NCBI GenBank assembly: GCA_003246335.1
Contig: QKAR01000152.1
Span: forward strand, 1-54,788
Reading direction: 5' to 3'
DNA length: 54,788 bases
Origin: Spirochaetales bacterium
GTDB lineage: Bacteria > Spirochaetota > Spirochaetia > Treponematales > Treponemataceae
Below are positions 1 through 54,788 of this stretch, piece by piece (the first letter of the stretch is position 1; every line of letters begins with the position of its first letter). A program made the translations under genes and the position numbers. The notes under the pieces are model-generated. The model had not been told where the DNA came from and made no database searches. It saw only the letters and a program-made list of their open reading frames with translations.

Positions 1-456
1 GCCGCGCTGGCGGGAAAGAGCCTCGTACGTATGGGCGAGTCGGGGAAGGGAATACTCGAGACGGGCCAGCTCAACCTGAAGGGACGCTTCCCTCGTCATG
101 GCACGCGCCGCGAAGATGCGGATAATGAGCTCCTGCCGGTCGATGCAGGTAATATCGGTCAACTTCTCCCAGTTGCGCTGCTGGGTAGGCGTAACCTCAA
201 AATCGAACACGATAAAATCGGCGTCGGTACCCCGCGCCTCGGCGGCGATTTCTTCCGCCTTGCCCGTTCCCATGCCGAACTTCGGCGACGGCTCAAAACG
301 CCGCAAAACGACGGCGCCGGCGACGTCGAAACCAGCCGTATCGGCCAAGCTCGCGAGTTCACTCACCGCGTCCGAATCCTCGACCGAGCGGTCTTCCGCC
401 TTGCCGACGAGCACGGCGATGGGCTTGCGTAGCGCCTCTTGTTCCAAGTCTATCAT
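1..456 (-). CDS. hflX: GTPase HflX, N-terminal part (runs off the left edge)
   Basis: The first 152 codons of a ribosome-associated GTPase that splits or rescues stalled ribosomes. The visible part is the N-terminal nucleotide-binding domain, with GMGTGKAEEIAAEARG, then a stretch ending TPTQQRNWEKL, and the family hallmark FAARAMTREASLQVELARLE followed by YSLPRL. The G domain lies beyond the left edge. The ATG at 456 is chosen because it begins a typical HflX N-terminus and a minus-strand TATAGT at 464-469 puts the transcription start at about 457, so the message may be leaderless; an in-frame GTG lies 9 nt further upstream. It is divergent from the acidic membrane protein gene at 554. Identity is secure; the exact start is less so. 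Confidence 0.9.
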   Translation of the reverse strand, partial: MIDLEQEALRKPIAVLVGKAEDRSVEDSDAVSELASLADTAGFDVAGAVVLRRFEPSPKFGMGTGKAEEIAAEARGTDADFIVFDFEVTPTQQRNWEKLTDITCIDRQELIIRIFAARAMTREASLQVELARLEYSLPRLAHTYEALSRQRG

Positions 457-463
457 CGAGACC

Positions 464-469
464 ACTATA
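464..469 (-). promoter_or_regulatory. -10 hexamer of hflX (leaderless arrangement)
   Basis: Minus-strand TATAGT whose expected +1 is about 457, next to the ATG at 456. No convincing -35 hexamer is seen 16-18 nt upstream, so confidence is moderate. Confidence 0.4.
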
Positions 470-521
470 GCCCGAAGCCGGGGAAATTGATAGTTTCCCC
501 TATTGTTTTCTTAATAGTTAG

Positions 522-534
522 GGTACATTGTACC
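522..534. promoter_or_regulatory. 13-nt perfect palindrome, possible operator
   Basis: GGTACATTGTACC is a perfect dyad around one central T, in the divergent hflX/554 intergenic region and 20 nt before the ATG at 554. It could be an operator for the downstream gene; no matching regulator is recognised. Confidence 0.25.
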
Positions 535-553
535 GATCATAAAATGAGGCTTT

Positions 554-3109
554 ATGCGCACGGCACCGAAAATTTTAATAAGTTTATTAATTTCCATCAT
601 CCTCTTCTCCGGACTCGCGGTAGCCTCATACGCGGGTTTATTCAATATTTTGGAGACGAGATTTTACCAGCCGACGCTCGTGAAGTCGATGGAAGGGCGA
701 CTTCGCGAAATTTCCGACGCGATCGCGGCGTGGAACGGCGAAAACACGGTTAAATTCTCGGATTTCGTCGGCGCTGACGCGGTCAAGCGAAGCTTACTCC
801 CAAACCAAAGCGAAAAAGACATTTTCGACCGATCGAATCTCGCGGGAACGCTCATCGCCGAGGTTCCGGGTCTCACGGGAATCCGCATCATCGACGCCGG
901 CGACCCCAACGTGCCGGAAAGCGACGATACGGGTAAACGGCGCATTCACTTTAGCACCTTCGACGCGGATATCCTTAGCAAGCAAGACTTCCAAATTTCC
1001 TATGAAAATTACGGCGCCAAGGAAGGGGAAATCCCGTTTAAGCTCATCGCGCGCAAGGATGGGGACGCCCCGCTCGTTTTGGAGGAATCCGGGAAAGACC
1101 GATTCGTCTATTGCTTCCCCTTCATCGACGCCTTTGGCACCTGGCGCGGAACGGCGGCGTTTTACGTGGCGGCGCACGCGGCCGCGCAAAACCTCGTCGC
1201 GAAAAATCTCTTGCGCATCAGCGATGAACTCACCCTCGTGAACAGCGAGGATTACTCGGTTAAAGGCGCGCTGATCGGCATGCCGGCCACGGGCCAATCG
1301 ATTCTCGCCAAAACGACCCTCGAGCGCTGGGCGAAAAACGACCTTTCCACCGACAGGATCGTATCATCCGATAATTCCGGTTGGGTTCTGCTTTCCGAGG
1401 AAACGGGCTCGCTCGGCTTCACGGGGGAACTCGTCGAAGAGCATTTTTTCGCTTTCCCCGCGACCATCCGGCTGTTTTTCCTCTCGCTGAGCTTTCTCAC
1501 GATTTTTCTCGTGATTTTCCTGTTGTTCAACCTCCGCCAAGACCGCATGACCGTCGTCAGAAACCGCATACGCCGCTTTCAGCTCAACCTCCTGGAAGAG
1601 ACGATGGAAAATTCCGACGAGGCCCGCTGGAAGGAAATCCGCAAGAACCTCGAATTCAGAAAACGAGAGATTAACGACACGCTGAAGAAAGGACTCGGCA
1701 AGCGATTCAATAAAAAACACGGGGCGGAGATCGACGAACTCCTTGGCAAAAGCTGGGACGAAATCCTTTCCGCTCTCGGCAAGCAAGAGCAAAAGCAATC
1801 GGCGATCGCAGACGCGGACTCCCTGAGGCAAATGCTTGAGCAAGTGCTGAAGAACAACGCGATCAACCTCAACCTTACCGGGGTTCAGGCCTCAGCCAAG
1901 CCCAAGCGGAAGGCCGAAAAGGCTCCGCCCGCGAAACGCGCCGCGACCGTCGACGAGGTCGAAGAACTCGACGAAGTCGAATCGGTCGAGGAGCTCGACG
2001 AGGTTGAGGAACTTGACGAAGTTGAGACGATCGAAGAGATCGACGAGCCGGAATCGGTCGACGAACCGGAAGAGCTTGATGCGATCGAGGCGATCGAAGA
2101 AGAAATCGGCGATATCGAGGAAGTCGAATCGGTCGAGGAAGTCGATGGGCTTGAGGGCGCGGAAGAGCCGGAAGCCCTTGACGATATCGAGGAAGCCGAA
2201 ACGGCTGAGATGCTCGAGGAAATTGAAGAGAGCGTTACCGGCGATGCGACCGAAATCCTTGAGGAGGCCGAAGAAGTCACCGATCTCGACGGGCCGGAAG
2301 AGGAAGGCATTTTCTCATCCGCCGAAAGCGCCGCCAAACCCGCGCGCGACGAAGTAGCGGCAGAGTTCGACGAAATAGAGGAAATCGAGGAAGCCGAGAG
2401 CGTCGACGACCTAGACGTAGTCGAGGAAATCGAGCCCGTCGGACAATCAACGCCGATTCAAAAAGCGAACGTCCCGACGCCCGAAACGCCCGCCGAAGGA
2501 GAGGCGCCGTCGCTCGACATCGCGGATTTCCCCGAAGTTTCCGTATACAGTTTCGACGAGCTCAAGGAGCTCGATAACTACGACGAGTTTGGCACGGATT
2601 ACCTGTTCGACGAAATTGGACCGATCGAGCCCGAGGACGTCGAGTATCTTGACGGCGAGTGGGACCCGCAACTGCTCGAAGTCGCGAGCGAGGACGAGCT
2701 CGTCGAATTCATCGAGGAACACATTCCCGACGAAATTCTCGTCTACGATTTTTCCGCCGCCGATAAGATCGAGGAGGGCGAAGCGTCGGTCGTCGTCGAA
2801 ACCCTCGACTTTTCCGATCTTGACGAAACGGAGCCGAAGGACGCGCTTGAGTACCTCGCGCCGACAACCTTTGTCCTCGGAGGCGATTGGAGCGCCGACG
2901 TTCGCGACGTTCCCGCGATCGGCTTTCTCGAAGTCGTCGGGGACGATGAGCCGCTCATCCTGGAAGAATTAACCCCATTCGGCGCGGAGGGTGACCAGGC
3001 AATCGAGAACGAGGATGGCCTATTCATCGTTTCCCTGAACGGGAAGCGAAAAGACCAAAACGGACTCGACCCGGAGTTCAAGGAGCTCGTCGACTCAGTC
3101 TTGCTGTGA
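554..3109 (+). CDS. Membrane-anchored protein with extracytoplasmic domain and long acidic repeat region
   Basis: 851 aa, no family recognised. Seen: a signal-anchor helix at about residues 7-28 (ILISLLISIILFSGLAVASY); an extracytoplasmic domain of about 270 residues that looks like a sensor module; a second membrane helix at about 302-325 (LFFLSLSFLTIFLVIFLLF); then a charged linker. From about residue 466 to 560 there is a low-complexity acidic tract of short units such as VEELDE, VESVEE and VETIEE, with more scattered acidic repeats to about 640, and an acidic C-terminal region. The topology resembles a chemoreceptor or sensor, but no HAMP, kinase or MCP signature is seen. GAGG at 546-549 acts as ribosome binding site. 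The 3' end overlaps the convergent HAD gene by 15 nt. Function unknown. Confidence 0.85.
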   Translation: MRTAPKILISLLISIILFSGLAVASYAGLFNILETRFYQPTLVKSMEGRLREISDAIAAWNGENTVKFSDFVGADAVKRSLLPNQSEKDIFDRSNLAGTLIAEVPGLTGIRIIDAGDPNVPESDDTGKRRIHFSTFDADILSKQDFQISYENYGAKEGEIPFKLIARKDGDAPLVLEESGKDRFVYCFPFIDAFGTWRGTAAFYVAAHAAAQNLVAKNLLRISDELTLVNSEDYSVKGALIGMPATGQSILAKTTLERWAKNDLSTDRIVSSDNSGWVLLSEETGSLGFTGELVEEHFFAFPATIRLFFLSLSFLTIFLVIFLLFNLRQDRMTVVRNRIRRFQLNLLEETMENSDEARWKEIRKNLEFRKREINDTLKKGLGKRFNKKHGAEIDELLGKSWDEILSALGKQEQKQSAIADADSLRQMLEQVLKNNAINLNLTGVQASAKPKRKAEKAPPAKRAATVDEVEELDEVESVEELDEVEELDEVETIEEIDEPESVDEPEELDAIEAIEEEIGDIEEVESVEEVDGLEGAEEPEALDDIEEAETAEMLEEIEESVTGDATEILEEAEEVTDLDGPEEEGIFSSAESAAKPARDEVAAEFDEIEEIEEAESVDDLDVVEEIEPVGQSTPIQKANVPTPETPAEGEAPSLDIADFPEVSVYSFDELKELDNYDEFGTDYLFDEIGPIEPEDVEYLDGEWDPQLLEVASEDELVEFIEEHIPDEILVYDFSAADKIEEGEASVVVETLDFSDLDETEPKDALEYLAPTTFVLGGDWSADVRDVPAIGFLEVVGDDEPLILEELTPFGAEGDQAIENEDGLFIVSLNGKRKDQNGLDPEFKELVDSVLL

Positions 3110-3895
3110 GCGGCGGGCGGCGAGCACGCGCTGACCGATTTCCGCGAAGCCCTCGCCGTATCCGCGCGAGGCGACCCACGAGGGAAGATCCTTAATATCC
3201 GAAATCCATTTCTCGATGTTGGCGACCGCGCACGCGTTCGGGAAATACGAGAACATGACCTCGTCGTTCGGCGCGTCACCGACGTAGAGCACTCGCGAGC
3301 GGTCGCGCGCGTCGTCGTAGCCCTCGGTTTCGCGCAATAGCGCGAGCGCGGCCTCCCGTTTGTTAAACGCGCCCATCCAGCAATTCACGTGAATCGAACT
3401 CGGTTTCGCCACGCAATTCTCTCGCTCGAAAGCCTCGACAATAATCGCGACCTCGGCGGGCGAGAGCGGCGGGACGACGTATTCGGCGTGATCGATGGCG
3501 AGATCGTATAGGCGAAAGCGATTGTCGCTCGCCATTCTCGCCCGAGGCACGGCGCGTAGGGCGGCTTCGCGCGCGCGCTGCAGGGCGGGCGTCGCGTTCG
3601 GCAGGGCCGTCGGATGCGGAAGCGCGTAAACCGCGGAACCTTTTCGATAATACGAGACTGCCCCGTTTTCGGTTATCGCCGCGACGATCGGCCATTCCTG
3701 CAGGTGAATTTCGCCCCATCCAGCGGATCTCCCCGTCACGGCGATAACGCGAAGGCCTGAGGCCGCAAGCTCGCAAAGCGTCGCGTACGCCTCGCTCACG
3801 AGTTTCCCGTCGCGGGTCATCGTATCGTCGACGTCGGTCAAAACCCATCGAAGGGCCCGGGCGGTTTCCGCGGGCATGAGGTTAATCGATTTCAT
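3095..3895 (-). CDS. HAD-superfamily phosphatase (Cof/MPGP-like, class IIB)
   Basis: 266 aa, full length for a HAD-IIB sugar-phosphatase-like hydrolase. Motif I is TDVDDTMT near residue 20, with the two aspartates used for phosphoryl transfer. Motif II is the threonine of IAVTGRS, and motif IV is VLYVGDAPNDEVMF near the C-terminus. ITENGAVSYY is typical of the class. The substrate cannot be told from sequence; sugar phosphate or mannosyl-3-phosphoglycerate are possibilities. A TTGACC-18-GATACT promoter places +1 at 3896, directly at the ATG (3895), and there is no Shine-Dalgarno, so the mRNA is probably leaderless. It is convergent with the acidic membrane protein gene. Confidence 0.85.
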   Translation of the reverse strand: MKSINLMPAETARALRWVLTDVDDTMTRDGKLVSEAYATLCELAASGLRVIAVTGRSAGWGEIHLQEWPIVAAITENGAVSYYRKGSAVYALPHPTALPNATPALQRAREAALRAVPRARMASDNRFRLYDLAIDHAEYVVPPLSPAEVAIIVEAFERENCVAKPSSIHVNCWMGAFNKREAALALLRETEGYDDARDRSRVLYVGDAPNDEVMFSYFPNACAVANIEKWISDIKDLPSWVASRGYGEGFAEIGQRVLAARRSQQD

Positions 3896-3902
3896 GGAAA
3901 AG

Positions 3903-3932
3903 AGTATCGCGGGAAGCGGCGTTACTGGTCAA
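3903..3932 (-). promoter_or_regulatory. Sigma70-type promoter of the HAD gene, leaderless
   Basis: Minus-strand TTGACC (3927-3932), 18-nt spacer, GATACT (3903-3908). Expected +1 is 3896; the ATG begins at 3895. Confidence 0.65.
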
Positions 3933-4336
3933 CGGCCATGGGTAAAACAGTATTCCTCGGCTAAGCGAGTCACGATCGCCTCGTCCGCGGGCGCGAACAG
4001 ATAATCGGCCATCTCGGGAACCGTCACCCAGCGAATGTCGTCGTGGTCATGCAGGCGCAAATGCCCGCCGAGAAGGAGCGCCCGAACGGCGATAAGCCGC
4101 ACCACTTTGCCGCCGCCGTAATCGTGCACCGTATCGGAAAGGACGTCGCCGGTTTCGATATGGACGTCCATTTCCTCGTGTAACTCGCGAGCCGCGCATT
4201 GAGCGGGCGTCTCACCCGGCTCGATCTTTCCGCCCGGGAATTCCCAATAACCGCCCAGGCTGATTTCGGCCTTGCGGCGGGCGATCAGGATTCGCCCCTC
4301 TCGGTTCTCAATGACGGCAGCGGCGACATCTATCAT
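3929..4336 (-). CDS. mutT: MutT-type Nudix hydrolase (8-oxo-dGTP diphosphatase-like)
   Basis: 135 aa, the usual MutT length. It probably hydrolyses oxidised dGTP to the monophosphate, preventing A:T to C:G transversions. The Nudix box is visible at about residues 35-58 (GGKIEPGETPAQCAARELHE, then EMDV) with the R-E-x-x-E-E core intact. The usual glycine two residues after the EE pair is replaced by Asp. FPGGK before the box is typical of MutT. A longer reading to 4417 is open, but the ATG at 4336 matches the MutT N-terminus (MIDVAAAVIENREGRILIAR), and a TTGACA-18-TATACT promoter places +1 exactly at 4336. It is divergent from the thioesterase gene. Confidence 0.85.
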   Translation of the reverse strand: MIDVAAAVIENREGRILIARRKAEISLGGYWEFPGGKIEPGETPAQCAARELHEEMDVHIETGDVLSDTVHDYGGGKVVRLIAVRALLLGGHLRLHDHDDIRWVTVPEMADYLFAPADEAIVTRLAEEYCFTHGR

Positions 4337-4342
4337 ACTTTC

Positions 4343-4372
4343 AGTATACTGCCGGGAGATCGACGTTGTCAA
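4343..4372 (-). promoter_or_regulatory. Consensus sigma70 promoter of mutT; +1 coincides with the ATG
   Basis: Minus-strand TTGACA (4367-4372), 18-nt spacer, TATACT (4343-4348). Expected +1 is 4336, the A of the start codon. The -35 overlaps a TTGTCA on the plus strand that may serve the thioesterase gene. Confidence 0.8.
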
Positions 4373-4392
4373 AATGACGCGCGGGGTATATT
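4366..4392 (+). promoter_or_regulatory. Probable promoter of the thioesterase gene
   Basis: TTGTCA (4366-4371) and TATATT (4387-4392) with a short 15-nt spacer. Expected +1 is about 4399, 3 nt before the ATG at 4402. It shares its -35 bases with the divergent mutT promoter. Confidence 0.45.
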
Positions 4393-4401
4393 CTGTCGCG
4401 C

Positions 4402-4812
4402 ATGAAGCACATCGCAAAACTCATCGTACGCAGCTACGAGCTCGATTCGTACAACCATGTAAACAACGCCGTCTATCTGCAATATCTCGAATACGCGCGC
4501 ATGGAATACTTGAAGGCGATCGGATTCGACTATCCCGGCCTCTTCGACGCGGGCTATTTTCTCTATGTCACGCATATCGACGTGCGGTACAAGGCTTCCG
4601 CCCGGCTCAACGACGAGCTTTCGATTGAAGTCGAGCCCGTTAAGCTCGGTAAAGTCTCCGGGACGTTCCGTCAGACGATCAGGAATCAAAGGGACGAGCT
4701 TTGCGCGGAAGCGGAAGTGTCCTGGGGCTGCGTCGACCGAACGGGCCGACCGTCGAGGATGCCCGAAAAATTTTACGTTAGCGGGCTTGAGCCGGAGACC
4801 CTGAACCGCTAA
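4402..4812 (+). CDS. Hotdog-fold acyl-CoA thioesterase (FadM/YbaW-like)
   Basis: 136 aa, a single hotdog domain of typical length. VRSYELDSYNHVNNAVYLQY followed by LEYAR closely resembles the FadM/YbaW signature, in which the Asp and the HVNN segment form the active site. It should hydrolyse acyl-CoA or acyl-ACP thioesters in the cytoplasm; the physiological acyl chain is unknown. There is no Shine-Dalgarno, and a TATATT at 4387-4392 puts +1 about 3 nt upstream of the ATG. The 3' end overlaps the convergent PHP gene by 35 nt. Confidence 0.85.
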   Translation: MKHIAKLIVRSYELDSYNHVNNAVYLQYLEYARMEYLKAIGFDYPGLFDAGYFLYVTHIDVRYKASARLNDELSIEVEPVKLGKVSGTFRQTIRNQRDELCAEAEVSWGCVDRTGRPSRMPEKFYVSGLEPETLNR

Positions 4813-5617
4813 GGGAAGCGCGCGAGAAGCTCAACGCATCAACCGTATCGACCGCGCGAATGCCGAGTGCCTCCGCGAAGGCGAGCGCGTCGCGGGTTCC
4901 CGCCAAAACGTCTTGGGGCCGATGCGCGTCCGAGTTGCACACGATCGTCGCGCCGCGATCCACGGCGAGTTCCCAAAATTCGCGCACGGGGTATATCCAC
5001 CGCGCGTCCGCCTCGCCCTCTACGACCCTTTTGGGCTTTGAGAGTCCCAAGCCGTTAATCTCGAGCGGCATGCCCATGCCGATAGCCGCGTCGATAATTT
5101 CAAGGGAAGCTGCGCGCACGTCCGGCACCGAAAGGGAAAAGGACGCGAGAAAAATATCGGGATGCGCGATAAAATCGTAGAGCCCGCTCGCGATGCCCTG
5201 AACAGTCAAGTCGACGTAGCGGCGAAAGGTCTTCCAACCGGGATATTCGGGAATATACCAAAACTCGCCGTTATCGTTGACCCAATGGGACCCGAAGACT
5301 AAAAATTCCGCGCCCATCTCGGCCCGTAAATAATCGCGATACCAACTTTCGTACGCCGGGTACCACTCGCACTCAAAACCCCAAAAGACCGGGAACGGCG
5401 CATCAGCCGCCACCGCCTCAAAAGCCGCCCGATACGCGGGAATTTCCGCTACTGACATTCGGCTCCCCGGCCATACGGAATCGTCGGGATAGGGACAATG
5501 ATCGGAAAAACCTAAGGCGGAACAATTTTCTGCCGCGGCGCGCCGCGCGTAATCCGCCGGCATGCCGCTCGCGTGCTTGCATAGCTTCGTATGCGTATGG
5601 AAAGAACTGATATTCAC
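4778..5617 (-). CDS. PHP-domain phosphatase (histidinol-phosphatase HisK-like)
   Basis: 279 aa. Metal-binding motifs of the PHP fold are all visible: FHTHTKLCKHASG near the N-terminus, GFECEWYP, FGSHWV, DFIAHPDIF and CNSDAHRP. This pattern matches the HisK-type histidinol phosphate phosphatases, although no other histidine-biosynthesis gene is nearby, so the substrate is open. A longer frame reaches 5683, but I choose GTG at 5617: a TTGAGG-17-TATAGT promoter puts +1 exactly on this GTG, and the HxH motif then lies 6-10 residues from the start as usual. Leaderless message inferred. Confidence 0.8.
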   Translation of the reverse strand: MNISSFHTHTKLCKHASGMPADYARRAAAENCSALGFSDHCPYPDDSVWPGSRMSVAEIPAYRAAFEAVAADAPFPVFWGFECEWYPAYESWYRDYLRAEMGAEFLVFGSHWVNDNGEFWYIPEYPGWKTFRRYVDLTVQGIASGLYDFIAHPDIFLASFSLSVPDVRAASLEIIDAAIGMGMPLEINGLGLSKPKRVVEGEADARWIYPVREFWELAVDRGATIVCNSDAHRPQDVLAGTRDALAFAEALGIRAVDTVDALSFSRASLSGSGSPAQAR

Positions 5618-5623
5618 GCTCCC

Positions 5624-5652
5624 ACTATAACCATCCGTCGAAATTGCCTCAA
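5624..5652 (-). promoter_or_regulatory. Promoter of the PHP gene; +1 on the GTG start
   Basis: Minus-strand TTGAGG (5647-5652), 17-nt spacer, TATAGT (5624-5629). Expected +1 is 5617, the first base of the GTG codon. Confidence 0.65.
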
Positions 5653-5676
5653 GCAGTCCGCGTGCAACCGGTTTAG

Positions 5677-5705
5677 TTGACACGCAAGGGCAGATCTGGC
5701 TAAGT
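5677..5705 (+). promoter_or_regulatory. Probable promoter of the LysE-type exporter gene
   Basis: TTGACA (5677-5682), 17-nt spacer, CTAAGT (5700-5705), with a TGG just before the -10 that could act as an extended -10. Leader of about 24 nt with AAGGA before the ATG at 5736. Confidence 0.4.
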
Positions 5706-5735
5706 GGTTTCGTATAAATGCCTTAAGGATACAAA

Positions 5736-6353
5736 ATGAACGTCTTTCTTGAGGGGCTCGGCCTCGGATTCAGTCTCATCGTCGCCATCGGCGCGCAAAA
5801 CGCCTTTGTTCTCCGCCAAGGAATAAAGGGAGAGCACGTGTTCGCAACGGCGCTGCTGTGCGCCCTGATTGATTTTTCGCTCATTTCCGCGGGCGCGCTC
5901 GGCCTCGGCTCGCTCGTTTCGTCGCATCCGACTGTCCTGAGGGCGGTAACTTTTTTAGGCGCCGCATTCGTCGTGTGGTACGGAATACACGCGTTTATCA
6001 GGGTATTTAAAACCCAAGCGCTTACGCAATCAAAGGCGACGGGGGACGCATCTCTCAAGACAACCCTATTCGCCCTGCTCGCCATCAGCCTCCTCAACCC
6101 GCACGTGTATTTAGATACGGTCTTGCTGCTCGGAAGCGTGTCGTCGCGCCACCCGCTTCCCGCGCGCTACCTTTTCGTCGCGGGAGCGAGCTCAGCCTCA
6201 TTTGCCTGGTTTTTCTCGATTTCCTACGGGGCGAGACTTCTCGCGCCGCTATTCGAGCGGCGGATAACGTGGAGAATTTTCGATTTCGTCATTGGGGTCG
6301 TGATGATCGCGATAGCGGTACAGCTCGCGCGATTCGGAATAGTCGGCTGGTAA
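5736..6353 (+). CDS. LysE/ArgO-family amino acid exporter
   Basis: 205 aa, the normal length for this family of inner-membrane exporters. The N-terminus carries the hallmark IGAQNAFVLRQGI, and further hydrophobic segments give about six membrane helices; LLNPHVYLDTVLLLG is the conserved middle motif. It is expected to export basic amino acids such as arginine or lysine; the substrate is inferred from family only. An AAGGA site lies just upstream of the ATG, so this gene is led in the usual way. It is convergent with the DUF5312-like gene, with 24 nt between stops. Confidence 0.88.
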   Translation: MNVFLEGLGLGFSLIVAIGAQNAFVLRQGIKGEHVFATALLCALIDFSLISAGALGLGSLVSSHPTVLRAVTFLGAAFVVWYGIHAFIRVFKTQALTQSKATGDASLKTTLFALLAISLLNPHVYLDTVLLLGSVSSRHPLPARYLFVAGASSASFAWFFSISYGARLLAPLFERRITWRIFDFVIGVVMIAIAVQLARFGIVGW

Positions 6354-6377
6354 AAACGAGCCGAATGGCGCGCGGCC

Positions 6378-7907
6378 TTATTCGCCTTTTAGGTACAGCT
6401 GCATAAGCATAACGAAGGCGTAAATTTGCTTATACGCCGCCACGACCCATTCCTTGATCGGCCGGTCGGCGTTTAACTCAAGTTCTTTCCAATTCGTGAT
6501 GAGCTCGTGCTGGGCCTTTTCGTAATCCTCGAGAACGCTCTTCAGGTTGCGCGCGATGACGATGAGGTGTTGGGTACCCGTCGAAAGGAACGAGAGAGCG
6601 CGGTCGTTCAGGTCCTTTAATTGGGTGCGAAGCTGCTTCACCGCTTCCTTATCCCGATCGGCGCGCGTAAGCATGCCACGAAGCTTCACGCCGATTTCCG
6701 CGTCCTCGGCGAGAGACTCGTCGAATTCGGTGATTTTATCCGAAAGCTCAAGAAGCTCATGAAAGCTGCCGGAGTACGCCACGGAAGCCGCCGCGAACGA
6801 CCACTTTCCCCGAACGAGGAAGAGATCGGTTAAGGCCCGGACGTCGCGCTTGAAATAATCGATCAAAAAGGCCTTGAGGTAATTCAGTTCCTCGACGTAC
6901 AGGTAACCGCCGAGCATTTTTCGCTCGAACGCGGGGTTCGATCGCTCCGCGTAGTTTTTTAGCCGGACGATGGCGTCCGTCCCGAAAATTTGCTTGAGCA
7001 GCTCGGAAGCCTTGCTGTTTCGGTTTTCTTGCTGAATCTGCTGAACGATCATCTCGGTTTGCGTCCGCAACTTCGCGATGTACGTGTCGACGATTCGCTC
7101 ATTAACCAGGCTTACCTCGGAACGATACGACGGGTCTTTTCCCAGATGACGGATAATTTGATCGAAAACGCCGGAACGACGGACGTCGCCCAACACGTTC
7201 AAGAGTTTATTCCACGGCCCCTGAGCGACGGGGTCGACCTCGCGATAGGCCTTAACCACGGAGAAAATTTTCGCCCAATCCGCGTCGAGCGGAAGCGCGT
7301 ACGCGACCGCGCAAAAATCCTTGAGATCCTCGAGGACATACTCGCCCCGAATGGTCTCGAATTTCGGCGAATAGGTGAAAGTCCGTTCGGGAAGGCTCGA
7401 ATCGAACTTTTTCAGCATGAAAAAATAATCGAAGGCGACGAAATTCGCGAACAGTAATAATTGTGAGTATAAATCGTCCAGCTGGCGAACTTTTTCCGCG
7501 TCGAATTCCGCGATGAAGGCGGCGAGTTCGTCCTTAACCTGGGCGCCAAGCTCTTTCGGCGCGATCGCTTTAGCCCGCTCCTTAATGCTTTCGTCGGATA
7601 GGCGTTCTTTCAGCCGTACTTGGTTCGAGGTCAACGAAAGCTCAACGACGGTGTTTTTAAGCACTACCGATTCCGTCGCGTTCGCGAGCATAACTTGAGC
7701 GGACCCGATTACTTTATAAATTTCGAAGAAATATTTTGCCATCGCCGGCAAAGCCTCTTCGGAACTCGGTCGATACCATTTATATCGGCCTTTCGTAAGT
7801 TCTTTGGCGATGGCTTTTAATTGCCGTTTTTTGAGTACCTCAAGGTCGTTTGAGGAAAAAAACATGCCCAGCAGACGCTGAATGATGTTTTCTGAATCGG
7901 CTACCAT
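6378..7907 (-). CDS. Spirochaete-type conserved protein, resembles DUF5312
   Basis: 509 aa, largely helical and soluble, with no membrane segment and no catalytic motif that I can identify. The sequence resembles what I recall of Pfam DUF5312, a family of unknown function described from spirochaetes; that match is from memory. Features include a C-terminal helical part rich in K, L and E and a short hydrophobic end (QIYAFVMLMQLYLKGE). A consensus TTGACA-17-CATAGT promoter puts +1 exactly at the ATG, so the mRNA looks leaderless. It is divergent from rex; the outer Rex operator lies 27 nt upstream of this promoter's -35, so redox control of this gene is possible but unproven. Confidence 0.75.
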   Translation of the reverse strand: MVADSENIIQRLLGMFFSSNDLEVLKKRQLKAIAKELTKGRYKWYRPSSEEALPAMAKYFFEIYKVIGSAQVMLANATESVVLKNTVVELSLTSNQVRLKERLSDESIKERAKAIAPKELGAQVKDELAAFIAEFDAEKVRQLDDLYSQLLLFANFVAFDYFFMLKKFDSSLPERTFTYSPKFETIRGEYVLEDLKDFCAVAYALPLDADWAKIFSVVKAYREVDPVAQGPWNKLLNVLGDVRRSGVFDQIIRHLGKDPSYRSEVSLVNERIVDTYIAKLRTQTEMIVQQIQQENRNSKASELLKQIFGTDAIVRLKNYAERSNPAFERKMLGGYLYVEELNYLKAFLIDYFKRDVRALTDLFLVRGKWSFAAASVAYSGSFHELLELSDKITEFDESLAEDAEIGVKLRGMLTRADRDKEAVKQLRTQLKDLNDRALSFLSTGTQHLIVIARNLKSVLEDYEKAQHELITNWKELELNADRPIKEWVVAAYKQIYAFVMLMQLYLKGE

Positions 7908-7913
7908 GAGTCT

Positions 7914-7942
7914 ACTATGAAGTATTCCTTGACCGATGTCAA
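7914..7942 (-). promoter_or_regulatory. Promoter of the DUF5312-like gene; +1 on the ATG
   Basis: Minus-strand TTGACA (7937-7942), 17-nt spacer, CATAGT (7914-7919). Expected +1 is 7907, the A of the ATG. Confidence 0.75.
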
Positions 7943-7968
7943 CAAAAGAACCTAGCGCTTTTTTCTAC

Positions 7969-7986
7969 TTGTGAAATAATTCACAG
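7969..7986. promoter_or_regulatory. Rex operator, upstream copy
   Basis: TTGTGAAATAATTCACAG fits the Rex consensus TTGTGAAnnnnTTCACAA at all positions but the last. It sits 18 nt upstream of the rex -35 hexamer. Confidence 0.85.
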
Positions 7987-8003
7987 TAAATTCTGTTTTC
8001 TGC

Positions 8004-8032
8004 TTGACTTTTTTTTCCCCTCTTGTTAAACT
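8004..8032 (+). promoter_or_regulatory. Promoter of the rex-serC-serA operon
   Basis: TTGACT (8004-8009), 17-nt spacer, TAAACT (8027-8032). Expected +1 is about 8039, inside the downstream Rex operator. Confidence 0.8.
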
Positions 8033-8034
8033 AT

Positions 8035-8052
8035 CTGTGAAATTATTCACAG
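8035..8052. promoter_or_regulatory. Rex operator, downstream copy over the transcription start
   Basis: CTGTGAAATTATTCACAG is a perfect dyad matching the Rex core TGTGAAnnnnTTCACA. It covers the expected +1 and its last two bases are the start of the AGGAGG ribosome binding site (8051-8056), so bound Rex should block initiation. The two operators are centred about 66 bp apart. Confidence 0.88.
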
Positions 8053-8062
8053 GAGGATAATC

Positions 8063-8692
8063 GTGGGGATTTCAAAACCTGCGGCAGAGCGGCTTTCTCA
8101 GCTCGCCCGTCTGTTAGAACAGCGAGACGCCGCAACCTCGATTACCTCATCGGAGCTCGAACGCATCACCGGATGGCCGAGCCATACGATTAGAAAAGAC
8201 ATTTCCGCGCTTTCCGGCGCGACTGAAATTTCCACCACGTCGGGGTACGATCCCAAACGTCTCGCCGCGGCGATCCGGGAAGCCCTCGGTTTTACCAACG
8301 AACCAACCCGCTGTTGCGTCGTCGGCCTGGGCCGAATCGGCTCCTCGTTTCTCGACTACGAGGGTTTCGCCGGCACGACTTTCGATCTCTGCGCCGGCTT
8401 CGACTCAAACGTCAACCGCATCGAAATCCTAAAGGCTAACTTCCCCCTCTACCCCGCTTTCAAAATGAAAGACGTGATTCCGCGGCTCGGTATCACCGCG
8501 GCCATTTTATGCGTCCCAAGCGAACAAGCGCAGCAAACCGCCGACAAGCTCATTGAAAGCGGGATCGTCGGTCTCGTTAATTTTACCCCGACGATACTTT
8601 CGGTTCCGCAAGCAATCGAAGTAGAAAACGTATCGATCATCGACGCGCTCGGAAGCCTTACGGCCCGGCTCGCCGCGAAAAAAACGCGATAG
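8063..8692 (+). CDS. rex: Redox-sensing transcriptional repressor Rex
   Basis: 209 aa, exactly the family length. An N-terminal winged-helix DNA-binding domain (SSELERITGWPSHTIRKDIS) is followed by a Rossmann NAD(H)-binding domain with GLGRIG at about residue 88 and DYEGF just after it, then AAILCVPSEQAQ and GLVNFTP as in other Rex proteins. Rex binds its operators when the NADH/NAD+ ratio is low and lets go when NADH rises. The start is GTG at 8063 with AGGAGG 6 nt upstream. Two Rex operators flank its promoter, so it is probably autoregulated. It is first in an operon with serC (12 nt downstream) and serA. Confidence 0.93.
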   Translation: MGISKPAAERLSQLARLLEQRDAATSITSSELERITGWPSHTIRKDISALSGATEISTTSGYDPKRLAAAIREALGFTNEPTRCCVVGLGRIGSSFLDYEGFAGTTFDLCAGFDSNVNRIEILKANFPLYPAFKMKDVIPRLGITAAILCVPSEQAQQTADKLIESGIVGLVNFTPTILSVPQAIEVENVSIIDALGSLTARLAAKKTR

Positions 8693-8704
8693 AAGGAGCG
8701 AACT

Positions 8705-9817
8705 ATGAACAGGGTGTACAATTTCTCCGCTGGACCGTCCATGCTTCCCGAGGACGTGCTTAAGCAGGCCGCGGCCGAGATGCTCGACTGCAACGGAACC
8801 GGTCAGTCAGTCATGGAGATGAGCCATCGATCAAAGGCCTTCGAGCCGATCATCGCCAAAACAGAGGCAACGCTCCGAGAGCTCATGGGAATACCTTCAA
8901 ACTACAAAGTGTTGTTTCTCCAAGGCGGCGCAAGCCTTCAGTTCTCCATGGTTCCGCTCAATCTCAAGCGGATCGGGAAAGCGGCCTACATCGACACGGG
9001 CGTATGGTCGGGCAAAGCCATTAAGGAAGCCAAGCGCTTTTTGAGCGTCGATACCATCGCCTCATCCAAAGACAAAAACTTCACGTACGTGCCCCGAGTC
9101 GACGCGATTAAGGGCGATTACGATTACGCTCACGTCACCTCGAACAACACGATTTTCGGCACGAAATACGCGAAGTTCCCCGAAACGGGCGACATTCCGC
9201 TCGTCTGCGACGCCTCCTCGAACATTCTTTCCGAGCCGATGGACGTCTCAAAGTTCGGGATTATTTACGCGGGAGCGCAGAAAAACCTCGCGCCCGCCGG
9301 CGTCACCGTCGTCATCATCCGAGAGGATCTGATCCGCGGCCCGGAACATGCGGCGGGAGACCTCCCCGCGGACGTTCCGACCATGCTCCGCTACGACACG
9401 CACGCGAACGAAGGCTCTATGTTCAACACGCCGCCCTGTTACTCGGTGTACGTAATGGGTCTCGTGCTCGAATATTTGAAGAAAAACGGGGGACTTCCCG
9501 CCATAACCGCGAAAAACCGCGAGAAGGCGAAAATTTTGTACGACTATCTCGACGCAAGCGCCTTTTTCCGTCCGACCGCCGAAAAAGAAAGCCGATCGCT
9601 CATGAACGTCCCGTTCCTGACTGTCATCGAGGATAAGGAAAAAGCCGAGGCGATGAATAAAAAATTCGTCGCGGAAGCCGCGAAGGCAGGGCTCGTCAAT
9701 CTCGCCGGTCATCGGCTCGTCGGGGGCATGCGGGCGTCCATTTACAACTATATGCCGACCGAAGGCGTCCGCGCCCTCGTCGAATTCATGAAGCGATTCG
9801 AGAAGGAGAACGCCTGA
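8705..9817 (+). CDS. serC: Phosphoserine aminotransferase
   Basis: 370 aa, PLP-dependent class V aminotransferase, second step of serine biosynthesis: 3-phosphohydroxypyruvate plus glutamate gives phosphoserine. The N-terminus NFSAGPSMLPEDVLKQAAAE is diagnostic, followed by MEMSHRS, LQGGASLQF and YAGAQKNLAPAG, which holds the PLP-binding lysine; GGMRASIYN near the C-terminus is also typical. AAGGAG lies 7 nt before the ATG. The TGA stop overlaps the serA ATG by one base (TGATG), so translation is coupled. Transcribed from the Rex-controlled promoter. Confidence 0.95.
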   Translation: MNRVYNFSAGPSMLPEDVLKQAAAEMLDCNGTGQSVMEMSHRSKAFEPIIAKTEATLRELMGIPSNYKVLFLQGGASLQFSMVPLNLKRIGKAAYIDTGVWSGKAIKEAKRFLSVDTIASSKDKNFTYVPRVDAIKGDYDYAHVTSNNTIFGTKYAKFPETGDIPLVCDASSNILSEPMDVSKFGIIYAGAQKNLAPAGVTVVIIREDLIRGPEHAAGDLPADVPTMLRYDTHANEGSMFNTPPCYSVYVMGLVLEYLKKNGGLPAITAKNREKAKILYDYLDASAFFRPTAEKESRSLMNVPFLTVIEDKEKAEAMNKKFVAEAAKAGLVNLAGHRLVGGMRASIYNYMPTEGVRALVEFMKRFEKENA

Positions 9818-11031
9818 TGTTTAAGATTCAAACGCTCAATAAAATCGCCCCGGAAGGGCTCGCGCGGTTTTCCCGCGATAACTATGAAATCGCGAGCGAA
9901 ATCCTTAACCCCGACGCCATCCTCGTGCGATCCGCCGAAATGGCCGAGCTGGCGGTTCCCGACACCGTTAAGGCAGTCGCCCGCGCGGGCGCCGGCGTGA
10001 ACAACATTCCCGTCGCGAAATATACCGAGCGGGGCATCGTCGTGTTCAACACGCCCGGCGCAAACGCGAACGCGGTGAAGGAACTCGTGCTCGGCGCGCT
10101 CATTTTTTCCAGCCGCCCCGTCCATCGCGCGGCTGACTGGGCGAAAGGCCTCGCCGGCAAAGGGGACGAGATTCCCGAACTCGCCGAAAAGGGAAAAAGC
10201 CAGTTCGTCGGCCCCGAAATCAAGGGGAAAACGCTCGGCGTTATCGGTCTCGGCGCCATTGGCGCGATGGTCGCGAACGACGCGGTCTCGCTCGGCATGA
10301 ACGTCATCGGGTACGACCCCTTTATTTCCGTGGATTCGGCCTGGTCCCTTTCCCGCGCCGTGCATAAGGCCGAAAGCCTCGACGCCCTGCTCGCGAAAGC
10401 GGACTACATTACCATTCACATGCCGCAAACGAACGACACGAAAGGCTTCATCAACGCCGATAAACTGCGCATCATGAAAAAGGGCGTTCGCGTGCTCAAT
10501 TTCGCGCGCGGAGGGCTCGTGAACAACGCCGACATGATCGCCGCCGTGAAAGAGGGAAAAGTCGCGTGCCACATTACCGACTTCGCGGACGAGGCCCTGC
10601 TCGCGACGGAAGGAATCCTGTGCCTGCCGCACTTAGGCGCCTCGACCCCCGAAGCCGAGGACAACTGCGCGTTCATGGCGGTCGAGCAGCTCATCGACTT
10701 CCTCGAAAACGGCAATATCGTAAACTCGGTGAATTTCCCCAAATGCAAAATCGATGGTTGCATCCCGGAACGCGGATCGCGGCTGTGCATTTCGAATAAA
10801 AACGTCCCTAACATGATCGGGCAGATCACGAGCATCCTCGCCGGCGCGAAGCTCAACATCGCCTCGATGACGAACCAAAACCGCGCCGACGTGGCGTATA
10901 ACCTCATTGACGTGGAGGATCGCGTCAACGCGAATGTGCTGGCGAACCTTCAGGATATCGATGGCGTCATCGCCGTTCGCGCGATTGACGGCGGCAATTT
11001 TTGTCGGGCCGCGCCGGATGAGGCCGACTGA
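9817..11031 (+). CDS. serA: D-3-phosphoglycerate dehydrogenase
   Basis: 404 aa. Oxidises 3-phosphoglycerate with NAD+, the first and NADH-producing step of serine biosynthesis. Seen: the NAD-binding motif GVIGLGAIGAMVAND at about residues 145-160, NFARGGLVNN with the catalytic Arg, and CLPHLGASTPEAEDN with the catalytic His. After residue 320 there is a C-terminal ACT-type domain (NVPNMIGQITSILAGAKLNI), the usual serine-binding regulatory module. Its product NADH is the signal that releases Rex, so the operon could form a feedback loop. No phosphoserine phosphatase (serB) is in the window. Confidence 0.94.
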   Translation: MFKIQTLNKIAPEGLARFSRDNYEIASEILNPDAILVRSAEMAELAVPDTVKAVARAGAGVNNIPVAKYTERGIVVFNTPGANANAVKELVLGALIFSSRPVHRAADWAKGLAGKGDEIPELAEKGKSQFVGPEIKGKTLGVIGLGAIGAMVANDAVSLGMNVIGYDPFISVDSAWSLSRAVHKAESLDALLAKADYITIHMPQTNDTKGFINADKLRIMKKGVRVLNFARGGLVNNADMIAAVKEGKVACHITDFADEALLATEGILCLPHLGASTPEAEDNCAFMAVEQLIDFLENGNIVNSVNFPKCKIDGCIPERGSRLCISNKNVPNMIGQITSILAGAKLNIASMTNQNRADVAYNLIDVEDRVNANVLANLQDIDGVIAVRAIDGGNFCRAAPDEAD

Positions 11032-11058
11032 CACTTAGCCCTTTTTCATGAAAATTCA

Positions 11059-11089
11059 GGGAAAAACGGGAAAAACTCCCGTTTTTCCC
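11059..11089. terminator. Perfect 13-bp inverted repeat after serA
   Basis: Arms GGGAAAAACGGGA and TCCCGTTTTTCCC around the loop AAAAC, 28 nt after the serA stop. It would form a strong RNA hairpin. The T run of a classical terminator is not directly adjacent (a TTTTTT lies about 13 nt further on), so it may terminate or protect the 3' end. Confidence 0.55.
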
Positions 11090-11130
11090 GTAAATTTACG
11101 CTTTTTTACTTTTTAAACTCCACTCGACGC

Positions 11131-11159
11131 TTGCACATCCTGAAAACCCCCGCTATAGT
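11131..11159 (+). promoter_or_regulatory. Promoter of the lytic transglycosylase gene
   Basis: TTGCAC (11131-11136), 17-nt spacer, TATAGT (11154-11159). Expected +1 is about 11166, giving a 38-nt leader with GGAG 10 nt before the ATG. A 19-codon out-of-frame ORF (11179-11238) starts in this leader and overlaps the gene start. Confidence 0.65.
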
Positions 11160-11203
11160 CTCACCTACTTGAAAACGTATGAAAATAATGGAGTTTTTCG
11201 CGG

Positions 11204-11947
11204 ATGACACAAACGACAGAGAAGTCTGCCTATCCTAAAAAAATTTTGCTTTCCGTATTTATCTTCGCCATCGTCATACTCACGGGTAAAATTATTTATT
11301 CTCAATTTGATTCGATTTCCTTGAGTTTCCTCAACACCGATTCGTCGACCGCCGATCTCGCGAGCATGGTAGCGCCGGAACTTTTTCACCAGAAAGCCCT
11401 TGAAACGGGGGCTCAAATCGATCCCAGCCTCACGCTCTACCGTTCTGATCTCGCAAAAGCCGACGTTCTATGGTTTTATTCCCACATAACCGGGAGCGAG
11501 ACGATAGCGCGCATCATTCTCGACAAAGCCGAGCAGAACGACGTCCCGCCGCCGCTCGCGTTCGCCCTCGCCTGGGAAGAAAGCCATTTTCAGCCAAAGG
11601 CCGTCAACCGCAACGCCACATCGACGGACCGCGGCCTCTATCAGCTCAATAACAAAGCATTCCCCAAATTGACCGAGAGGGATTTTTTCAATCCCGAAAC
11701 GAGCGCGAACTACGGCCTTTCTCACCTGAGCTACTGCCTCGACCTATCGGGAAACGAAGTCGCCGCCCTCGCCATGTACAACGCGGGCACGACGAAAGTC
11801 CGAAACGATAAAACGCCGAAGCGGACGCTCGACTATATTTCGAGAATTCTCAGCTATAAAGAGGGCCTCGAGAAACTTTTCGCCCAGCAAGTCGCGAACC
11901 GCTACGCCGTCTCAAGCGACGGGAAAGTCACGGCCGCGAAAAAATAA
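11204..11947 (+). CDS. Membrane-anchored lytic transglycosylase (SLT domain)
   Basis: 247 aa. An N-terminal signal-anchor (about residues 13-32, ILLSVFIFAIVILTGKIIYS) points to action in the periplasm. The SLT domain starts near residue 110: FALAWEESHFQPKAVN contains the catalytic Glu (ES motif), followed by RGLYQLN and AALAMYNAGTTKV, the standard goose-lysozyme-like motifs. It should cleave the MurNAc-GlcNAc bond of peptidoglycan. A GGAG ribosome binding site lies 10 nt upstream. The 3' end is only 2 nt from the stop of the convergent GH5 gene. Confidence 0.88.
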   Translation: MTQTTEKSAYPKKILLSVFIFAIVILTGKIIYSQFDSISLSFLNTDSSTADLASMVAPELFHQKALETGAQIDPSLTLYRSDLAKADVLWFYSHITGSETIARIILDKAEQNDVPPPLAFALAWEESHFQPKAVNRNATSTDRGLYQLNNKAFPKLTERDFFNPETSANYGLSHLSYCLDLSGNEVAALAMYNAGTTKVRNDKTPKRTLDYISRILSYKEGLEKLFAQQVANRYAVSSDGKVTAAKK

Positions 11948-11949
11948 TC

Positions 11950-13839
11950 TCATTCCGCGGGAAGCGGGTACACGAACGCGGTTACGCGGGCCTCGCCGCT
12001 CGTCGTCACGAGAAGTCGCTGCGCAGCCGGAAGCTCCTCCAACTCCGCGTCCCCGCCCTCGAACGAGGAGCGCCATCCTTCGGGAAACCAGTGATTCGGC
12101 ACGTAAATTTCGGTTACCCCGGCGACGGCGTCCCAAGTAAGGCTGAATCGGCGGTTTTTCCGATCGAAGCCCATCTTCACCGGAAAGCCGCTTATCGCCA
12201 TAGCATAGGGGCGGCTAAAGCCCCGAACGGCGCGCCCATCGCCGTCGCTCGCGGAATAAATCGAAAGGTCTTCCGTGTTCCAGCCGTCGCCCGATTCATG
12301 GGTATTTGAAGCCGAATAATTCCAGATAGTCGAATGCAATAATTGGGAATCGATCGCGTCGTAATACTGACCGAGCGCGGATTCTTGCGCGGAGTAATCC
12401 CCCGTTCGATACGAACGTCCCTTGCATAAGTCGAAAGGAACGCCGAATTCCCCCAAAAGAGCCGGAATGCCCTCGCCCCTCGGACGATCGGTAAAACGAG
12501 CTATCTGTTGACCCGAGACCCGCGCCGTCGCGCCCGGCCCGACGGAAACAGCGGAAGTTTCGCTGTCCGCGATTATCCACGAATGCCATTTTTTCGTCAG
12601 TAAGGTAATTCCGTCATACCAGTGGAACGCCTCCACGACGGAAAGGGATGAGCCGCCCTCGAGCGCGCGATCTTCCTCCGACCAGGAAACCCGGTGCGCG
12701 TGCGGGACGCCCTCGACGAAAAAAATATAATGCCCATGTTTTTTCGACAGGGCTTCCATAAAGCGACGCTGAAACGGCTTCAAAAAGCATTCGGCGAACG
12801 TCTCACCCCCCGATTTAGAGGGAGAAGATCTCGCCCATTCCGGCCGTTTCGAAAACCAATTATCTTTTTTAACCACCGGTATGCCGGATTCGATTGCCCA
12901 AACGCCTGCCTCGAGCCAAGGGCAAACAAAGCCCTCGCGAAAAAGGGATTCTCCCGAGGGATTAAGCGGCTCAACCCCGTTTCGGCGCAATTTTCCGGCA
13001 AGCGAAACGCGCGCGACTTTTTGGGGAAAACCCGACGCCGCCGCGATTGCCTGAAACGCGGTCGGAACGGCGCCCGAAGGCGCGGTAATTCGCTGGTGCT
13101 GGGAAAGGCTCGAAAGCCCGATAAACCCGTAATGGGGTTCGTTTAGCGTGCCGAAGCCTATTATCGCGTCGCAATCTTTTAGTCGCCGCGCCGCGTGCTT
13201 CATCGCGTCGATGAAATGGTCTTGGAGCCAATCCTGAACCGGAACCCCGTCAACATAGCGCCCCGGAGCGAAAGTATTGCCGCCAAAAAAAAGCGTCCAC
13301 ATCGTCGCGTTCGCGTACCGAAGGTAATTAAATCCCCAACTCATCGGGGTATACGACTCGCCCTCCGAGGCTTGGGTAAAGGCCGCTCCGGTTTCGGTTA
13401 TCTTTGGCAAGTCAAAACCGAGCGCCTCGAGCGTCCATCCCGGAGCCCCATCGCCGCCGGTCCAGCGGCTCCAAACATCCTGATGCGGGTCGATAAAGAC
13501 GGAAATTCCGTAATTTTCCGCCTTTTTCAGGATTTCGCGCGCATACGCGAGATACTCTTCGTCGTATATCCCCGGCCCCGCATGCTCGACCGCTTCCCAC
13601 GTAATGACGAAGCGTACAAGGTTGAAGCCCCATCCGGCGAGCCGCGCAAAATGTTCGTCCGCCTGTGACAGCGGAAACGGTCGCCCAACGAACGTAACGT
13701 CGAACGAAAGGGGATTCCCTTCGGGGAAAACGGGAATTTTACTGTCGCCGCCGAGATTGCAACCGCGCCACAGCGCAATTCTTCCCGAACGATCGCGAAT
13801 ATGGATGCCATCCACGGCATAACGCGCTGGTGTTTTCAT
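11950..13839 (-). CDS. GH5 family beta-glycosidase, sterylglucosidase/glucosylceramidase-like (GH5_12 type)
   Basis: 629 aa, no signal peptide, probably cytoplasmic. Features of clan GH-A family 5: NLVRFVITWEAVE, VFIDPHQDVWSRWTGGDGAP followed by GWTLE, GTLNEPHYG with the acid/base Glu (about residue 253), and ALLGEFGVPF with the nucleophile Glu (about residue 473). The PHQDVWSR-GGDGAPGW block resembles the fungal and bacterial GH5_12 enzymes that remove glucose from sterol or ceramide glucosides rather than cellulases. Substrate is inferred. AGGGG lies 8 nt before the ATG. Convergent with the transglycosylase gene. Confidence 0.8.
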   Translation of the reverse strand: MKTPARYAVDGIHIRDRSGRIALWRGCNLGGDSKIPVFPEGNPLSFDVTFVGRPFPLSQADEHFARLAGWGFNLVRFVITWEAVEHAGPGIYDEEYLAYAREILKKAENYGISVFIDPHQDVWSRWTGGDGAPGWTLEALGFDLPKITETGAAFTQASEGESYTPMSWGFNYLRYANATMWTLFFGGNTFAPGRYVDGVPVQDWLQDHFIDAMKHAARRLKDCDAIIGFGTLNEPHYGFIGLSSLSQHQRITAPSGAVPTAFQAIAAASGFPQKVARVSLAGKLRRNGVEPLNPSGESLFREGFVCPWLEAGVWAIESGIPVVKKDNWFSKRPEWARSSPSKSGGETFAECFLKPFQRRFMEALSKKHGHYIFFVEGVPHAHRVSWSEEDRALEGGSSLSVVEAFHWYDGITLLTKKWHSWIIADSETSAVSVGPGATARVSGQQIARFTDRPRGEGIPALLGEFGVPFDLCKGRSYRTGDYSAQESALGQYYDAIDSQLLHSTIWNYSASNTHESGDGWNTEDLSIYSASDGDGRAVRGFSRPYAMAISGFPVKMGFDRKNRRFSLTWDAVAGVTEIYVPNHWFPEGWRSSFEGGDAELEELPAAQRLLVTTSGEARVTAFVYPLPAE

Positions 13840-13888
13840 AACTTTCCCCTACGGCGCGAGGCGCGAAGCTCAGGCCGCGCGCCCGCGT

Positions 13889-13914
13889 AAAAAAAAAGGA
13901 CCCCACAGGGGTCC
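13889..13914 (-). terminator. Rho-independent terminator of the ptsN-like gene
   Basis: On the minus strand, hairpin GGACCCC-TGT-GGGGTCC (13898-13914) followed by nine T (13889-13897). It lies 49 nt after the ptsN-like stop. Confidence 0.85.
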
Positions 13915-13962
13915 CTTCGTACAACCGGAATTCGCGACGGAGCGTATTTCGGAATCTTCGTA

Positions 13963-14409
13963 CTATTCGGTCAAAATCCGAATGACTTCGGACTTGTCGT
14001 TCGACTTCAGGATTTCCTGTCTTTTTTCTGCGCTCTTGAAAAGCAAGCTTACTTCCGCGAGGAACTGAAGATGCGGGCCGGTTTTGTCGACCGGAGAGAG
14101 CGTCATGATGAAAATGCGGCACGGTTCCTGATCGAGGGAGTCAAAATCAACCGGATTATCCGAAATACCCATGCAAGCGACGAGGTCGTCGACCGAGTCG
14201 GTTTTTCCGTGGGGAATGGCTATGCCATGCTTCATACCCGTCGACATTTTGCGTTCGCGATCGAGAACGCAGGCACGAGCGGCGGTCTTATCCTTAACTT
14301 TCCCTGCCTTGACAAGAATATCAAGCAGCTCGTCAATAATCGCCTCTTTGGAGGTGCCTTTAAGATGAAGATCAACGGTATCCGTCGTCAATACGGTTTT
14401 CAGGTTCAT
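13963..14409 (-). CDS. ptsN: PTS IIA protein of the nitrogen/fructose type (PtsN-like), copy 1
   Basis: 148 aa, the usual EIIA-Ntr length. The phosphorylated His is in MKHGIAIPHGKTDSVDDLVA (about residues 56-75), and FIMTLSPVDKTGPHLQFLAE is typical. PtsN-type IIA proteins act as regulatory phosphate acceptors, not sugar importers. A longer frame reaches 14469, but a TTGACT-17-TAAACT promoter puts +1 at 14410, directly before the ATG at 14409, and the shorter product starts at the normal PtsN N-terminus. A second paralogue lies at 44807-45271. It is divergent from the small unknown gene at 14468 and followed by a good terminator. Confidence 0.85.
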   Translation of the reverse strand: MNLKTVLTTDTVDLHLKGTSKEAIIDELLDILVKAGKVKDKTAARACVLDRERKMSTGMKHGIAIPHGKTDSVDDLVACMGISDNPVDFDSLDQEPCRIFIMTLSPVDKTGPHLQFLAEVSLLFKSAEKRQEILKSNDKSEVIRILTE

Positions 14410-14416
14410 AAGATGC

Positions 14417-14445
14417 AGTTTACGTTCCTTCATAGGAAAAGTCAA
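14417..14445 (-). promoter_or_regulatory. Promoter of the ptsN-like gene; leaderless
   Basis: Minus-strand TTGACT (14440-14445), 17-nt spacer, TAAACT (14417-14422). Expected +1 is 14410, one base before the ATG. Confidence 0.75.
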
Positions 14446-14455
14446 GGTTTTTATG

Positions 14456-14461
14456 TATGAT
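14456..14461 (+). promoter_or_regulatory. -10 hexamer of the gene at 14468; +1 on the ATG
   Basis: TATGAT with expected +1 at 14468, the A of the ATG. No good -35 is seen, so this is supported only by its position. Confidence 0.4.
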
Positions 14462-14467
14462 AGAACC

Positions 14468-14857
14468 ATGACGGATATTGATAAATTTTATTCCGACGGA
14501 GAGCGCATCATGAAACGCGCCGCCGCCGCGCAGACGGGAAATAAGAAAATTGCGGAAGATCTCGCTCGACTCTTCCAAGTCGCGGCGCGCGGATACGATG
14601 TCATCGCGGAAAGTCTATCGAATTATTGGATTGCGACCTACGCTGACGGACTTTCGGGCGAAAACGAACGGAAAGCCGCGATTGAGTGGTTCGCGAACGT
14701 ACTGGCCCTTTTTGATGGGGAATTCATGCCGGACATGGATTTCGAGGATCGGGATTGGGATGAGATCAGGGAAACCGTTTCAGCCGAAGCCGAAACCCTC
14801 AACCTAGACGTTCTCACGTCGATAATGACGGTTATCGTGGAGCGAAAAAAAACGTGA
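14468..14857 (+). CDS. Hypothetical small acidic protein
   Basis: 129 aa, helical, acidic, no membrane segment, no family recognised. The N-terminal half (GERIMKRAAAAQTGNKKIAE) is basic and the middle contains a DMDFEDRDWDE acidic cluster. The ATG at 14468 is chosen over an upstream ATG (14453) because TATGAT at 14456-14461 puts +1 exactly there and no Shine-Dalgarno exists. It is divergent from the ptsN-like gene, and its stop is followed within 10 nt by the promoter of the structured RNA. Function unknown. Confidence 0.7.
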   Translation: MTDIDKFYSDGERIMKRAAAAQTGNKKIAEDLARLFQVAARGYDVIAESLSNYWIATYADGLSGENERKAAIEWFANVLALFDGEFMPDMDFEDRDWDEIRETVSAEAETLNLDVLTSIMTVIVERKKT

Positions 14858-14864
14858 TTTTTCG

Positions 14865-14893
14865 TTGACTTTCCGGAACTCGCGAACGATATT
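14865..14893 (+). promoter_or_regulatory. Promoter of the structured RNA
   Basis: TTGACT (14865-14870), 17-nt spacer, GATATT (14888-14893). Expected +1 is about 14900. Confidence 0.6.
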
Positions 14894-14899
14894 TAAGTC

Positions 14900-15194
14900 G
14901 TAGAGAGGAATGATCGACACCATACCGATAGAGGGTGTCCACCGCAGGCGCGTATTGGCGGGTGGGCACGGATGTACGAGACTCTGTGCGCGAAAAAAGG
15001 AGGGTTCCTTGACGGAAAATCCACCTGAGTTACGACGCCGGGGCGAACCCGGCTCGAGGCTATGATGAAGAACCTGCGGAGTCCAAGCGCAGGGAAAAAT
15101 AACCGTGGCCAAAGTTCGCCAATGAACGCGAACAACTCCCCGATGGGGGCAAAAGGCCCTGACAAGCCGGTAACAGACCGGCTTGTCTTATTTT
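14900..15194 (+). ncRNA. Unassigned structured non-coding RNA, about 295 nt
   Basis: A complete non-coding transcription unit between the gene ending at 14857 and the radical SAM gene. It has its own promoter (14865-14893) and an intrinsic terminator (15161-15194), and no credible ORF. By eye it folds into a chain of hairpins: 14916-14939 (GACACC/GGTGTC), 14940-14964 (CACCGC/GCGGGTG, one bulge), 14966-14989 (GCACGGA/TCTGTGC), 14999-15022, 15037-15053 (GCCGGG/CCCGGC), 15073-15093 (CCTGCG/CGCAGG), 15114-15133 (GTTCGC/GCGAAC) and 15138-15148. I looked for the signatures of RNase P, tmRNA, SRP RNA and the TPP and cobalamin riboswitches and did not find them. It could be a housekeeping RNA too divergent to recognise, a regulatory RNA or a novel family. 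Confidence 0.6.
15161..15194 (+). terminator. Intrinsic terminator of the structured RNA
   Basis: GACAAGCCGG, 7-nt loop, CCGGCTTGTC, then TTATTTT. A ten-base-pair perfect stem. The promoter of the next gene begins inside it. Confidence 0.9.
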
Positions 15195-15212
15195 AAACCC
15201 TCTTGGTATACT
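15183..15212 (+). promoter_or_regulatory. Promoter of the radical SAM gene
   Basis: TTGTCT (15183-15188, within the terminator stem), 18-nt spacer, TATACT (15207-15212). Expected +1 is 15219, 4 nt before the ATG at 15223; no Shine-Dalgarno. Confidence 0.55.
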
Positions 15213-15222
15213 CCGAAAAACC

Positions 15223-16191
15223 ATGGAACCACAGTACGAATCCTGCGTGGCATGCCCGCGCGCTTGCGCGATTAATCGCAATGAGGGCAAAACGGGCTAT
15301 TGCGGAGAGACCGCCGATATCAGAGTTTCCTGGGCGGGACTCCATTTCGGCGAGGAACCCCCGATAACGGGGACGGGCGGATCTGGCACGATTTTTATAA
15401 CCGGCTGCAACCTTCGGTGCAAATTCTGCCAAAATTTTCAAATTTCCCAAGACGGTCTCGGCCGCGCGGTTTCCTCGGACGACTTCGCGAAAATCGCGCT
15501 AAAACTCCAGGAAGCAGGCGCCGAAAACATCAATATCGTTACCGGGAGTCACGCGATACCCGCGATTGCGACGTGCCTGCGACTCGCGAAATCTCAAGGT
15601 CTTTCAATCCCCATCCTTTGGAATTCATCGGCCTATGAAACGACGGAAGCGCTCGATGTACTCGACGGGCTCGTCGACGCGTGGCTTCCCGACCTCAAGA
15701 CCCTCAATCCGCAGTTATCCGGCAATGTCTTTTTCGCCGAAAATTACCCCTCCGTCGCGAAAAAAGCGATACGCCGCATGGCTGAAAAATCCCCTCTGGT
15801 TTTTTCCGATGGGAAAGATGGCGTTACGCGGCTCGTTTCGGGCGTGATTGTCCGGCATCTCGCCTTGCCGGGCAAACTCGCCGATACGGAACTCGCGCTC
15901 CGCTGGTTCGCTGATCATCTGGAGGGAAAAGCCGCGCTTTCGCTCATGACGCAGTACACGCCGGTGAGCGCAAACCCGCAGGCGCGCGAAATCGACGCAT
16001 TCCCGAATCGGGCGCTCATCCAAGACGAATACGATCGACTTCTTGACTTGCTCGCGGAACTCAATATCGAAAATGGATTTTATCAGGAACTCGTCGCGGA
16101 CACCGAGTGGCTGCCGGACTTTACCCGAACGCAACCGTTTTCGTCTAAACTCGCCCGACCCATCTGGCATATGAGCGTCGGATTCCTTTAA
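15223..16191 (+). CDS. Radical SAM protein, PflX-type (pyruvate formate-lyase activase-like)
   Basis: 322 aa. The radical SAM cluster motif is CNLRCKFC at about residues 65-72 (CxxxCxxC), with an extra N-terminal cysteine set (CVACPRACAINRNEGKTGYC) typical of the PflX/YgcF-like subgroup. Members are annotated as putative pyruvate formate-lyase activating enzymes, but their substrates are not established. NIVTGSHAIPAI and DAWLPDLKTLNP are conserved in this group. No formate-lyase gene is nearby. It lies just after the structured RNA and its terminator but seems to have its own near-leaderless promoter. Confidence 0.8.
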   Translation: MEPQYESCVACPRACAINRNEGKTGYCGETADIRVSWAGLHFGEEPPITGTGGSGTIFITGCNLRCKFCQNFQISQDGLGRAVSSDDFAKIALKLQEAGAENINIVTGSHAIPAIATCLRLAKSQGLSIPILWNSSAYETTEALDVLDGLVDAWLPDLKTLNPQLSGNVFFAENYPSVAKKAIRRMAEKSPLVFSDGKDGVTRLVSGVIVRHLALPGKLADTELALRWFADHLEGKAALSLMTQYTPVSANPQAREIDAFPNRALIQDEYDRLLDLLAELNIENGFYQELVADTEWLPDFTRTQPFSSKLARPIWHMSVGFL

Positions 16192-16248
16192 TAAAAAGTA
16201 AAGTAAACCGGTTAACCCTCAAACCTATCTTTTTTGAAAATTGTGCCG

Positions 16249-16254
16249 TATACT
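16249..16254 (+). promoter_or_regulatory. -10 hexamer of malQ
   Basis: TATACT with expected +1 at 16261, 3 nt before the ATG at 16264. No clear -35. Confidence 0.45.
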
Positions 16255-16263
16255 ATTGCGTAT

Positions 16264-18288
16264 ATGAGGTTTCCGACTTTTAAACACCCTGTTACCGGCA
16301 TCGCCGTTCCGGTCGGCGCGCTCAAAACGGAGAACAGTTGCGGCGTAGGCGAATTTCTCGACTTAATTCCCTTTTCGGATTTTTGCAAAAAAACGGGCGT
16401 TGACCTCATCCAACTATTGCCCGTAAACGATACCGGAACGGAAAGCTCGCCCTATAGCGCCCTTTCGGCTTTCGCCCTCCATCCAATTTATCTGAGACTG
16501 CAAGAGCTTCCCGAAGCGCGGCCCTTTATCGCTGAAATCGAGGGATTGGCGACCCGGTATGAATACCGAGACCGTTTCTGCTACCGAGAGATACGCGAGA
16601 ACAAGCTCGCGCTCTTGCGCCTCATGTATAACGTAAACGAAAAGGAAATCGTCACGAACGGCGATCTCGACGCGTGGATACGCGAGAATCCCTGGATCGC
16701 CGAGTACGCGGTTTTCATGAACTTAAAGCGGCGTAATTTCGAGGCCTCCTGGAAATGCTGGGATAAATTGCAAAAACCGAGCCATTCGGAAATCGCCGCG
16801 CGCTGGGAAGACCCGGCGAAGCGCTCGGACCATCTTTTTTTCGCGTGGATACAAATGTGCCTCGATCGACAGTTCCGCCGCGCGGTGAGCGAGTGCGAAA
16901 GCCGGGGCATCGCCGTGAAGGGCGATATCCCGATCATGATGAACGAAGACTCTTGCGACGCGTGGGCCAACCCCGAATTTTTCCGGGACGACCTTCGCGC
17001 GGGTAGCCCGCCAGACGCTTCGAACGCGCTCGGACAGAATTGGGGTTTCCCTATTTATAATTGGGATAACTTGCGCGCGACGGGGTACTCCTGGTGGAAA
17101 AACCGCCTCAAGCAAAGCGCGCGCTATTATCACGCGTACCGCATTGACCATATTTTGGGCTTTTTCCGCATCTGGTCGATTCCTTATGGCGAATGGTCCG
17201 GTTACTTGGGATGGACGACCCCGCATACGCCGACGACGCAACAAGAACTCGCGGAACGGGGCTTTACCGGGGATCGACTCAGGTGGATCGTCCAACCCCA
17301 CGTCCCGACGAGCGTCGTTGAGTGGGCGAACGGCGGCGACTACCTCGGAGCGCACGGCGCCATGCGCCAAGTGATGAACCGCATCGGGACCGAGGAACTT
17401 TGGCTATTTAAGGATGAAATCAGGCATGAAGCCGATATCCGCGCAACCTCGTTGCCGGACGCGATAAAGGACGCGCTTGTAGGCGCGTGGCGAAATCGCC
17501 TCGTTTTGCGGACGGGCAGAGACGCCCTGGGGTCCACGCTCTACGCGCCGACGTGGGGATATCGGGAAACGACCGCGTGGGCTTCGTTCAGCGACGAAGA
17601 GCGAAGCAATCTCGAAAAACTATTCTCGGGAAAAGCGGCCGAGGACGCCGAACTTTGGAAAGCGCAGGCCGAGACGATTCTCGGCGAACTGACGAAATCC
17701 GTCGACATGCTGCCCTGCGCCGAGGATCTCGGCTCCGTACCCGACATCGTTCCCGGAGTCCTCGCGGAATTGGGCATTTTAGGCCTCAAGGTTTTCCGCT
17801 GGGAACGGAAATGGGCCGAGCAGGGCCAGCCATACAAAGCGCTCGACCAATACGCGGAAAATTCGGTCGCCACGACGTCCGTGCACGACTCGTCGACGCT
17901 TCGCGGCTGGTGGGAACAAGAGGACGGCTCTCAGCAATTTCTTTCGACCTGGCCGCCGGAATCCTACGGGTATCCCGAGGGAACGACGGACCGCTTTCGG
18001 GCGCGATACACGCCCGAAGTCGCGGAGTACGCGCTCAAGCGGCTCGCCTCGGCGACTTCATCGCTTTTCGTCGTGCCGATTCAGGATTTTCTGGCGCTGT
18101 CCCCCGACTATTACCGGCTCAGCCCCGACGAGGAGCGCGTGAACGTGCCCGGCTCGGTGAACGATTTCAATTGGACGTATCGACTCCCAGAAACCATAGA
18201 GCAGCTTGAACGGAACGACTCATTAGTCGCGGCGATGCGAGAAGTCCTCAAGGATCGCCGCGAACGGGCGACAAAAAAAAGGAACTAA
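16264..18288 (+). CDS. malQ: 4-alpha-glucanotransferase (amylomaltase, GH77)
   Basis: 674 aa. Transfers glucan segments between maltodextrins in glycogen or maltose metabolism. GH77 hallmarks: GVDLIQLLPVNDTGTESSPY near the start, YHAYRIDHILGFFRIWSIPY with the nucleophile Asp (about residue 295), PCAEDLGSVPDIVPGVLAEL with the acid/base Glu (about 487), LKVFRWER and VATTSVHDSSTLRGWW. An upstream in-frame ATG at 16234 exists, but the start at 16264 fits the GH77 N-terminus and lies 3 nt after the +1 predicted from TATACT at 16249-16254. The giant GH13-like gene starts 4 nt after the stop, so the two are co-transcribed. Confidence 0.93.
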   Translation: MRFPTFKHPVTGIAVPVGALKTENSCGVGEFLDLIPFSDFCKKTGVDLIQLLPVNDTGTESSPYSALSAFALHPIYLRLQELPEARPFIAEIEGLATRYEYRDRFCYREIRENKLALLRLMYNVNEKEIVTNGDLDAWIRENPWIAEYAVFMNLKRRNFEASWKCWDKLQKPSHSEIAARWEDPAKRSDHLFFAWIQMCLDRQFRRAVSECESRGIAVKGDIPIMMNEDSCDAWANPEFFRDDLRAGSPPDASNALGQNWGFPIYNWDNLRATGYSWWKNRLKQSARYYHAYRIDHILGFFRIWSIPYGEWSGYLGWTTPHTPTTQQELAERGFTGDRLRWIVQPHVPTSVVEWANGGDYLGAHGAMRQVMNRIGTEELWLFKDEIRHEADIRATSLPDAIKDALVGAWRNRLVLRTGRDALGSTLYAPTWGYRETTAWASFSDEERSNLEKLFSGKAAEDAELWKAQAETILGELTKSVDMLPCAEDLGSVPDIVPGVLAELGILGLKVFRWERKWAEQGQPYKALDQYAENSVATTSVHDSSTLRGWWEQEDGSQQFLSTWPPESYGYPEGTTDRFRARYTPEVAEYALKRLASATSSLFVVPIQDFLALSPDYYRLSPDEERVNVPGSVNDFNWTYRLPETIEQLERNDSLVAAMREVLKDRRERATKKRN

Positions 18289-18292
18289 AAAA

Positions 18293-21200
18293 ATGAAGGA
18301 CCAAAAAGGGCCTCGAATCATCCCCGCCGGTACGACTCGGTGCGATGACCGGCAATACATGGAATTCCATATCAAAGCGGAAATTCGGGCAAACTGCGCG
18401 TTTGACGAAACGCTTTTCGCCTCGAGCGGCAACGTGATATTCGCCAATTTCGCCGCGGTACAGCGATTCGTTGAATCCTATAATAGGACGATTGAGGGGA
18501 CCGGTCACGACGAATGGTATCTTAAGGCCGGCCAAGTCAACGCGATGGGCCTGATAGACGAGATTTTTCACTTCGTCTGCCGCCTGTATCGACGTTCCGT
18601 TAGCGACACTTTTTTCACGGGGATGGCCGACGCGATCGAGCGGAAAATCGGCCGGGATGGCTTTGAGCGGCTTCTCGCGGAATTCACCGCGGAATTTCCC
18701 CCGGTAGCCGTATATCGCAAGGAAATCTCGGCGCGGGACTGGCTGGAGGGGGGCGACCAGGACGGAATCCCCAATCGAATCCTGGCGCTCGAGGAGCTGA
18801 TGCTCATCAAACTCGCGAACGAGAACCCCGCATTCGAGCCGTTTCAACGACTTTTCGGCGACAAACGGTTGGCGAAAAATCCCGATTGGGCAAAAGCCTG
18901 GAACGCGATCCGCTCGTGGTCGGTTAAGAAACCCACGTTTGGGCCCGAAGGATACGACCTCGTGTCCATGCTCAAGGCGCCGGTCGAGTATTCGCCGTAT
19001 GACCTTAAGGGCCAGCTCGATTACATCAGGACGCATTGGCAATCGCTACTCGGAGAGTGGCTCGCGAGGCTCCTCTCGGGACGGGACTTAATAGCAGAAG
19101 AGGAAAAGGCCCAATGGGCAGGGGGCGTCGGCGGCGGAAATCCCCCGATGGAAGCCTACGAATTCGGCGACATCAGCAAGGAATACGAACGTTTCAGCCC
19201 CGACCAAGAATGGATGCCGACCGTCGTGCTCATGGCGAAAAGCGCCCTCGTGTGGCTCAGTCAGCTCTCACAAAAATACGGGCGCTCGATATCCCGACTC
19301 GACGAAATTCCCGACGAGGAGTTGGACTTCCTCGCCGACGCGGGTTTCACCGGACTGTGGCTCATCGGCATTTGGGAACGGTCGCCCGCGAGCGCCCGAA
19401 TCAAACAGATTTGCGGAAACCCCGAGGCCGCCGCGAGCGCGTACAGCCTTGACGACTACGACATCGCGCGGGAACTCGGCGGGTGGGACGCGCTCAATAA
19501 TTTGCGGACGAGGGCGTGGAAACGCGGGCTGAGGCTCGCGAGCGACATGGTCCCCAACCACACGGGAATGGACGCGAAGTGGGTCGTGGAAAAACCGGAT
19601 CTCTTCATGCAAACGAGGGAATGCCCATTCCCCGGATACGACTTTAACGGCGAAAATCTCTCGCGAGACGGTCGCGTCAGCGTATACCTCGACAACCATT
19701 ATTACTCGAAGACCGACTGCGCCGTCGTCTTCAAGCGCGTCGACAACGCGAGCGGGGACACCCGCTATATTTATCACGGAAACGACGGCACCGGGATGCC
19801 GTGGAACGACACGGCGCAAATCGACTTTCTCAATCCGGCCGCGCGGGAAGAGGTCATTCAGAAAATCCTACACGTCGCGCGCAATTTCCCGATCATCAGG
19901 TTCGACGCGGCCATGGTGCTCGCGAAAAAACACATCCAACGGCTGTGGTATCCCGAGCCGGGAAAGGGCGGGGACATCGCGAGCCGGTCGCGATTCGCGA
20001 TAGGCCGAGACGAATTCGAGCGACGCATACCCGAGGAATTTTGGCGCGAGGTCGTCGACAGATGCGCGAAGGAGATTCCCGACACGCTGTTGCTCGCGGA
20101 GGCGTTCTGGATGATGGAAGGATACTTCGTGAGAACGCTCGGCATGCACCGCGTCTACAACTCAGCGTTCATGAACATGCTCAAGAGGGAAGATAACGAA
20201 AAATACCGCACGACCATCAAGAACACGATCGAGTTCGACCCGGAGATCCTCAAGCGATACGTCAATTTCATGAATAACCCCGACGAGGAAACGGCCGTCG
20301 CGCAATTCGGCAAAGGCGATAAATATTTCGGCGTCTGCACGATGATGGTCGCAATGCCGGGCCTTCCCATGTTCGGCCACGGGCAGATTGAGGGCTTCGA
20401 GGAAAAATACGGAATGGAGTATCGCCGCGCCTATCGCGACGAAAAGAGCGACGACTGGCTCGTCGAGCGGCACCGCCGGGAAATTTTCCCGCTCATGAAA
20501 AAACGCTGGCTTTTTTCGGGCGTCGACCGATTTCGACTCTACGACTTTTACGAAAACGGGAACGTCAACGAGAACGTGTTCGCGTGGTCGAACCGCGTCG
20601 GCTCGGAAAAGGCGCTCATTTTCTTCAACAACAAATACGACCGAGCGGTGGGATGGATCAAGGATTCGGCCGCATTCCTCGAAAAGCGCGCCGACGGCAG
20701 CAAAGCGCTTACGCGCGCATCGGTCGCCGAAGGCTTGGGGATCATGCCGAGGGACGGCCGCTACTGCGTGATGCAGGAACAGCGCTCGGGGCTCTGGTAC
20801 CTGCGAACGACGCGGGAGATCGCCGAGCAGGGACTCTACGCGCAACTCGACGGGTTTCAGACGCAAGTTTTCGTCGGCATCCACGAGGTCGACGACGACG
20901 AGCGGGGCCAGTATCGCGCGCTGTACGAGTCTCTCGGGGGCAACGGAGTCGAGGACGTCGCGATGGCCATCAAGAATATTTTTCTGAAGGACCTCTATCG
21001 AGACCTCGCCGATCTCGCATCCCCCGACTTTTTCCGAACCATACGGGAAATTCGCGACGGGAAAGACCGGGCGGGAGTGAAGGAATTCCTGGCGGAAATC
21101 ACGCCGAAAGCCAAGCGGTTCTACGCTACCGCGAAACGATTTATCGATGGGGAACAAAAGCCGGCGAAGGTACCAGCGCCAGCGAATAAGAAAAAAGAAA

Positions 21201-22030
21201 CCATCGCGGAAAACGACGGGGTCGAACTCGCCGTGGCGCGGTTGGTCACCGGGATCAGAAGGTTGCTGGAACTCCCCGATTGCGCGAATGTCGCCGCAGT
21301 CGCGTTATCGCCGGAATCCCGAAAGCTCGCAGAAAGGGCGGAAGCTGGCTTACGCGCCGAAGGGCGCGCCGATGAGGCCATCGCAAGCGCTCTCGTGATT
21401 TTCTCCATCCGTTCGATCGTCGGACCGGCGCACGACGGACCCGCTTTGCGCAAACGCGTCGAGGACTGGAGTCTCGACAGAAAAATGGCGGAACTGCTTA
21501 CCCGAGTGGGAATGGACGCGAGAAAGGCGAGGGATGCGATGGCGGCGTATTGCGAACTATTCGTTATCGCGGGTGCGGGTGAAATACCGAGCAAAAAACG
21601 GGAAGGCCTTATCGTCGCAGCCTTGATGGAAAACGATGGATCGAAGCTCCGCCTCGGCGTGCACACGTGGGATAACGCGCGATGGTTCAATAAAGAGGCA
21701 GCGGAAACGATGCTTGAACGATCGATCGCCCTATCGGCCTTCGGATGCTCGGCGAAGGGAACTTCGAAAGGAAAAACCCCGAAAGCCGAGGGCGATGGAT
21801 GGGACGAGCTTCTCGCCGACCTTGCGGCTATGCGAAAAAACCTCATGAAGGCGATAGCGGATTCGGGATACCGGGTTGATCGACTGCTTGAGCGATACGA
21901 GCCCGCGCAAAGAAAAGAAAGCAAGGTTCCGGTCATTAAGGAAGACGGAGCCGAAAAGAAAGAGACCAGAGAGAAATCGGCGATGGCAAACGAGAAGCCC
22001 CCCGCTCGGCGGGCGAAAAAGAGAGACTGA
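18293..22030 (+). CDS. Giant GH13-family alpha-amylase-like protein
   Basis: 1245 aa. An N-terminal region of about 360 residues has no recognised domain. It is followed by a GH13 TIM barrel with region I SDMVPNHTG (about 417-425), region II IIRFDAAMV with the nucleophile Asp (about 538), region III TLLLAEAFWMM with the acid/base Glu (about 603) and region IV FMNNPDEET with Asp (about 664). In region IV the usual NHD is NPD, reminiscent of the NTPD of GlgE maltosyltransferases. A helical region and a charged lysine-rich tail follow to the end. Probable role in alpha-glucan or maltose metabolism together with malQ; hydrolase versus transferase cannot be decided. AAGG lies 9 nt before the ATG. 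Confidence 0.8.
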   Translation: MKDQKGPRIIPAGTTRCDDRQYMEFHIKAEIRANCAFDETLFASSGNVIFANFAAVQRFVESYNRTIEGTGHDEWYLKAGQVNAMGLIDEIFHFVCRLYRRSVSDTFFTGMADAIERKIGRDGFERLLAEFTAEFPPVAVYRKEISARDWLEGGDQDGIPNRILALEELMLIKLANENPAFEPFQRLFGDKRLAKNPDWAKAWNAIRSWSVKKPTFGPEGYDLVSMLKAPVEYSPYDLKGQLDYIRTHWQSLLGEWLARLLSGRDLIAEEEKAQWAGGVGGGNPPMEAYEFGDISKEYERFSPDQEWMPTVVLMAKSALVWLSQLSQKYGRSISRLDEIPDEELDFLADAGFTGLWLIGIWERSPASARIKQICGNPEAAASAYSLDDYDIARELGGWDALNNLRTRAWKRGLRLASDMVPNHTGMDAKWVVEKPDLFMQTRECPFPGYDFNGENLSRDGRVSVYLDNHYYSKTDCAVVFKRVDNASGDTRYIYHGNDGTGMPWNDTAQIDFLNPAAREEVIQKILHVARNFPIIRFDAAMVLAKKHIQRLWYPEPGKGGDIASRSRFAIGRDEFERRIPEEFWREVVDRCAKEIPDTLLLAEAFWMMEGYFVRTLGMHRVYNSAFMNMLKREDNEKYRTTIKNTIEFDPEILKRYVNFMNNPDEETAVAQFGKGDKYFGVCTMMVAMPGLPMFGHGQIEGFEEKYGMEYRRAYRDEKSDDWLVERHRREIFPLMKKRWLFSGVDRFRLYDFYENGNVNENVFAWSNRVGSEKALIFFNNKYDRAVGWIKDSAAFLEKRADGSKALTRASVAEGLGIMPRDGRYCVMQEQRSGLWYLRTTREIAEQGLYAQLDGFQTQVFVGIHEVDDDERGQYRALYESLGGNGVEDVAMAIKNIFLKDLYRDLADLASPDFFRTIREIRDGKDRAGVKEFLAEITPKAKRFYATAKRFIDGEQKPAKVPAPANKKKETIAENDGVELAVARLVTGIRRLLELPDCANVAAVALSPESRKLAERAEAGLRAEGRADEAIASALVIFSIRSIVGPAHDGPALRKRVEDWSLDRKMAELLTRVGMDARKARDAMAAYCELFVIAGAGEIPSKKREGLIVAALMENDGSKLRLGVHTWDNARWFNKEAAETMLERSIALSAFGCSAKGTSKGKTPKAEGDGWDELLADLAAMRKNLMKAIADSGYRVDRLLERYEPAQRKESKVPVIKEDGAEKKETREKSAMANEKPPARRAKKRD

Positions 22031-22040
22031 CCGCTCGACG

Positions 22041-22076
22041 AAAAAAAACGCGGCCGTCGCAGGCCGCGCGATTTTT
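22041..22076. terminator. Bidirectional terminator between the GH13-like and 44-aa genes
   Basis: Hairpin CGCGGCC-GTCGCA-GGCCGCG at 22049-22068. On the minus strand it is followed by eight T (22041-22048); on the plus strand by CGATTTTT. It serves the convergent genes ending at 22030 (+) and 22091 (-). Confidence 0.85.
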
Positions 22077-22090
22077 CCTCGAAGCACGCG

Positions 22091-22225
22091 TCAGCTTTTC
22101 TGCGCGTTCGCCTCGGCGTATTTTTTGAATTCCTCGACCGACATTTTATCGGAATACATTGGGTAGAGGGCTTCCACGAGTTCCTCTAGCGTTTCGAATT
22201 TAGCGCCATCAAGCTTATAAGCCAT
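22091..22225 (-). CDS. Small protein of 44 aa, unknown function
   Basis: 44 residues beginning MAYKLDGAKFETLEELVEAL and ending KKYAEANAQKS. No family recognised. It looks like a real gene: a TTGCGC-17-TATACT promoter upstream, an AAAGGA ribosome binding site 8 nt before the ATG, and a strong hairpin terminator right after the stop. The product is acidic and probably helical, with a segment (EELVEALYPMYSDKM) that could form an amphipathic helix. It lies between the convergent GH13-like gene and thrC and has its own transcript. Confidence 0.75.
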   Translation of the reverse strand: MAYKLDGAKFETLEELVEALYPMYSDKMSVEEFKKYAEANAQKS

Positions 22226-22257
22226 ACGTCATATCCTTTTGAGCGATTAGCGAATTC

Positions 22258-22286
22258 AGTATATGCGGTTTCCCACGCGGGCGCAA
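22258..22286 (-). promoter_or_regulatory. Promoter of the 44-aa gene
   Basis: Minus-strand TTGCGC (22281-22286), 17-nt spacer, TATACT (22258-22263). Expected +1 about 22251, leader of about 26 nt with AAAGGA. Confidence 0.65.
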
Positions 22287-22310
22287 CGAAAAACCGCGCG
22301 GGACCGGGAA

Positions 22311-23621
22311 TCAATCGATCTCCGCGAGCATGCGCTCAAGGGCCGCGCGGTCCAGAGGGATTTTTTTTACGCCTTGAATGGGTACGCCAAGGCTCAAGAT
22401 CGTCTCGGGAATCGGGACCGACGCGCCGCAATACTCGCGCAGTCGCTCTGCCTCGAACGCGGGATGATCCTTCGAGACTATAACGACCGAACCCTCGTCG
22501 GAAAAGGCCCGGTCCCGCATGGCGTCCAAGGCGCCGTAAGCCGCGGCGGCGGCCGAATCGATAACGACGCCCGTTTCCTTCCAAACGGAACGCACGATGC
22601 CGGGAATGTTTCCCCTCGGAACGGCCGAGGGAAACACGAGGCCGGTCAACATGAGGGGATTTACTGAAAACACCTGCTCAAGCCGCTCGATGTTCGACGG
22701 GCTCGCCGGGTCCGCAGCCCCGCGGTCGGGAAGTGGAATATGGGAATCGGCGCAAAGGCAGCGACCAGAAACGTCGCAGGAAAGGGCCGGCGTCGCGTCG
22801 GTGATGAAACCGTTGACGGGAAGCGAGAATTTCCAGGCGTACAGGCCGGCGACGAGATTGCCGAAATTCCCCGACGGGACCGCGTAAAAAATATCGCCTT
22901 GAACTTTTTTCCGGAGCCGCGTAAAGGCGTACATGTAGAAAAAAACCTGCGGCAGTAACCGCCCGATATTCATGGTGTTCGCGAGCGTGAGGCCGTATTT
23001 TTCCACGAGGTCTCGGCGACCGTATATTTCGCGAACGAGGGCCTGCGCGTCGGAAAGGGAACCATCGACCTCGACCGGAAAAATGTTCCCGCCGTTTGTC
23101 GCGAGCAGGGATGGCTCAATGCCGGTTGCAGTTCCTCGCGCATAGACGAGAATCATCTTGAGCCGGGACTTTCCGGAGAACGCCGTCGCCATGCTCTTGC
23201 CGGTCATCGCGCTCGTCGCGGCCATGACGACGGCGGTGCGATCTTCCATGGTCAGGATATGGTCGAGCGCGGACGCGAGCCACAGCAAGCCAAAATCCTT
23301 GTGGCATCCCGTGGGCCCATGAAAAAGCTCCAGGGAAAAAAGTTTCTCGCCCAACTGCCTCAGTTCCGGCGAAAAGCCGGCGAAGGCCTTACCGGCGATT
23401 CGCTCGGAAACGACGGGGCTGAATTCATCCTTCAGCAACGCGGAAGTCAGGGTGCCGGCTATCGAGGAAAACGACGAGGATTCGTCCATGTATAAAATCC
23501 ACGGGCGCAAATTCTCCTCGCTGGCGGGAACGTATAGGCCTCCGTCGTCCGGAATGCAGTCAAGTACCGCGTTTTTAAAACTAACCGCCTTTGAAAAGTT
23601 GCGGGTACTGACCAATTTCAT
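22311..23621 (-). CDS. thrC: Threonine synthase
   Basis: 436 aa. PLP enzyme converting O-phosphohomoserine to threonine. The N-terminus MKLVSTRNFSKAVSFKNAVL and DGGLYVP are typical; the PLP lysine is in FHGPTGCHKDFG (about residue 108), and SGNFGNLVAGLYAW is the phosphate-binding loop. The ATG at 23621 follows a clean GGAGG 7 nt upstream, so the four codons of the longer frame are dropped. Two TATAAT-like hexamers (23660-23665, 23670-23675) lie upstream, giving a leader of about 32 nt. No other threonine-pathway gene is in the window. Confidence 0.92.
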   Translation of the reverse strand: MKLVSTRNFSKAVSFKNAVLDCIPDDGGLYVPASEENLRPWILYMDESSSFSSIAGTLTSALLKDEFSPVVSERIAGKAFAGFSPELRQLGEKLFSLELFHGPTGCHKDFGLLWLASALDHILTMEDRTAVVMAATSAMTGKSMATAFSGKSRLKMILVYARGTATGIEPSLLATNGGNIFPVEVDGSLSDAQALVREIYGRRDLVEKYGLTLANTMNIGRLLPQVFFYMYAFTRLRKKVQGDIFYAVPSGNFGNLVAGLYAWKFSLPVNGFITDATPALSCDVSGRCLCADSHIPLPDRGAADPASPSNIERLEQVFSVNPLMLTGLVFPSAVPRGNIPGIVRSVWKETGVVIDSAAAAAYGALDAMRDRAFSDEGSVVIVSKDHPAFEAERLREYCGASVPIPETILSLGVPIQGVKKIPLDRAALERMLAEID

Positions 23622-23659
23622 TGAAGCCTCCACGCTATGGAAAGAAAAAATCTCATTTT

Positions 23660-23690
23660 ATTATACAGTATTATACCGGAAATACGTCAA
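23660..23690 (-). promoter_or_regulatory. Probable thrC promoter
   Basis: Minus-strand TATAAT at 23660-23665 with TTGACG at 23685-23690, a long 19-nt spacer; a second TATAAT sits at 23670-23675. The -35 overlaps the stop codon of the upstream exporter gene. Confidence 0.45.
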
Positions 23691-24637
23691 AAACTCATGA
23701 ATAAGGGGACGAGGAACGGGACGAGAAAGCTCAACGCGACGCCGTGCATCACCGACAGGGGGACAACCGTTGGTCCCCACGTATCCTCGATCACCGGGAG
23801 CGTCACGTCCATGCTCGTCGCGCCGGCGAGGCCCACGCCGCTTTCGCACCTTCCGCTTATCGAGAGGACGGGCACGAAGAGAAACGAGAGCGTTTCCCGA
23901 AAAAGGTTCGCGAGGAACGAGGCGGTTCCCAACAGCGGATCGCCCAGATTCGAAATGAGCACGCCCGAAAGGCTGTACCAGCCGAAGCCGGCCCCGAGGG
24001 CAAGGGCCTTACCCGGCGTCATCCCGTCGAAAGCGAGCGCGCCAAGGGAACCGACGAGGGTTCCGACGATCGAAACCGCGGGAACGAGCAAAAACAACGG
24101 ATCTCTAATGAGCGTCGCTACGCTGGTTTCGGAACTCGCCATCTGCATCCCAATGATGAAAAGCAAAAAATAAAGGAACCAAGTCGCGATAGTGCCGTCC
24201 CGAAGCGCGGAAATAACCGGCAACGCGAAGCCGACGAGGGATCCGGCGACCACGAGCGCGAGCAACAGGCCAGGCTTTCGCAAATCGAGCAGCAAAAGAG
24301 CGACGCGGCGAGAGACGCTAAACGAGGGAGTTTGTCGTCGGGCCGCCGGGGCGCGACCGAGCCGTCGATACGCGGGCGTAAGCAAAAAATGGAGAATGAC
24401 GGTCGCGGCGCAGCAGCAAACCGTCGAGGTCACGGCGAGGGCTCCCACGAGGGGGAGATTCGCGAGCACGTCACGGCTTTGTCCCAAGCGCAATCCCATG
24501 GAAAAAAGCAAAAGATACAGCGCGAGCGAAAACACGCGCTCGGCGACGCGACCGAATCGGAGGACGCGCAATTTGGCGACGGCGAATCCGGCGGAAAGAA
24601 ACACCACCAACAGCAATAGGGAGAACAGCGTTGTCAT
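23687..24637 (-). CDS. lysO: LysO-family (DUF340) amino acid exporter
   Basis: 316 aa, about eight hydrophobic membrane segments. Conserved features of the YbjE/LysO family: LFSMGLRLGQS near residue 45, LFIIGMQMASS in the middle and GAGFGWYSLSGVLISN near residue 220. The best-known member exports lysine and toxic lysine analogues. The ATG overlaps the stop of the upstream DUF2156 gene (ATGA), so the two are translationally coupled. Substrate is inferred from family. Confidence 0.72.
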   Translation of the reverse strand: MTTLFSLLLLVVFLSAGFAVAKLRVLRFGRVAERVFSLALYLLLFSMGLRLGQSRDVLANLPLVGALAVTSTVCCCAATVILHFLLTPAYRRLGRAPAARRQTPSFSVSRRVALLLLDLRKPGLLLALVVAGSLVGFALPVISALRDGTIATWFLYFLLFIIGMQMASSETSVATLIRDPLFLLVPAVSIVGTLVGSLGALAFDGMTPGKALALGAGFGWYSLSGVLISNLGDPLLGTASFLANLFRETLSFLFVPVLSISGRCESGVGLAGATSMDVTLPVIEDTWGPTVVPLSVMHGVALSFLVPFLVPLFMSF

Positions 24638-25512
24638 TTTTTAACCTTATATTTCTCGACGAATCCCGAGGGGCGGTAGGTCATTTTCGCCTGTCGCATT
24701 CCCTCATCGCCCAAATCCTGCTCACGATTGATAAATTCAACGGTCTCGGGCAACGACTGGGCGAAGGCGTAATTAATGTATTGATAGGCGCCGCGATAGT
24801 CTACCCTCGCCTTCTCGAAATGAACGGCCACGATTCGGCCGTCCGCGACCGTTTCAGCGAGGGTCCAAGCGACGGGAACGGTATCAACGTAAAGGACGAG
24901 CCCGGTCATCGCGAATTGGTCCAGAAGGTCTAAAGCCTCTTTCGCCGCCGCATAGTCGGTCTCGAAGGAAGGGTCCTCGTGATCGTTCCAAAATTCGAGA
25001 ACGGCGCGCGCGTCATCCCGAGAGGAAAGGTCAAGGGGCTTGAGACTCACGTTCGCGTACGTCGCCTCGAACGCGTTCACGTGATTTTTCTTTTTGTGGA
25101 ATTGCTTTCCGGAAAGAGTCGCGAGATCGGATCGTCGATACAAATAGTCGAAATTATCGCGATCAGGCTCGACGACGTAGCCAGCCGCCTCGATTGACTC
25201 CCGGTTTTTTTCCAAAAAGGCGGGCGAAATGAGTTTCCACTCGCTAAACGACTCGAAAAGAGACCGAATGGTTTCAATGCCGGTCGAGCAGCAGGGAGTG
25301 ATGAAAAATCGCTCGCCCGCGCGGATGCCCGACACGATCAAAACGCCATCGCGTTTCGTCACGTGATAGTCGTACTGTTTCCGAAACAGGAAAAGGCCCG
25401 CAAAGCTGAATTCCGAGACGCCGTCTGGCAGCTTAATCAAATGTGGGGATATTTCCCGTGCCATGGCGAGCGTTATCGGGGCGTATTCCGGGAATGAGGG
25501 GATTAAATCCAT
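24634..25512 (-). CDS. DUF2156 / phosphatidylglycerol lysyltransferase C-terminal-like acyltransferase
   Basis: 292 aa. Resembles the GNAT-like DUF2156 fold found alone or as the soluble C-terminal domain of aminoacyl-phosphatidylglycerol synthases: FDYLYRRSDLATLSGKQFHK, NHVNAFE, LVLYVDTVPVAWTLAE and YINREQDLGDEGMRQAKMTY fit the family pattern. Acyl donor and acceptor are unknown. A longer frame reaches 25653; the ATG at 25512 is favoured because TTGCCG-17-TACCTT places +1 exactly there. Coupled to the LysO-like exporter downstream (ATGA overlap) and divergent from pepT. Confidence 0.75.
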   Translation of the reverse strand: MDLIPSFPEYAPITLAMAREISPHLIKLPDGVSEFSFAGLFLFRKQYDYHVTKRDGVLIVSGIRAGERFFITPCCSTGIETIRSLFESFSEWKLISPAFLEKNRESIEAAGYVVEPDRDNFDYLYRRSDLATLSGKQFHKKKNHVNAFEATYANVSLKPLDLSSRDDARAVLEFWNDHEDPSFETDYAAAKEALDLLDQFAMTGLVLYVDTVPVAWTLAETVADGRIVAVHFEKARVDYRGAYQYINYAFAQSLPETVEFINREQDLGDEGMRQAKMTYRPSGFVEKYKVKK

Positions 25513-25518
25513 CTCACT

Positions 25519-25547
25519 AAGGTATCGATTTCCGCAACGATCGGCAA
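25519..25547 (-). promoter_or_regulatory. Putative promoter of the DUF2156 gene; +1 on the ATG
   Basis: Minus-strand TTGCCG (25542-25547), 17-nt spacer, TACCTT (25519-25524). Expected +1 is 25512. Back to back with the pepT promoter. Confidence 0.45.
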
Positions 25548-25548
25548 G

Positions 25549-25577
25549 TTGACGGCCGAATACAAATCGCGTACTCT
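25549..25577 (+). promoter_or_regulatory. pepT-murA promoter; leaderless
   Basis: TTGACG (25549-25554), 17-nt spacer, TACTCT (25572-25577). Expected +1 is 25584, one base before the ATG. Confidence 0.6.
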
Positions 25578-25584
25578 GTCTTCC

Positions 25585-26844
25585 ATGAACGATCCCCAGA
25601 CGACCGAACGGCTCCTGAGCCGTTTCGTCCGCTACGCGTCGATGGACTCCCAAAGCGACTTATCGCGGGCCGACGCGGGCATTTTCCCCTCGACCGAATC
25701 GCAAAAAACAATGGCCAGCGCCCTGAAAGCGGACCTTATCGCGTTGGGACTCGCCGACGTCGCGCTTGACGCGAACTACTACCTTACCGCGCGAATACCC
25801 GCTTCGCCGGGGCTCGAGGGGAAACCCTCGTTCGGCCTGAGCGCGCATTATGATACCGCCGGGGACGCTCCGGCGTCCGGCGTAAAACCCGTAATACATC
25901 GCAATTGGGACGGCAAGCCTATTTCTCTCCAAGAGGGATTCTCCCTCGATCCCCGCAACGACGAGGCGCTCGCGGCCTGCGTCGGGCAAACGCTCGTCAC
26001 ATCGGACGGAACGACACTGCTTGGAGCCGACGACAAAGCCGGCGTCGCGGCGATTATCACTTTAGCGGAGTTGCTGCTTATGAGCCCGGAAATCAAGCAT
26101 GGGCCGATCGAGCTGATGTTCAGTCCCGACGAGGAAACCGGGCACGGCATGGACAGGGCGCCGATCGAGCGTCTTCGATCAAAGGCGTTTTATACGATAG
26201 ACGGGGGCCGCGAGGGAGAGCTCGAAATCGAGTGCTTTAACGCGTGGAAAGTCGAGCTGACCTTTACCGGGGTGTCCGCCCATCTCGGCGCGGCGCGGGG
26301 AAAAATGGTAAACGCCGTTTTAATGGCGGCAGCTTTCATATCGTCGCTTCCGTCCCAAGAAAGCCCCGAGGCGACTGACGGATACTATGGATACTTTTGC
26401 CCGCTGGAAATGCACGGGGAAGCCGAAAAGGCGTCGGTCTTGGTTTTTATCCGAGATTTCGACGAGGCGAATATGCTGCGCCGATTGGAAAGGATCGATA
26501 CCCTCGCGAAAGCGACGGAAGCTCGATATCCCGGAGGCTCGGTTTCCGTCAAGAAAACTCGGCAGTACGGAAATATGCGGCAAAAACTCGACGAACGACC
26601 GGAAGTCGTCAACCTGCTTAAGCAAGCGTACGAGATACACGGAATCGAACCCATCATGAATCCGATACGCGGCGGGACGGACGGAGCTCGTCTTACCGAA
26701 TTAGGCATACCGACGCCGAACGTATTCACCGGAGCGAGAAACCTCCATTCGCGGACGGAATGGGTCTCGATCGATCAAACGGCGAAAGCCGTCGGCGTGC
26801 TCGTGGAACTTGCGAAACTTTGGGGAGCGTATAGCGATGTATGA
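25585..26844 (+). CDS. pepT: Peptidase T (tripeptide aminopeptidase, M20)
   Basis: 419 aa, normal PepT length. Zinc-dependent cytosolic removal of N-terminal residues from tripeptides. Visible: [14 protein letters not shown] with the first zinc His and Asp, [14 protein letters not shown] with the bridging Asp, [11 protein letters not shown] with the catalytic Glu pair, [11 protein letters not shown] and [19 protein letters not shown] with a late metal-binding region. The ATG at 25585 fits the family N-terminus and lies one base after the predicted +1 of TTGACG-17-TACTCT. The stop overlaps the murA start by 8 nt. Confidence 0.92.
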
Positions 26845-28120
26845 ATATCACGTGGAGGGAGGATTCCCGATCAAGGGGACGATCCGCGCCAGCGGCAATA
26901 AGAACGCCGCCCTGCCGTGCATAGCGGCGGCCCTGCTGACGGACGAACCCGTCGTTATCCGAAACCTTCCCGACATCGAGGACACGCAAGTCATGCTGGA
27001 GATTCTCGCGGCGTTGGGCGGAACCGTCGAAAAACTGGGTACGAACGAATACCGGTTGCGCGCCGAGACGGTTTCCCGCCGGGATATCCCCCTGGAACTT
27101 TCGAAAAAAATCCGCGCGTCGATCCTTTTCGCGGGGCCCCTTCTCGCCCGCTGCGGACAGGCGATCTTGCCGCCGCCCGGAGGAGACGTCATCGGCCGCC
27201 GCCGGCTCGACACGCACTTTCTCGCGCTCACCGAGCTCGGGGCCCGAGTCGATATCGACGGACAGTTCACCTTCACCGCGAATAAGCTCATCGGCAGGGA
27301 TATCTTCCTCGACGAGGCCTCGGTCACCGCCACTGAAAACGCGGTTATGGCGGCCGTGCTCGCGGAAGGAACGACGGTCCTGACGAACGCCGCGAGTGAA
27401 CCGCACGTCGTCGATTTATGCGAAATGCTCAATTCCATGGGCGCGCGCGTGTCCGGTATCGGCTCAAACATCCTGACGATCGAGGGAGTAAGCAAGTTAG
27501 GCGGGACCGATTTTCGCCTGGGGCCGGACTTCATGGAGATAGGTTCCTTTATCGGCCTTGCAGCCGTCACGCACGGCTCCCTAACCATAACCGACGTACG
27601 ACCGAAAGATATGCGGCCGATTCGTCTCGCGTTCGGAAAACTCGGCATTCGCTGGGATATCGACGGAACGACCCTCAGCGTGAGCGCTCAGCAAGACCTC
27701 AAGGTCAACAGCGATCTCGGCGGCATGATCCCAAAAATCGACGACGCGCCCTGGCCGGGATTTCCCCCGGACCTCACGAGCATAATGACCGTCGTCGCGA
27801 CCCAAGTCGAGGGGACCGTCCTCATTCACGAGAAAATGTTCGAGTCGCGCATGTTCTTCGTCGATAAGCTGATTGGGATGGGCGCGAGAATCACGCTGTG
27901 CGACCCGCACCGCGCGGTCGTCTCCGGCCCAAGTACCCTGCACGGATCGGAATTGGTGTCGCCTGACGTACGCGCGGGCATGGCCATGGTCATAGCCGCG
28001 CTCTGCGCCCGAGGAGAAAGCGTGATAAAAAACGTCTACCAGATCGAGCGCGGCTACGAGAATTTAACGCAGCGGCTTGTTTCTCTCGGGGCTCACATCC
28101 ACCGCGTTTCCGCCTGCTGA
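26837..28120 (+). CDS. murA: UDP-N-acetylglucosamine 1-carboxyvinyltransferase (Asp-type MurA)
   Basis: 427 aa. First committed step of peptidoglycan synthesis: enolpyruvyl transfer from PEP to UDP-GlcNAc. Seen: [20 protein letters not shown] with the substrate-binding Lys-Asn, [13 protein letters not shown], and the active-site loop [17 protein letters not shown]. In that loop the usual catalytic Cys is Asp (the D of GGDVIG), the change known from Mycobacterium, Chlamydia and Borrelia that goes with fosfomycin insensitivity. The ATG at 26837 overlaps pepT and has GGGGAG upstream. It is convergent with the membrane protein gene ending at 28135. Confidence 0.92.
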
Positions 28121-28134
28121 CAGAAGACGGGAAA

Positions 28135-29919
28135 CTAGTCGGATCGCTGAGAAAAGAAAAACACCGAAACGCCGGCGAACCACGCCGTTAAGGCCGCGAG
28201 AACCGGCAAAATGGGATTATACGGAACGAACCGAACGATCGCGACGATGCCTATTCTCGTGACGTAGCGCGCGAGGTCCATGAAAAACACGGCAAAGACC
28301 GGGAACAGCGGAAGAGAAAGCGCCCACCAGGCCTTGAAGAGAGTTTTCGAGCTCAGGCGGAAACGCCATCCCAGCACGAGGGCGTAGACGGAAACGATTA
28401 GGACGATAAAAGGATCCGCCAGGCGATTGATAATTTCGCAGCGAACTTCCGCCACCGAAAAGCCGTAATTCGCCGCGAGAGGCTCAAGCCGGAATAGCTC
28501 GAAGAGCGATATCCCGGAAACGCCGCCTGAAGCGTCCGACGCGAGCGAAAAGTCCCCATAGGGCATATCGAGAACCAGCACGTTTTGGGATTCCTCCGGT
28601 AAGGAGCCAGCAAGCACCGTCGGGAGCGTCTCGACGCCCGGACGGCCGCGATCGACCGCGTGAAGCAATATCTCGGGAACGAGCTTGCCCTCGGGACTCT
28701 TGAACGGGAACATTTTCGCGTACGGGACCGACACATGAAAGCGCACGACTCCGTCCCACCCGAGGCTGACGCACTCAAAATCGCGCAGGTAGGCCAGATC
28801 CTTTCCCGTCGAGCGCGACCAGGTCACGCCCCGAGCGAACAGAGCCATCGAAGAACCGTCCGCGCGCCGAACGACGAAAAAAACGTCCCGTGACGTCTCA
28901 AAACGCTTCATGTTTCCCGTTTCATCCATGAAAAAAAACGCGTCGAGCAAACCTTGCCGCGAAACGTCTAAAAAGCGGGATACGTCGGGGTCTGCCTTGC
29001 CGTCGGCGTCGGATAGTTCCTTTTCGCGCAAGCCGAGGAAGACGTAGTACGCCGAGAGATAATCTCCCCGCTGTATCGCGTCGTACCCCTTTTTCTTCGT
29101 CGCGAAGAGTTCCCGATCGGGCGCGCTTTCCTCCTCGGCGAGGCCCTCGCTCAGGCTATTCCACGCGGCGGACGCCACGCGCAACGCGACGTCGCGATTA
29201 GGGTCCGTATCACGGGCCAACCGATAGGCGAGCATGGCGTAATAATGAGCGGAGTAATAATCAAGGCGAGCGTTAGCTTCCTGCGCAAGATCCAGCGCGG
29301 AAAGAACGGTCAAGTTCGCGGCTCCCGGCGGAAGCGACTCAAGGCCCGACGATGGAGCCTCCATAGACGAGCCTCCGGAGGCGGAAGCCCGAAGATATCG
29401 GCATTGTTCGCGAAGTTCCGTCGCTTCGGCGCTTTCCGGCCATATCTGGCACGCCACCGAAGATTGAAATTCCGCCGTCGCGTAATCGCCGGTTTTCATC
29501 GACTGACGGGCGACTTCGAGATAATCGCGATAGTCCTTCGTGCGCGCGACAAACTCCGCTTGGCGAGACGATAGCACGGGACCGACGCCCTCGGAGAGAA
29601 TGACATAGACCGTAATCCCGACGAAGCAAATGGCGAAAGCGCCTTTCAGGGACGCCAGCAAAAAGGGAGACCACCGTTCAACCGGGGAATCGGCGGATTT
29701 TCCGAAAGAAATGGCATACCCGATGAGAACGCCGCTGATTAGCAACGCGGGAAACCAATCGATAAAGCGCAAGACCGAGGCCCGAAGGCGCCAGCCGATT
29801 ACGAACGAAGGCAAAAGATCGTCGGGAAGCGCCTGCGCAAAAGCCATCGCGCCGCAGGTGACGGCGCCGCCCACGAGGAATACGAGCAAAATAAGGGTGG
29901 CCTTTCGCGCATCAGGCAT
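28135..29919 (-). CDS. Multi-spanning membrane protein with TPR-like central region, unknown
   Basis: 594 aa, no family recognised with confidence. Three hydrophobic helices lie in the first 115 residues, then a soluble region of about 350 residues that begins with TPR-like helices (YLEVARQSMKTGDYATAEFQ) and continues with beta-rich sequence, and three more membrane helices in the last 120 residues (VLIVSVYALVLGW, LFPVFAVFFMDLARYV, LTAWFAGVSVFFF). The longer frame to 29949 is rejected because the ATG at 29919 has a G-rich ribosome binding site and overlaps the stop of the upstream membrane gene by 8 nt, a coupled pair. Possibly an envelope or transport component; function unknown. Confidence 0.75.
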   Translation of the reverse strand: MPDARKATLILLVFLVGGAVTCGAMAFAQALPDDLLPSFVIGWRLRASVLRFIDWFPALLISGVLIGYAISFGKSADSPVERWSPFLLASLKGAFAICFVGITVYVILSEGVGPVLSSRQAEFVARTKDYRDYLEVARQSMKTGDYATAEFQSSVACQIWPESAEATELREQCRYLRASASGGSSMEAPSSGLESLPPGAANLTVLSALDLAQEANARLDYYSAHYYAMLAYRLARDTDPNRDVALRVASAAWNSLSEGLAEEESAPDRELFATKKKGYDAIQRGDYLSAYYVFLGLREKELSDADGKADPDVSRFLDVSRQGLLDAFFFMDETGNMKRFETSRDVFFVVRRADGSSMALFARGVTWSRSTGKDLAYLRDFECVSLGWDGVVRFHVSVPYAKMFPFKSPEGKLVPEILLHAVDRGRPGVETLPTVLAGSLPEESQNVLVLDMPYGDFSLASDASGGVSGISLFELFRLEPLAANYGFSVAEVRCEIINRLADPFIVLIVSVYALVLGWRFRLSSKTLFKAWWALSLPLFPVFAVFFMDLARYVTRIGIVAIVRFVPYNPILPVLAALTAWFAGVSVFFFSQRSD

Positions 29920-30916
29920 GAAACGCCCCCCGCGAGGAACGACGGACAAGTCGAATGACCGCTACGCACGAGCCAATCACAATCGCGACGGCCGCGATAA
30001 GCGCGAGTTCAGCCGCCGGAACGAACGCGGCAGGAAGTACCGCAGGGCGAATTTTCATGACGAATTGATAAACCGAGCCGGAAACCAGGTAGGGATAAAC
30101 ATAGATCAACAGGCGAAGGCTCGTAAACACGAATAACACGTTCAACAAGCGCCAACTGGAGGCATAGCATAAGAACCACAATGCAAGTATGACGAGATAG
30201 AAAGAACCCGTAAACGCGAGGAAGACGCGCCAATCCTGAACGAACGAGGCGCGAAACGCCTCCAGCAGCCGGGTAAAATCAAAAAAAATATGCGTTACAA
30301 ACGGCGGGGGAGAAAGATAGCGCGCGTAAAGGCTATCGCCTGAAATAACGATCGGTACGGCAAGCGAGTCGGCTAAAAGCGTCCCGCTCACGCGGTCATA
30401 TCGCGCGTTTGGGTAGGCAAACAGCGCCGTTCCATCATTAGCCACTTGAGTCGCGACGATCATTCGCGCTTGCCGATCCCGGGGAGCCAAATCTATCCAG
30501 GATCCACCCGCGTATGGCTGAATCGCTCCTTCGAGTAAGTTATTCCCCGACCGGGAATCAATAGCGGTTATCGCGGACGCGAAATGGCTTTCGAAGAAGG
30601 CGAGAAGCTCAAAAGATTTTGGAAGGACAAAGACCACCGACGCCGCGGCAATAAGGCCAATTAGCGGAATGGAGATATAGACAATCGCGGCATGGCGCAT
30701 CAAATAAAAAAAAGTTGCCAGAAAAGCGATAACGAAACCTACGGGAACTAAAAAAATCGCGCGATAACCGAGAATCTCGAGAAAATATAGACGATTCCCC
30801 GCTAAAAGAATTTCAAACATACGCGATGACCCAATCACCGAAAAAAAAGCGATTGCGACTATCCAGACCACCGTATTCGCGAAGAATACGAGCGGGATCA
30901 TCAACGTGTTTTTCAT
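29912..30916 (-). CDS. Multi-spanning membrane protein, partner of the downstream gene, unknown
   Basis: 334 aa. About three N-terminal membrane helices (VFFANTVVWIVAIAFFSVIG, AIFLVPVGFVIAFLATFFYL, IPLIGLIAAASVVFVLP), an extracytoplasmic domain of about 110 residues, then more helices (FYLVILALWFLCYA, LALIAAVAIVIGSCVAVIRL). The same helix-domain-helix plan appears in its downstream neighbour, with which it overlaps by 8 nt. The plan is superficially like the LptF/LptG permease subunits, but I see no diagnostic sequence. Function unknown. Confidence 0.72.
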   Translation of the reverse strand: MKNTLMIPLVFFANTVVWIVAIAFFSVIGSSRMFEILLAGNRLYFLEILGYRAIFLVPVGFVIAFLATFFYLMRHAAIVYISIPLIGLIAAASVVFVLPKSFELLAFFESHFASAITAIDSRSGNNLLEGAIQPYAGGSWIDLAPRDRQARMIVATQVANDGTALFAYPNARYDRVSGTLLADSLAVPIVISGDSLYARYLSPPPFVTHIFFDFTRLLEAFRASFVQDWRVFLAFTGSFYLVILALWFLCYASSWRLLNVLFVFTSLRLLIYVYPYLVSGSVYQFVMKIRPAVLPAAFVPAAELALIAAVAIVIGSCVAVIRLVRRSSRGAFHA

Positions 30917-31335
30917 ATTGGCTCAAGATTATCATGCTGTTGGAGCGTTTACAAGAACTTTCCCTTGCGCTGTATAGAATTCAAGAATAACTCAACATGT
31001 TTTCCACAAGTTATGCATTACAAAAATAACGCTAAATCGATATATCGTTATCGTATAAGTATTTCTTAATACACGCAAATTCGTATACTTTTGTTTACAG
31101 TTTTAACAAACACTTATAATACAAAGACTTAATTGGGAATCATTCATTCCACTAACTTTAAGCATCGCTTTTGATTTTCGCCGTGCGCGCGCGCGACAAG
31201 ATTCCCCGAAGATATCCGGAACTTTTCCACGAGTTTTCCACAGAACGTAGACACGCATATACACGTCAAGAAAATCAAAGGATTTAAATAAAAAAAAGAG
31301 GCCCAAAGGCCTCTCTTTCAGAGAACAAAACAGAT
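30917..31335. other. AT-rich gene-free stretch with DnaA-box-like sequences
   Basis: About 420 nt without a credible gene, clearly richer in A+T than its surroundings. It holds two exact TTTTCCACA sequences (31000-31008, 31234-31242) and one TTTTCCACG (31223-31231), all on the plus strand and resembling DnaA boxes, plus AT-rich palindromic sequence around 31036-31050 (ATCGATATATCGTTATCG). A terminator for the STAS gene lies at its right end. An origin is possible but no dnaA or dnaN is in the window. Confidence 0.3.
31288..31314 (-). terminator. Intrinsic terminator of the STAS gene
   Basis: Minus-strand hairpin AGAGGCC-TTTG-GGCCTCT (31297-31314) followed by a run of T (about 31288-31297). 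It is 22 nt after the stop at 31336. Confidence 0.85.
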
Positions 31336-31887
31336 TTATCCTAAAAAGACTTGCCCGTTATTATCGATAGCTAGAATGGTTTTGCACTCGGAACAGCGGA
31401 AACGGCCGGCTTTCGTCGCCTTCAATTTCTTTGAACAAATAGGACAGGAGAATATTTTGGGGAACACTTCGGACTTAATCTCAACGCCGCTTGATTTGAA
31501 GAAATCGATAGAATCCGCGAGGGAATCCTTGATATTGAAAAATTGCGAAAAACCGAGCAACTGGAACACTTCGTAGACTTTCGGCTGAATCTCAAGAAGA
31601 ACGACATCTCCACCCTTGGGTTTTACGGTTTTTAGGAAAGCGGTAAAAGAGCCAATACCCGTTGATGAAACATAGTTGAGCGCCCCGCAATTGAAAATGA
31701 GTCGAATAAAACCAGCTTCAACGACTTTGGAGACTCTTTTCTGGAAAAAACTAGAGTTATAGGTATCAATATATCCATTTAGGAACAATTCAATACATCC
31801 GTCAATTTCCTCGATTTTCTCTAGACGGATTTTGAGACTGTCATCTTTTTCCTCGTCAAACCCCGGAATAATACTGTTATTATTCAT
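31336..31887 (-). CDS. STAS-domain protein with C-terminal zinc ribbon
   Basis: 183 aa. Residues about 18-125 form a STAS (anti-anti-sigma factor-like) domain; LNYVSSTGIGSFTAF carries the serines at the site phosphorylated in SpoIIAA/RsbV. Residues about 145-183 form a small zinc ribbon with CPICSKK and FRCSEC (two CxxC pairs). A partner-switching role is likely, but no anti-sigma kinase is nearby. The gene is notably AT-rich compared with its neighbours. It has a consensus TTGACA-17-TATAGT promoter, a 38-nt leader, AGGAG before the ATG and its own terminator, so it is monocistronic and conventionally led. Confidence 0.83.
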   Translation of the reverse strand: MNNNSIIPGFDEEKDDSLKIRLEKIEEIDGCIELFLNGYIDTYNSSFFQKRVSKVVEAGFIRLIFNCGALNYVSSTGIGSFTAFLKTVKPKGGDVVLLEIQPKVYEVFQLLGFSQFFNIKDSLADSIDFFKSSGVEIKSEVFPKIFSCPICSKKLKATKAGRFRCSECKTILAIDNNGQVFLG

Positions 31888-31932
31888 ACCACTCCTACCG
31901 TCCAGATTATCGGCTCTTTCTATAATAACATT

Positions 31933-31961
31933 ACTATAAACACATTAAAATAAATTGTCAA
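31933..31961 (-). promoter_or_regulatory. Consensus promoter of the STAS gene
   Basis: Minus-strand TTGACA (31956-31961), 17-nt spacer, TATAGT (31933-31938). Expected +1 about 31926. The -35 overlaps the stop codon of the SDR gene. Confidence 0.85.
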
Positions 31962-32653
31962 ATGAAGGATGGTTCCCAGCCTTTATCGGCTGCGACGATT
32001 GCACCGTTGAACGTGTCGTTTTTGAGCAAAAACAACGCTAATTCCGCGATTTGCTCGGCAGGAATGAGTTTTCCGTCGGGATTTTTCGCCTTTAGCGCGT
32101 TTCGATCGGTTAAATTCAAATATTCGGTGTCAACAAAGCCCGGACAGATGAGATTTGCCGTTACGCCGCAACCGGCATATTCCAAAGCGACGGACTTCAC
32201 TAACGAGGCAAGTCCGGTTTTTGCCGAGGCATAAGCCGCATTCGTGCGAAACCCACGGACGGCATCCGTCCTCGTTCCCCCAAACAGGAGTATCCTTCCC
32301 CAGGAAGACGCGATCATATGCGGCAAGGCCGACGAAACGAGCGATCCGGGAAAGGCCAAGTTCGCCGAGACGATGTTTTGCCATTCGTCGAACGACATAT
32401 CGGCGAGACCCCGTTGCAAAAAAGGCCCGCGAGCGACGCAGAGAATATCCGCGGAACGAACGACCTCGAAGACGCGTTCTCGTTCTTGCGGGTCGTCGAG
32501 ATCGGCGCAAAGCGTTTCCATATCGGGCAGTGATCTCCGGCCGATCGCCACGACCGATGCGCCCGCGAGCGCGAGCGCGACGCCGATCGCGCGGCCTATG
32601 CCGCCGGTACCGCCGACGACGTACGCTTTCTTCCCCGAAAAAACTCCACTCAT
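31958..32653 (-). CDS. Short-chain dehydrogenase/reductase
   Basis: 231 aa, classical SDR length. NAD(P)-binding motif VVGGTGGIGRAIG at the N-terminus, a short CVARG in place of the usual NNAG, a TR(T/D) segment where the catalytic Ser is normally found (LLFGGTRTDAV), and the catalytic YASAK with Tyr and Lys. The catalytic Ser may therefore be replaced. ICPGFVDTEYL is the usual cofactor loop. Substrate unknown. The ATG at 32653 is chosen because TTGTTC-17-TATGCT places +1 at 32654; no Shine-Dalgarno is present. It is divergent from the TrmJ-type gene. Confidence 0.82.
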   Translation of the reverse strand: MSGVFSGKKAYVVGGTGGIGRAIGVALALAGASVVAIGRRSLPDMETLCADLDDPQERERVFEVVRSADILCVARGPFLQRGLADMSFDEWQNIVSANLAFPGSLVSSALPHMIASSWGRILLFGGTRTDAVRGFRTNAAYASAKTGLASLVKSVALEYAGCGVTANLICPGFVDTEYLNLTDRNALKAKNPDGKLIPAEQIAELALFLLKNDTFNGAIVAADKGWEPSFI

Positions 32654-32660
32654 GAGGAAA

Positions 32661-32689
32661 AGCATAACCGATCAATATTGACAGAACAA
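32661..32689 (-). promoter_or_regulatory. Promoter of the SDR gene; leaderless
   Basis: Minus-strand TTGTTC (32684-32689), 17-nt spacer, TATGCT (32661-32666). Expected +1 is 32654, next to the ATG at 32653. It interlocks with the divergent trmJ promoter. Confidence 0.55.
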
Positions 32690-32706
32690 GTTCTTTTCCG
32701 GAGAAT
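32678..32706 (+). promoter_or_regulatory. Promoter of the trmJ-type gene; leaderless
   Basis: TTGACA (32678-32683), 17-nt spacer, GAGAAT (32701-32706). Expected +1 is 32713, one base before the GTG start. Confidence 0.65.
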
Positions 32707-32713
32707 TCCGGCC

Positions 32714-33451
32714 GTGAACCCTTTACCATGCATCATAGTCCTTTGCCGCCCCGGGGAGAGCCGAAACATCGGTTCCACGTGCAGGGCGATGAAAAACATG
32801 TCGTGCGCCGAGCTTCGGATCGTCGGAAACAAAGCCGACTACTCTGACGAGCAAGTCAGAACCCTCGCCGTTCACGCCGCCGATATTTGGGAATCGGCGA
32901 AATTTTACGAACCGACCGCGGAGGGACTCCGAGAATCGCTGAGAGACAGCGTGCTTTCGGCGGGAACCACGAGACGGATGGGATATAAGCGCAAGTCGTG
33001 GGGCATGACGCCCGAACAATTCACCGAAAGGGTGCGGGGCATTGGCGACGGCTCCGTCGCCATCGTTTTCGGGAACGAGCGGACGGGCCTTACCGACGAA
33101 GAGCTCGAGTGCTGTTCGGTCGCGATCAACATTCCCTCGAACGATGACTTCCCGTCGCTCAACCTTTCGCATGCCGTTCAAATCATGACGTACGCGCTGT
33201 TTCGCGCATTTGACGGCCACAAACGGGGATACGACGCCGTGACGAAGGACCGACTCGCGCAAACCATCGCGTCGATAAGCGAGTCGATCGATCACGTGGG
33301 CTTGTTTCAACTCGGGGGGAAGCGGGACAACGAGCTGTTCCTGGAGGCGATTTTCGCCCGCGCGGGCCTATCCGAAAGCGAGGCGCGCCGGGTGGAAAAG
33401 CTCTTCAGAAAGCTCGCGTGGGTCAGAACGGGATCGAGTCAGGTTGAATGA
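32714..33451 (+). CDS. trmJ: RNA 2'-O-methyltransferase, TrmJ/TrmH family (SPOUT)
   Basis: 245 aa. SPOUT fold methyltransferase acting on tRNA (2'-O-methylation at position 32 in TrmJ). SAM-knot motifs: IVFGNERTGLTDEEL with the conserved Asn-Glu-Arg, and SNDDFPSLNLSHAVQIMTY. The N-terminus RPGESRNIGSTCRAMKNM is the usual RNA-binding motif with the key Arg. A TTG at 32678 opens a longer frame, but that TTG is the -35 box; the GTG at 32714 lies one base after the predicted +1 and starts the protein where the family starts. The 3' end overlaps the convergent activator gene by 29 nt. Confidence 0.85.
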   Translation: MNPLPCIIVLCRPGESRNIGSTCRAMKNMSCAELRIVGNKADYSDEQVRTLAVHAADIWESAKFYEPTAEGLRESLRDSVLSAGTTRRMGYKRKSWGMTPEQFTERVRGIGDGSVAIVFGNERTGLTDEELECCSVAINIPSNDDFPSLNLSHAVQIMTYALFRAFDGHKRGYDAVTKDRLAQTIASISESIDHVGLFQLGGKRDNELFLEAIFARAGLSESEARRVEKLFRKLAWVRTGSSQVE

Positions 33452-34604
33452 AGACGGCTTCGCTTGCGAGCGCTGCGCGGGAAAGGCAATGATAGAGCTC
33501 TCTCACGTTTCCGGGCCACGTATGGTGAAAGAGCTTGTCGAGAGCCCCTTCGCTTAATTTCTTGCCGTATCGGGGAAGAAAAGACGCCGCGAGGGAGGGA
33601 ATATCCTCGGGCCGATCCCGCAGTGACGGCAGCGCGATTCGCAAAACGTCGATACGATACAGTAAATCGCGCCGAAAAAACCCTTCCTCGACCCGCGAGT
33701 CGAGCGAGCGATTCGTCGCGCATACGAGGCGAAACTCCGACGCCGTCGCCTTCGTCGAGCCAAGGCGAGTCACGGTTCCGTCCTCAATCACCCGAAGGAG
33801 CTTTGGTTGCAGGGAAGGGTCTAAGTCGCCGATTTCGTCCAGGAAAAGGGTTCCGTTGTTCGCGTACGCGACGAGGCCGACGCAATCGCGCGCGTCGGTA
33901 TAGCAACCCCGCTCGGTCCCGAACAGCGCGCTTTCGGCGAGCGTTACGGGCAGGCAACTCACGTTGATCGGAACGAACGGGCCGGGAAGAGCGGAGAGTC
34001 GGTGAATTAACCGCGAAGCGACGTCCTTACCCGTGCCCGTCTCGCCCGTAATGAGAACGGGCTCGCGCAACCGAGCGTATCGCCGAATTAGGCTTCTCGC
34101 CTCGGCCATGGGGCGACTTGAACCGAGGAGCTCAAGCTCGACGCAGTCCGCGGCTTCCGCGGCCGCATACCCGAGGGGGCGGGGTTCCGCCGCGGATTCG
34201 CGGTCGGGAGAGAGAGCTGCGGCGCAAGGGGACGAATCGGGCCGGCATTGGGCCGAAAAAATTCGCTCCACCGAGTCGATGAGAACAGGGGCTGAATAGG
34301 GCATCAAAAAATACCCCGCGGCGCCGAGGGAGCACGTTTCTTTATGGAAGCAAAACGCCCCTTCCCGAGACAGGATAAAAACGGGCCGAGCGCCCGCCGC
34401 CGCTACGACGAGAGGAAGCAAATCGAGGGCGGAGGCTCCGGTCAGCGCGATATCGAAAAAAACGAAATCGATTTCTGAATTTTTGAGGATTGCGGGCGCG
34501 TCGTTGGGGTCGGAAAGGCCCTCAACGGTCCAGGACGAGCGCGTCCGATAAAACAACTCGCGGACGTCTTCGCGGCGAGAAGTGACGAAAAGGACTTTTT
34601 TCAA
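33423..34604 (-). CDS. Degenerate NtrC-like AAA+ protein (pseudoreceiver, altered GAFTGA loop, no HTH)
   Basis: 393 aa. Residues 1-120 resemble a receiver with Asp51 in place, but the acidic pair usually at positions 8-9 is Thr-Ser, and the conserved Lys is Met (AAGYFLMPYS). Residues about 150-390 are a sigma54-interaction AAA+ domain: Walker A GETGTGKD, Walker B GTLFLDEIGDLD, arginine-rich FFRRDLLYRIDVLRIALPSL and WPGNVREL. The sigma54-contacting loop GAFTGA is GCYTDA. The protein ends right after the AAA+ lid with no Fis-type DNA-binding domain. It probably still hydrolyses ATP. The TTG start at 34604 has AAAGGG upstream. It is last in the ctpA-rsmE-wecG-like operon. Confidence 0.85.
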   Translation of the reverse strand: MKKVLFVTSRREDVRELFYRTRSSWTVEGLSDPNDAPAILKNSEIDFVFFDIALTGASALDLLPLVVAAAGARPVFILSREGAFCFHKETCSLGAAGYFLMPYSAPVLIDSVERIFSAQCRPDSSPCAAALSPDRESAAEPRPLGYAAAEAADCVELELLGSSRPMAEARSLIRRYARLREPVLITGETGTGKDVASRLIHRLSALPGPFVPINVSCLPVTLAESALFGTERGCYTDARDCVGLVAYANNGTLFLDEIGDLDPSLQPKLLRVIEDGTVTRLGSTKATASEFRLVCATNRSLDSRVEEGFFRRDLLYRIDVLRIALPSLRDRPEDIPSLAASFLPRYGKKLSEGALDKLFHHTWPGNVRELYHCLSRAALASEAVFIQPDSIPF

Positions 34605-34643
34605 CGCAAAATCCCTTTGTTTCTCGCCTCGGCGCGCGTCGCG

Positions 34644-35387
34644 CTAGGAAGAGGTCCGAAACAGCCGGTAGTACACCAGCAAAAGCTTATACCATATATA
34701 TTGGAAAATTCTGAAAATTCTTAACGGATTTTTAACAATTAGGGGAAAATATTCGAGGCCTCGCTCAAAAGTCTCCTCCGAGACGCGCCGTTTTCGCTCG
34801 GAGAAAATATCGATGACGTCCGAATTCCAAATATAGATGCCCCCGTGCAATTTCGACCAGTTCCGTCCTATCCATTTTTGCCCGCCGGGAACGCCGTCGC
34901 CGACGAGCACGAGCGAGGGATTCGCCTTCGTGATCGCCGTCAGGATATTTCGCTCCATGCTCTTATGGTAATAGCCCGCGAATCTCCCGACGAGACTTAA
35001 GTGGGGAAACGTGCTGCGAACGTTTCGCTCGGCCTGCAACAGGCTTCGGTGTTGGGCTCCCAGCAAATAGAGCGATTTATAGTAGCGCTCCAAGATCGAC
35101 AGCGTTCCGATGATGAGCGAAAAAGGCTGCCACCGCTCGGGTATTTTCTTTTTGAGGAAACGTGCCCCATGAATGAGGCTTTTCGACGTCGGGAGGACCA
35201 GCGCCGCCTTGGAAACCATATTTTTGAACTCGCTTCTATGACGGGCGCGCAATACGTCCCAGAGGGATACGAGCATAACGTGCTGCGGGCCTTCGCGCTC
35301 AAGCAAGCCAAGAACCACCGATTCAAGATCCTCGGGACGAACGATATCGAGCGGGACTTTCAAGAACTCTATTCTTTCAACTGCCAA
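34644..35387 (-). CDS. WecG/TagA/CpsF-family glycosyltransferase
   Basis: 247 aa. Family members transfer N-acetylmannosaminuronate or N-acetylmannosamine to a lipid-linked precursor in surface polysaccharide synthesis. Family features: KVPLDIVRPEDLESVVLGLL at the N-terminus, LVLPTSKSLIHGARFL, LYLLGAQHRSLLQAERNV, SLVLVGDGVPGGQKWIGRNW and the C-terminal RRVSEETFERGLEYF with basic residues for membrane association. The start is a TTG at 35387 with GGAG upstream, overlapping the rsmE 3' end by 19 nt. The actual sugar and acceptor are unknown. Confidence 0.83.
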   Translation of the reverse strand: MAVERIEFLKVPLDIVRPEDLESVVLGLLEREGPQHVMLVSLWDVLRARHRSEFKNMVSKAALVLPTSKSLIHGARFLKKKIPERWQPFSLIIGTLSILERYYKSLYLLGAQHRSLLQAERNVRSTFPHLSLVGRFAGYYHKSMERNILTAITKANPSLVLVGDGVPGGQKWIGRNWSKLHGGIYIWNSDVIDIFSERKRRVSEETFERGLEYFPLIVKNPLRIFRIFQYIWYKLLLVYYRLFRTSS

Positions 35388-36190
35388 TTTCCGGACTCCA
35401 GTAGGACCGATTGAACCGCGGCTATCCCATACAGCGCGGCGGTTTCCGCCCTGAGAATATTCGTTTTAAAATGCACGCAGGCGAACCCGGCGAGGTCAAG
35501 AAGGCCGATTTCCCGGGGAGACATGCCACCCTCGGGACCGACGGCGATCGCCGTCATGCCGGTTGCCGTCTCAAGATACTCATGGAGACTTTTTCGCGCA
35601 AGGGGTGCCTCTGAAAGAGCGATCGCCACGGAAGTTCCGACCGATTCGGCTGAAACCTCCGCCCAAGCCGAGCCGACCGAGGTCGAGGGAACGGGCGGTA
35701 GAACGCGCGTGGCGATGGGCGATCCGCTTTGTTGCATCGCTTCCTTCACGATTCTTTCCCAGCGTTCGGTTTTCGCGCCGCCAAGCTCGCCGGAAGCGAC
35801 GCACCGGTCCCCGATCACGGGAACGATGACGGAAACGCCCGTTTCGGTCGCTTGGCGCACGACCTGATCCATCCGCGGTCCCTTTAGCACCCACTGAAAA
35901 AGAACGATCTGGGGGAACCGAGAAGGGAGCGCGGATAGCGCCGGCATGGAATCGCCCGCCGAGAATTCGCGCGCGGCGGGGCCCGATGCATCTTTCGTGA
36001 GCAGGACGGTCTTGGAGTCGCGCTGGATTTCGGACACGAGCATCGAACCTAAAGAACCGTCCGGAAAGCGCACGTCTAAGCGACCGCCTTCGGACATACG
36101 CAAAACTTGGACTAAATACCGATAGTCCTTCCCGGATAGGGATACCGCGCCCGATTCGTCAAGGGGCGCGGAAACAACGAACTGACGCAT
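35369..36190 (-). CDS. rsmE: 16S rRNA m3U1498 methyltransferase
   Basis: 273 aa. SPOUT-family enzyme that methylates N3 of U1498 in 16S rRNA. HxxxVLR-like motif KDYRYLVQVLRMSEGG and a PUA-like N-terminal domain are followed by LKGPRMDQVVRQATETGV, ERIVKEAMQQSG, AIAVGPEGGMSPREI and LRAETAALYGIAAVQ, the SAM-binding knot. The ATG at 36190 is 12 nt after the ctpA stop, so it is part of the same operon. Identification is firm. Confidence 0.93.
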   Translation of the reverse strand: MRQFVVSAPLDESGAVSLSGKDYRYLVQVLRMSEGGRLDVRFPDGSLGSMLVSEIQRDSKTVLLTKDASGPAAREFSAGDSMPALSALPSRFPQIVLFQWVLKGPRMDQVVRQATETGVSVIVPVIGDRCVASGELGGAKTERWERIVKEAMQQSGSPIATRVLPPVPSTSVGSAWAEVSAESVGTSVAIALSEAPLARKSLHEYLETATGMTAIAVGPEGGMSPREIGLLDLAGFACVHFKTNILRAETAALYGIAAVQSVLLESGNWQLKE

Positions 36191-36202
36191 CTGGACTAAG
36201 CG

Positions 36203-37732
36203 TTATGGTTGGGGTACGAGGGTCGAAGGATCAACGCCCGAGGCCGCGAGCTTTTCCGCGTCCTGTCCGGCGATCCCCGCCTTCACCGTCTCCTGCAATT
36301 CCCGCACGGTTTTCGTCGTCGTGAGCAAGGCAGGCACGTCCTCTCGCAGCAGAATATCAACGGCCGCCTTGAGCTGAACGTCGTACGCGAGGTCGTAGAG
36401 GGGGCTAATCCTCGTGCGATAATATTCCTGCGTTATTAGCCGTTTCAGCACGCGCTGTTGCACGGGATACGCTTTCGAAAGTTCCTGCGCGAACGAGTCC
36501 GCTTTCGAAAGGGCGCTCTCGCCGGCGACGGCAACCCAATCCGCGATTTTCGTCGTCGCCAAAAGCTCGGTTAATGCCTTCTCTTCCGCGTCAGACAACG
36601 CCGGAAACAACACTTCCCGATCCGGGGGAATCCCGAGCTTATCGATATTCGCATCGCTTGGCGTGTAGTACCGAGCCATCGTCATTTTCATCGCGTCGTC
36701 GTTTAACAGATCGATAACTTGCTGTACGGAGCCCTTTCCGTAACTCGTCTCGCCGACGAGATAGGCAAGTCGATCGTCCTTCAGCGCCCCGGAAAGAATT
36801 TCGGCGGCGCTCGCCGAGCCCTTATTGATGAGCACGACGATGGGAATGCTCGTATCGAAGGTCGTTTTCGCCTTGCTCGCCATGAACTGTTGGTTCTGGT
36901 ACGTCAGGCGCGATCGAGTAGAGACGATTACCCCCGAGTCGATGAATTTATCAGCGACGTCGACGACGCTCGTGATTAACCCGCCCGGATCGTTCCGCAA
37001 ATCGATGATGAGTTTGGAATACCCCGCTTTTTTGAAGCTATCGAGAGCTTCCTGCACGCGCTCAGGCGTCGCCGGTGTGAATTCGATAATGCGCAAATAC
37101 CCGATTCCGTTATCCATCATCGTGTACTTCACCGTGGGAACCTCGATCAACGCCCGCGTAAGGGTCACGGGGAATTCGAGGTTTTTGCCGCGACGGAGGG
37201 TAATGGTCACGTTTGTCCCCACGGGTCCGCGCAACTTCGCGAGCACGTCCTCCATGGTTATGTCGGCCGTGTCCTGACCATCGATAGTGATGATAAGATC
37301 GCCTGGCTGGACGCCGGCCTTCCACCCCGGGGTGTCCTCGATGGGGGAAGCGACTTCGACCCACGCGGGTTTTTCGGGCGTAGAGTCGAGTGGCTTCGAT
37401 ATCGAAAGCCCCACCCCGCCGAAGGCGCCGGTCGTCGTATCCTTGAGGCTCGTCCCCAAAAGGCTTTCGGAATCGATATAGGTCGTATACGGATCCTTGA
37501 GCGAGTCGAGCATTCCCTGCATCGCGCCCTCGTAGAGCACTTTAGGGTCTACCGCGTCAACGTAATTATCCTGCACGAATTTAAAAACGTATTGGAATAG
37601 CTGTATGTACCGATCGGAATTCCTCTCGTTATCGTCCTTGCTCTGCGAAAAAACCGAGGGCGAAACAAGGGTGAACGCTAGCATGGCGACGGAAAACGCG
37701 ACCGCGCCGAACCATAGTTTTTTTGGACTCAT
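36203..37732 (-). CDS. ctpA: Carboxy-terminal processing protease (S41, PDZ domain)
   Basis: 509 aa. N-terminal membrane/signal segment (KKLWFGAVAFSVAMLAFTLV), so it acts in the periplasm. A PDZ domain at about residues 90-190 contains GWKAGVQPGDLIITIDGQD. The S41 protease core has LIIDLRNDPGGL, NKGSASAAEILSGAL with the nucleophile Ser, and GETSYGKGSVQQV with the general-base Lys. The C-terminal extension is rich in helices. The upstream frame to 37762 is rejected: TTGACA-18-GAAAAT puts +1 at 37733, next to the ATG at 37732. First gene of an operon with rsmE, the WecG-like gene and the degenerate activator. Confidence 0.9.
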   Translation of the reverse strand: MSPKKLWFGAVAFSVAMLAFTLVSPSVFSQSKDDNERNSDRYIQLFQYVFKFVQDNYVDAVDPKVLYEGAMQGMLDSLKDPYTTYIDSESLLGTSLKDTTTGAFGGVGLSISKPLDSTPEKPAWVEVASPIEDTPGWKAGVQPGDLIITIDGQDTADITMEDVLAKLRGPVGTNVTITLRRGKNLEFPVTLTRALIEVPTVKYTMMDNGIGYLRIIEFTPATPERVQEALDSFKKAGYSKLIIDLRNDPGGLITSVVDVADKFIDSGVIVSTRSRLTYQNQQFMASKAKTTFDTSIPIVVLINKGSASAAEILSGALKDDRLAYLVGETSYGKGSVQQVIDLLNDDAMKMTMARYYTPSDANIDKLGIPPDREVLFPALSDAEEKALTELLATTKIADWVAVAGESALSKADSFAQELSKAYPVQQRVLKRLITQEYYRTRISPLYDLAYDVQLKAAVDILLREDVPALLTTTKTVRELQETVKAGIAGQDAEKLAASGVDPSTLVPQP

Positions 37733-37739
37733 GAGCATC

Positions 37740-37769
37740 ATTTTCGGGCGAAGCAAGACCATTTGTCAA
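37740..37769 (-). promoter_or_regulatory. ctpA operon promoter; leaderless
   Basis: Minus-strand TTGACA (37764-37769), 18-nt spacer, GAAAAT (37740-37745). Expected +1 is 37733, one base before the ATG. Confidence 0.65.
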
Positions 37770-37791
37770 GCAAGTTGCGGGGAGAAGGCTC

Positions 37792-37820
37792 TTGACCGCC
37801 GAACGGATGTTTCGTAGACT
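37792..37820 (+). promoter_or_regulatory. Promoter of the minD-fapA-lgt operon
   Basis: TTGACC (37792-37797), 17-nt spacer, TAGACT (37815-37820). Expected +1 is 37827, 2 nt before the ATG at 37829. Confidence 0.65.
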
Positions 37821-37828
37821 TTACCATA

Positions 37829-38227
37829 ATGCGTTTCCGATCACTGGAATATCCAATTCTTTCATTATATGAGATTCTCAGGTCGATCAGTCTCGTCCGC
37901 GCTGGCGCGGTCGTCGGCGGTCAGCCGTTGCCGATCACCTGGTATGCCGGAATCCCCCTATTGTGCGTCATGCCCATCATCTTCGCGCTGCTGGCGGCGG
38001 ACGAGGCCAAAAACGCGCCGATACTGGGCGTCGCGGCGCTTATTAAGTCGCTTGGGGTTTTGTCCCTGGCGGCGTTCGCCGCGAGCGAATTCCCGAACGC
38101 CATTCGGTTCAGCGCGGCAGGCGATTTTACGGCCATCCTTATCCTCTCGGTATCCGTGCTATTCGGCGTCGCCGACCTGGTCGTCGCGCTACTGTGCATA
38201 AAGAAGGCGCGCAAGCTATGCAAATAA
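37829..38227 (+). CDS. Small integral membrane protein, unknown
   Basis: 132 aa with three or four hydrophobic segments (IPLLCVMPIIFALLA, LGVLSLAAFAAS, ILILSVSVLFGVADLVVALL). No family recognised. First gene of the operon with the MinD-like ATPase, FapA-like protein and lgt; its stop overlaps the ATPase start by 10 nt, so the two are coupled. The start is set by the TTGACC-17-TAGACT promoter, with a leader of only 2 nt and no Shine-Dalgarno. It could help anchor the ATPase at the membrane, but that is only a suggestion from context. Confidence 0.75.
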   Translation: MRFRSLEYPILSLYEILRSISLVRAGAVVGGQPLPITWYAGIPLLCVMPIIFALLAADEAKNAPILGVAALIKSLGVLSLAAFAASEFPNAIRFSAAGDFTAILILSVSVLFGVADLVVALLCIKKARKLCK

Positions 38228-39351
38228 TTCCTGTCGCGAGCGGAAAGGGTGGCGTGGGGAAAAGCCTTTTGTCGGCTAATCTTGCCATTGCGCTGTCGCA
38301 GGCGGGAAAACGCGTCTTATTGGCGGACCTTGATTTAGGAGCCTCAAACCTTCATTTAGTGTTAGGCGTCCACGCGCCTAAGGCCGGTATCGGGACCTTC
38401 CTAACCGGTACGACACCGTTTGAGGACGCGCTCGTCCGCACGGACTACCCAAACCTGACCTTTATCCCGGGCGATTCGGAGATTCCCGGACTTACGGCGC
38501 TGAGGGCCCCGCAAAAATCATCCCTGACGAAAAAAATGCTTTCATTCGACGCCGACTACCTCATCCTCGATCTTGGGGCGGGAACGCACCTCGGCATCCT
38601 CGATTTTTTCCTGCTTTCCCCGCAGGGCATCGTCGTCACCTCGCCAACGGTAACCGCGACGCTGAACGCGTATTTATTTTTGAAGAACGCGGTTTTCCGG
38701 CTCATGTACGGCTGTTTTAAGAAAGGCTCGCCCGCATGGGAAAAACTCGAAAAACTGAAATCGGATTCCGCTTCCCTCCAGCGAATGTATATCCCGAATA
38801 TTTTGCAAGAGATCGCGAAAGTGGACCCCGAAAGCGCGGCTCGATTTCGCGAGCGCATAGCGACCTTTCGTCCGCGCCTCGTCATGAACATGATCGACAA
38901 TCCAAAGGACGCCGACAAGGCCCTGAAAATTCGGCGGTCCTGCAAAGAATACCTTGGCGTGGAGCTTGAGCATTTGGGGGTTATTTACCGCGATACGGTT
39001 CAGGATACCGCCCTCGCCTCCCGGCTCCCGGTAATCGTGTATAAGCCGCAGTCTATGCTCTCGCAGGCTGTTTACCGCATCGCCGACAAAGTGCTCCAAT
39101 CGGAAGACGCGTCTTTCGGGGAAGCCGAGGACGTCGACGAGAGCTTTCACACCGCAGAGCTCGAGGCCACGATCGATTTCGACTCAAAAATGTCGTACGT
39201 CGAGGAGCTCGTCGGCACCGGCGCGCTTTCGATGGGCGACCTCGCCGAGACTATTAAGTCGCAACAGTACGAAATATCCACGCTCCGCAAAGAAAACGTC
39301 CTTCTTAAAACAAAAATAGCCCGCGCGATCCAGCAGGGGTATCGCCTATGA
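38218..39351 (+). CDS. MinD/FlhG-like ParA-family ATPase with C-terminal extension
   Basis: 377 aa. Deviant Walker A SGKGGVGKSLLSANLAIALS near the N-terminus, LLADLDLGASNLHLVLG and LILDLGAGTHLGI with Walker B and the catalytic region. The core ends near residue 270; about 100 more residues form an acidic linker and a predicted coiled coil (TIKSQQYEISTLRKENVLLK). FlhG-like proteins control the number or position of flagella or other polar structures; this one could act in spatial organisation of periplasmic flagella, but no flagellar gene is in the window. ATG at 38218 starts exactly at the ATPase core. Followed 23 nt later by the FapA-like gene. Confidence 0.85.
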   Translation: MQIIPVASGKGGVGKSLLSANLAIALSQAGKRVLLADLDLGASNLHLVLGVHAPKAGIGTFLTGTTPFEDALVRTDYPNLTFIPGDSEIPGLTALRAPQKSSLTKKMLSFDADYLILDLGAGTHLGILDFFLLSPQGIVVTSPTVTATLNAYLFLKNAVFRLMYGCFKKGSPAWEKLEKLKSDSASLQRMYIPNILQEIAKVDPESAARFRERIATFRPRLVMNMIDNPKDADKALKIRRSCKEYLGVELEHLGVIYRDTVQDTALASRLPVIVYKPQSMLSQAVYRIADKVLQSEDASFGEAEDVDESFHTAELEATIDFDSKMSYVEELVGTGALSMGDLAETIKSQQYEISTLRKENVLLKTKIARAIQQGYRL

Positions 39352-39374
39352 GCCTCGATTTGGAAACGTGAATA

Positions 39375-41552
39375 ATGGGCAAAAAAACTTGGTCGATAGA
39401 GGAAAACCCAAAAAGTAAAAGATGGTTTTTCGTCATAAAAGCGGAAGCCGACGAAGAATCCTATCCGTCGATAGACGATATCAAAAACGCCGCGATCGAA
39501 TTGGGCATCGACTCCTTTTCGCTTCTCTCGGACGAAGCACTCAAACAAGGCATTAACGGCGCCAAAAACGCGCCCGGAGAGGAATACACGTTCCCTATCG
39601 TCATAGAGCCGAACTTTGACGCGCGCGTCATCGTCGCGCCCGATAAAACGTCCGCGCAGCTGTATGTTCGCAAGGCGGCGGACCGCCGCGTTGCTCTCGA
39701 TCTCAAACTCATTTCCGTCGTCCTCAACAACAGTAAGCTCAAGGGAATGAACGCGGAGCTAATCCGGGCAAGAATCAACGAATTCAAGGATTCGCCCGAC
39801 CTTGAGCTTAAAAACTTCGTGATTGCGAGCGGGACGCCGCCGGGCCGGGGTAAGGACCGGGAGCTCGTCCCAAAGATCGAGTGGTTGGCGGAAGAGGAAA
39901 AAGACAAAATCATCGCGCGTATCGCCGAAGCGCGGGACTCCGACAAGCTTACGGAGGAAGACCGTCTTTTCCCCATCGCGGACGCCGAGCTCGCCGCAAT
40001 GGTCGAGCAACATCAAATTCTCTATGAACTCACACCCGCCGAGCAGGGTACCGAGGGAGAGGACGTTTTTGGAAAGCCAATCGCGGGCCTCCCGGGCAAC
40101 GATCCTTTCATACAGGCGACGCAAAACATCTCGATCGGCGCCTCCGGCTTTAAGGCCGAAGCGAGCGGCGTACTCATAGAATCGCGGGCCGGAGACGGCT
40201 TGCGCATGCGCGTAATCCCGTACGCCGACGGCAAGGCCACACCGCTCGTCGCGCAGGACGAAATGAGCGTTTCGCTCATCCTCGAAAGCGAGATCGGCGC
40301 CGGCGAGCCCCTTTCGGCGACCGCCGCGCTCGACACGATCGCGAAGCAGGGGATTCAAGGCAGCATCGATCGAGCGCTCATAGAATCGACGATCGAAACC
40401 GTCCGAACGACGAAGAAAAGCGCGGAGATCACGATTCTTTCGGGGAAAGCCGCCATTCCCCCGGGGGGATATCGGCTTTCTTGGGCGGCTGGAACGCCGC
40501 TCGCGGCGGCGGCGGCAACCCTTCAAGAAGGAGATGCTTTCCTCACGGCGGAACTCTTCCCGAAAGGCGCCGACGGAACGAACGTTTACGGAAAGCCCAT
40601 CGCGGCGGAAGGTGCCCAAGGCGAAACGCTGCCCGCCCACGACGACACTATCGAGGAAGCGAAAGAAGGAAACGTAATCACTTTCGTCGCCAAGAAAGCC
40701 GGTTCGCTCAGCACCTCGGAAAACGGGCTTTCCATTTCAGACGCGCGCGAAATCGTCGGCGATATCGACGAGGCGTTCGGGGACGTGCAGTTCCCGGGCA
40801 ATCTTTCCGTGAGGGGCAACGTTCATAACGGGCGTTCGGTAAAGTCGACGGGGAACCTTTCGATTGAGGGAAAAGCCCTCGCGTCGCTTCTTTCCGCGGA
40901 CGAAAACGTCTCGATGAAAGGCGGTATCTCCGGCGCCGGACGCGGGACCGTTTGGGCTAAAAAAGCCGTGCATCTTTCGTTCGCTGAAAACGCCCGGCTC
41001 CTCGCGGGGGGCGACGTCATCGTCGACGATTATTGCTTCCAATGCGTCGTCAAGACGAATCGCACGCTCGTCATGGGCGGCGCCCCCGGGGTTTTGCTCG
41101 GAGGTTCCGTGCGCGCGTCGAAAGGCGTTGAGGTGAACGAGCTCGGCTCGAAAAAAACGATACGAACGAGCATTTCGTTCGGGCAAAACTATCTCATCGG
41201 GGATCAAATCGAGGTCTGCGAGCGAGAGGTTCAGAAAATTAAGGAATCGATCGAGAAAATCGACGACGCGATGAAAGTCACCTCGTCGACGTCTCCGGAA
41301 ATCCACGAACTCCGCAGGAAAAAACTCGAATTGCTCAAGCGCAACGAAAAGCTGACGGTGCGCATTTTCACGCTGAAGGAGCAATTCGAGACGCATATCA
41401 TCTCGCACGTGCGCGTCGAAAACACCGCGTATCCCGGCGTCGTGCTCGAATCGCACGGCCGCTATTACGAAGTGCGAGAGCCTAAACATCACGTAATATT
41501 CATATTCGATCAGGCTACCGGTCAGATCGTGTGTAACCCCATCGAACTCTAG
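39375..41552 (+). CDS. FapA-family (DUF342) protein
   Basis: 725 aa. The DUF342 core occupies about residues 130-600. Recurrent family motifs are visible: ELTPAEQGTEGEDVFGKPIA, LPGNDPF, LFPKGADGTNVYGKPIAAEG, and a glycine-rich beta-helix segment (VRGNVHNGRSVKSTGNLSIE, MKGGISGAGRGTVWAKKAVH). A coiled coil lies at about residues 615-670. Members are widespread in spirochaetes and other bacteria and have been linked to polymer-like assemblies and polar localisation; the exact function is unclear. The first 100 residues are a distinct N-terminal domain. It sits between the MinD-like ATPase and lgt in one operon. Confidence 0.85.
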   Translation: MGKKTWSIEENPKSKRWFFVIKAEADEESYPSIDDIKNAAIELGIDSFSLLSDEALKQGINGAKNAPGEEYTFPIVIEPNFDARVIVAPDKTSAQLYVRKAADRRVALDLKLISVVLNNSKLKGMNAELIRARINEFKDSPDLELKNFVIASGTPPGRGKDRELVPKIEWLAEEEKDKIIARIAEARDSDKLTEEDRLFPIADAELAAMVEQHQILYELTPAEQGTEGEDVFGKPIAGLPGNDPFIQATQNISIGASGFKAEASGVLIESRAGDGLRMRVIPYADGKATPLVAQDEMSVSLILESEIGAGEPLSATAALDTIAKQGIQGSIDRALIESTIETVRTTKKSAEITILSGKAAIPPGGYRLSWAAGTPLAAAAATLQEGDAFLTAELFPKGADGTNVYGKPIAAEGAQGETLPAHDDTIEEAKEGNVITFVAKKAGSLSTSENGLSISDAREIVGDIDEAFGDVQFPGNLSVRGNVHNGRSVKSTGNLSIEGKALASLLSADENVSMKGGISGAGRGTVWAKKAVHLSFAENARLLAGGDVIVDDYCFQCVVKTNRTLVMGGAPGVLLGGSVRASKGVEVNELGSKKTIRTSISFGQNYLIGDQIEVCEREVQKIKESIEKIDDAMKVTSSTSPEIHELRRKKLELLKRNEKLTVRIFTLKEQFETHIISHVRVENTAYPGVVLESHGRYYEVREPKHHVIFIFDQATGQIVCNPIEL

Positions 41553-41564
41553 CAGGAGAACCGC

Positions 41565-42569
41565 ATGTTTCTTTACGTCGAATATCCCACCTGGATAAGC
41601 CCCGAGATAATCCCCGGCTTTGGATTGCTGCGCTGGTACGGACTCATGTACGTTTTCGCGTTCGCGACCGCGTACCTCGTATTCCAGCGGCAAGTAAAAA
41701 AAGGCGAGCTCGCGCGCGCCGAGGGATTGGGCCGCGCAATCACGGACGACGACGTCGTCGGTTTTTTTACCTGGGGAATTTTTGGCTTGCTGATCGGAGC
41801 GCGTATGTTCGGGACCCTCGTCTACGACACGAGCGGCATCTACTTGCAAAAGCCGTGGCTGATTTTTTGGCCCTTTTCTCAGGGCGGTCAATGGACCGGC
41901 CTCATGGGAATGTCCTACCACGGGGGGTTCGTCGGTGGACTTCTCGGCATGATACTCTGGGCCCTTCGCCATAAGCGGTCGTTTTTCGCCTGGTGCGACA
42001 CGATGACCGCGTCGATTCCGCTCGGGTACACTTTCGGACGGCTGGGAAATTTCATGAACGGCGAGCTTTACGGCCGCGTCACGACGAGCCGCATCGGCAT
42101 GGTGTTCCCGAACGCCGAAAGGTTTAGCCTGTCCGAGCAGTGGGTGAAGGATTTCGTCGCGCGCGTCGGCATACACGTCCCAAGCGGGGCGCTGACGGTT
42201 AACCTCCCCCGACATCCGAGCCAGCTCTACGAGGCGACGTTCGAAGGCATCGTCCTTTGGGCGATTATCTGGTTTATTTTCCGGACGAGAAAACCCTTCA
42301 ACGGCTTCATTTCGGGCATATACACGATCGGTTACGGGTTTATCCGTTTCGTCATCGAGTACTTCCGCGAACCGGACGCGGACATCGGATATCGGATCGT
42401 CGCCGCGGGAACCTCTGGAAAACCCTACCTGTACGAATCGCTTTTCAGCCTATCCACGGGACAGCTCTTTTGCCTCGGAATGATCGCCGGGGGAATCGCC
42501 CTCATCGTCATCAGCGGGGCGTGGGCAAAATTCAAAACCAACAGAAACGGCGCGCGCAGTGGAAAATAA
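41565..42569 (+). CDS. lgt: Prolipoprotein diacylglyceryl transferase
   Basis: 334 aa, seven predicted membrane helices. Transfers diacylglyceryl from phosphatidylglycerol to the lipobox Cys of prolipoproteins, the first step of lipoprotein maturation. Seen: RWYGLMYVFAFATAYLVF at the N-terminus, FWPFSQGGQWTGLMGMSYHG with the essential His, and the signature GRLGNFMNGELYGRVT with Arg, Asn and Glu. AGGAG lies before the ATG. Overlaps the 59-aa ORF by 11 nt. Confidence 0.94.
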   Translation: MFLYVEYPTWISPEIIPGFGLLRWYGLMYVFAFATAYLVFQRQVKKGELARAEGLGRAITDDDVVGFFTWGIFGLLIGARMFGTLVYDTSGIYLQKPWLIFWPFSQGGQWTGLMGMSYHGGFVGGLLGMILWALRHKRSFFAWCDTMTASIPLGYTFGRLGNFMNGELYGRVTTSRIGMVFPNAERFSLSEQWVKDFVARVGIHVPSGALTVNLPRHPSQLYEATFEGIVLWAIIWFIFRTRKPFNGFISGIYTIGYGFIRFVIEYFREPDADIGYRIVAAGTSGKPYLYESLFSLSTGQLFCLGMIAGGIALIVISGAWAKFKTNRNGARSGK

Positions 42570-42738
42570 CCGCATCCATTTGATGGGTCATTATAACGAC
42601 CGAATCGACTCGATCAGGAACGCCCTGTATCGGCTCCTCGAATTCAACGAGGAGGATTTTTCCGAAAAAAAAGACCTCGCGAAACGCGAGGTCATGTTCG
42701 CCATTGGCGATTTGCGCAACGACGTGGAAAATCTCTAG
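42559..42738 (+). CDS. Small protein of 59 aa downstream of lgt, unknown
   Basis: 59 residues starting with GTG at 42559, overlapping the lgt stop by 11 nt. Begins MENNRIHLMGHYNDRIDSIR and ends with AIGDLRNDVENL. It is highly charged and likely helical; no family recognised. Evidence that it is a gene: tight coupling to lgt, reading frame intact to a TAG at 42736-42738, and a terminator 43 nt after the stop. Against: short length, and a perfect inverted repeat at 42673-42693 inside it that acts as a minus-strand terminator. Confidence 0.55.
   Translation: MENNRIHLMGHYNDRIDSIRNALYRLLEFNEEDFSEKKDLAKREVMFAIGDLRNDVENL
42665..42693 (-). terminator. Minus-strand terminator for tkt, inside the 59-aa ORF
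   Basis: Perfect hairpin GACCTCGCG-TTT-CGCGAGGTC (minus strand, 42673-42693) followed by eight T (42665-42672). It lies 114 nt after the tkt stop codon and within the plus-strand 59-aa ORF. Confidence 0.85.
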
Positions 42739-42780
42739 CAAAAGAGCATTTCGGTTCGCTCTTGGAGCGAACCACGACGA

Positions 42781-42808
42781 GGCGGGCCTTTTGGGCCCGC
42801 CTTTTTTT
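42781..42808 (+). terminator. Plus-strand terminator of the minD-fapA-lgt operon
   Basis: GGCGGGCC-TTTTG-GGCCCGCC (42781-42801) followed by seven T. Its T run overlaps the stop codon of the convergent tkt gene. Confidence 0.92.
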
Positions 42809-44795
42809 AACCGCGAATGAGCTTCGCGAGATTCGCCGGGGTAAAGCCCAAATGCTCGGCGACGGCGTTCGCCGGGCCCGATTCGCCGAAACGGTCGATC
42901 GAGAACACGTCCTCGGGCGAGGACGCGAGTCCCTCCCAGCCCATGCGAATGCCGGCCTCGGCGGTCACGACGCGCACGGCGCCTTTTTTCCCGCCGACGA
43001 TGGCCTCGCGGATAACCGAGGGCTGAGACTCGAAGAGTTCTTTCGACAGAACCGAAACGACCCGGACTTTTTTGTCCGTCACGAGGTCGGCGGCGGCGAG
43101 CGCGAGCGAAACCTCGGAACCGGTCGCCAAAACGGTCACGTCGGGAGAGTCCGAACCCTTGCGCGCGACGTAAGCGCCGCACTCGATGGTATGCTTCCAA
43201 TCGGGATCGGCTTTCGGGAAGACGGGAAGATTCTGCCGGCTCAGCGCGAGACAGGTCGGGCCGTCGTTTCTCGCGAGCGCCATTTTCCACGCGATCGAGG
43301 TTTCTTCCGCGTCGGCGGGGCGCAGAACTCGCACGTTCGGGATCGCGCGCAGGGCCATAACCGTCTCGATGGGCTGATGGGTCGGCCCATCCTCGCCGAC
43401 GTAAATGGAATCATGGGTCAGCACGTACACCGTCGGGATTTTCATCAGCGCGGAAAGGCGCAGCGCGGGGCGCAGATAGTCGGAGAACACGAGGAAAGTC
43501 GCGCAGAAGGCGCGGAAGCCGCCGTGAACCTGCAGGCCGTTGGCGATTGCCGACATGCCGAACTCGCGCACGCCGAAATGGAGATACCGGCCGGCGCGGG
43601 AGTCTGGCCCGTAGGCGGTTTCGCCTTTCAAGGCGACTGCGTTCGGTCCCTGCAAGTCGGCGGACCCGCCGACGAGGGCGGGGATTTGCTTCGCGAAGGC
43701 GTTCAGCGCGGTATTCGACGCGGTGCGCGTGGCGATGCTCTCTCCTTCCTTAAAGGCGGGAAGTTCGACTTTCGCGAGGGCGGCGGGATCGACGCCGCCG
43801 GGGGCGAACGCCTCGTCCCACTGCGCGCGTTTTTCCGGGTATTTTTTCGACCACGCGTCGAAGGTTTCCTGCCAGGATTTCTCCGCAGCGGCGAACGCGG
43901 GCTTTCGGGCGGCGAAGAATTCGTAGGCGCCGGGCGCGACCTGAAATTCCTTCGAGGGATCGAGGCCAAGGGCCTTCTTCGCCTCGGCGATTCCGTCAGC
44001 GCCAAGCGGTGCGCCGTGGGCCTTCGCGGTTCCGGCGACGGTTGGGGCGCCTTTTCCGATGACGGACTTCAGCATGACGAGGGTCGGCTTGCCGGCTTTT
44101 TTCGCCTCACCGACGAGCCGCTCGATTCCGTCCATGTCATACATGTCGCCGCGCAAAACGTTCCACCCATAGGATGCGTAGCGCTTCTCGACGTCCTCTG
44201 AGAACGTCATGTCGGTCGAACCGTCGATGCAAATGCGGTTTTCGTCGTAGAACACGATCAGTTTCGCCAACGCTTGGCGCCCCGCGAAACTGGAAGCCTC
44301 GGAGGAGACTCCCTCCATCAGGCAGCCCTCGCCAACGAGCGCGTAGGTATAGTGATCGACGACGGTATGCTCCGGCGTGTTGAATTTCGCCGCGAGCATC
44401 GTCTCGGCGATGGCCATGCCAACCGCGGACGAAACGCCCTGGCCGAGCGGGCCGGTGGTAAGCTCGACCCCATCGGTCCATCCATATTCGGGATGGCCGG
44501 GACAGCGCGAACCGACTTGGCGGAACGCCTTAATATCGTCGAGGGAAACGCCGTAACCGGACAAATGCAGGATTGAATACAGAAGCATCGACCCATGGCC
44601 CGCGGAAAGGACGAATCGATCGCGATCCTTCCAAGAAGGGTCCGCGGGGTTGTGACGGAGGATTTTCCCGTACAGCGCGGCGGCCAATTCGGCGGCGCCT
44701 AACGGAAGGCCGGGGTGGCCGGAGTTCGCCTTTTGAATCGCGTCCATGGATAGGCTCCGGACGGAAAGGGCGACGGCGTTTAATTCAGTGTTCAT
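42807..44795 (-). CDS. tkt: Transketolase
   Basis: 662 aa, full length. Thiamine-diphosphate enzyme of the non-oxidative pentose phosphate pathway. Seen: AIQKANSGHPGLPLGAAELA at the N-terminus, DRFVLSAGHGSMLLYS, TTGPLGQGVSSAVGMAIAET with the active-site His region, the ThDP motif LVGEGCLMEG running to FYDENRICID, THDSIYVGEDGPTHQPIE in the pyrimidine domain, and LATGSEVSLAL near the C-terminus. AGGAG lies 9 nt before the ATG. It follows the PtsN-like gene by 11 nt in one operon with the unknown 493-aa gene. It ends at nested convergent terminators. Confidence 0.96.
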   Translation of the reverse strand: MNTELNAVALSVRSLSMDAIQKANSGHPGLPLGAAELAAALYGKILRHNPADPSWKDRDRFVLSAGHGSMLLYSILHLSGYGVSLDDIKAFRQVGSRCPGHPEYGWTDGVELTTGPLGQGVSSAVGMAIAETMLAAKFNTPEHTVVDHYTYALVGEGCLMEGVSSEASSFAGRQALAKLIVFYDENRICIDGSTDMTFSEDVEKRYASYGWNVLRGDMYDMDGIERLVGEAKKAGKPTLVMLKSVIGKGAPTVAGTAKAHGAPLGADGIAEAKKALGLDPSKEFQVAPGAYEFFAARKPAFAAAEKSWQETFDAWSKKYPEKRAQWDEAFAPGGVDPAALAKVELPAFKEGESIATRTASNTALNAFAKQIPALVGGSADLQGPNAVALKGETAYGPDSRAGRYLHFGVREFGMSAIANGLQVHGGFRAFCATFLVFSDYLRPALRLSALMKIPTVYVLTHDSIYVGEDGPTHQPIETVMALRAIPNVRVLRPADAEETSIAWKMALARNDGPTCLALSRQNLPVFPKADPDWKHTIECGAYVARKGSDSPDVTVLATGSEVSLALAAADLVTDKKVRVVSVLSKELFESQPSVIREAIVGGKKGAVRVVTAEAGIRMGWEGLASSPEDVFSIDRFGESGPANAVAEHLGFTPANLAKLIRG

Positions 44796-44806
44796 CGAGA
44801 ATCTCC

Positions 44807-45271
44807 TTATAGGTATTTCTTTATCGCACGTATCAATTCTTGGGTATCGGGTTTATTCCGTAACAGCGAGTTGAACGCCTCGGACTGCATGAGGTAGGAA
44901 AGGCTCGAAAGCGTCTTCAAATGCGATTGGGGACGGGCGGAGAGGATCACGAAGAGGACGTATATCGGAACACCGTCCAACGCGGCGAAATCGATCGCGC
45001 GATCCAAAAAACACACGTAAATTCGCTCATCCGCGTCCGAGGCAACCAAGGGAACGCGCGGATGCGGCAGGGCGATCCCGTTGCCGATGCCGGTCGTCAT
45101 GAGAGCCTCGCGCTCGCGAAGGCCCTGCAGCAACACCAACGGATCGACGCCCCGTGGCAAGGCGAGCTGATGGACAGCGTCGGAGAAAATTTCCGCCGGG
45201 GATTCCCCGGCGATGTTGTAATAAACGCCGCCGGCCTCAACCATCCGGACGATCGGGTCAACGTCCTTCAC
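44807..45271 (-). CDS. ptsN: PTS IIA protein of the nitrogen/fructose type (PtsN-like), copy 2
   Basis: 154 aa. The phosphorylated His is in TTGIGNGIALPHPRVPLVAS (about residue 70), and IYVLFVILSARPQSHLKTLS matches the family. It is a different paralogue from the one at 13963. GTG start at 45271 overlapping the upstream stop as GTGA; the tkt gene follows. Its place between an unknown protein and transketolase suggests a regulatory link between PTS phosphorylation and carbon flow, by inference only. No HPr, EI or IIBC gene is in the window. Confidence 0.85.
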   Translation of the reverse strand: MKDVDPIVRMVEAGGVYYNIAGESPAEIFSDAVHQLALPRGVDPLVLLQGLREREALMTTGIGNGIALPHPRVPLVASDADERIYVCFLDRAIDFAALDGVPIYVLFVILSARPQSHLKTLSSLSYLMQSEAFNSLLRNKPDTQELIRAIKKYL

Positions 45272-46749
45272 GACTCGCTCTCCCCGGGCTTAACGATGGA
45301 AAAGCGCTTTTTTATCAGGGCCGGCAATACGTCCTGAATCGCGGACTTCGTGTCGAAGAAGTTATCTTCCATTCCCTCGATCGACTCCCATAACGCCTCT
45401 ATGTCCGCGTCCGTGGCCGTTTCCGAAAAGTCGAGCGTATCCAGGGACGAGACGGTATGCGTCATCAGTTGCCCCAAAATGACCGATCCCTGATCGGGAA
45501 TGTCGTCGGGCATGAGCCCCGTTTGCTGAAGCGAAAACACGAATCGCGCGATGCCTTCATGCAGCGACACCAAGCGATTTCGAAGCGCGCCGTCCTCATG
45601 GTCGGCGAACCAGTTATAGTCTGAGCCGAGGCGTCGAAACCGCTGCTGCGCGTACCGCGCGATAATGGGCACGCAAAACGAGGCGCCGGGCTTTCGGACC
45701 GGGACCATCCGCCCCATAAGAGCGTCGGAGGACTGCTCCTTCTGAAAGAGCGCGTCCAAAACGTAGGAATCCACGAGGCTTTCGGTGAGCGGAAGGCCGA
45801 GATGAATCAGCGCGTCGTCGAGGATGGTCTCAGGCGACGTGATCAGCGTCATGTTCCAGGAACCTTGAGCCGGGATATCCACCCCGGTAAACCAAAGACG
45901 GGACTCGACGCCGTAAAACGCCATCTCGATTTTATCGGACCATTTAACGAAGTCCGTGACGCCGGTCGCGTGCGGCGAAAAAAGCTGCTCCTGCCCCAAG
46001 AAAAAGGCGAAGGAAAGCTGATCGTCGATACTCGATCCGGGCCCGCCGACTTCCAGCGCGTGAAGCAGCGCCGCCTCGAAATTCCTGAGCCAAGCACGCT
46101 GAAGGTCGCGGTTCACGTCCGCGGCGTGTTGGACGGAGAGCTCAAATATCCCGTTCGCCCAATCGCTGCACGTGGCGATGAGCCGATCGCCGGGCGCGAA
46201 CGACGACTGCCAATACAGTTCCCGCACGTCGACCGCGGAAAGGGGGAACGAAGAAGGATCGTCGTAATCGTCCAATGAGAACAATTCGCCGTTTTCCTCG
46301 TTATCGAGCGAGAGATACTGCGGCGTATATTCGTCGCCAAAAAGGCGGTATAACGGATAAATTTCGTCGGGAGAAACGTCCGCGCGAACGCGCGCCAAAG
46401 AGGCGCCTTTGTGCGTAAAAAGATACTCATGGGGGAGTAGCGTCGGGTCGGCGAACGGCACGAGCCGCGAGCCAGGAACGAAAATACCCGTGGCGATCTC
46501 GAACTTTTCGGGAACGATGACGATCGGTTTCCCCGTGAACAAACCCGCGCGCGACAACCATCGCGACTCCTCCCCATCAATGGAAGGATCGGCGTACGCG
46601 AGTTGATTAAACGACAAGTACCCCGAAAGCTCTTCGCGGGTCGAGACCGTAACGGGTTGACCAAGGAATTCGAGCAAGCCGCGGAGGGTGAACGGATCAA
46701 GTTCAGTCTCCAAAAAATCGAGTAATTTGTCTTCCACCTGCTCTTTCAT
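45268..46749 (-). CDS. Hypothetical conserved-looking protein, unknown
   Basis: 493 aa, soluble and acidic, no family recognised. The N-terminal 50 residues (MKEQVEDKLLDFLETELDPF) are helical; the middle is rich in beta-type sequence with many aromatic residues, and the C-terminal 120 residues are helical. A longer frame reaches 46878, but the ATG at 46749 lies one base after the +1 predicted from TATAGT at 46757-46762 and there is no Shine-Dalgarno. First gene of an operon with the PtsN-like gene (GTGA overlap) and tkt. It is divergent from hsp20. Confidence 0.75.
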   Translation of the reverse strand: MKEQVEDKLLDFLETELDPFTLRGLLEFLGQPVTVSTREELSGYLSFNQLAYADPSIDGEESRWLSRAGLFTGKPIVIVPEKFEIATGIFVPGSRLVPFADPTLLPHEYLFTHKGASLARVRADVSPDEIYPLYRLFGDEYTPQYLSLDNEENGELFSLDDYDDPSSFPLSAVDVRELYWQSSFAPGDRLIATCSDWANGIFELSVQHAADVNRDLQRAWLRNFEAALLHALEVGGPGSSIDDQLSFAFFLGQEQLFSPHATGVTDFVKWSDKIEMAFYGVESRLWFTGVDIPAQGSWNMTLITSPETILDDALIHLGLPLTESLVDSYVLDALFQKEQSSDALMGRMVPVRKPGASFCVPIIARYAQQRFRRLGSDYNWFADHEDGALRNRLVSLHEGIARFVFSLQQTGLMPDDIPDQGSVILGQLMTHTVSSLDTLDFSETATDADIEALWESIEGMEDNFFDTKSAIQDVLPALIKKRFSIVKPGESES

Positions 46750-46756
46750 CAGACAA

Positions 46757-46762
46757 ACTATA
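46757..46762 (-). promoter_or_regulatory. -10 hexamer of the unknown gene-ptsN-tkt operon; leaderless
   Basis: Minus-strand TATAGT with expected +1 at 46750, one base before the ATG. No good -35. Confidence 0.45.
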
Positions 46763-46873
46763 AACCAATACGGGGTAAAAAGACCAGTAGGGAGAAATGT
46801 TAACGTACACATCGGAGGGATCCCGCGTATTCCGACCTCCCGATACGCAAAATGTCGCAAAAATAAGACGATC

Positions 46874-46890
46874 GACACATACCATGTGTC
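46874..46890. promoter_or_regulatory. Inverted repeat, candidate upstream activator site for hsp20
   Basis: GACACATACCATGTGTC, 7-bp arms around ACC, about 160 bp upstream of the hsp20 sigma54 promoter, a usual distance for an enhancer-binding protein site. A related half GACACACCATG follows at about 46919-46929. Confidence 0.4.
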
Positions 46891-47051
46891 ATTTTAACAC
46901 TATTAAAAAGGATTTTTTGACACACCATGGCTAATTTAGGACCATTGTATCTTATAGACATTTGTAAGCGTTTATCTTTGGTAGAGGGGATAAAGCTTGT
47001 AATTCTTTATAAAACAAAGATTTGTTAAATTTTCAATATTCAATTGGATAG

Positions 47052-47068
47052 TTGGCACGTTTTTTGCT
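47052..47068 (+). promoter_or_regulatory. Sigma54 (RpoN) promoter of hsp20
   Basis: TTGGCACG-TTTT-TTGCT: the -24 element TGGCAC (47053-47058) and the -12 element TTGC (47064-47067) with exact 5-nt spacing. Expected +1 is about 47079, giving a leader of about 65 nt with GGAGG before the ATG at 47144. Confidence 0.85.
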
Positions 47069-47143
47069 TAATAATAAGTGTCCGAGACAATCGGACGCGA
47101 ACCTTACGGTTCGCCAAACTTTATATCGCATGGAGGAAACACC

Positions 47144-47560
47144 ATGAACGCACTTAGCTTACTTAACCCCACTTTCACCCCGGACGTCTTCGATATTTTC
47201 GATCGCAACTTCGGAACGACCATCCCGGACGTTGACGTTCGCGAGACTGACGGCGCCTATATTCTCGACATGGACCTACCCGGGCGATCCGAGAACGACG
47301 TCGCCATTAACCTAAAAGACCGAGTCCTTTCCATTTCTTCCGTCGAGGAAGCGAAAACGGAAGAGAAGAAAAAGGACGCCGACGGCTACGATTTCCTCAT
47401 CAGGGAGAGGAAGTCGAGCTCGTTCGCGCGACGGTTTACCCTGCCGGAGGATATCGACGCCGAAAAAGTCGAGGCCAACTTCAAGAATGGCGTGTTGACC
47501 ATCAACATACCGCGACGCCCTGAGGCGCAAGCCCGTCAAATCTTGATTAAGACGGCGTAA
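47144..47560 (+). CDS. hsp20: Small heat shock protein, Hsp20/alpha-crystallin family
   Basis: 138 aa. ATP-independent chaperone that holds unfolding proteins. The alpha-crystallin domain spans about residues 28-125: PDVDVRETDGAYILDMDLPG, VLSISSVEE, SSSFARRFTLPEDIDAEKVE and FKNGVLTINIPRRP; the C-terminal IxI-like motif is within QILIKTA. A longer frame reaches 47078, but that start coincides with the transcription start; ATG 47144 follows a clean GGAGG. Transcribed from a sigma54 promoter, unusual for hsp20, and closed by a strong terminator. Confidence 0.92.
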   Translation: MNALSLLNPTFTPDVFDIFDRNFGTTIPDVDVRETDGAYILDMDLPGRSENDVAINLKDRVLSISSVEEAKTEEKKKDADGYDFLIRERKSSSFARRFTLPEDIDAEKVEANFKNGVLTINIPRRPEAQARQILIKTA

Positions 47561-47605
47561 GGCCCGCACCCGGCTTAATCGCGCGTTCCCCCGCGCGCCG
47601 CCGAT

Positions 47606-47659
47606 AGCGTCGGGAAGGATCGGCTACTGTTCGCCGCCCCTTCCCGACGCTTTTTTTTT
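47606..47659 (+). terminator. Terminator of hsp20
   Basis: AGCGTCGGGAAGG (47606-47618) pairs with CCTTCCCGACGCT (47639-47651), followed by a run of nine T. A 13-bp perfect stem with a 20-nt loop. Confidence 0.88.
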
Positions 47660-47663
47660 CCGG

Positions 47664-47669
47664 TACACT
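47664..47669 (+). promoter_or_regulatory. -10 hexamer of yhhQ; leaderless
   Basis: TACACT with expected +1 at 47676, one base before the ATG at 47677. No good -35; lies directly after the hsp20 terminator. Confidence 0.45.
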
Positions 47670-47676
47670 GCCGCAC

Positions 47677-48450
47677 ATGAAACACAATCATCCCATTTGG
47701 CGCTCCGCCGCAAACGCGACGGGAGCCACAAACGGCGCGAGCGCCGTCGGTCGGGAGAGCGCAAGGGTATCCCCCGATGGCTCTCTCAAGAAAAACTTCT
47801 TGCCGGTCATTACCGGACTCTTTGTTGGCGTTCTTATCCTTTCAAACATCCTAGCGTCGAAAATGATTCAGCTGGGACCGTTCGTATTCGACGGGGGAAC
47901 CCTGCTTTTTCCCCTTTCTTACATTTTCGGGGACGTGCTTACCGAGGTATACGGATATCGCGACTCCCGAAAAGTCATCTGGACGGGCTTTTTCATGCTC
48001 ATCCTCATGGCGGTCAATATTTGGATAATCGGCGCGCTCCCGCACGAGGAGAGCTGGACTCTCCAAGAAGACTTCAACAACATCCTCATGCTCATGCCCC
48101 GCATCGTGCTCGCGAGCATCATCGGCTATTTCGCCGGGGAATACTCAAACTCGGTCGTCCTTTCGCGCCTTAAGGTAAAAACGAAGGGAAAATTCCTGTG
48201 GATGAGGACGATCGGATCGACCCTCGTCGGGGAATTTCTCGACAGCGTCCTATTCGTATTCATCGCCTTCGCCGGACTCTATCCCACGGCCGTACTCGTC
48301 GTGATGGCGCTCTCGAATTACCTTTTCAAGACGACCATCGAGGTTGTTTTCACGCCCATAACCTACGCGGTCGTCGGCTTCGTGAAAAAACGGGAAGGCG
48401 TAGACGTCTACGACGTCGGCGTTCGCTACAATCCTCTCCCGACGGATTAA
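47677..48450 (+). CDS. yhhQ: Queuosine precursor transporter (YhhQ/DUF165)
   Basis: 257 aa, about six membrane helices after a soluble, polar N-terminal stretch of about 38 residues. Family motifs: ILSNILASKMIQLG, FPLSYIFGDVLTEVYGYRDS and RTIGSTLVGEFLDSVLFVFI. Imports queuosine precursors such as preQ0/preQ1 for tRNA modification. No preQ1 riboswitch is seen; TACACT at 47664-47669 puts +1 next to the ATG, so the mRNA looks leaderless. The extended N-terminus is unusual and could mean the true start is later. Confidence 0.87.
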   Translation: MKHNHPIWRSAANATGATNGASAVGRESARVSPDGSLKKNFLPVITGLFVGVLILSNILASKMIQLGPFVFDGGTLLFPLSYIFGDVLTEVYGYRDSRKVIWTGFFMLILMAVNIWIIGALPHEESWTLQEDFNNILMLMPRIVLASIIGYFAGEYSNSVVLSRLKVKTKGKFLWMRTIGSTLVGEFLDSVLFVFIAFAGLYPTAVLVVMALSNYLFKTTIEVVFTPITYAVVGFVKKREGVDVYDVGVRYNPLPTD

Positions 48451-48469
48451 CCCGCCACGTTCGCCGCCT

Positions 48470-48497
48470 TTCACAAAAATCACATAGTTGCTATACT
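48470..48497 (+). promoter_or_regulatory. parA-parB promoter
   Basis: TTCACA (48470-48475), 16-nt spacer, TATACT (48492-48497). Expected +1 is 48504, 2 nt before the ATG at 48506. Confidence 0.6.
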
Positions 48498-48505
48498 ATT
48501 ATGCT

Positions 48506-49261
48506 ATGGGGAAAACCTTCGTTTTTGTGAATCAAAAAGGCGGCGTGGGTAAAACCACCTCGGCGATTAATATCGGGGCCTATTTGGCGCTCGAGGGCAA
48601 AAAGACCCTGCTCGTCGATTTCGACTCGCAGGGCAACATGACTTCGGGCGTCGGCGTCGACCGCGATAAGCCGACGGTGTACGATTTGCTCGCGGGAACG
48701 GTTCCGATCGATTCAGTCATCAGGAAAACCGTCATCAATGACCTCTTCGTCATTCCCGCCTCCATAGACCTTTCCGGCGCGGCGATCGAGCTTGTCGACC
48801 AGGAAAAACGAGAATACTACCTCAAAAACGCGCTCGCCCCCATCAAAGATTCCTACGACTACATATTGATCGATTGCCCGCCCTCGCTCGGGATTTTGAC
48901 GCTTAACGGGCTTACCGCCTCCGACGCCGTCTTAATACCGCTGCAATGCGAGTATTTCGCCCTCGAGGGCTTAACCCTGCTCCTGCAAACCGTCAAACGC
49001 GTCCAAAAGACGCTAAATCCCGAACTCGAAATCGGCGGGATATTCTTTACCATGTTCGATTCCCGCACGAAGCTCGCGCAGGACGTCGTCCAGCAAGTCA
49101 CCTCGTATTTTAAGGATCGCGTGTTCCGGACCATCATTCCCCGAAACGTACGCCTTTCCGAGGCGCCCTCGCACGGGCTCCCGATCTGCAAATACGACGC
49201 GTTGTGCGTCGGCGCGCGCAGTTACGAAAAACTCGCGAAAGAGGTGATGGAACGTGGCTAA
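48506..49261 (+). CDS. parA: Chromosome-partitioning ATPase ParA (Soj)
   Basis: 251 aa. Walker-type ATPase that drives chromosome segregation with ParB. MGKTFVFVNQKGGVGKTTSA is the deviant Walker A region, VDFDSQGNMTSGVG follows, and YDYILIDCPPSLGILTLNGL is Walker B. PLQCEYFALEGLTLL is typical of Soj. The longer frame to 48488 is dropped; the ATG at 48506 lies 2 nt after the predicted +1. It overlaps parB by 8 nt. The gene pair is usually close to the chromosome origin, but not always in spirochaetes. Confidence 0.95.
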   Translation: MGKTFVFVNQKGGVGKTTSAINIGAYLALEGKKTLLVDFDSQGNMTSGVGVDRDKPTVYDLLAGTVPIDSVIRKTVINDLFVIPASIDLSGAAIELVDQEKREYYLKNALAPIKDSYDYILIDCPPSLGILTLNGLTASDAVLIPLQCEYFALEGLTLLLQTVKRVQKTLNPELEIGGIFFTMFDSRTKLAQDVVQQVTSYFKDRVFRTIIPRNVRLSEAPSHGLPICKYDALCVGARSYEKLAKEVMERG

Positions 49262-50174
49262 ATCGCTCGGCCTCGGACGAGGCTTAAACGCTCTCCTTGA
49301 TGACGCGGAAATTCCGACGCAACAGGGCGTGGCGAACGCCGCGCAGACGTCGGCTGCGGGAACGGAACTTTTCGTTAACCCCGCGATTCTGAAACCGAAT
49401 CCTCACCAACCCCGCAGGGAATTCGACGAGGGAGCGCTTTCCGAGCTCGCGGACTCGATTCGCGAGCACGGCATCATCCAGCCGATCATCGTCGAGGACG
49501 CCGGGGACGGCACGTACTTCATTATCGCCGGAGAGCGGCGCACGCGGGCGGCTCGCCTCGCCGGCCTGCAAAAAGTCCCGGTCATCGTCAAGAAATACTC
49601 GGACGAGCGAAAGCTCGAAATCGCCTTAATCGAGAACATCCAGCGCGAAAACCTCAACCCCGTCGAAGAGGCCCAGGCCTATCACGAGCTGATGACGCTC
49701 GGGAACTTAAGCCAGGAAGAGGCTGCCGCCCGCGTCGGGAAAAACCGATCTACCGTCGCGAACGCTCTGCGGCTCCTTAAGCTTCCCGAGGACATGATGA
49801 GCTCGCTCTCGAGCGGGCAGATTTCTCCCGGTCACGCGCGCGCGATACTTTCCGTCATCAACCCCGCGGACCAGCGAATCCTTTTTGGCAGGATCATCGG
49901 GAACGGCCTATCGGTGCGCGACGCGGAGCGGATCGCCGGCGAGCTCAACGCCGGTTCGCGCGCCTCTGGCAAGCCCGAAAAACCCGCGAAAAAAGCGAGC
50001 GCCGAGGACATGCAAAAAGACGCCGAGACGCGCTCCGTCGAGCAGAAATTCATCGACATTCTCGGGACGAAAGTTTCCGTGAAGGGAAATCTTGAGCGCG
50101 GAACGATTGAGATCGCGTACTTTTCGCGCGAGGACCTCGACCGCGTCTACGAAATACTCACCGGCCCTCGATGA
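49254..50174 (+). CDS. parB: Chromosome-partitioning protein ParB (Spo0J)
   Basis: 306 aa. Binds parS and loads ParA/SMC. N-terminal LGLGRGLNALL, the ParB/Srx CTPase motif GERRTRAARLAGLQ, IENIQRENLNPVEEAQAYHE, then the HTH SQEEAAARVGKNRSTVANAL and GQISPGHARAIL. The C-terminal dimerisation domain follows (RSVEQKFIDILGTKV). GTG start within the parA 3' end. I found no exact parS (TGTTTCACGTGAAACA) in the window. Confidence 0.95.
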   Translation: MAKSLGLGRGLNALLDDAEIPTQQGVANAAQTSAAGTELFVNPAILKPNPHQPRREFDEGALSELADSIREHGIIQPIIVEDAGDGTYFIIAGERRTRAARLAGLQKVPVIVKKYSDERKLEIALIENIQRENLNPVEEAQAYHELMTLGNLSQEEAAARVGKNRSTVANALRLLKLPEDMMSSLSSGQISPGHARAILSVINPADQRILFGRIIGNGLSVRDAERIAGELNAGSRASGKPEKPAKKASAEDMQKDAETRSVEQKFIDILGTKVSVKGNLERGTIEIAYFSREDLDRVYEILTGPR

Positions 50175-50230
50175 CGGCTCCCGACGAGGAGGGAACTACG
50201 CCTCGGAGGGCGCAACGACGACCGGCGCAA

Positions 50231-52429
50231 CTACGTTCTTCTAACCGTGAACTCCCGCTGAGGCTCCTGCTCGAATAGCTCCACGCGGCGCTTCACGGCA
50301 TCGTGCAAAACTTCCTGAATGCGCAGGGGGCTCTCTCCCGACTCGGGACGCCGCCGAACCCAGGACCCGTCGCTCCGGAGAAAATGAGATTGCCGATTGT
50401 CGGCGAAATACAGCAAAAGAACGTCGCGTATCTCGTTTCGGATGTTTTCCTGCAGGATGGGGAACATCAGCTCTATGCGCCGATCGAGGTTGCGCGGCAT
50501 CCAGTCCGCGCTTGAAAGGTATAGCTCGTCGGCGCCGCCGTTCTCAAACCAAAAAATCCGGGTATGCTCAAGGAAGCGGTCGATGACGCTGACGACCGTG
50601 ATATTCTCGCTCATCCCCTGAACGCCGGGCACGAGCATGCAAATGCCGCGGACGTTCAGCTGAATGCGCACGCCGGCGCGGTTCGCGCAATAGAGCGCCT
50701 CGATGATTTCCGGGTCGGCGAGGCTGTTCATTTTCGCGATGATCCGGCCGGGATGCTCCGGGACCGTCCGCTCGATCTCGCGCTCAATCAGGGATATGAG
50801 GCGGGGCTTGAGGTCGATGGGCGCCATCACGAGCCGACGCGTCGACATGATCGCCGAATAGCCGGAAATCATGTTAAAGAAGAGAGTTGCGTCGTTCGCG
50901 ATTTCCTGATTCGACGTGAACAGGGACATATCGACGTAAAAACGCGCGGTCTTGTCGTTGTAGTTCCCGGTGGAAAGATGCACGTAGCGGCGGATTCCGT
51001 CCGTCTCGCGGCGAACGACTAAAAGGATTTTCGCGTGAACCTTGAGCCGCGCGATGCCGTACACGACGATGACGCCGACATCCTCGAGCCGACGCGCCCA
51101 GGCGATATTGCGAGCCTCGTCGAACCGCGCCTTGATCTCGACGAAGACCGTGACGTGCTTCCCGGCGCGGGCCGCGCGCTCGAGGGCTCTCACGATGGGA
51201 GAGTCGCCCGAGGTGCGGTAAAGCGTCATTTTCATGGCGAGCACGGACGGGTCGTCGGCCGCGTCGTTTATGAACCGGACGACGGGCTCGTACGACTCGT
51301 ACGGCACGTGCAGGAGAACGTCAGTCCGCTTAAGCTCGTCCCAGAGCGGAACGTCCGCGGGCAAGCCGACGGGCCAGTAATTTTTCCACGAAGGATTTCG
51401 CAGGCGATCGAAACCCTCGACGTTCGCCAAGTCCGCGAGTGTCGGAAGGTCAATGAGTCCCCGAACGCGGTACACGTCGCCGTCCTCGAAATCCATGCGC
51501 TCCTTGAGGTATCGCAGGATGGACGGGCTGTCTCCCGTGCAGATGAGGCGAACCGCGAACGAGGACTGGCGTGAAACGAGGACTTCCTGCATCGCGGCGA
51601 TATAATCCTCGTCGCGGTCCTCGTCGACGGCGAAATCCGCGTCGCGGGCAACCTTGAACAAAAGGCTTTCCTCAACGGAAAAGCCCGGGAACAGGCGCTG
51701 CCCATACAGCAGAACGACGTCGTCGAGGAGGGTAAAACACGTTTGCCCATCCTCGCCCGGAATCCAGACGATGCGGGGAATGCTCGCCGGCACTTGGACG
51801 ATCGCGAGAGGGAACGGGGCCGCGTCGCCCTCGGAGGGATGCTCTTCGGGCGAGCCCTGATGCCCGACCGTCGGAAGGACTCCCGTCGTCTCGAGAAAGC
51901 TCGCGAGCGGACCGGTCGGCACGGCGATGTTGCTCTTAAGAAGAAAGGCGGCGTGTAAACGAAGGTTGCCGATGCTCGGCATCGACCCGTCATTGCCGAC
52001 GCGAAGGGGCGTCAAAAGGGGGAAAACCTCCGACATGAAAAAAGCGTCAAGAAAGCGCGATTGCGCCTGCGTATAATTGCCGGAAGAAACGTAATGCAGT
52101 CCCTCGCCCGCGAGGGCGGGAAGGATCTCGCCGAGCAAAACCTCGTACTGGCGCGCGACGAGCTCGTGCACTCGGGACGAAATGCGATCAAGCTGCTCGC
52201 GGGCCGTCAGACCCGACAAGTCCTGCCACTCGGGATTGCTCGCGCACTGGGCCTTAAGCCCGGCGACGCGCACCATGAAAAATTCGTCGAAGTTCGAGGA
52301 CACGATCGTCAGGAAGCGGAGCCGCTCGAGGAGGGGCACGTCGCCCTGACAGGCTTCGTCGAGCACGCGCGCGTTGAATTCGATCCAAGAGAGTTCGCGG
52401 TTAAAAAGCCGTCCGTTTCGTTCGCTCAT
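50231..52429 (-). CDS. ppk1: Polyphosphate kinase
   Basis: 732 aa, full-length PPK1. Makes polyphosphate from ATP reversibly. The N-terminus FNRELSWIEFNARVLDEACQ is characteristic, with HVPYESYEPVVRFINDAADD, AMKMTLYRTSGDSPIV, RLKVHAKILLVVRRE with one catalytic His and RYVHLSTGNYNDKTARFYVD with the autophosphorylated His region. It lies 26 nt downstream of ppx on the same strand, so synthesis and breakdown of polyphosphate are encoded together. Start ATG at 52429. Confidence 0.95.
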   Translation of the reverse strand: MSERNGRLFNRELSWIEFNARVLDEACQGDVPLLERLRFLTIVSSNFDEFFMVRVAGLKAQCASNPEWQDLSGLTAREQLDRISSRVHELVARQYEVLLGEILPALAGEGLHYVSSGNYTQAQSRFLDAFFMSEVFPLLTPLRVGNDGSMPSIGNLRLHAAFLLKSNIAVPTGPLASFLETTGVLPTVGHQGSPEEHPSEGDAAPFPLAIVQVPASIPRIVWIPGEDGQTCFTLLDDVVLLYGQRLFPGFSVEESLLFKVARDADFAVDEDRDEDYIAAMQEVLVSRQSSFAVRLICTGDSPSILRYLKERMDFEDGDVYRVRGLIDLPTLADLANVEGFDRLRNPSWKNYWPVGLPADVPLWDELKRTDVLLHVPYESYEPVVRFINDAADDPSVLAMKMTLYRTSGDSPIVRALERAARAGKHVTVFVEIKARFDEARNIAWARRLEDVGVIVVYGIARLKVHAKILLVVRRETDGIRRYVHLSTGNYNDKTARFYVDMSLFTSNQEIANDATLFFNMISGYSAIMSTRRLVMAPIDLKPRLISLIEREIERTVPEHPGRIIAKMNSLADPEIIEALYCANRAGVRIQLNVRGICMLVPGVQGMSENITVVSVIDRFLEHTRIFWFENGGADELYLSSADWMPRNLDRRIELMFPILQENIRNEIRDVLLLYFADNRQSHFLRSDGSWVRRRPESGESPLRIQEVLHDAVKRRVELFEQEPQREFTVRRT

Positions 52430-52455
52430 ACACTTTCTCCCGTTTCTTCCCGCCG

Positions 52456-54009
52456 TCAGACGACGATCAACTTATAGCCAAAAATTTCCTCGAAGAGGTT
52501 CGCCTTCTCGTCGAGCGCGAGCCGCTCGAGCGTCACGTCGTGCGTCCCCTGGGCGCGCAGAATGAGCGTGTCGCGGGAAAGCTCGATGTCGAAATCCCGT
52601 ATGTGCTGCGAATGCCCGCGGTCGAGCGCGTCGGCGATCCGGAGCAGCGACGAGAGCTTGAGCACCATCGTGCGGTCCGACCGCGGAAGGGAAACATAAC
52701 CCGCGTGCGCGGGGCTCGGGACCTCCGAACGGTGGTAGCGAACGACGTTCGAGAGAATGTTCATATCGTCCTTAGTCAGCCCGAAAATGTCGGAATGCGC
52801 GAGGATGTACTGGCTATGGATGTGATGATCGCTCGAGCGGATGAACGAGCCCACGTCATGCAGTATCGAGGCGGTTTCCAAAAGGAGGCGCGCGCGCCGG
52901 TCGAGGCCAAGCTCGCCCTCGAGCGAGTCGAACAGCTTCAGCGCGATGCGCGTGACGTACGACGAATGCGCCTCGTCGAGGTGATAGCGCTTGCCCAAGT
53001 TAACCGCCGAGGCGACGACTTGATCGTCGAATTCCTCTCGGACTAAATGATCGGGTCCGGCGACGCACGAGACGATGACGCCTTCCCGAATAGAAAGATA
53101 GGGCACGACGACCGTTTCCGCGCCGGTCATCTCGAGGAAGAATTGATAGGTCAAAAGCCCCGGTCCGAGGGACTCCGCCTCGCCGTAGCTGATCCTGAAA
53201 TGCTGAACGCATTCCTCGACCGAATAGCCCGTCACGCGACGCGCGAAGGAAATAAAATCCTCTCGCTTAATGACCGCGTACAGATCGGTCATCTGCGTGC
53301 CAACGCTCCGCGCGACGAGGCGGGCGTCGTTGCTGATCGCGATGAGCTGCTTCACGCAGTCGAGGCGAAGCTCGTTGTTGAGGTTTTCGGCGGTCGTCCG
53401 GATATACTCCGCGAGGAATCGCTGCATGTCCTTCGCCGAGCCCATCATCGCCTTCATTTGCTGGTCTACGATGACCGTGCCCATCCGGAAACTATGCGCG
53501 GCGACCATCTTTCCCCGCTGCAGGAGCATGATTTCGGTCGAGCCGCCGCCGACGTCGATAATGATGGAGTTCGTCTTGGTCATTTTGACCGACGCGTCGC
53601 GAAGCGCGTACTCCACGACGAGATACATGAGCCGGTTTTCCTCGAGCCCGTCGATAACGCGGACGCGAAAACCAGTCTTCACCGCGACGCGGTCAAGGAC
53701 TGAATCGCGGTTGCGGCTTTCCCGAATTGCGCTCGTCGCGACGACGGACACTTGCTCGTCGGAAATATCCCAGGACGTTAAAATTTCCCGATAGCGGTTC
53801 AGGATCGCGAGGCACTGAAGGAGGGAATCGCGGGAAATGGCCCCGGAAGTGAAAACGTCGCGGCCCAGCGCGAGCGCGCGCTCCGCGCGGTCAACGACCG
53901 TCCACGAGCCGTCCGAGCCGACCTCGGCGATCAAGAGCCTGATGCCGGTCGCGCCGATTTCAATGACCGCCGTAAGATGCCGCTGTACGTGTTTATTCGA
54001 GCCGCTCAC
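52456..54009 (-). CDS. ppx: Exopolyphosphatase/ppGpp phosphohydrolase family (Ppx/GppA)
   Basis: 517 aa. Actin-like fold: AVIEIGATGIRLLIAEVGSD (usually DxGSNS), VVATSAIRESRNRDSVLDRV, NSIIIDVGGGSTEIMLLQRG with the phosphate loop, and HSFRMGTVIV; the C-terminal HD-like domain carries LETASILHDVGSFI and HHIHSQYIL. Removes terminal phosphate from polyphosphate and possibly pppGpp. In the first motif the usual Asp and Ser-Asn positions read E-I-G-A-T, a departure to check. GTG start at 54009 with GAGG nearby; a TTGACG-16-TATACC promoter is just upstream. Operon with ppk1. Confidence 0.92.
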   Translation of the reverse strand: MSGSNKHVQRHLTAVIEIGATGIRLLIAEVGSDGSWTVVDRAERALALGRDVFTSGAISRDSLLQCLAILNRYREILTSWDISDEQVSVVATSAIRESRNRDSVLDRVAVKTGFRVRVIDGLEENRLMYLVVEYALRDASVKMTKTNSIIIDVGGGSTEIMLLQRGKMVAAHSFRMGTVIVDQQMKAMMGSAKDMQRFLAEYIRTTAENLNNELRLDCVKQLIAISNDARLVARSVGTQMTDLYAVIKREDFISFARRVTGYSVEECVQHFRISYGEAESLGPGLLTYQFFLEMTGAETVVVPYLSIREGVIVSCVAGPDHLVREEFDDQVVASAVNLGKRYHLDEAHSSYVTRIALKLFDSLEGELGLDRRARLLLETASILHDVGSFIRSSDHHIHSQYILAHSDIFGLTKDDMNILSNVVRYHRSEVPSPAHAGYVSLPRSDRTMVLKLSSLLRIADALDRGHSQHIRDFDIELSRDTLILRAQGTHDVTLERLALDEKANLFEEIFGYKLIVV

Positions 54010-54019
54010 CGTTTCCTCT

Positions 54020-54047
54020 GGTATAGAGTATATCCGCTTTCCGTCAA
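54020..54047 (-). promoter_or_regulatory. Probable ppx-ppk1 promoter
   Basis: Minus-strand TTGACG (54042-54047), 16-nt spacer, TATACC (54020-54025), expected +1 about 54013. An alternative TATACT sits at 54027-54032 without a matching -35. Confidence 0.5.
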
Positions 54048-54065
54048 AATTCCGCTAAAGGCGCG

Positions 54066-54788
54066 TTAAAGTTTATCGATCAGCATCGAACATTTGCCCG
54101 ACGGGATCGGAAGCGTCTTTTTCTTTTGCCCGAGAATATTGATGGTGAAATAATAGAGCTTTTCGCTTTCCATGTGAATCTCCCATCCGCGCTGACTCTT
54201 GTTCGAGAGGATGGTGATGAGATTGCGCTTGAGACTGAGGTTCTCGATTCCCATAACCTCGAGGTTCGGGATGATCCAGTCGACTGTCTTGCGCGGCAGG
54301 CTGATGGATAGCCCGATGATGTTCTCGATCATGAGCGCGATCGTCGAAAGACCCGAGTACGGGAGGTATTGCTTGCGCGGGAATCCCTCTTTGCCGGGCC
54401 ATTGCGCGGGGCCCTCTTTTCCGGGAAGGTAGGCTTCCCACAGGCTTCCCTTGTTATGCTCGCCGTTCGGCGACAGCGCGTCAAGGACGTAATACAGATG
54501 CCGAATGGCGCATTCGCGGGCAAGATCCCAGCGCTGATATTTCTCGAGACCCTTCACGACCATGAAAGTGAACGGGGGGAAGACGCTTCCGCGATAGCCC
54601 ATGCCGCGCTCGTCGTACTCGGGATCGTCGGCGGACAAAGAAGGAAAGGGATGGTCGACGCCGAAGGTCTTGGGATTTTGCAAATGAGCGATGAGCTTGC
54701 AGGCCTTGTCCTCGTTCGGGATCTCGGCGAGCAAGGGCCAAAAGCCGGCGATCGTTTTTTGCGGCAGGCGCTCGCCCGCCTCGTCGAG
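54066..54788 (-). CDS. GH63/MGH-like glycoside hydrolase, C-terminal part (runs off the right edge)
   Basis: 240 codons, open at the right edge, so only the C-terminal part is seen. GFWPLLAEIP, DERGMGYRGSVFPPFTFMVV and WEAYLPGKEG, then PYSGLSTIALMIENIIGL, are typical of the (alpha/alpha)6 barrel of GH63 and related trehalase-like or mannosylglycerate hydrolase-like enzymes. The C-terminal beta-rich tail (KLYYFTINILGQKKKTLPIP) is also common. Substrate unknown. It lies 56 nt upstream of ppx on the same strand and may share its direction of transcription, although ppx has its own promoter candidate. Confidence 0.75.
   Translation of the reverse strand, partial: LDEAGERLPQKTIAGFWPLLAEIPNEDKACKLIAHLQNPKTFGVDHPFPSLSADDPEYDERGMGYRGSVFPPFTFMVVKGLEKYQRWDLARECAIRHLYYVLDALSPNGEHNKGSLWEAYLPGKEGPAQWPGKEGFPRKQYLPYSGLSTIALMIENIIGLSISLPRKTVDWIIPNLEVMGIENLSLKRNLITILSNKSQRGWEIHMESEKLYYFTINILGQKKKTLPIPSGKCSMLIDKL

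Follow-up and report, generated by a model that had tools for sequence, protein, structure and literature searches.

A predicted family of structured spirochaete RNAs in which early proline codons of a short reading frame keep a fixed distance from a hairpin

What is the stretch of roughly 295 nt that lies between the genes for a 134-residue hypothetical protein and a radical SAM protein on a spirochaete contig of 54,788 nucleotides (QKAR01000152.1, assembly GCA_003246335.1; the whole of this DNA is called the window below)? An original prediction, made from the letters alone, took it for a free-standing, highly structured RNA that has no credible ORF and belongs to no recognizable family. We compared the locus with its relatives in other genomes; the host genome (G000) comprises 3.05 Mb in 163 contigs and is 91% complete. 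The Rfam, homologue, and covariation checks proposed with the prediction came out in its favor, supporting the reading as an undescribed structured RNA, and, judging from sequence comparison, we consider it very probable that this is a real RNA family whose members carry a translated ORF.

The RNA Gene and Its Fold

With its own promoter and terminator (Table 1), the RNA is predicted to be an independent transcript, as expected of a dual-function small RNA. The promoter named in the original prediction is shared by the homologues of the genus, which have TTGAC(A/T)-16..18-GA(T/C)A(T/C)T at the equivalent place, TTGAC being invariant in the genus alignment; by itself it is weak evidence, since 4 such sites were counted where shuffled sequences give an expected 1.9. 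The terminator, originally given ten base pairs, has eleven and is followed by a U-rich tail. Several of the local hairpins that had been placed between promoter and terminator were recovered, and the minimum free energy of the window RNA is -120.1 kcal/mol compared with -94.5 +/- 5.2 for shuffles (z = -4.96; none of 200 shuffles equal). At the predicted 5' end (14900-14910) there is a genus-conserved, UAAGGAG-like (Shine-Dalgarno-like) stretch with no start codon nearby.

Table 1. Features of the RNA gene by window position
Feature	Position	Strand	Basis
Sigma70-type promoter	TTGACT 14865-14870, 17 nt, GATATT 14888-14893	+	Same element aligned in genus homologues
RNA gene, predicted independent transcript of ~295 nt	14900..15194	+	Promoter, terminator, folding, R2 match
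Shine-Dalgarno GGAGGG of short ORF	14999..15004	+	Same place in homologues
Short ORF, TTG start, MTENPPELRRRGEPGSRL-stop	15009..15065	+	Homologues at same place
ACG codon aligned with relatives' ATG	15012-15014	+	
Pro-Pro codons CCA CCT of short ORF	15021..15026	+	First Pro invariant, 63/63
Hairpin H2, GCCGGG-gcgaa-CCCGGC	15037..15053	+	10 nt past second Pro codon; compensatory changes in relatives
Hairpin H3, CCTGCG...CGCAGG	15073..15093	+	6/6 modelled pairs have two-sided changes among relatives
Three-way junction	15107..15158	+	Folding and covariation
Junction P1, GGCC	15107-15110 / 15155-15158	+	Covaries widely
Junction P2, GTTCGC	15114-15119 / 15128-15133	+	Covaries widely
Junction P3, CTCCC / GGGGG	15136-15140 / 15145-15149	+	Covaries mainly in genus
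Intrinsic terminator, GACAAGCCGGT / ACCGGCTTGTC, 11-bp stem (15161-15171 / 15177-15187), then U-rich tail	15161..15194	+	Stem kept in relatives

The proposed stems covary strongly. Already in a plain MAFFT alignment of 11 genus sequences the covariation is 0.149, compared with 0.101 +/- 0.012 in shuffled alignments (0 of 500 shuffles). Larger alignments of 39 and 68 sequences have compensatory changes at nearly every pair, far above shuffled and slid controls; these alignments, from which most of the covariation counts come, were fitted to the structure and so favor it. With this fitting, 27 of the 28 pairs change on both sides among the 68 sequences (325 cells vs. 84), covariation reaches 0.392 against 0.118 in shuffled and at most 0.065 in slid controls, and RNAalifold returns H2, H3, P1, and the terminator. 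Because the members share ancestry, member counts here and below are not independent observations.

Distribution among Spirochaetes

BLASTN with the window as query reached 7 other species of the genus, with a relative as query 11 of 12, and the covariance model found all 12. A first model (R1), built from the 11 genus sequences only, gave full-length matches in 9 of the family's 20 genera and also outside this family, in others. A second (R2), built from 34 sequences of which the window is one, matches the window full-length at 14992-15184 with 111.5 bits; of 394 genomes drawn from the order, 42 have a match of at least 40 bits. Members at class level, in several further families (genomes G510, G513, G755, G763, G766, and G769-G771), score 37-64 bits. 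As a negative control we took non-spirochaete loci chosen for carrying the same string of Shine-Dalgarno and ATGGANAAYCCNCC, and these reach at most 29.3 bits, mostly through matches of ~45 nt, so that 40 bits over the full length is a safe line. Matches below 40 bits were kept only where ORF and H2 were visible by eye: G414 scores only 27 bits, yet has the whole module (MACTDGPPWRKG, with a hairpin 9 nt past the second Pro), and the weak R2 matches L061, L161, L163, L177, L178, and L182, together with most matches below 30 bits, were discarded as false, lying in IF3/L35 or coding DNA or resting on the terminator alone.

Scanning named genomes for a Shine-Dalgarno sequence with ATGGANAAYCCNCCNGA recovered Brucepastera parasyntrophica, several termite-gut Treponema MAGs, Candidatus Treponema faecavium, and Candidatus Avitreponema avistercoris, among others; the named relatives recovered in this way are spirochaetes. 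Plasmid records gave no match to the RNA. Some genomes carry two copies, either in tandem (L026, 1492-1680 and 1777-1987), 3.5 kb apart (contig C22 of G012, at 22361 and 25854), or nearly identical on different contigs (G252, C1 at 67859 and C16 at 2279). Complete genomes whose size points to Treponema pallidum (1.1 Mb) and T. denticola relatives (2.8 Mb) gave no full-length match, which is perhaps why this large family, absent from Rfam although it extends across the treponeme order and into several more of the families in the class, has so far been overlooked.

The Short Open Reading Frame

The claim that the stretch holds no credible ORF did not survive the comparison, because a short ORF preceded by a Shine-Dalgarno sequence has homologues in essentially all relatives. 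Nearly every one of them has a Shine-Dalgarno sequence and an ORF of 6-29 codons beginning M-x-x-Pro-(Pro/Thr); in the genus alignment the Shine-Dalgarno sequence is followed by ATGGAnAATCCGCCTGA... and the ORF reads M-E/D-N-P-P-E/D.... The start codon is ATG in 62 of 63 members; in the window copy this codon has become ACG, and initiation would have to use a TTG lying three bases upstream. The invariant first proline is followed by a second Pro in 50 members, by Thr in 10, and by Ile in 3, so that strict Pro-Pro (EF-P) stalling would not be universal; Glu or Asp stands two residues before the first proline in 47 of the 63. EF-P is encoded in the host genome.

Across the 63 members, third codon positions rank with the most variable. 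Mismatch at the first Pro codon is 0.34 at the third position (G/A/C) against 0.00 at both the first and the second, and at the second Pro codon it is 0.69 (all four bases) against 0.33 and 0.09, respectively. This codon-type conservation points to translation of the short ORF, the second property expected of a dual-function small RNA, and the apparently translated ORF is the most conserved part of the RNA. Beyond about codon 6 the peptide varies freely, its total length being 6-29 residues, and the stop codon falls after H2 in 40 members, within it in 18, and before it in 5.

Distance between Prolines and Hairpin

The 3' arm of H2 was wrongly placed by MAFFT in the module of ORF and H2, and the hairpin spacing was therefore measured directly. 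Of 63 members, 43 have their best hairpin starting 9-10 nt past the second Pro codon, compared with 3 of 46 pattern-matched controls, and a spacing of 8-11 nt is found in 83% of the first 47 members vs. 15% of shuffles. Where the first proline is at codon 3, 5, or 7 instead of 4 (L059, L060, L167-L169, L175, L176, L183, and the window), the distance from Pro to hairpin is still 9-10 nt, while that from ATG to hairpin varies from 21 to 33 nt. Exceptions are L054, L055, L149, and L150, which keep Pro-Pro and have no hairpin at the fixed distance. A distance that is fixed to the codon and not to the start is expected if a proline-decoding ribosome meets the hairpin, which, by established ribosome geometry, would then begin at about +13/+14 from the P site, at the mRNA entry. 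A frameshift element was considered and set aside, as a slippery site is absent.

We propose the following explanation. The RNA would have three parts: a 5' region, then a short ORF that is translated, and a 3' region that covaries and ends in the intrinsic terminator. A ribosome would initiate at the strong Shine-Dalgarno sequence and make M-(E/D)-N-P-P-(E/D)..., and with the early prolines at the P site, H2, 9-10 nt downstream, would stand at the mRNA entry, where slow prolines and hairpin could jointly cause pausing or drop-off of the ribosome. How far the ORF is occupied would then reflect the state of translation (EF-P, EttA-type factors, Mg2+) and might set the folding, stability, or availability of a trans-acting 3' region.

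The same conservation could instead mean that the peptide is the product, the RNA being a small mRNA for a regulatory peptide of 6-29 residues (M-E/D-N-P-P-E/D...) whose flanks only control translation or stability. Amino acid conservation over the first six codons, synonymous changes at third positions, and the strong Shine-Dalgarno sequence would all suit such a product, but just the first 5-6 residues are conserved and the remainder is free in sequence and length, some peptides having only 6-8 residues (MEPIEL, METPPKRK). Moreover, the Pro codons hold their distance to the hairpin and not to the peptide ends, and such a product would leave the covarying 3' half to be explained separately; we regard a peptide as the sole product as unlikely.

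We think it distinctly less probable that this is an ordinary noncoding structured RNA, either a trans-acting small RNA or a scaffold, in which Shine-Dalgarno, ATG, and CCNCC form an untranslated motif. The RNA structure is strong and the Shine-Dalgarno sequence can pair with CCNCC in the genus, but the third-position pattern and the maintained reading frame speak for translation, the change of Pro5 to Thr or Ile breaks that pairing while the frame is kept, and the Pro-to-hairpin distance stays fixed while the start moves by whole codons. A hairpin of Shine-Dalgarno and CCNCC was for its part rejected as an explanation of why the ORF start is conserved, being lost in the Pro-Thr members.

Neighboring Genes

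The upstream gene (14453-14857, + strand) encodes the 134-residue hypothetical protein, for which Pfam and NCBIfam gave no match; at 14 loci, some of them in other genera and families, a relative of it precedes the RNA. The radical SAM gene is downstream in 12 loci, the window included. Both genes accompany the RNA throughout the genus and in certain other genera, and the synteny that was to be checked is thus partial: in many other members the neighbors differ, and the downstream gene is often convergent. Because neighboring genes vary or converge, we consider the RNA an independent gene and not a cis leader. A genus-conserved TATACT element (15207-15212) directly before the start of the downstream gene suggests a separate promoter for this gene. 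The element lies ~10 nt before the radical SAM ATG (15207-15223), so that the radical SAM transcript would be leaderless or nearly so. The free-standing nature originally claimed is thus borne out by the RNA's own promoter and terminator, the promoter-like element that the next gene has for itself, and the changing neighbors.

These arrangements bear on a further alternative, a cis leader (attenuator) of the radical SAM gene, in which the position of the ribosome on the short ORF would decide terminator formation. The 12 loci with this gene next to the RNA and the combination of leader ORF, hairpins, and terminator recall classical attenuators, and within the genus H2 (GCCGG/CCGGC) could pair across with the terminator (GCCGG/CCGGC). 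Against this, the next gene is a different and often convergent one in many members, the radical SAM gene has its own conserved TATACT element, and H2 of other genera reads GCCCC/GGGGC or GCCTC/GAGGC, with which cross-pairing to the terminator is impossible, so that attenuation by such pairing, possible in the genus only, was rejected. An attenuator is accordingly a slightly poorer prospect still than the noncoding RNA. A cis leader of the MgtL type was also rejected, there being no constant downstream gene to regulate.

Known RNA Families

A search of the window against all families of Rfam 15 at gathering score gave no match, and with E relaxed up to 10 only chance-level matches on the other strand (E 0.6-0.7) were obtained. 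Among 40 loci of relatives no family was matched either, the only hits being tRNAs in the flanks; the original statement that the RNA cannot be assigned to a known family therefore stands. The tmRNA and RNase P RNA of the host genome are on contigs C107 and C77 of G000, and since both lie at other genome sites the RNA is not a missed copy of either, as had been anticipated; their covariance models do not match the window, nor, in the search against all Rfam families, do those of 6S and SRP RNA. A diverged housekeeping RNA (6S, SRP, RNase P, tmRNA) or known riboswitch class, for which size and free-standing nature could be cited, is hardly credible given the lack of Rfam matches in the window and at the 40 loci, the tmRNA and RNase P RNA elsewhere in the genome, and a chain of hairpins with a three-way junction unlike the fold of 6S RNA, which is a single long hairpin.

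Searches of the literature, mostly non-subscription papers, for peptide strings (MENPPE and similar) or a spirochaete RNA family found nothing, and a prior description is possible. Small RNAs with a short ORF are a known kind; the family and its module of prolines and hairpin are new as far as tested. Established modes of small RNA action were also considered. An Hfq-dependent small RNA was rejected because no Hfq gene was found in the 91%-complete host genome, and a CsrA sponge with GGA in loops because GGA is not conserved (e.g., in the second copy of L026 and in L027). No conserved unpaired stretch resembling a target-pairing seed was found in the RNA.

Discussion

We favor the view that the RNA is probably dual-function. 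The full explanation, that the spirochaete class has a new family of structured, independently transcribed RNAs in which ribosomes pause on early prolines against H2, has in our judgment an even chance of being right. The pause is inferred from geometry, and that pausing at the prolines is the working element seems to us equally balanced on the comparative data; action of the 3' region in trans is possible, with the balance a little against it. More tentative is the broader idea that the ribosome itself is the ligand, a free-standing trans RNA sensing the state of translation (EF-P, EttA, Mg2+) throughout the class by means of a Pro-Pro-decoding ribosome parked against a hairpin, and here we would sooner expect to be wrong. 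If the ribosome does pause, the family would offer a simple natural system for studying the interplay of proline pausing, EF-P, and mRNA structure, as well as an example of translation state being read by an RNA that works in trans.

Three known systems come closest. Programmed frameshift stimulators place a structure 5-9 nt after the decoding site, and they likewise have a hairpin spaced from the decoding center to meet the mRNA entry of the ribosome; unlike them, the spirochaete RNA lacks both a slippery heptamer and a longer frame that a shifted ribosome could enter. In the MgtL leader peptide of mgtA, an early EPDP causes ribosomes to drop off (intrinsic ribosome destabilization), an effect that EttA relieves (PMC11282234). 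Early acidic residues and prolines are common to both (EPDP in MgtL, E/D-N-P-P-E/D here), as would be the use of ribosome pausing or drop-off at prolines as the sensing step, demonstrated for MgtL and proposed here from the spacing. MgtL, however, controls mgtA in cis on the same transcript, whereas the spirochaete RNA has its own terminator, variable neighbors, and a hairpin at a fixed distance from the prolines. The dual-function small RNAs VcdRP of Vibrio cholerae (PMC8672173) and SR1/SR1P of Bacillus subtilis (PMC7430163) share with it the layout of an independent, terminated, structured transcript carrying a small ORF; it differs from them in having no sequence relation to any Rfam family and in that its most conserved part is not a long conserved peptide but an early pair of proline codons spaced from a hairpin.
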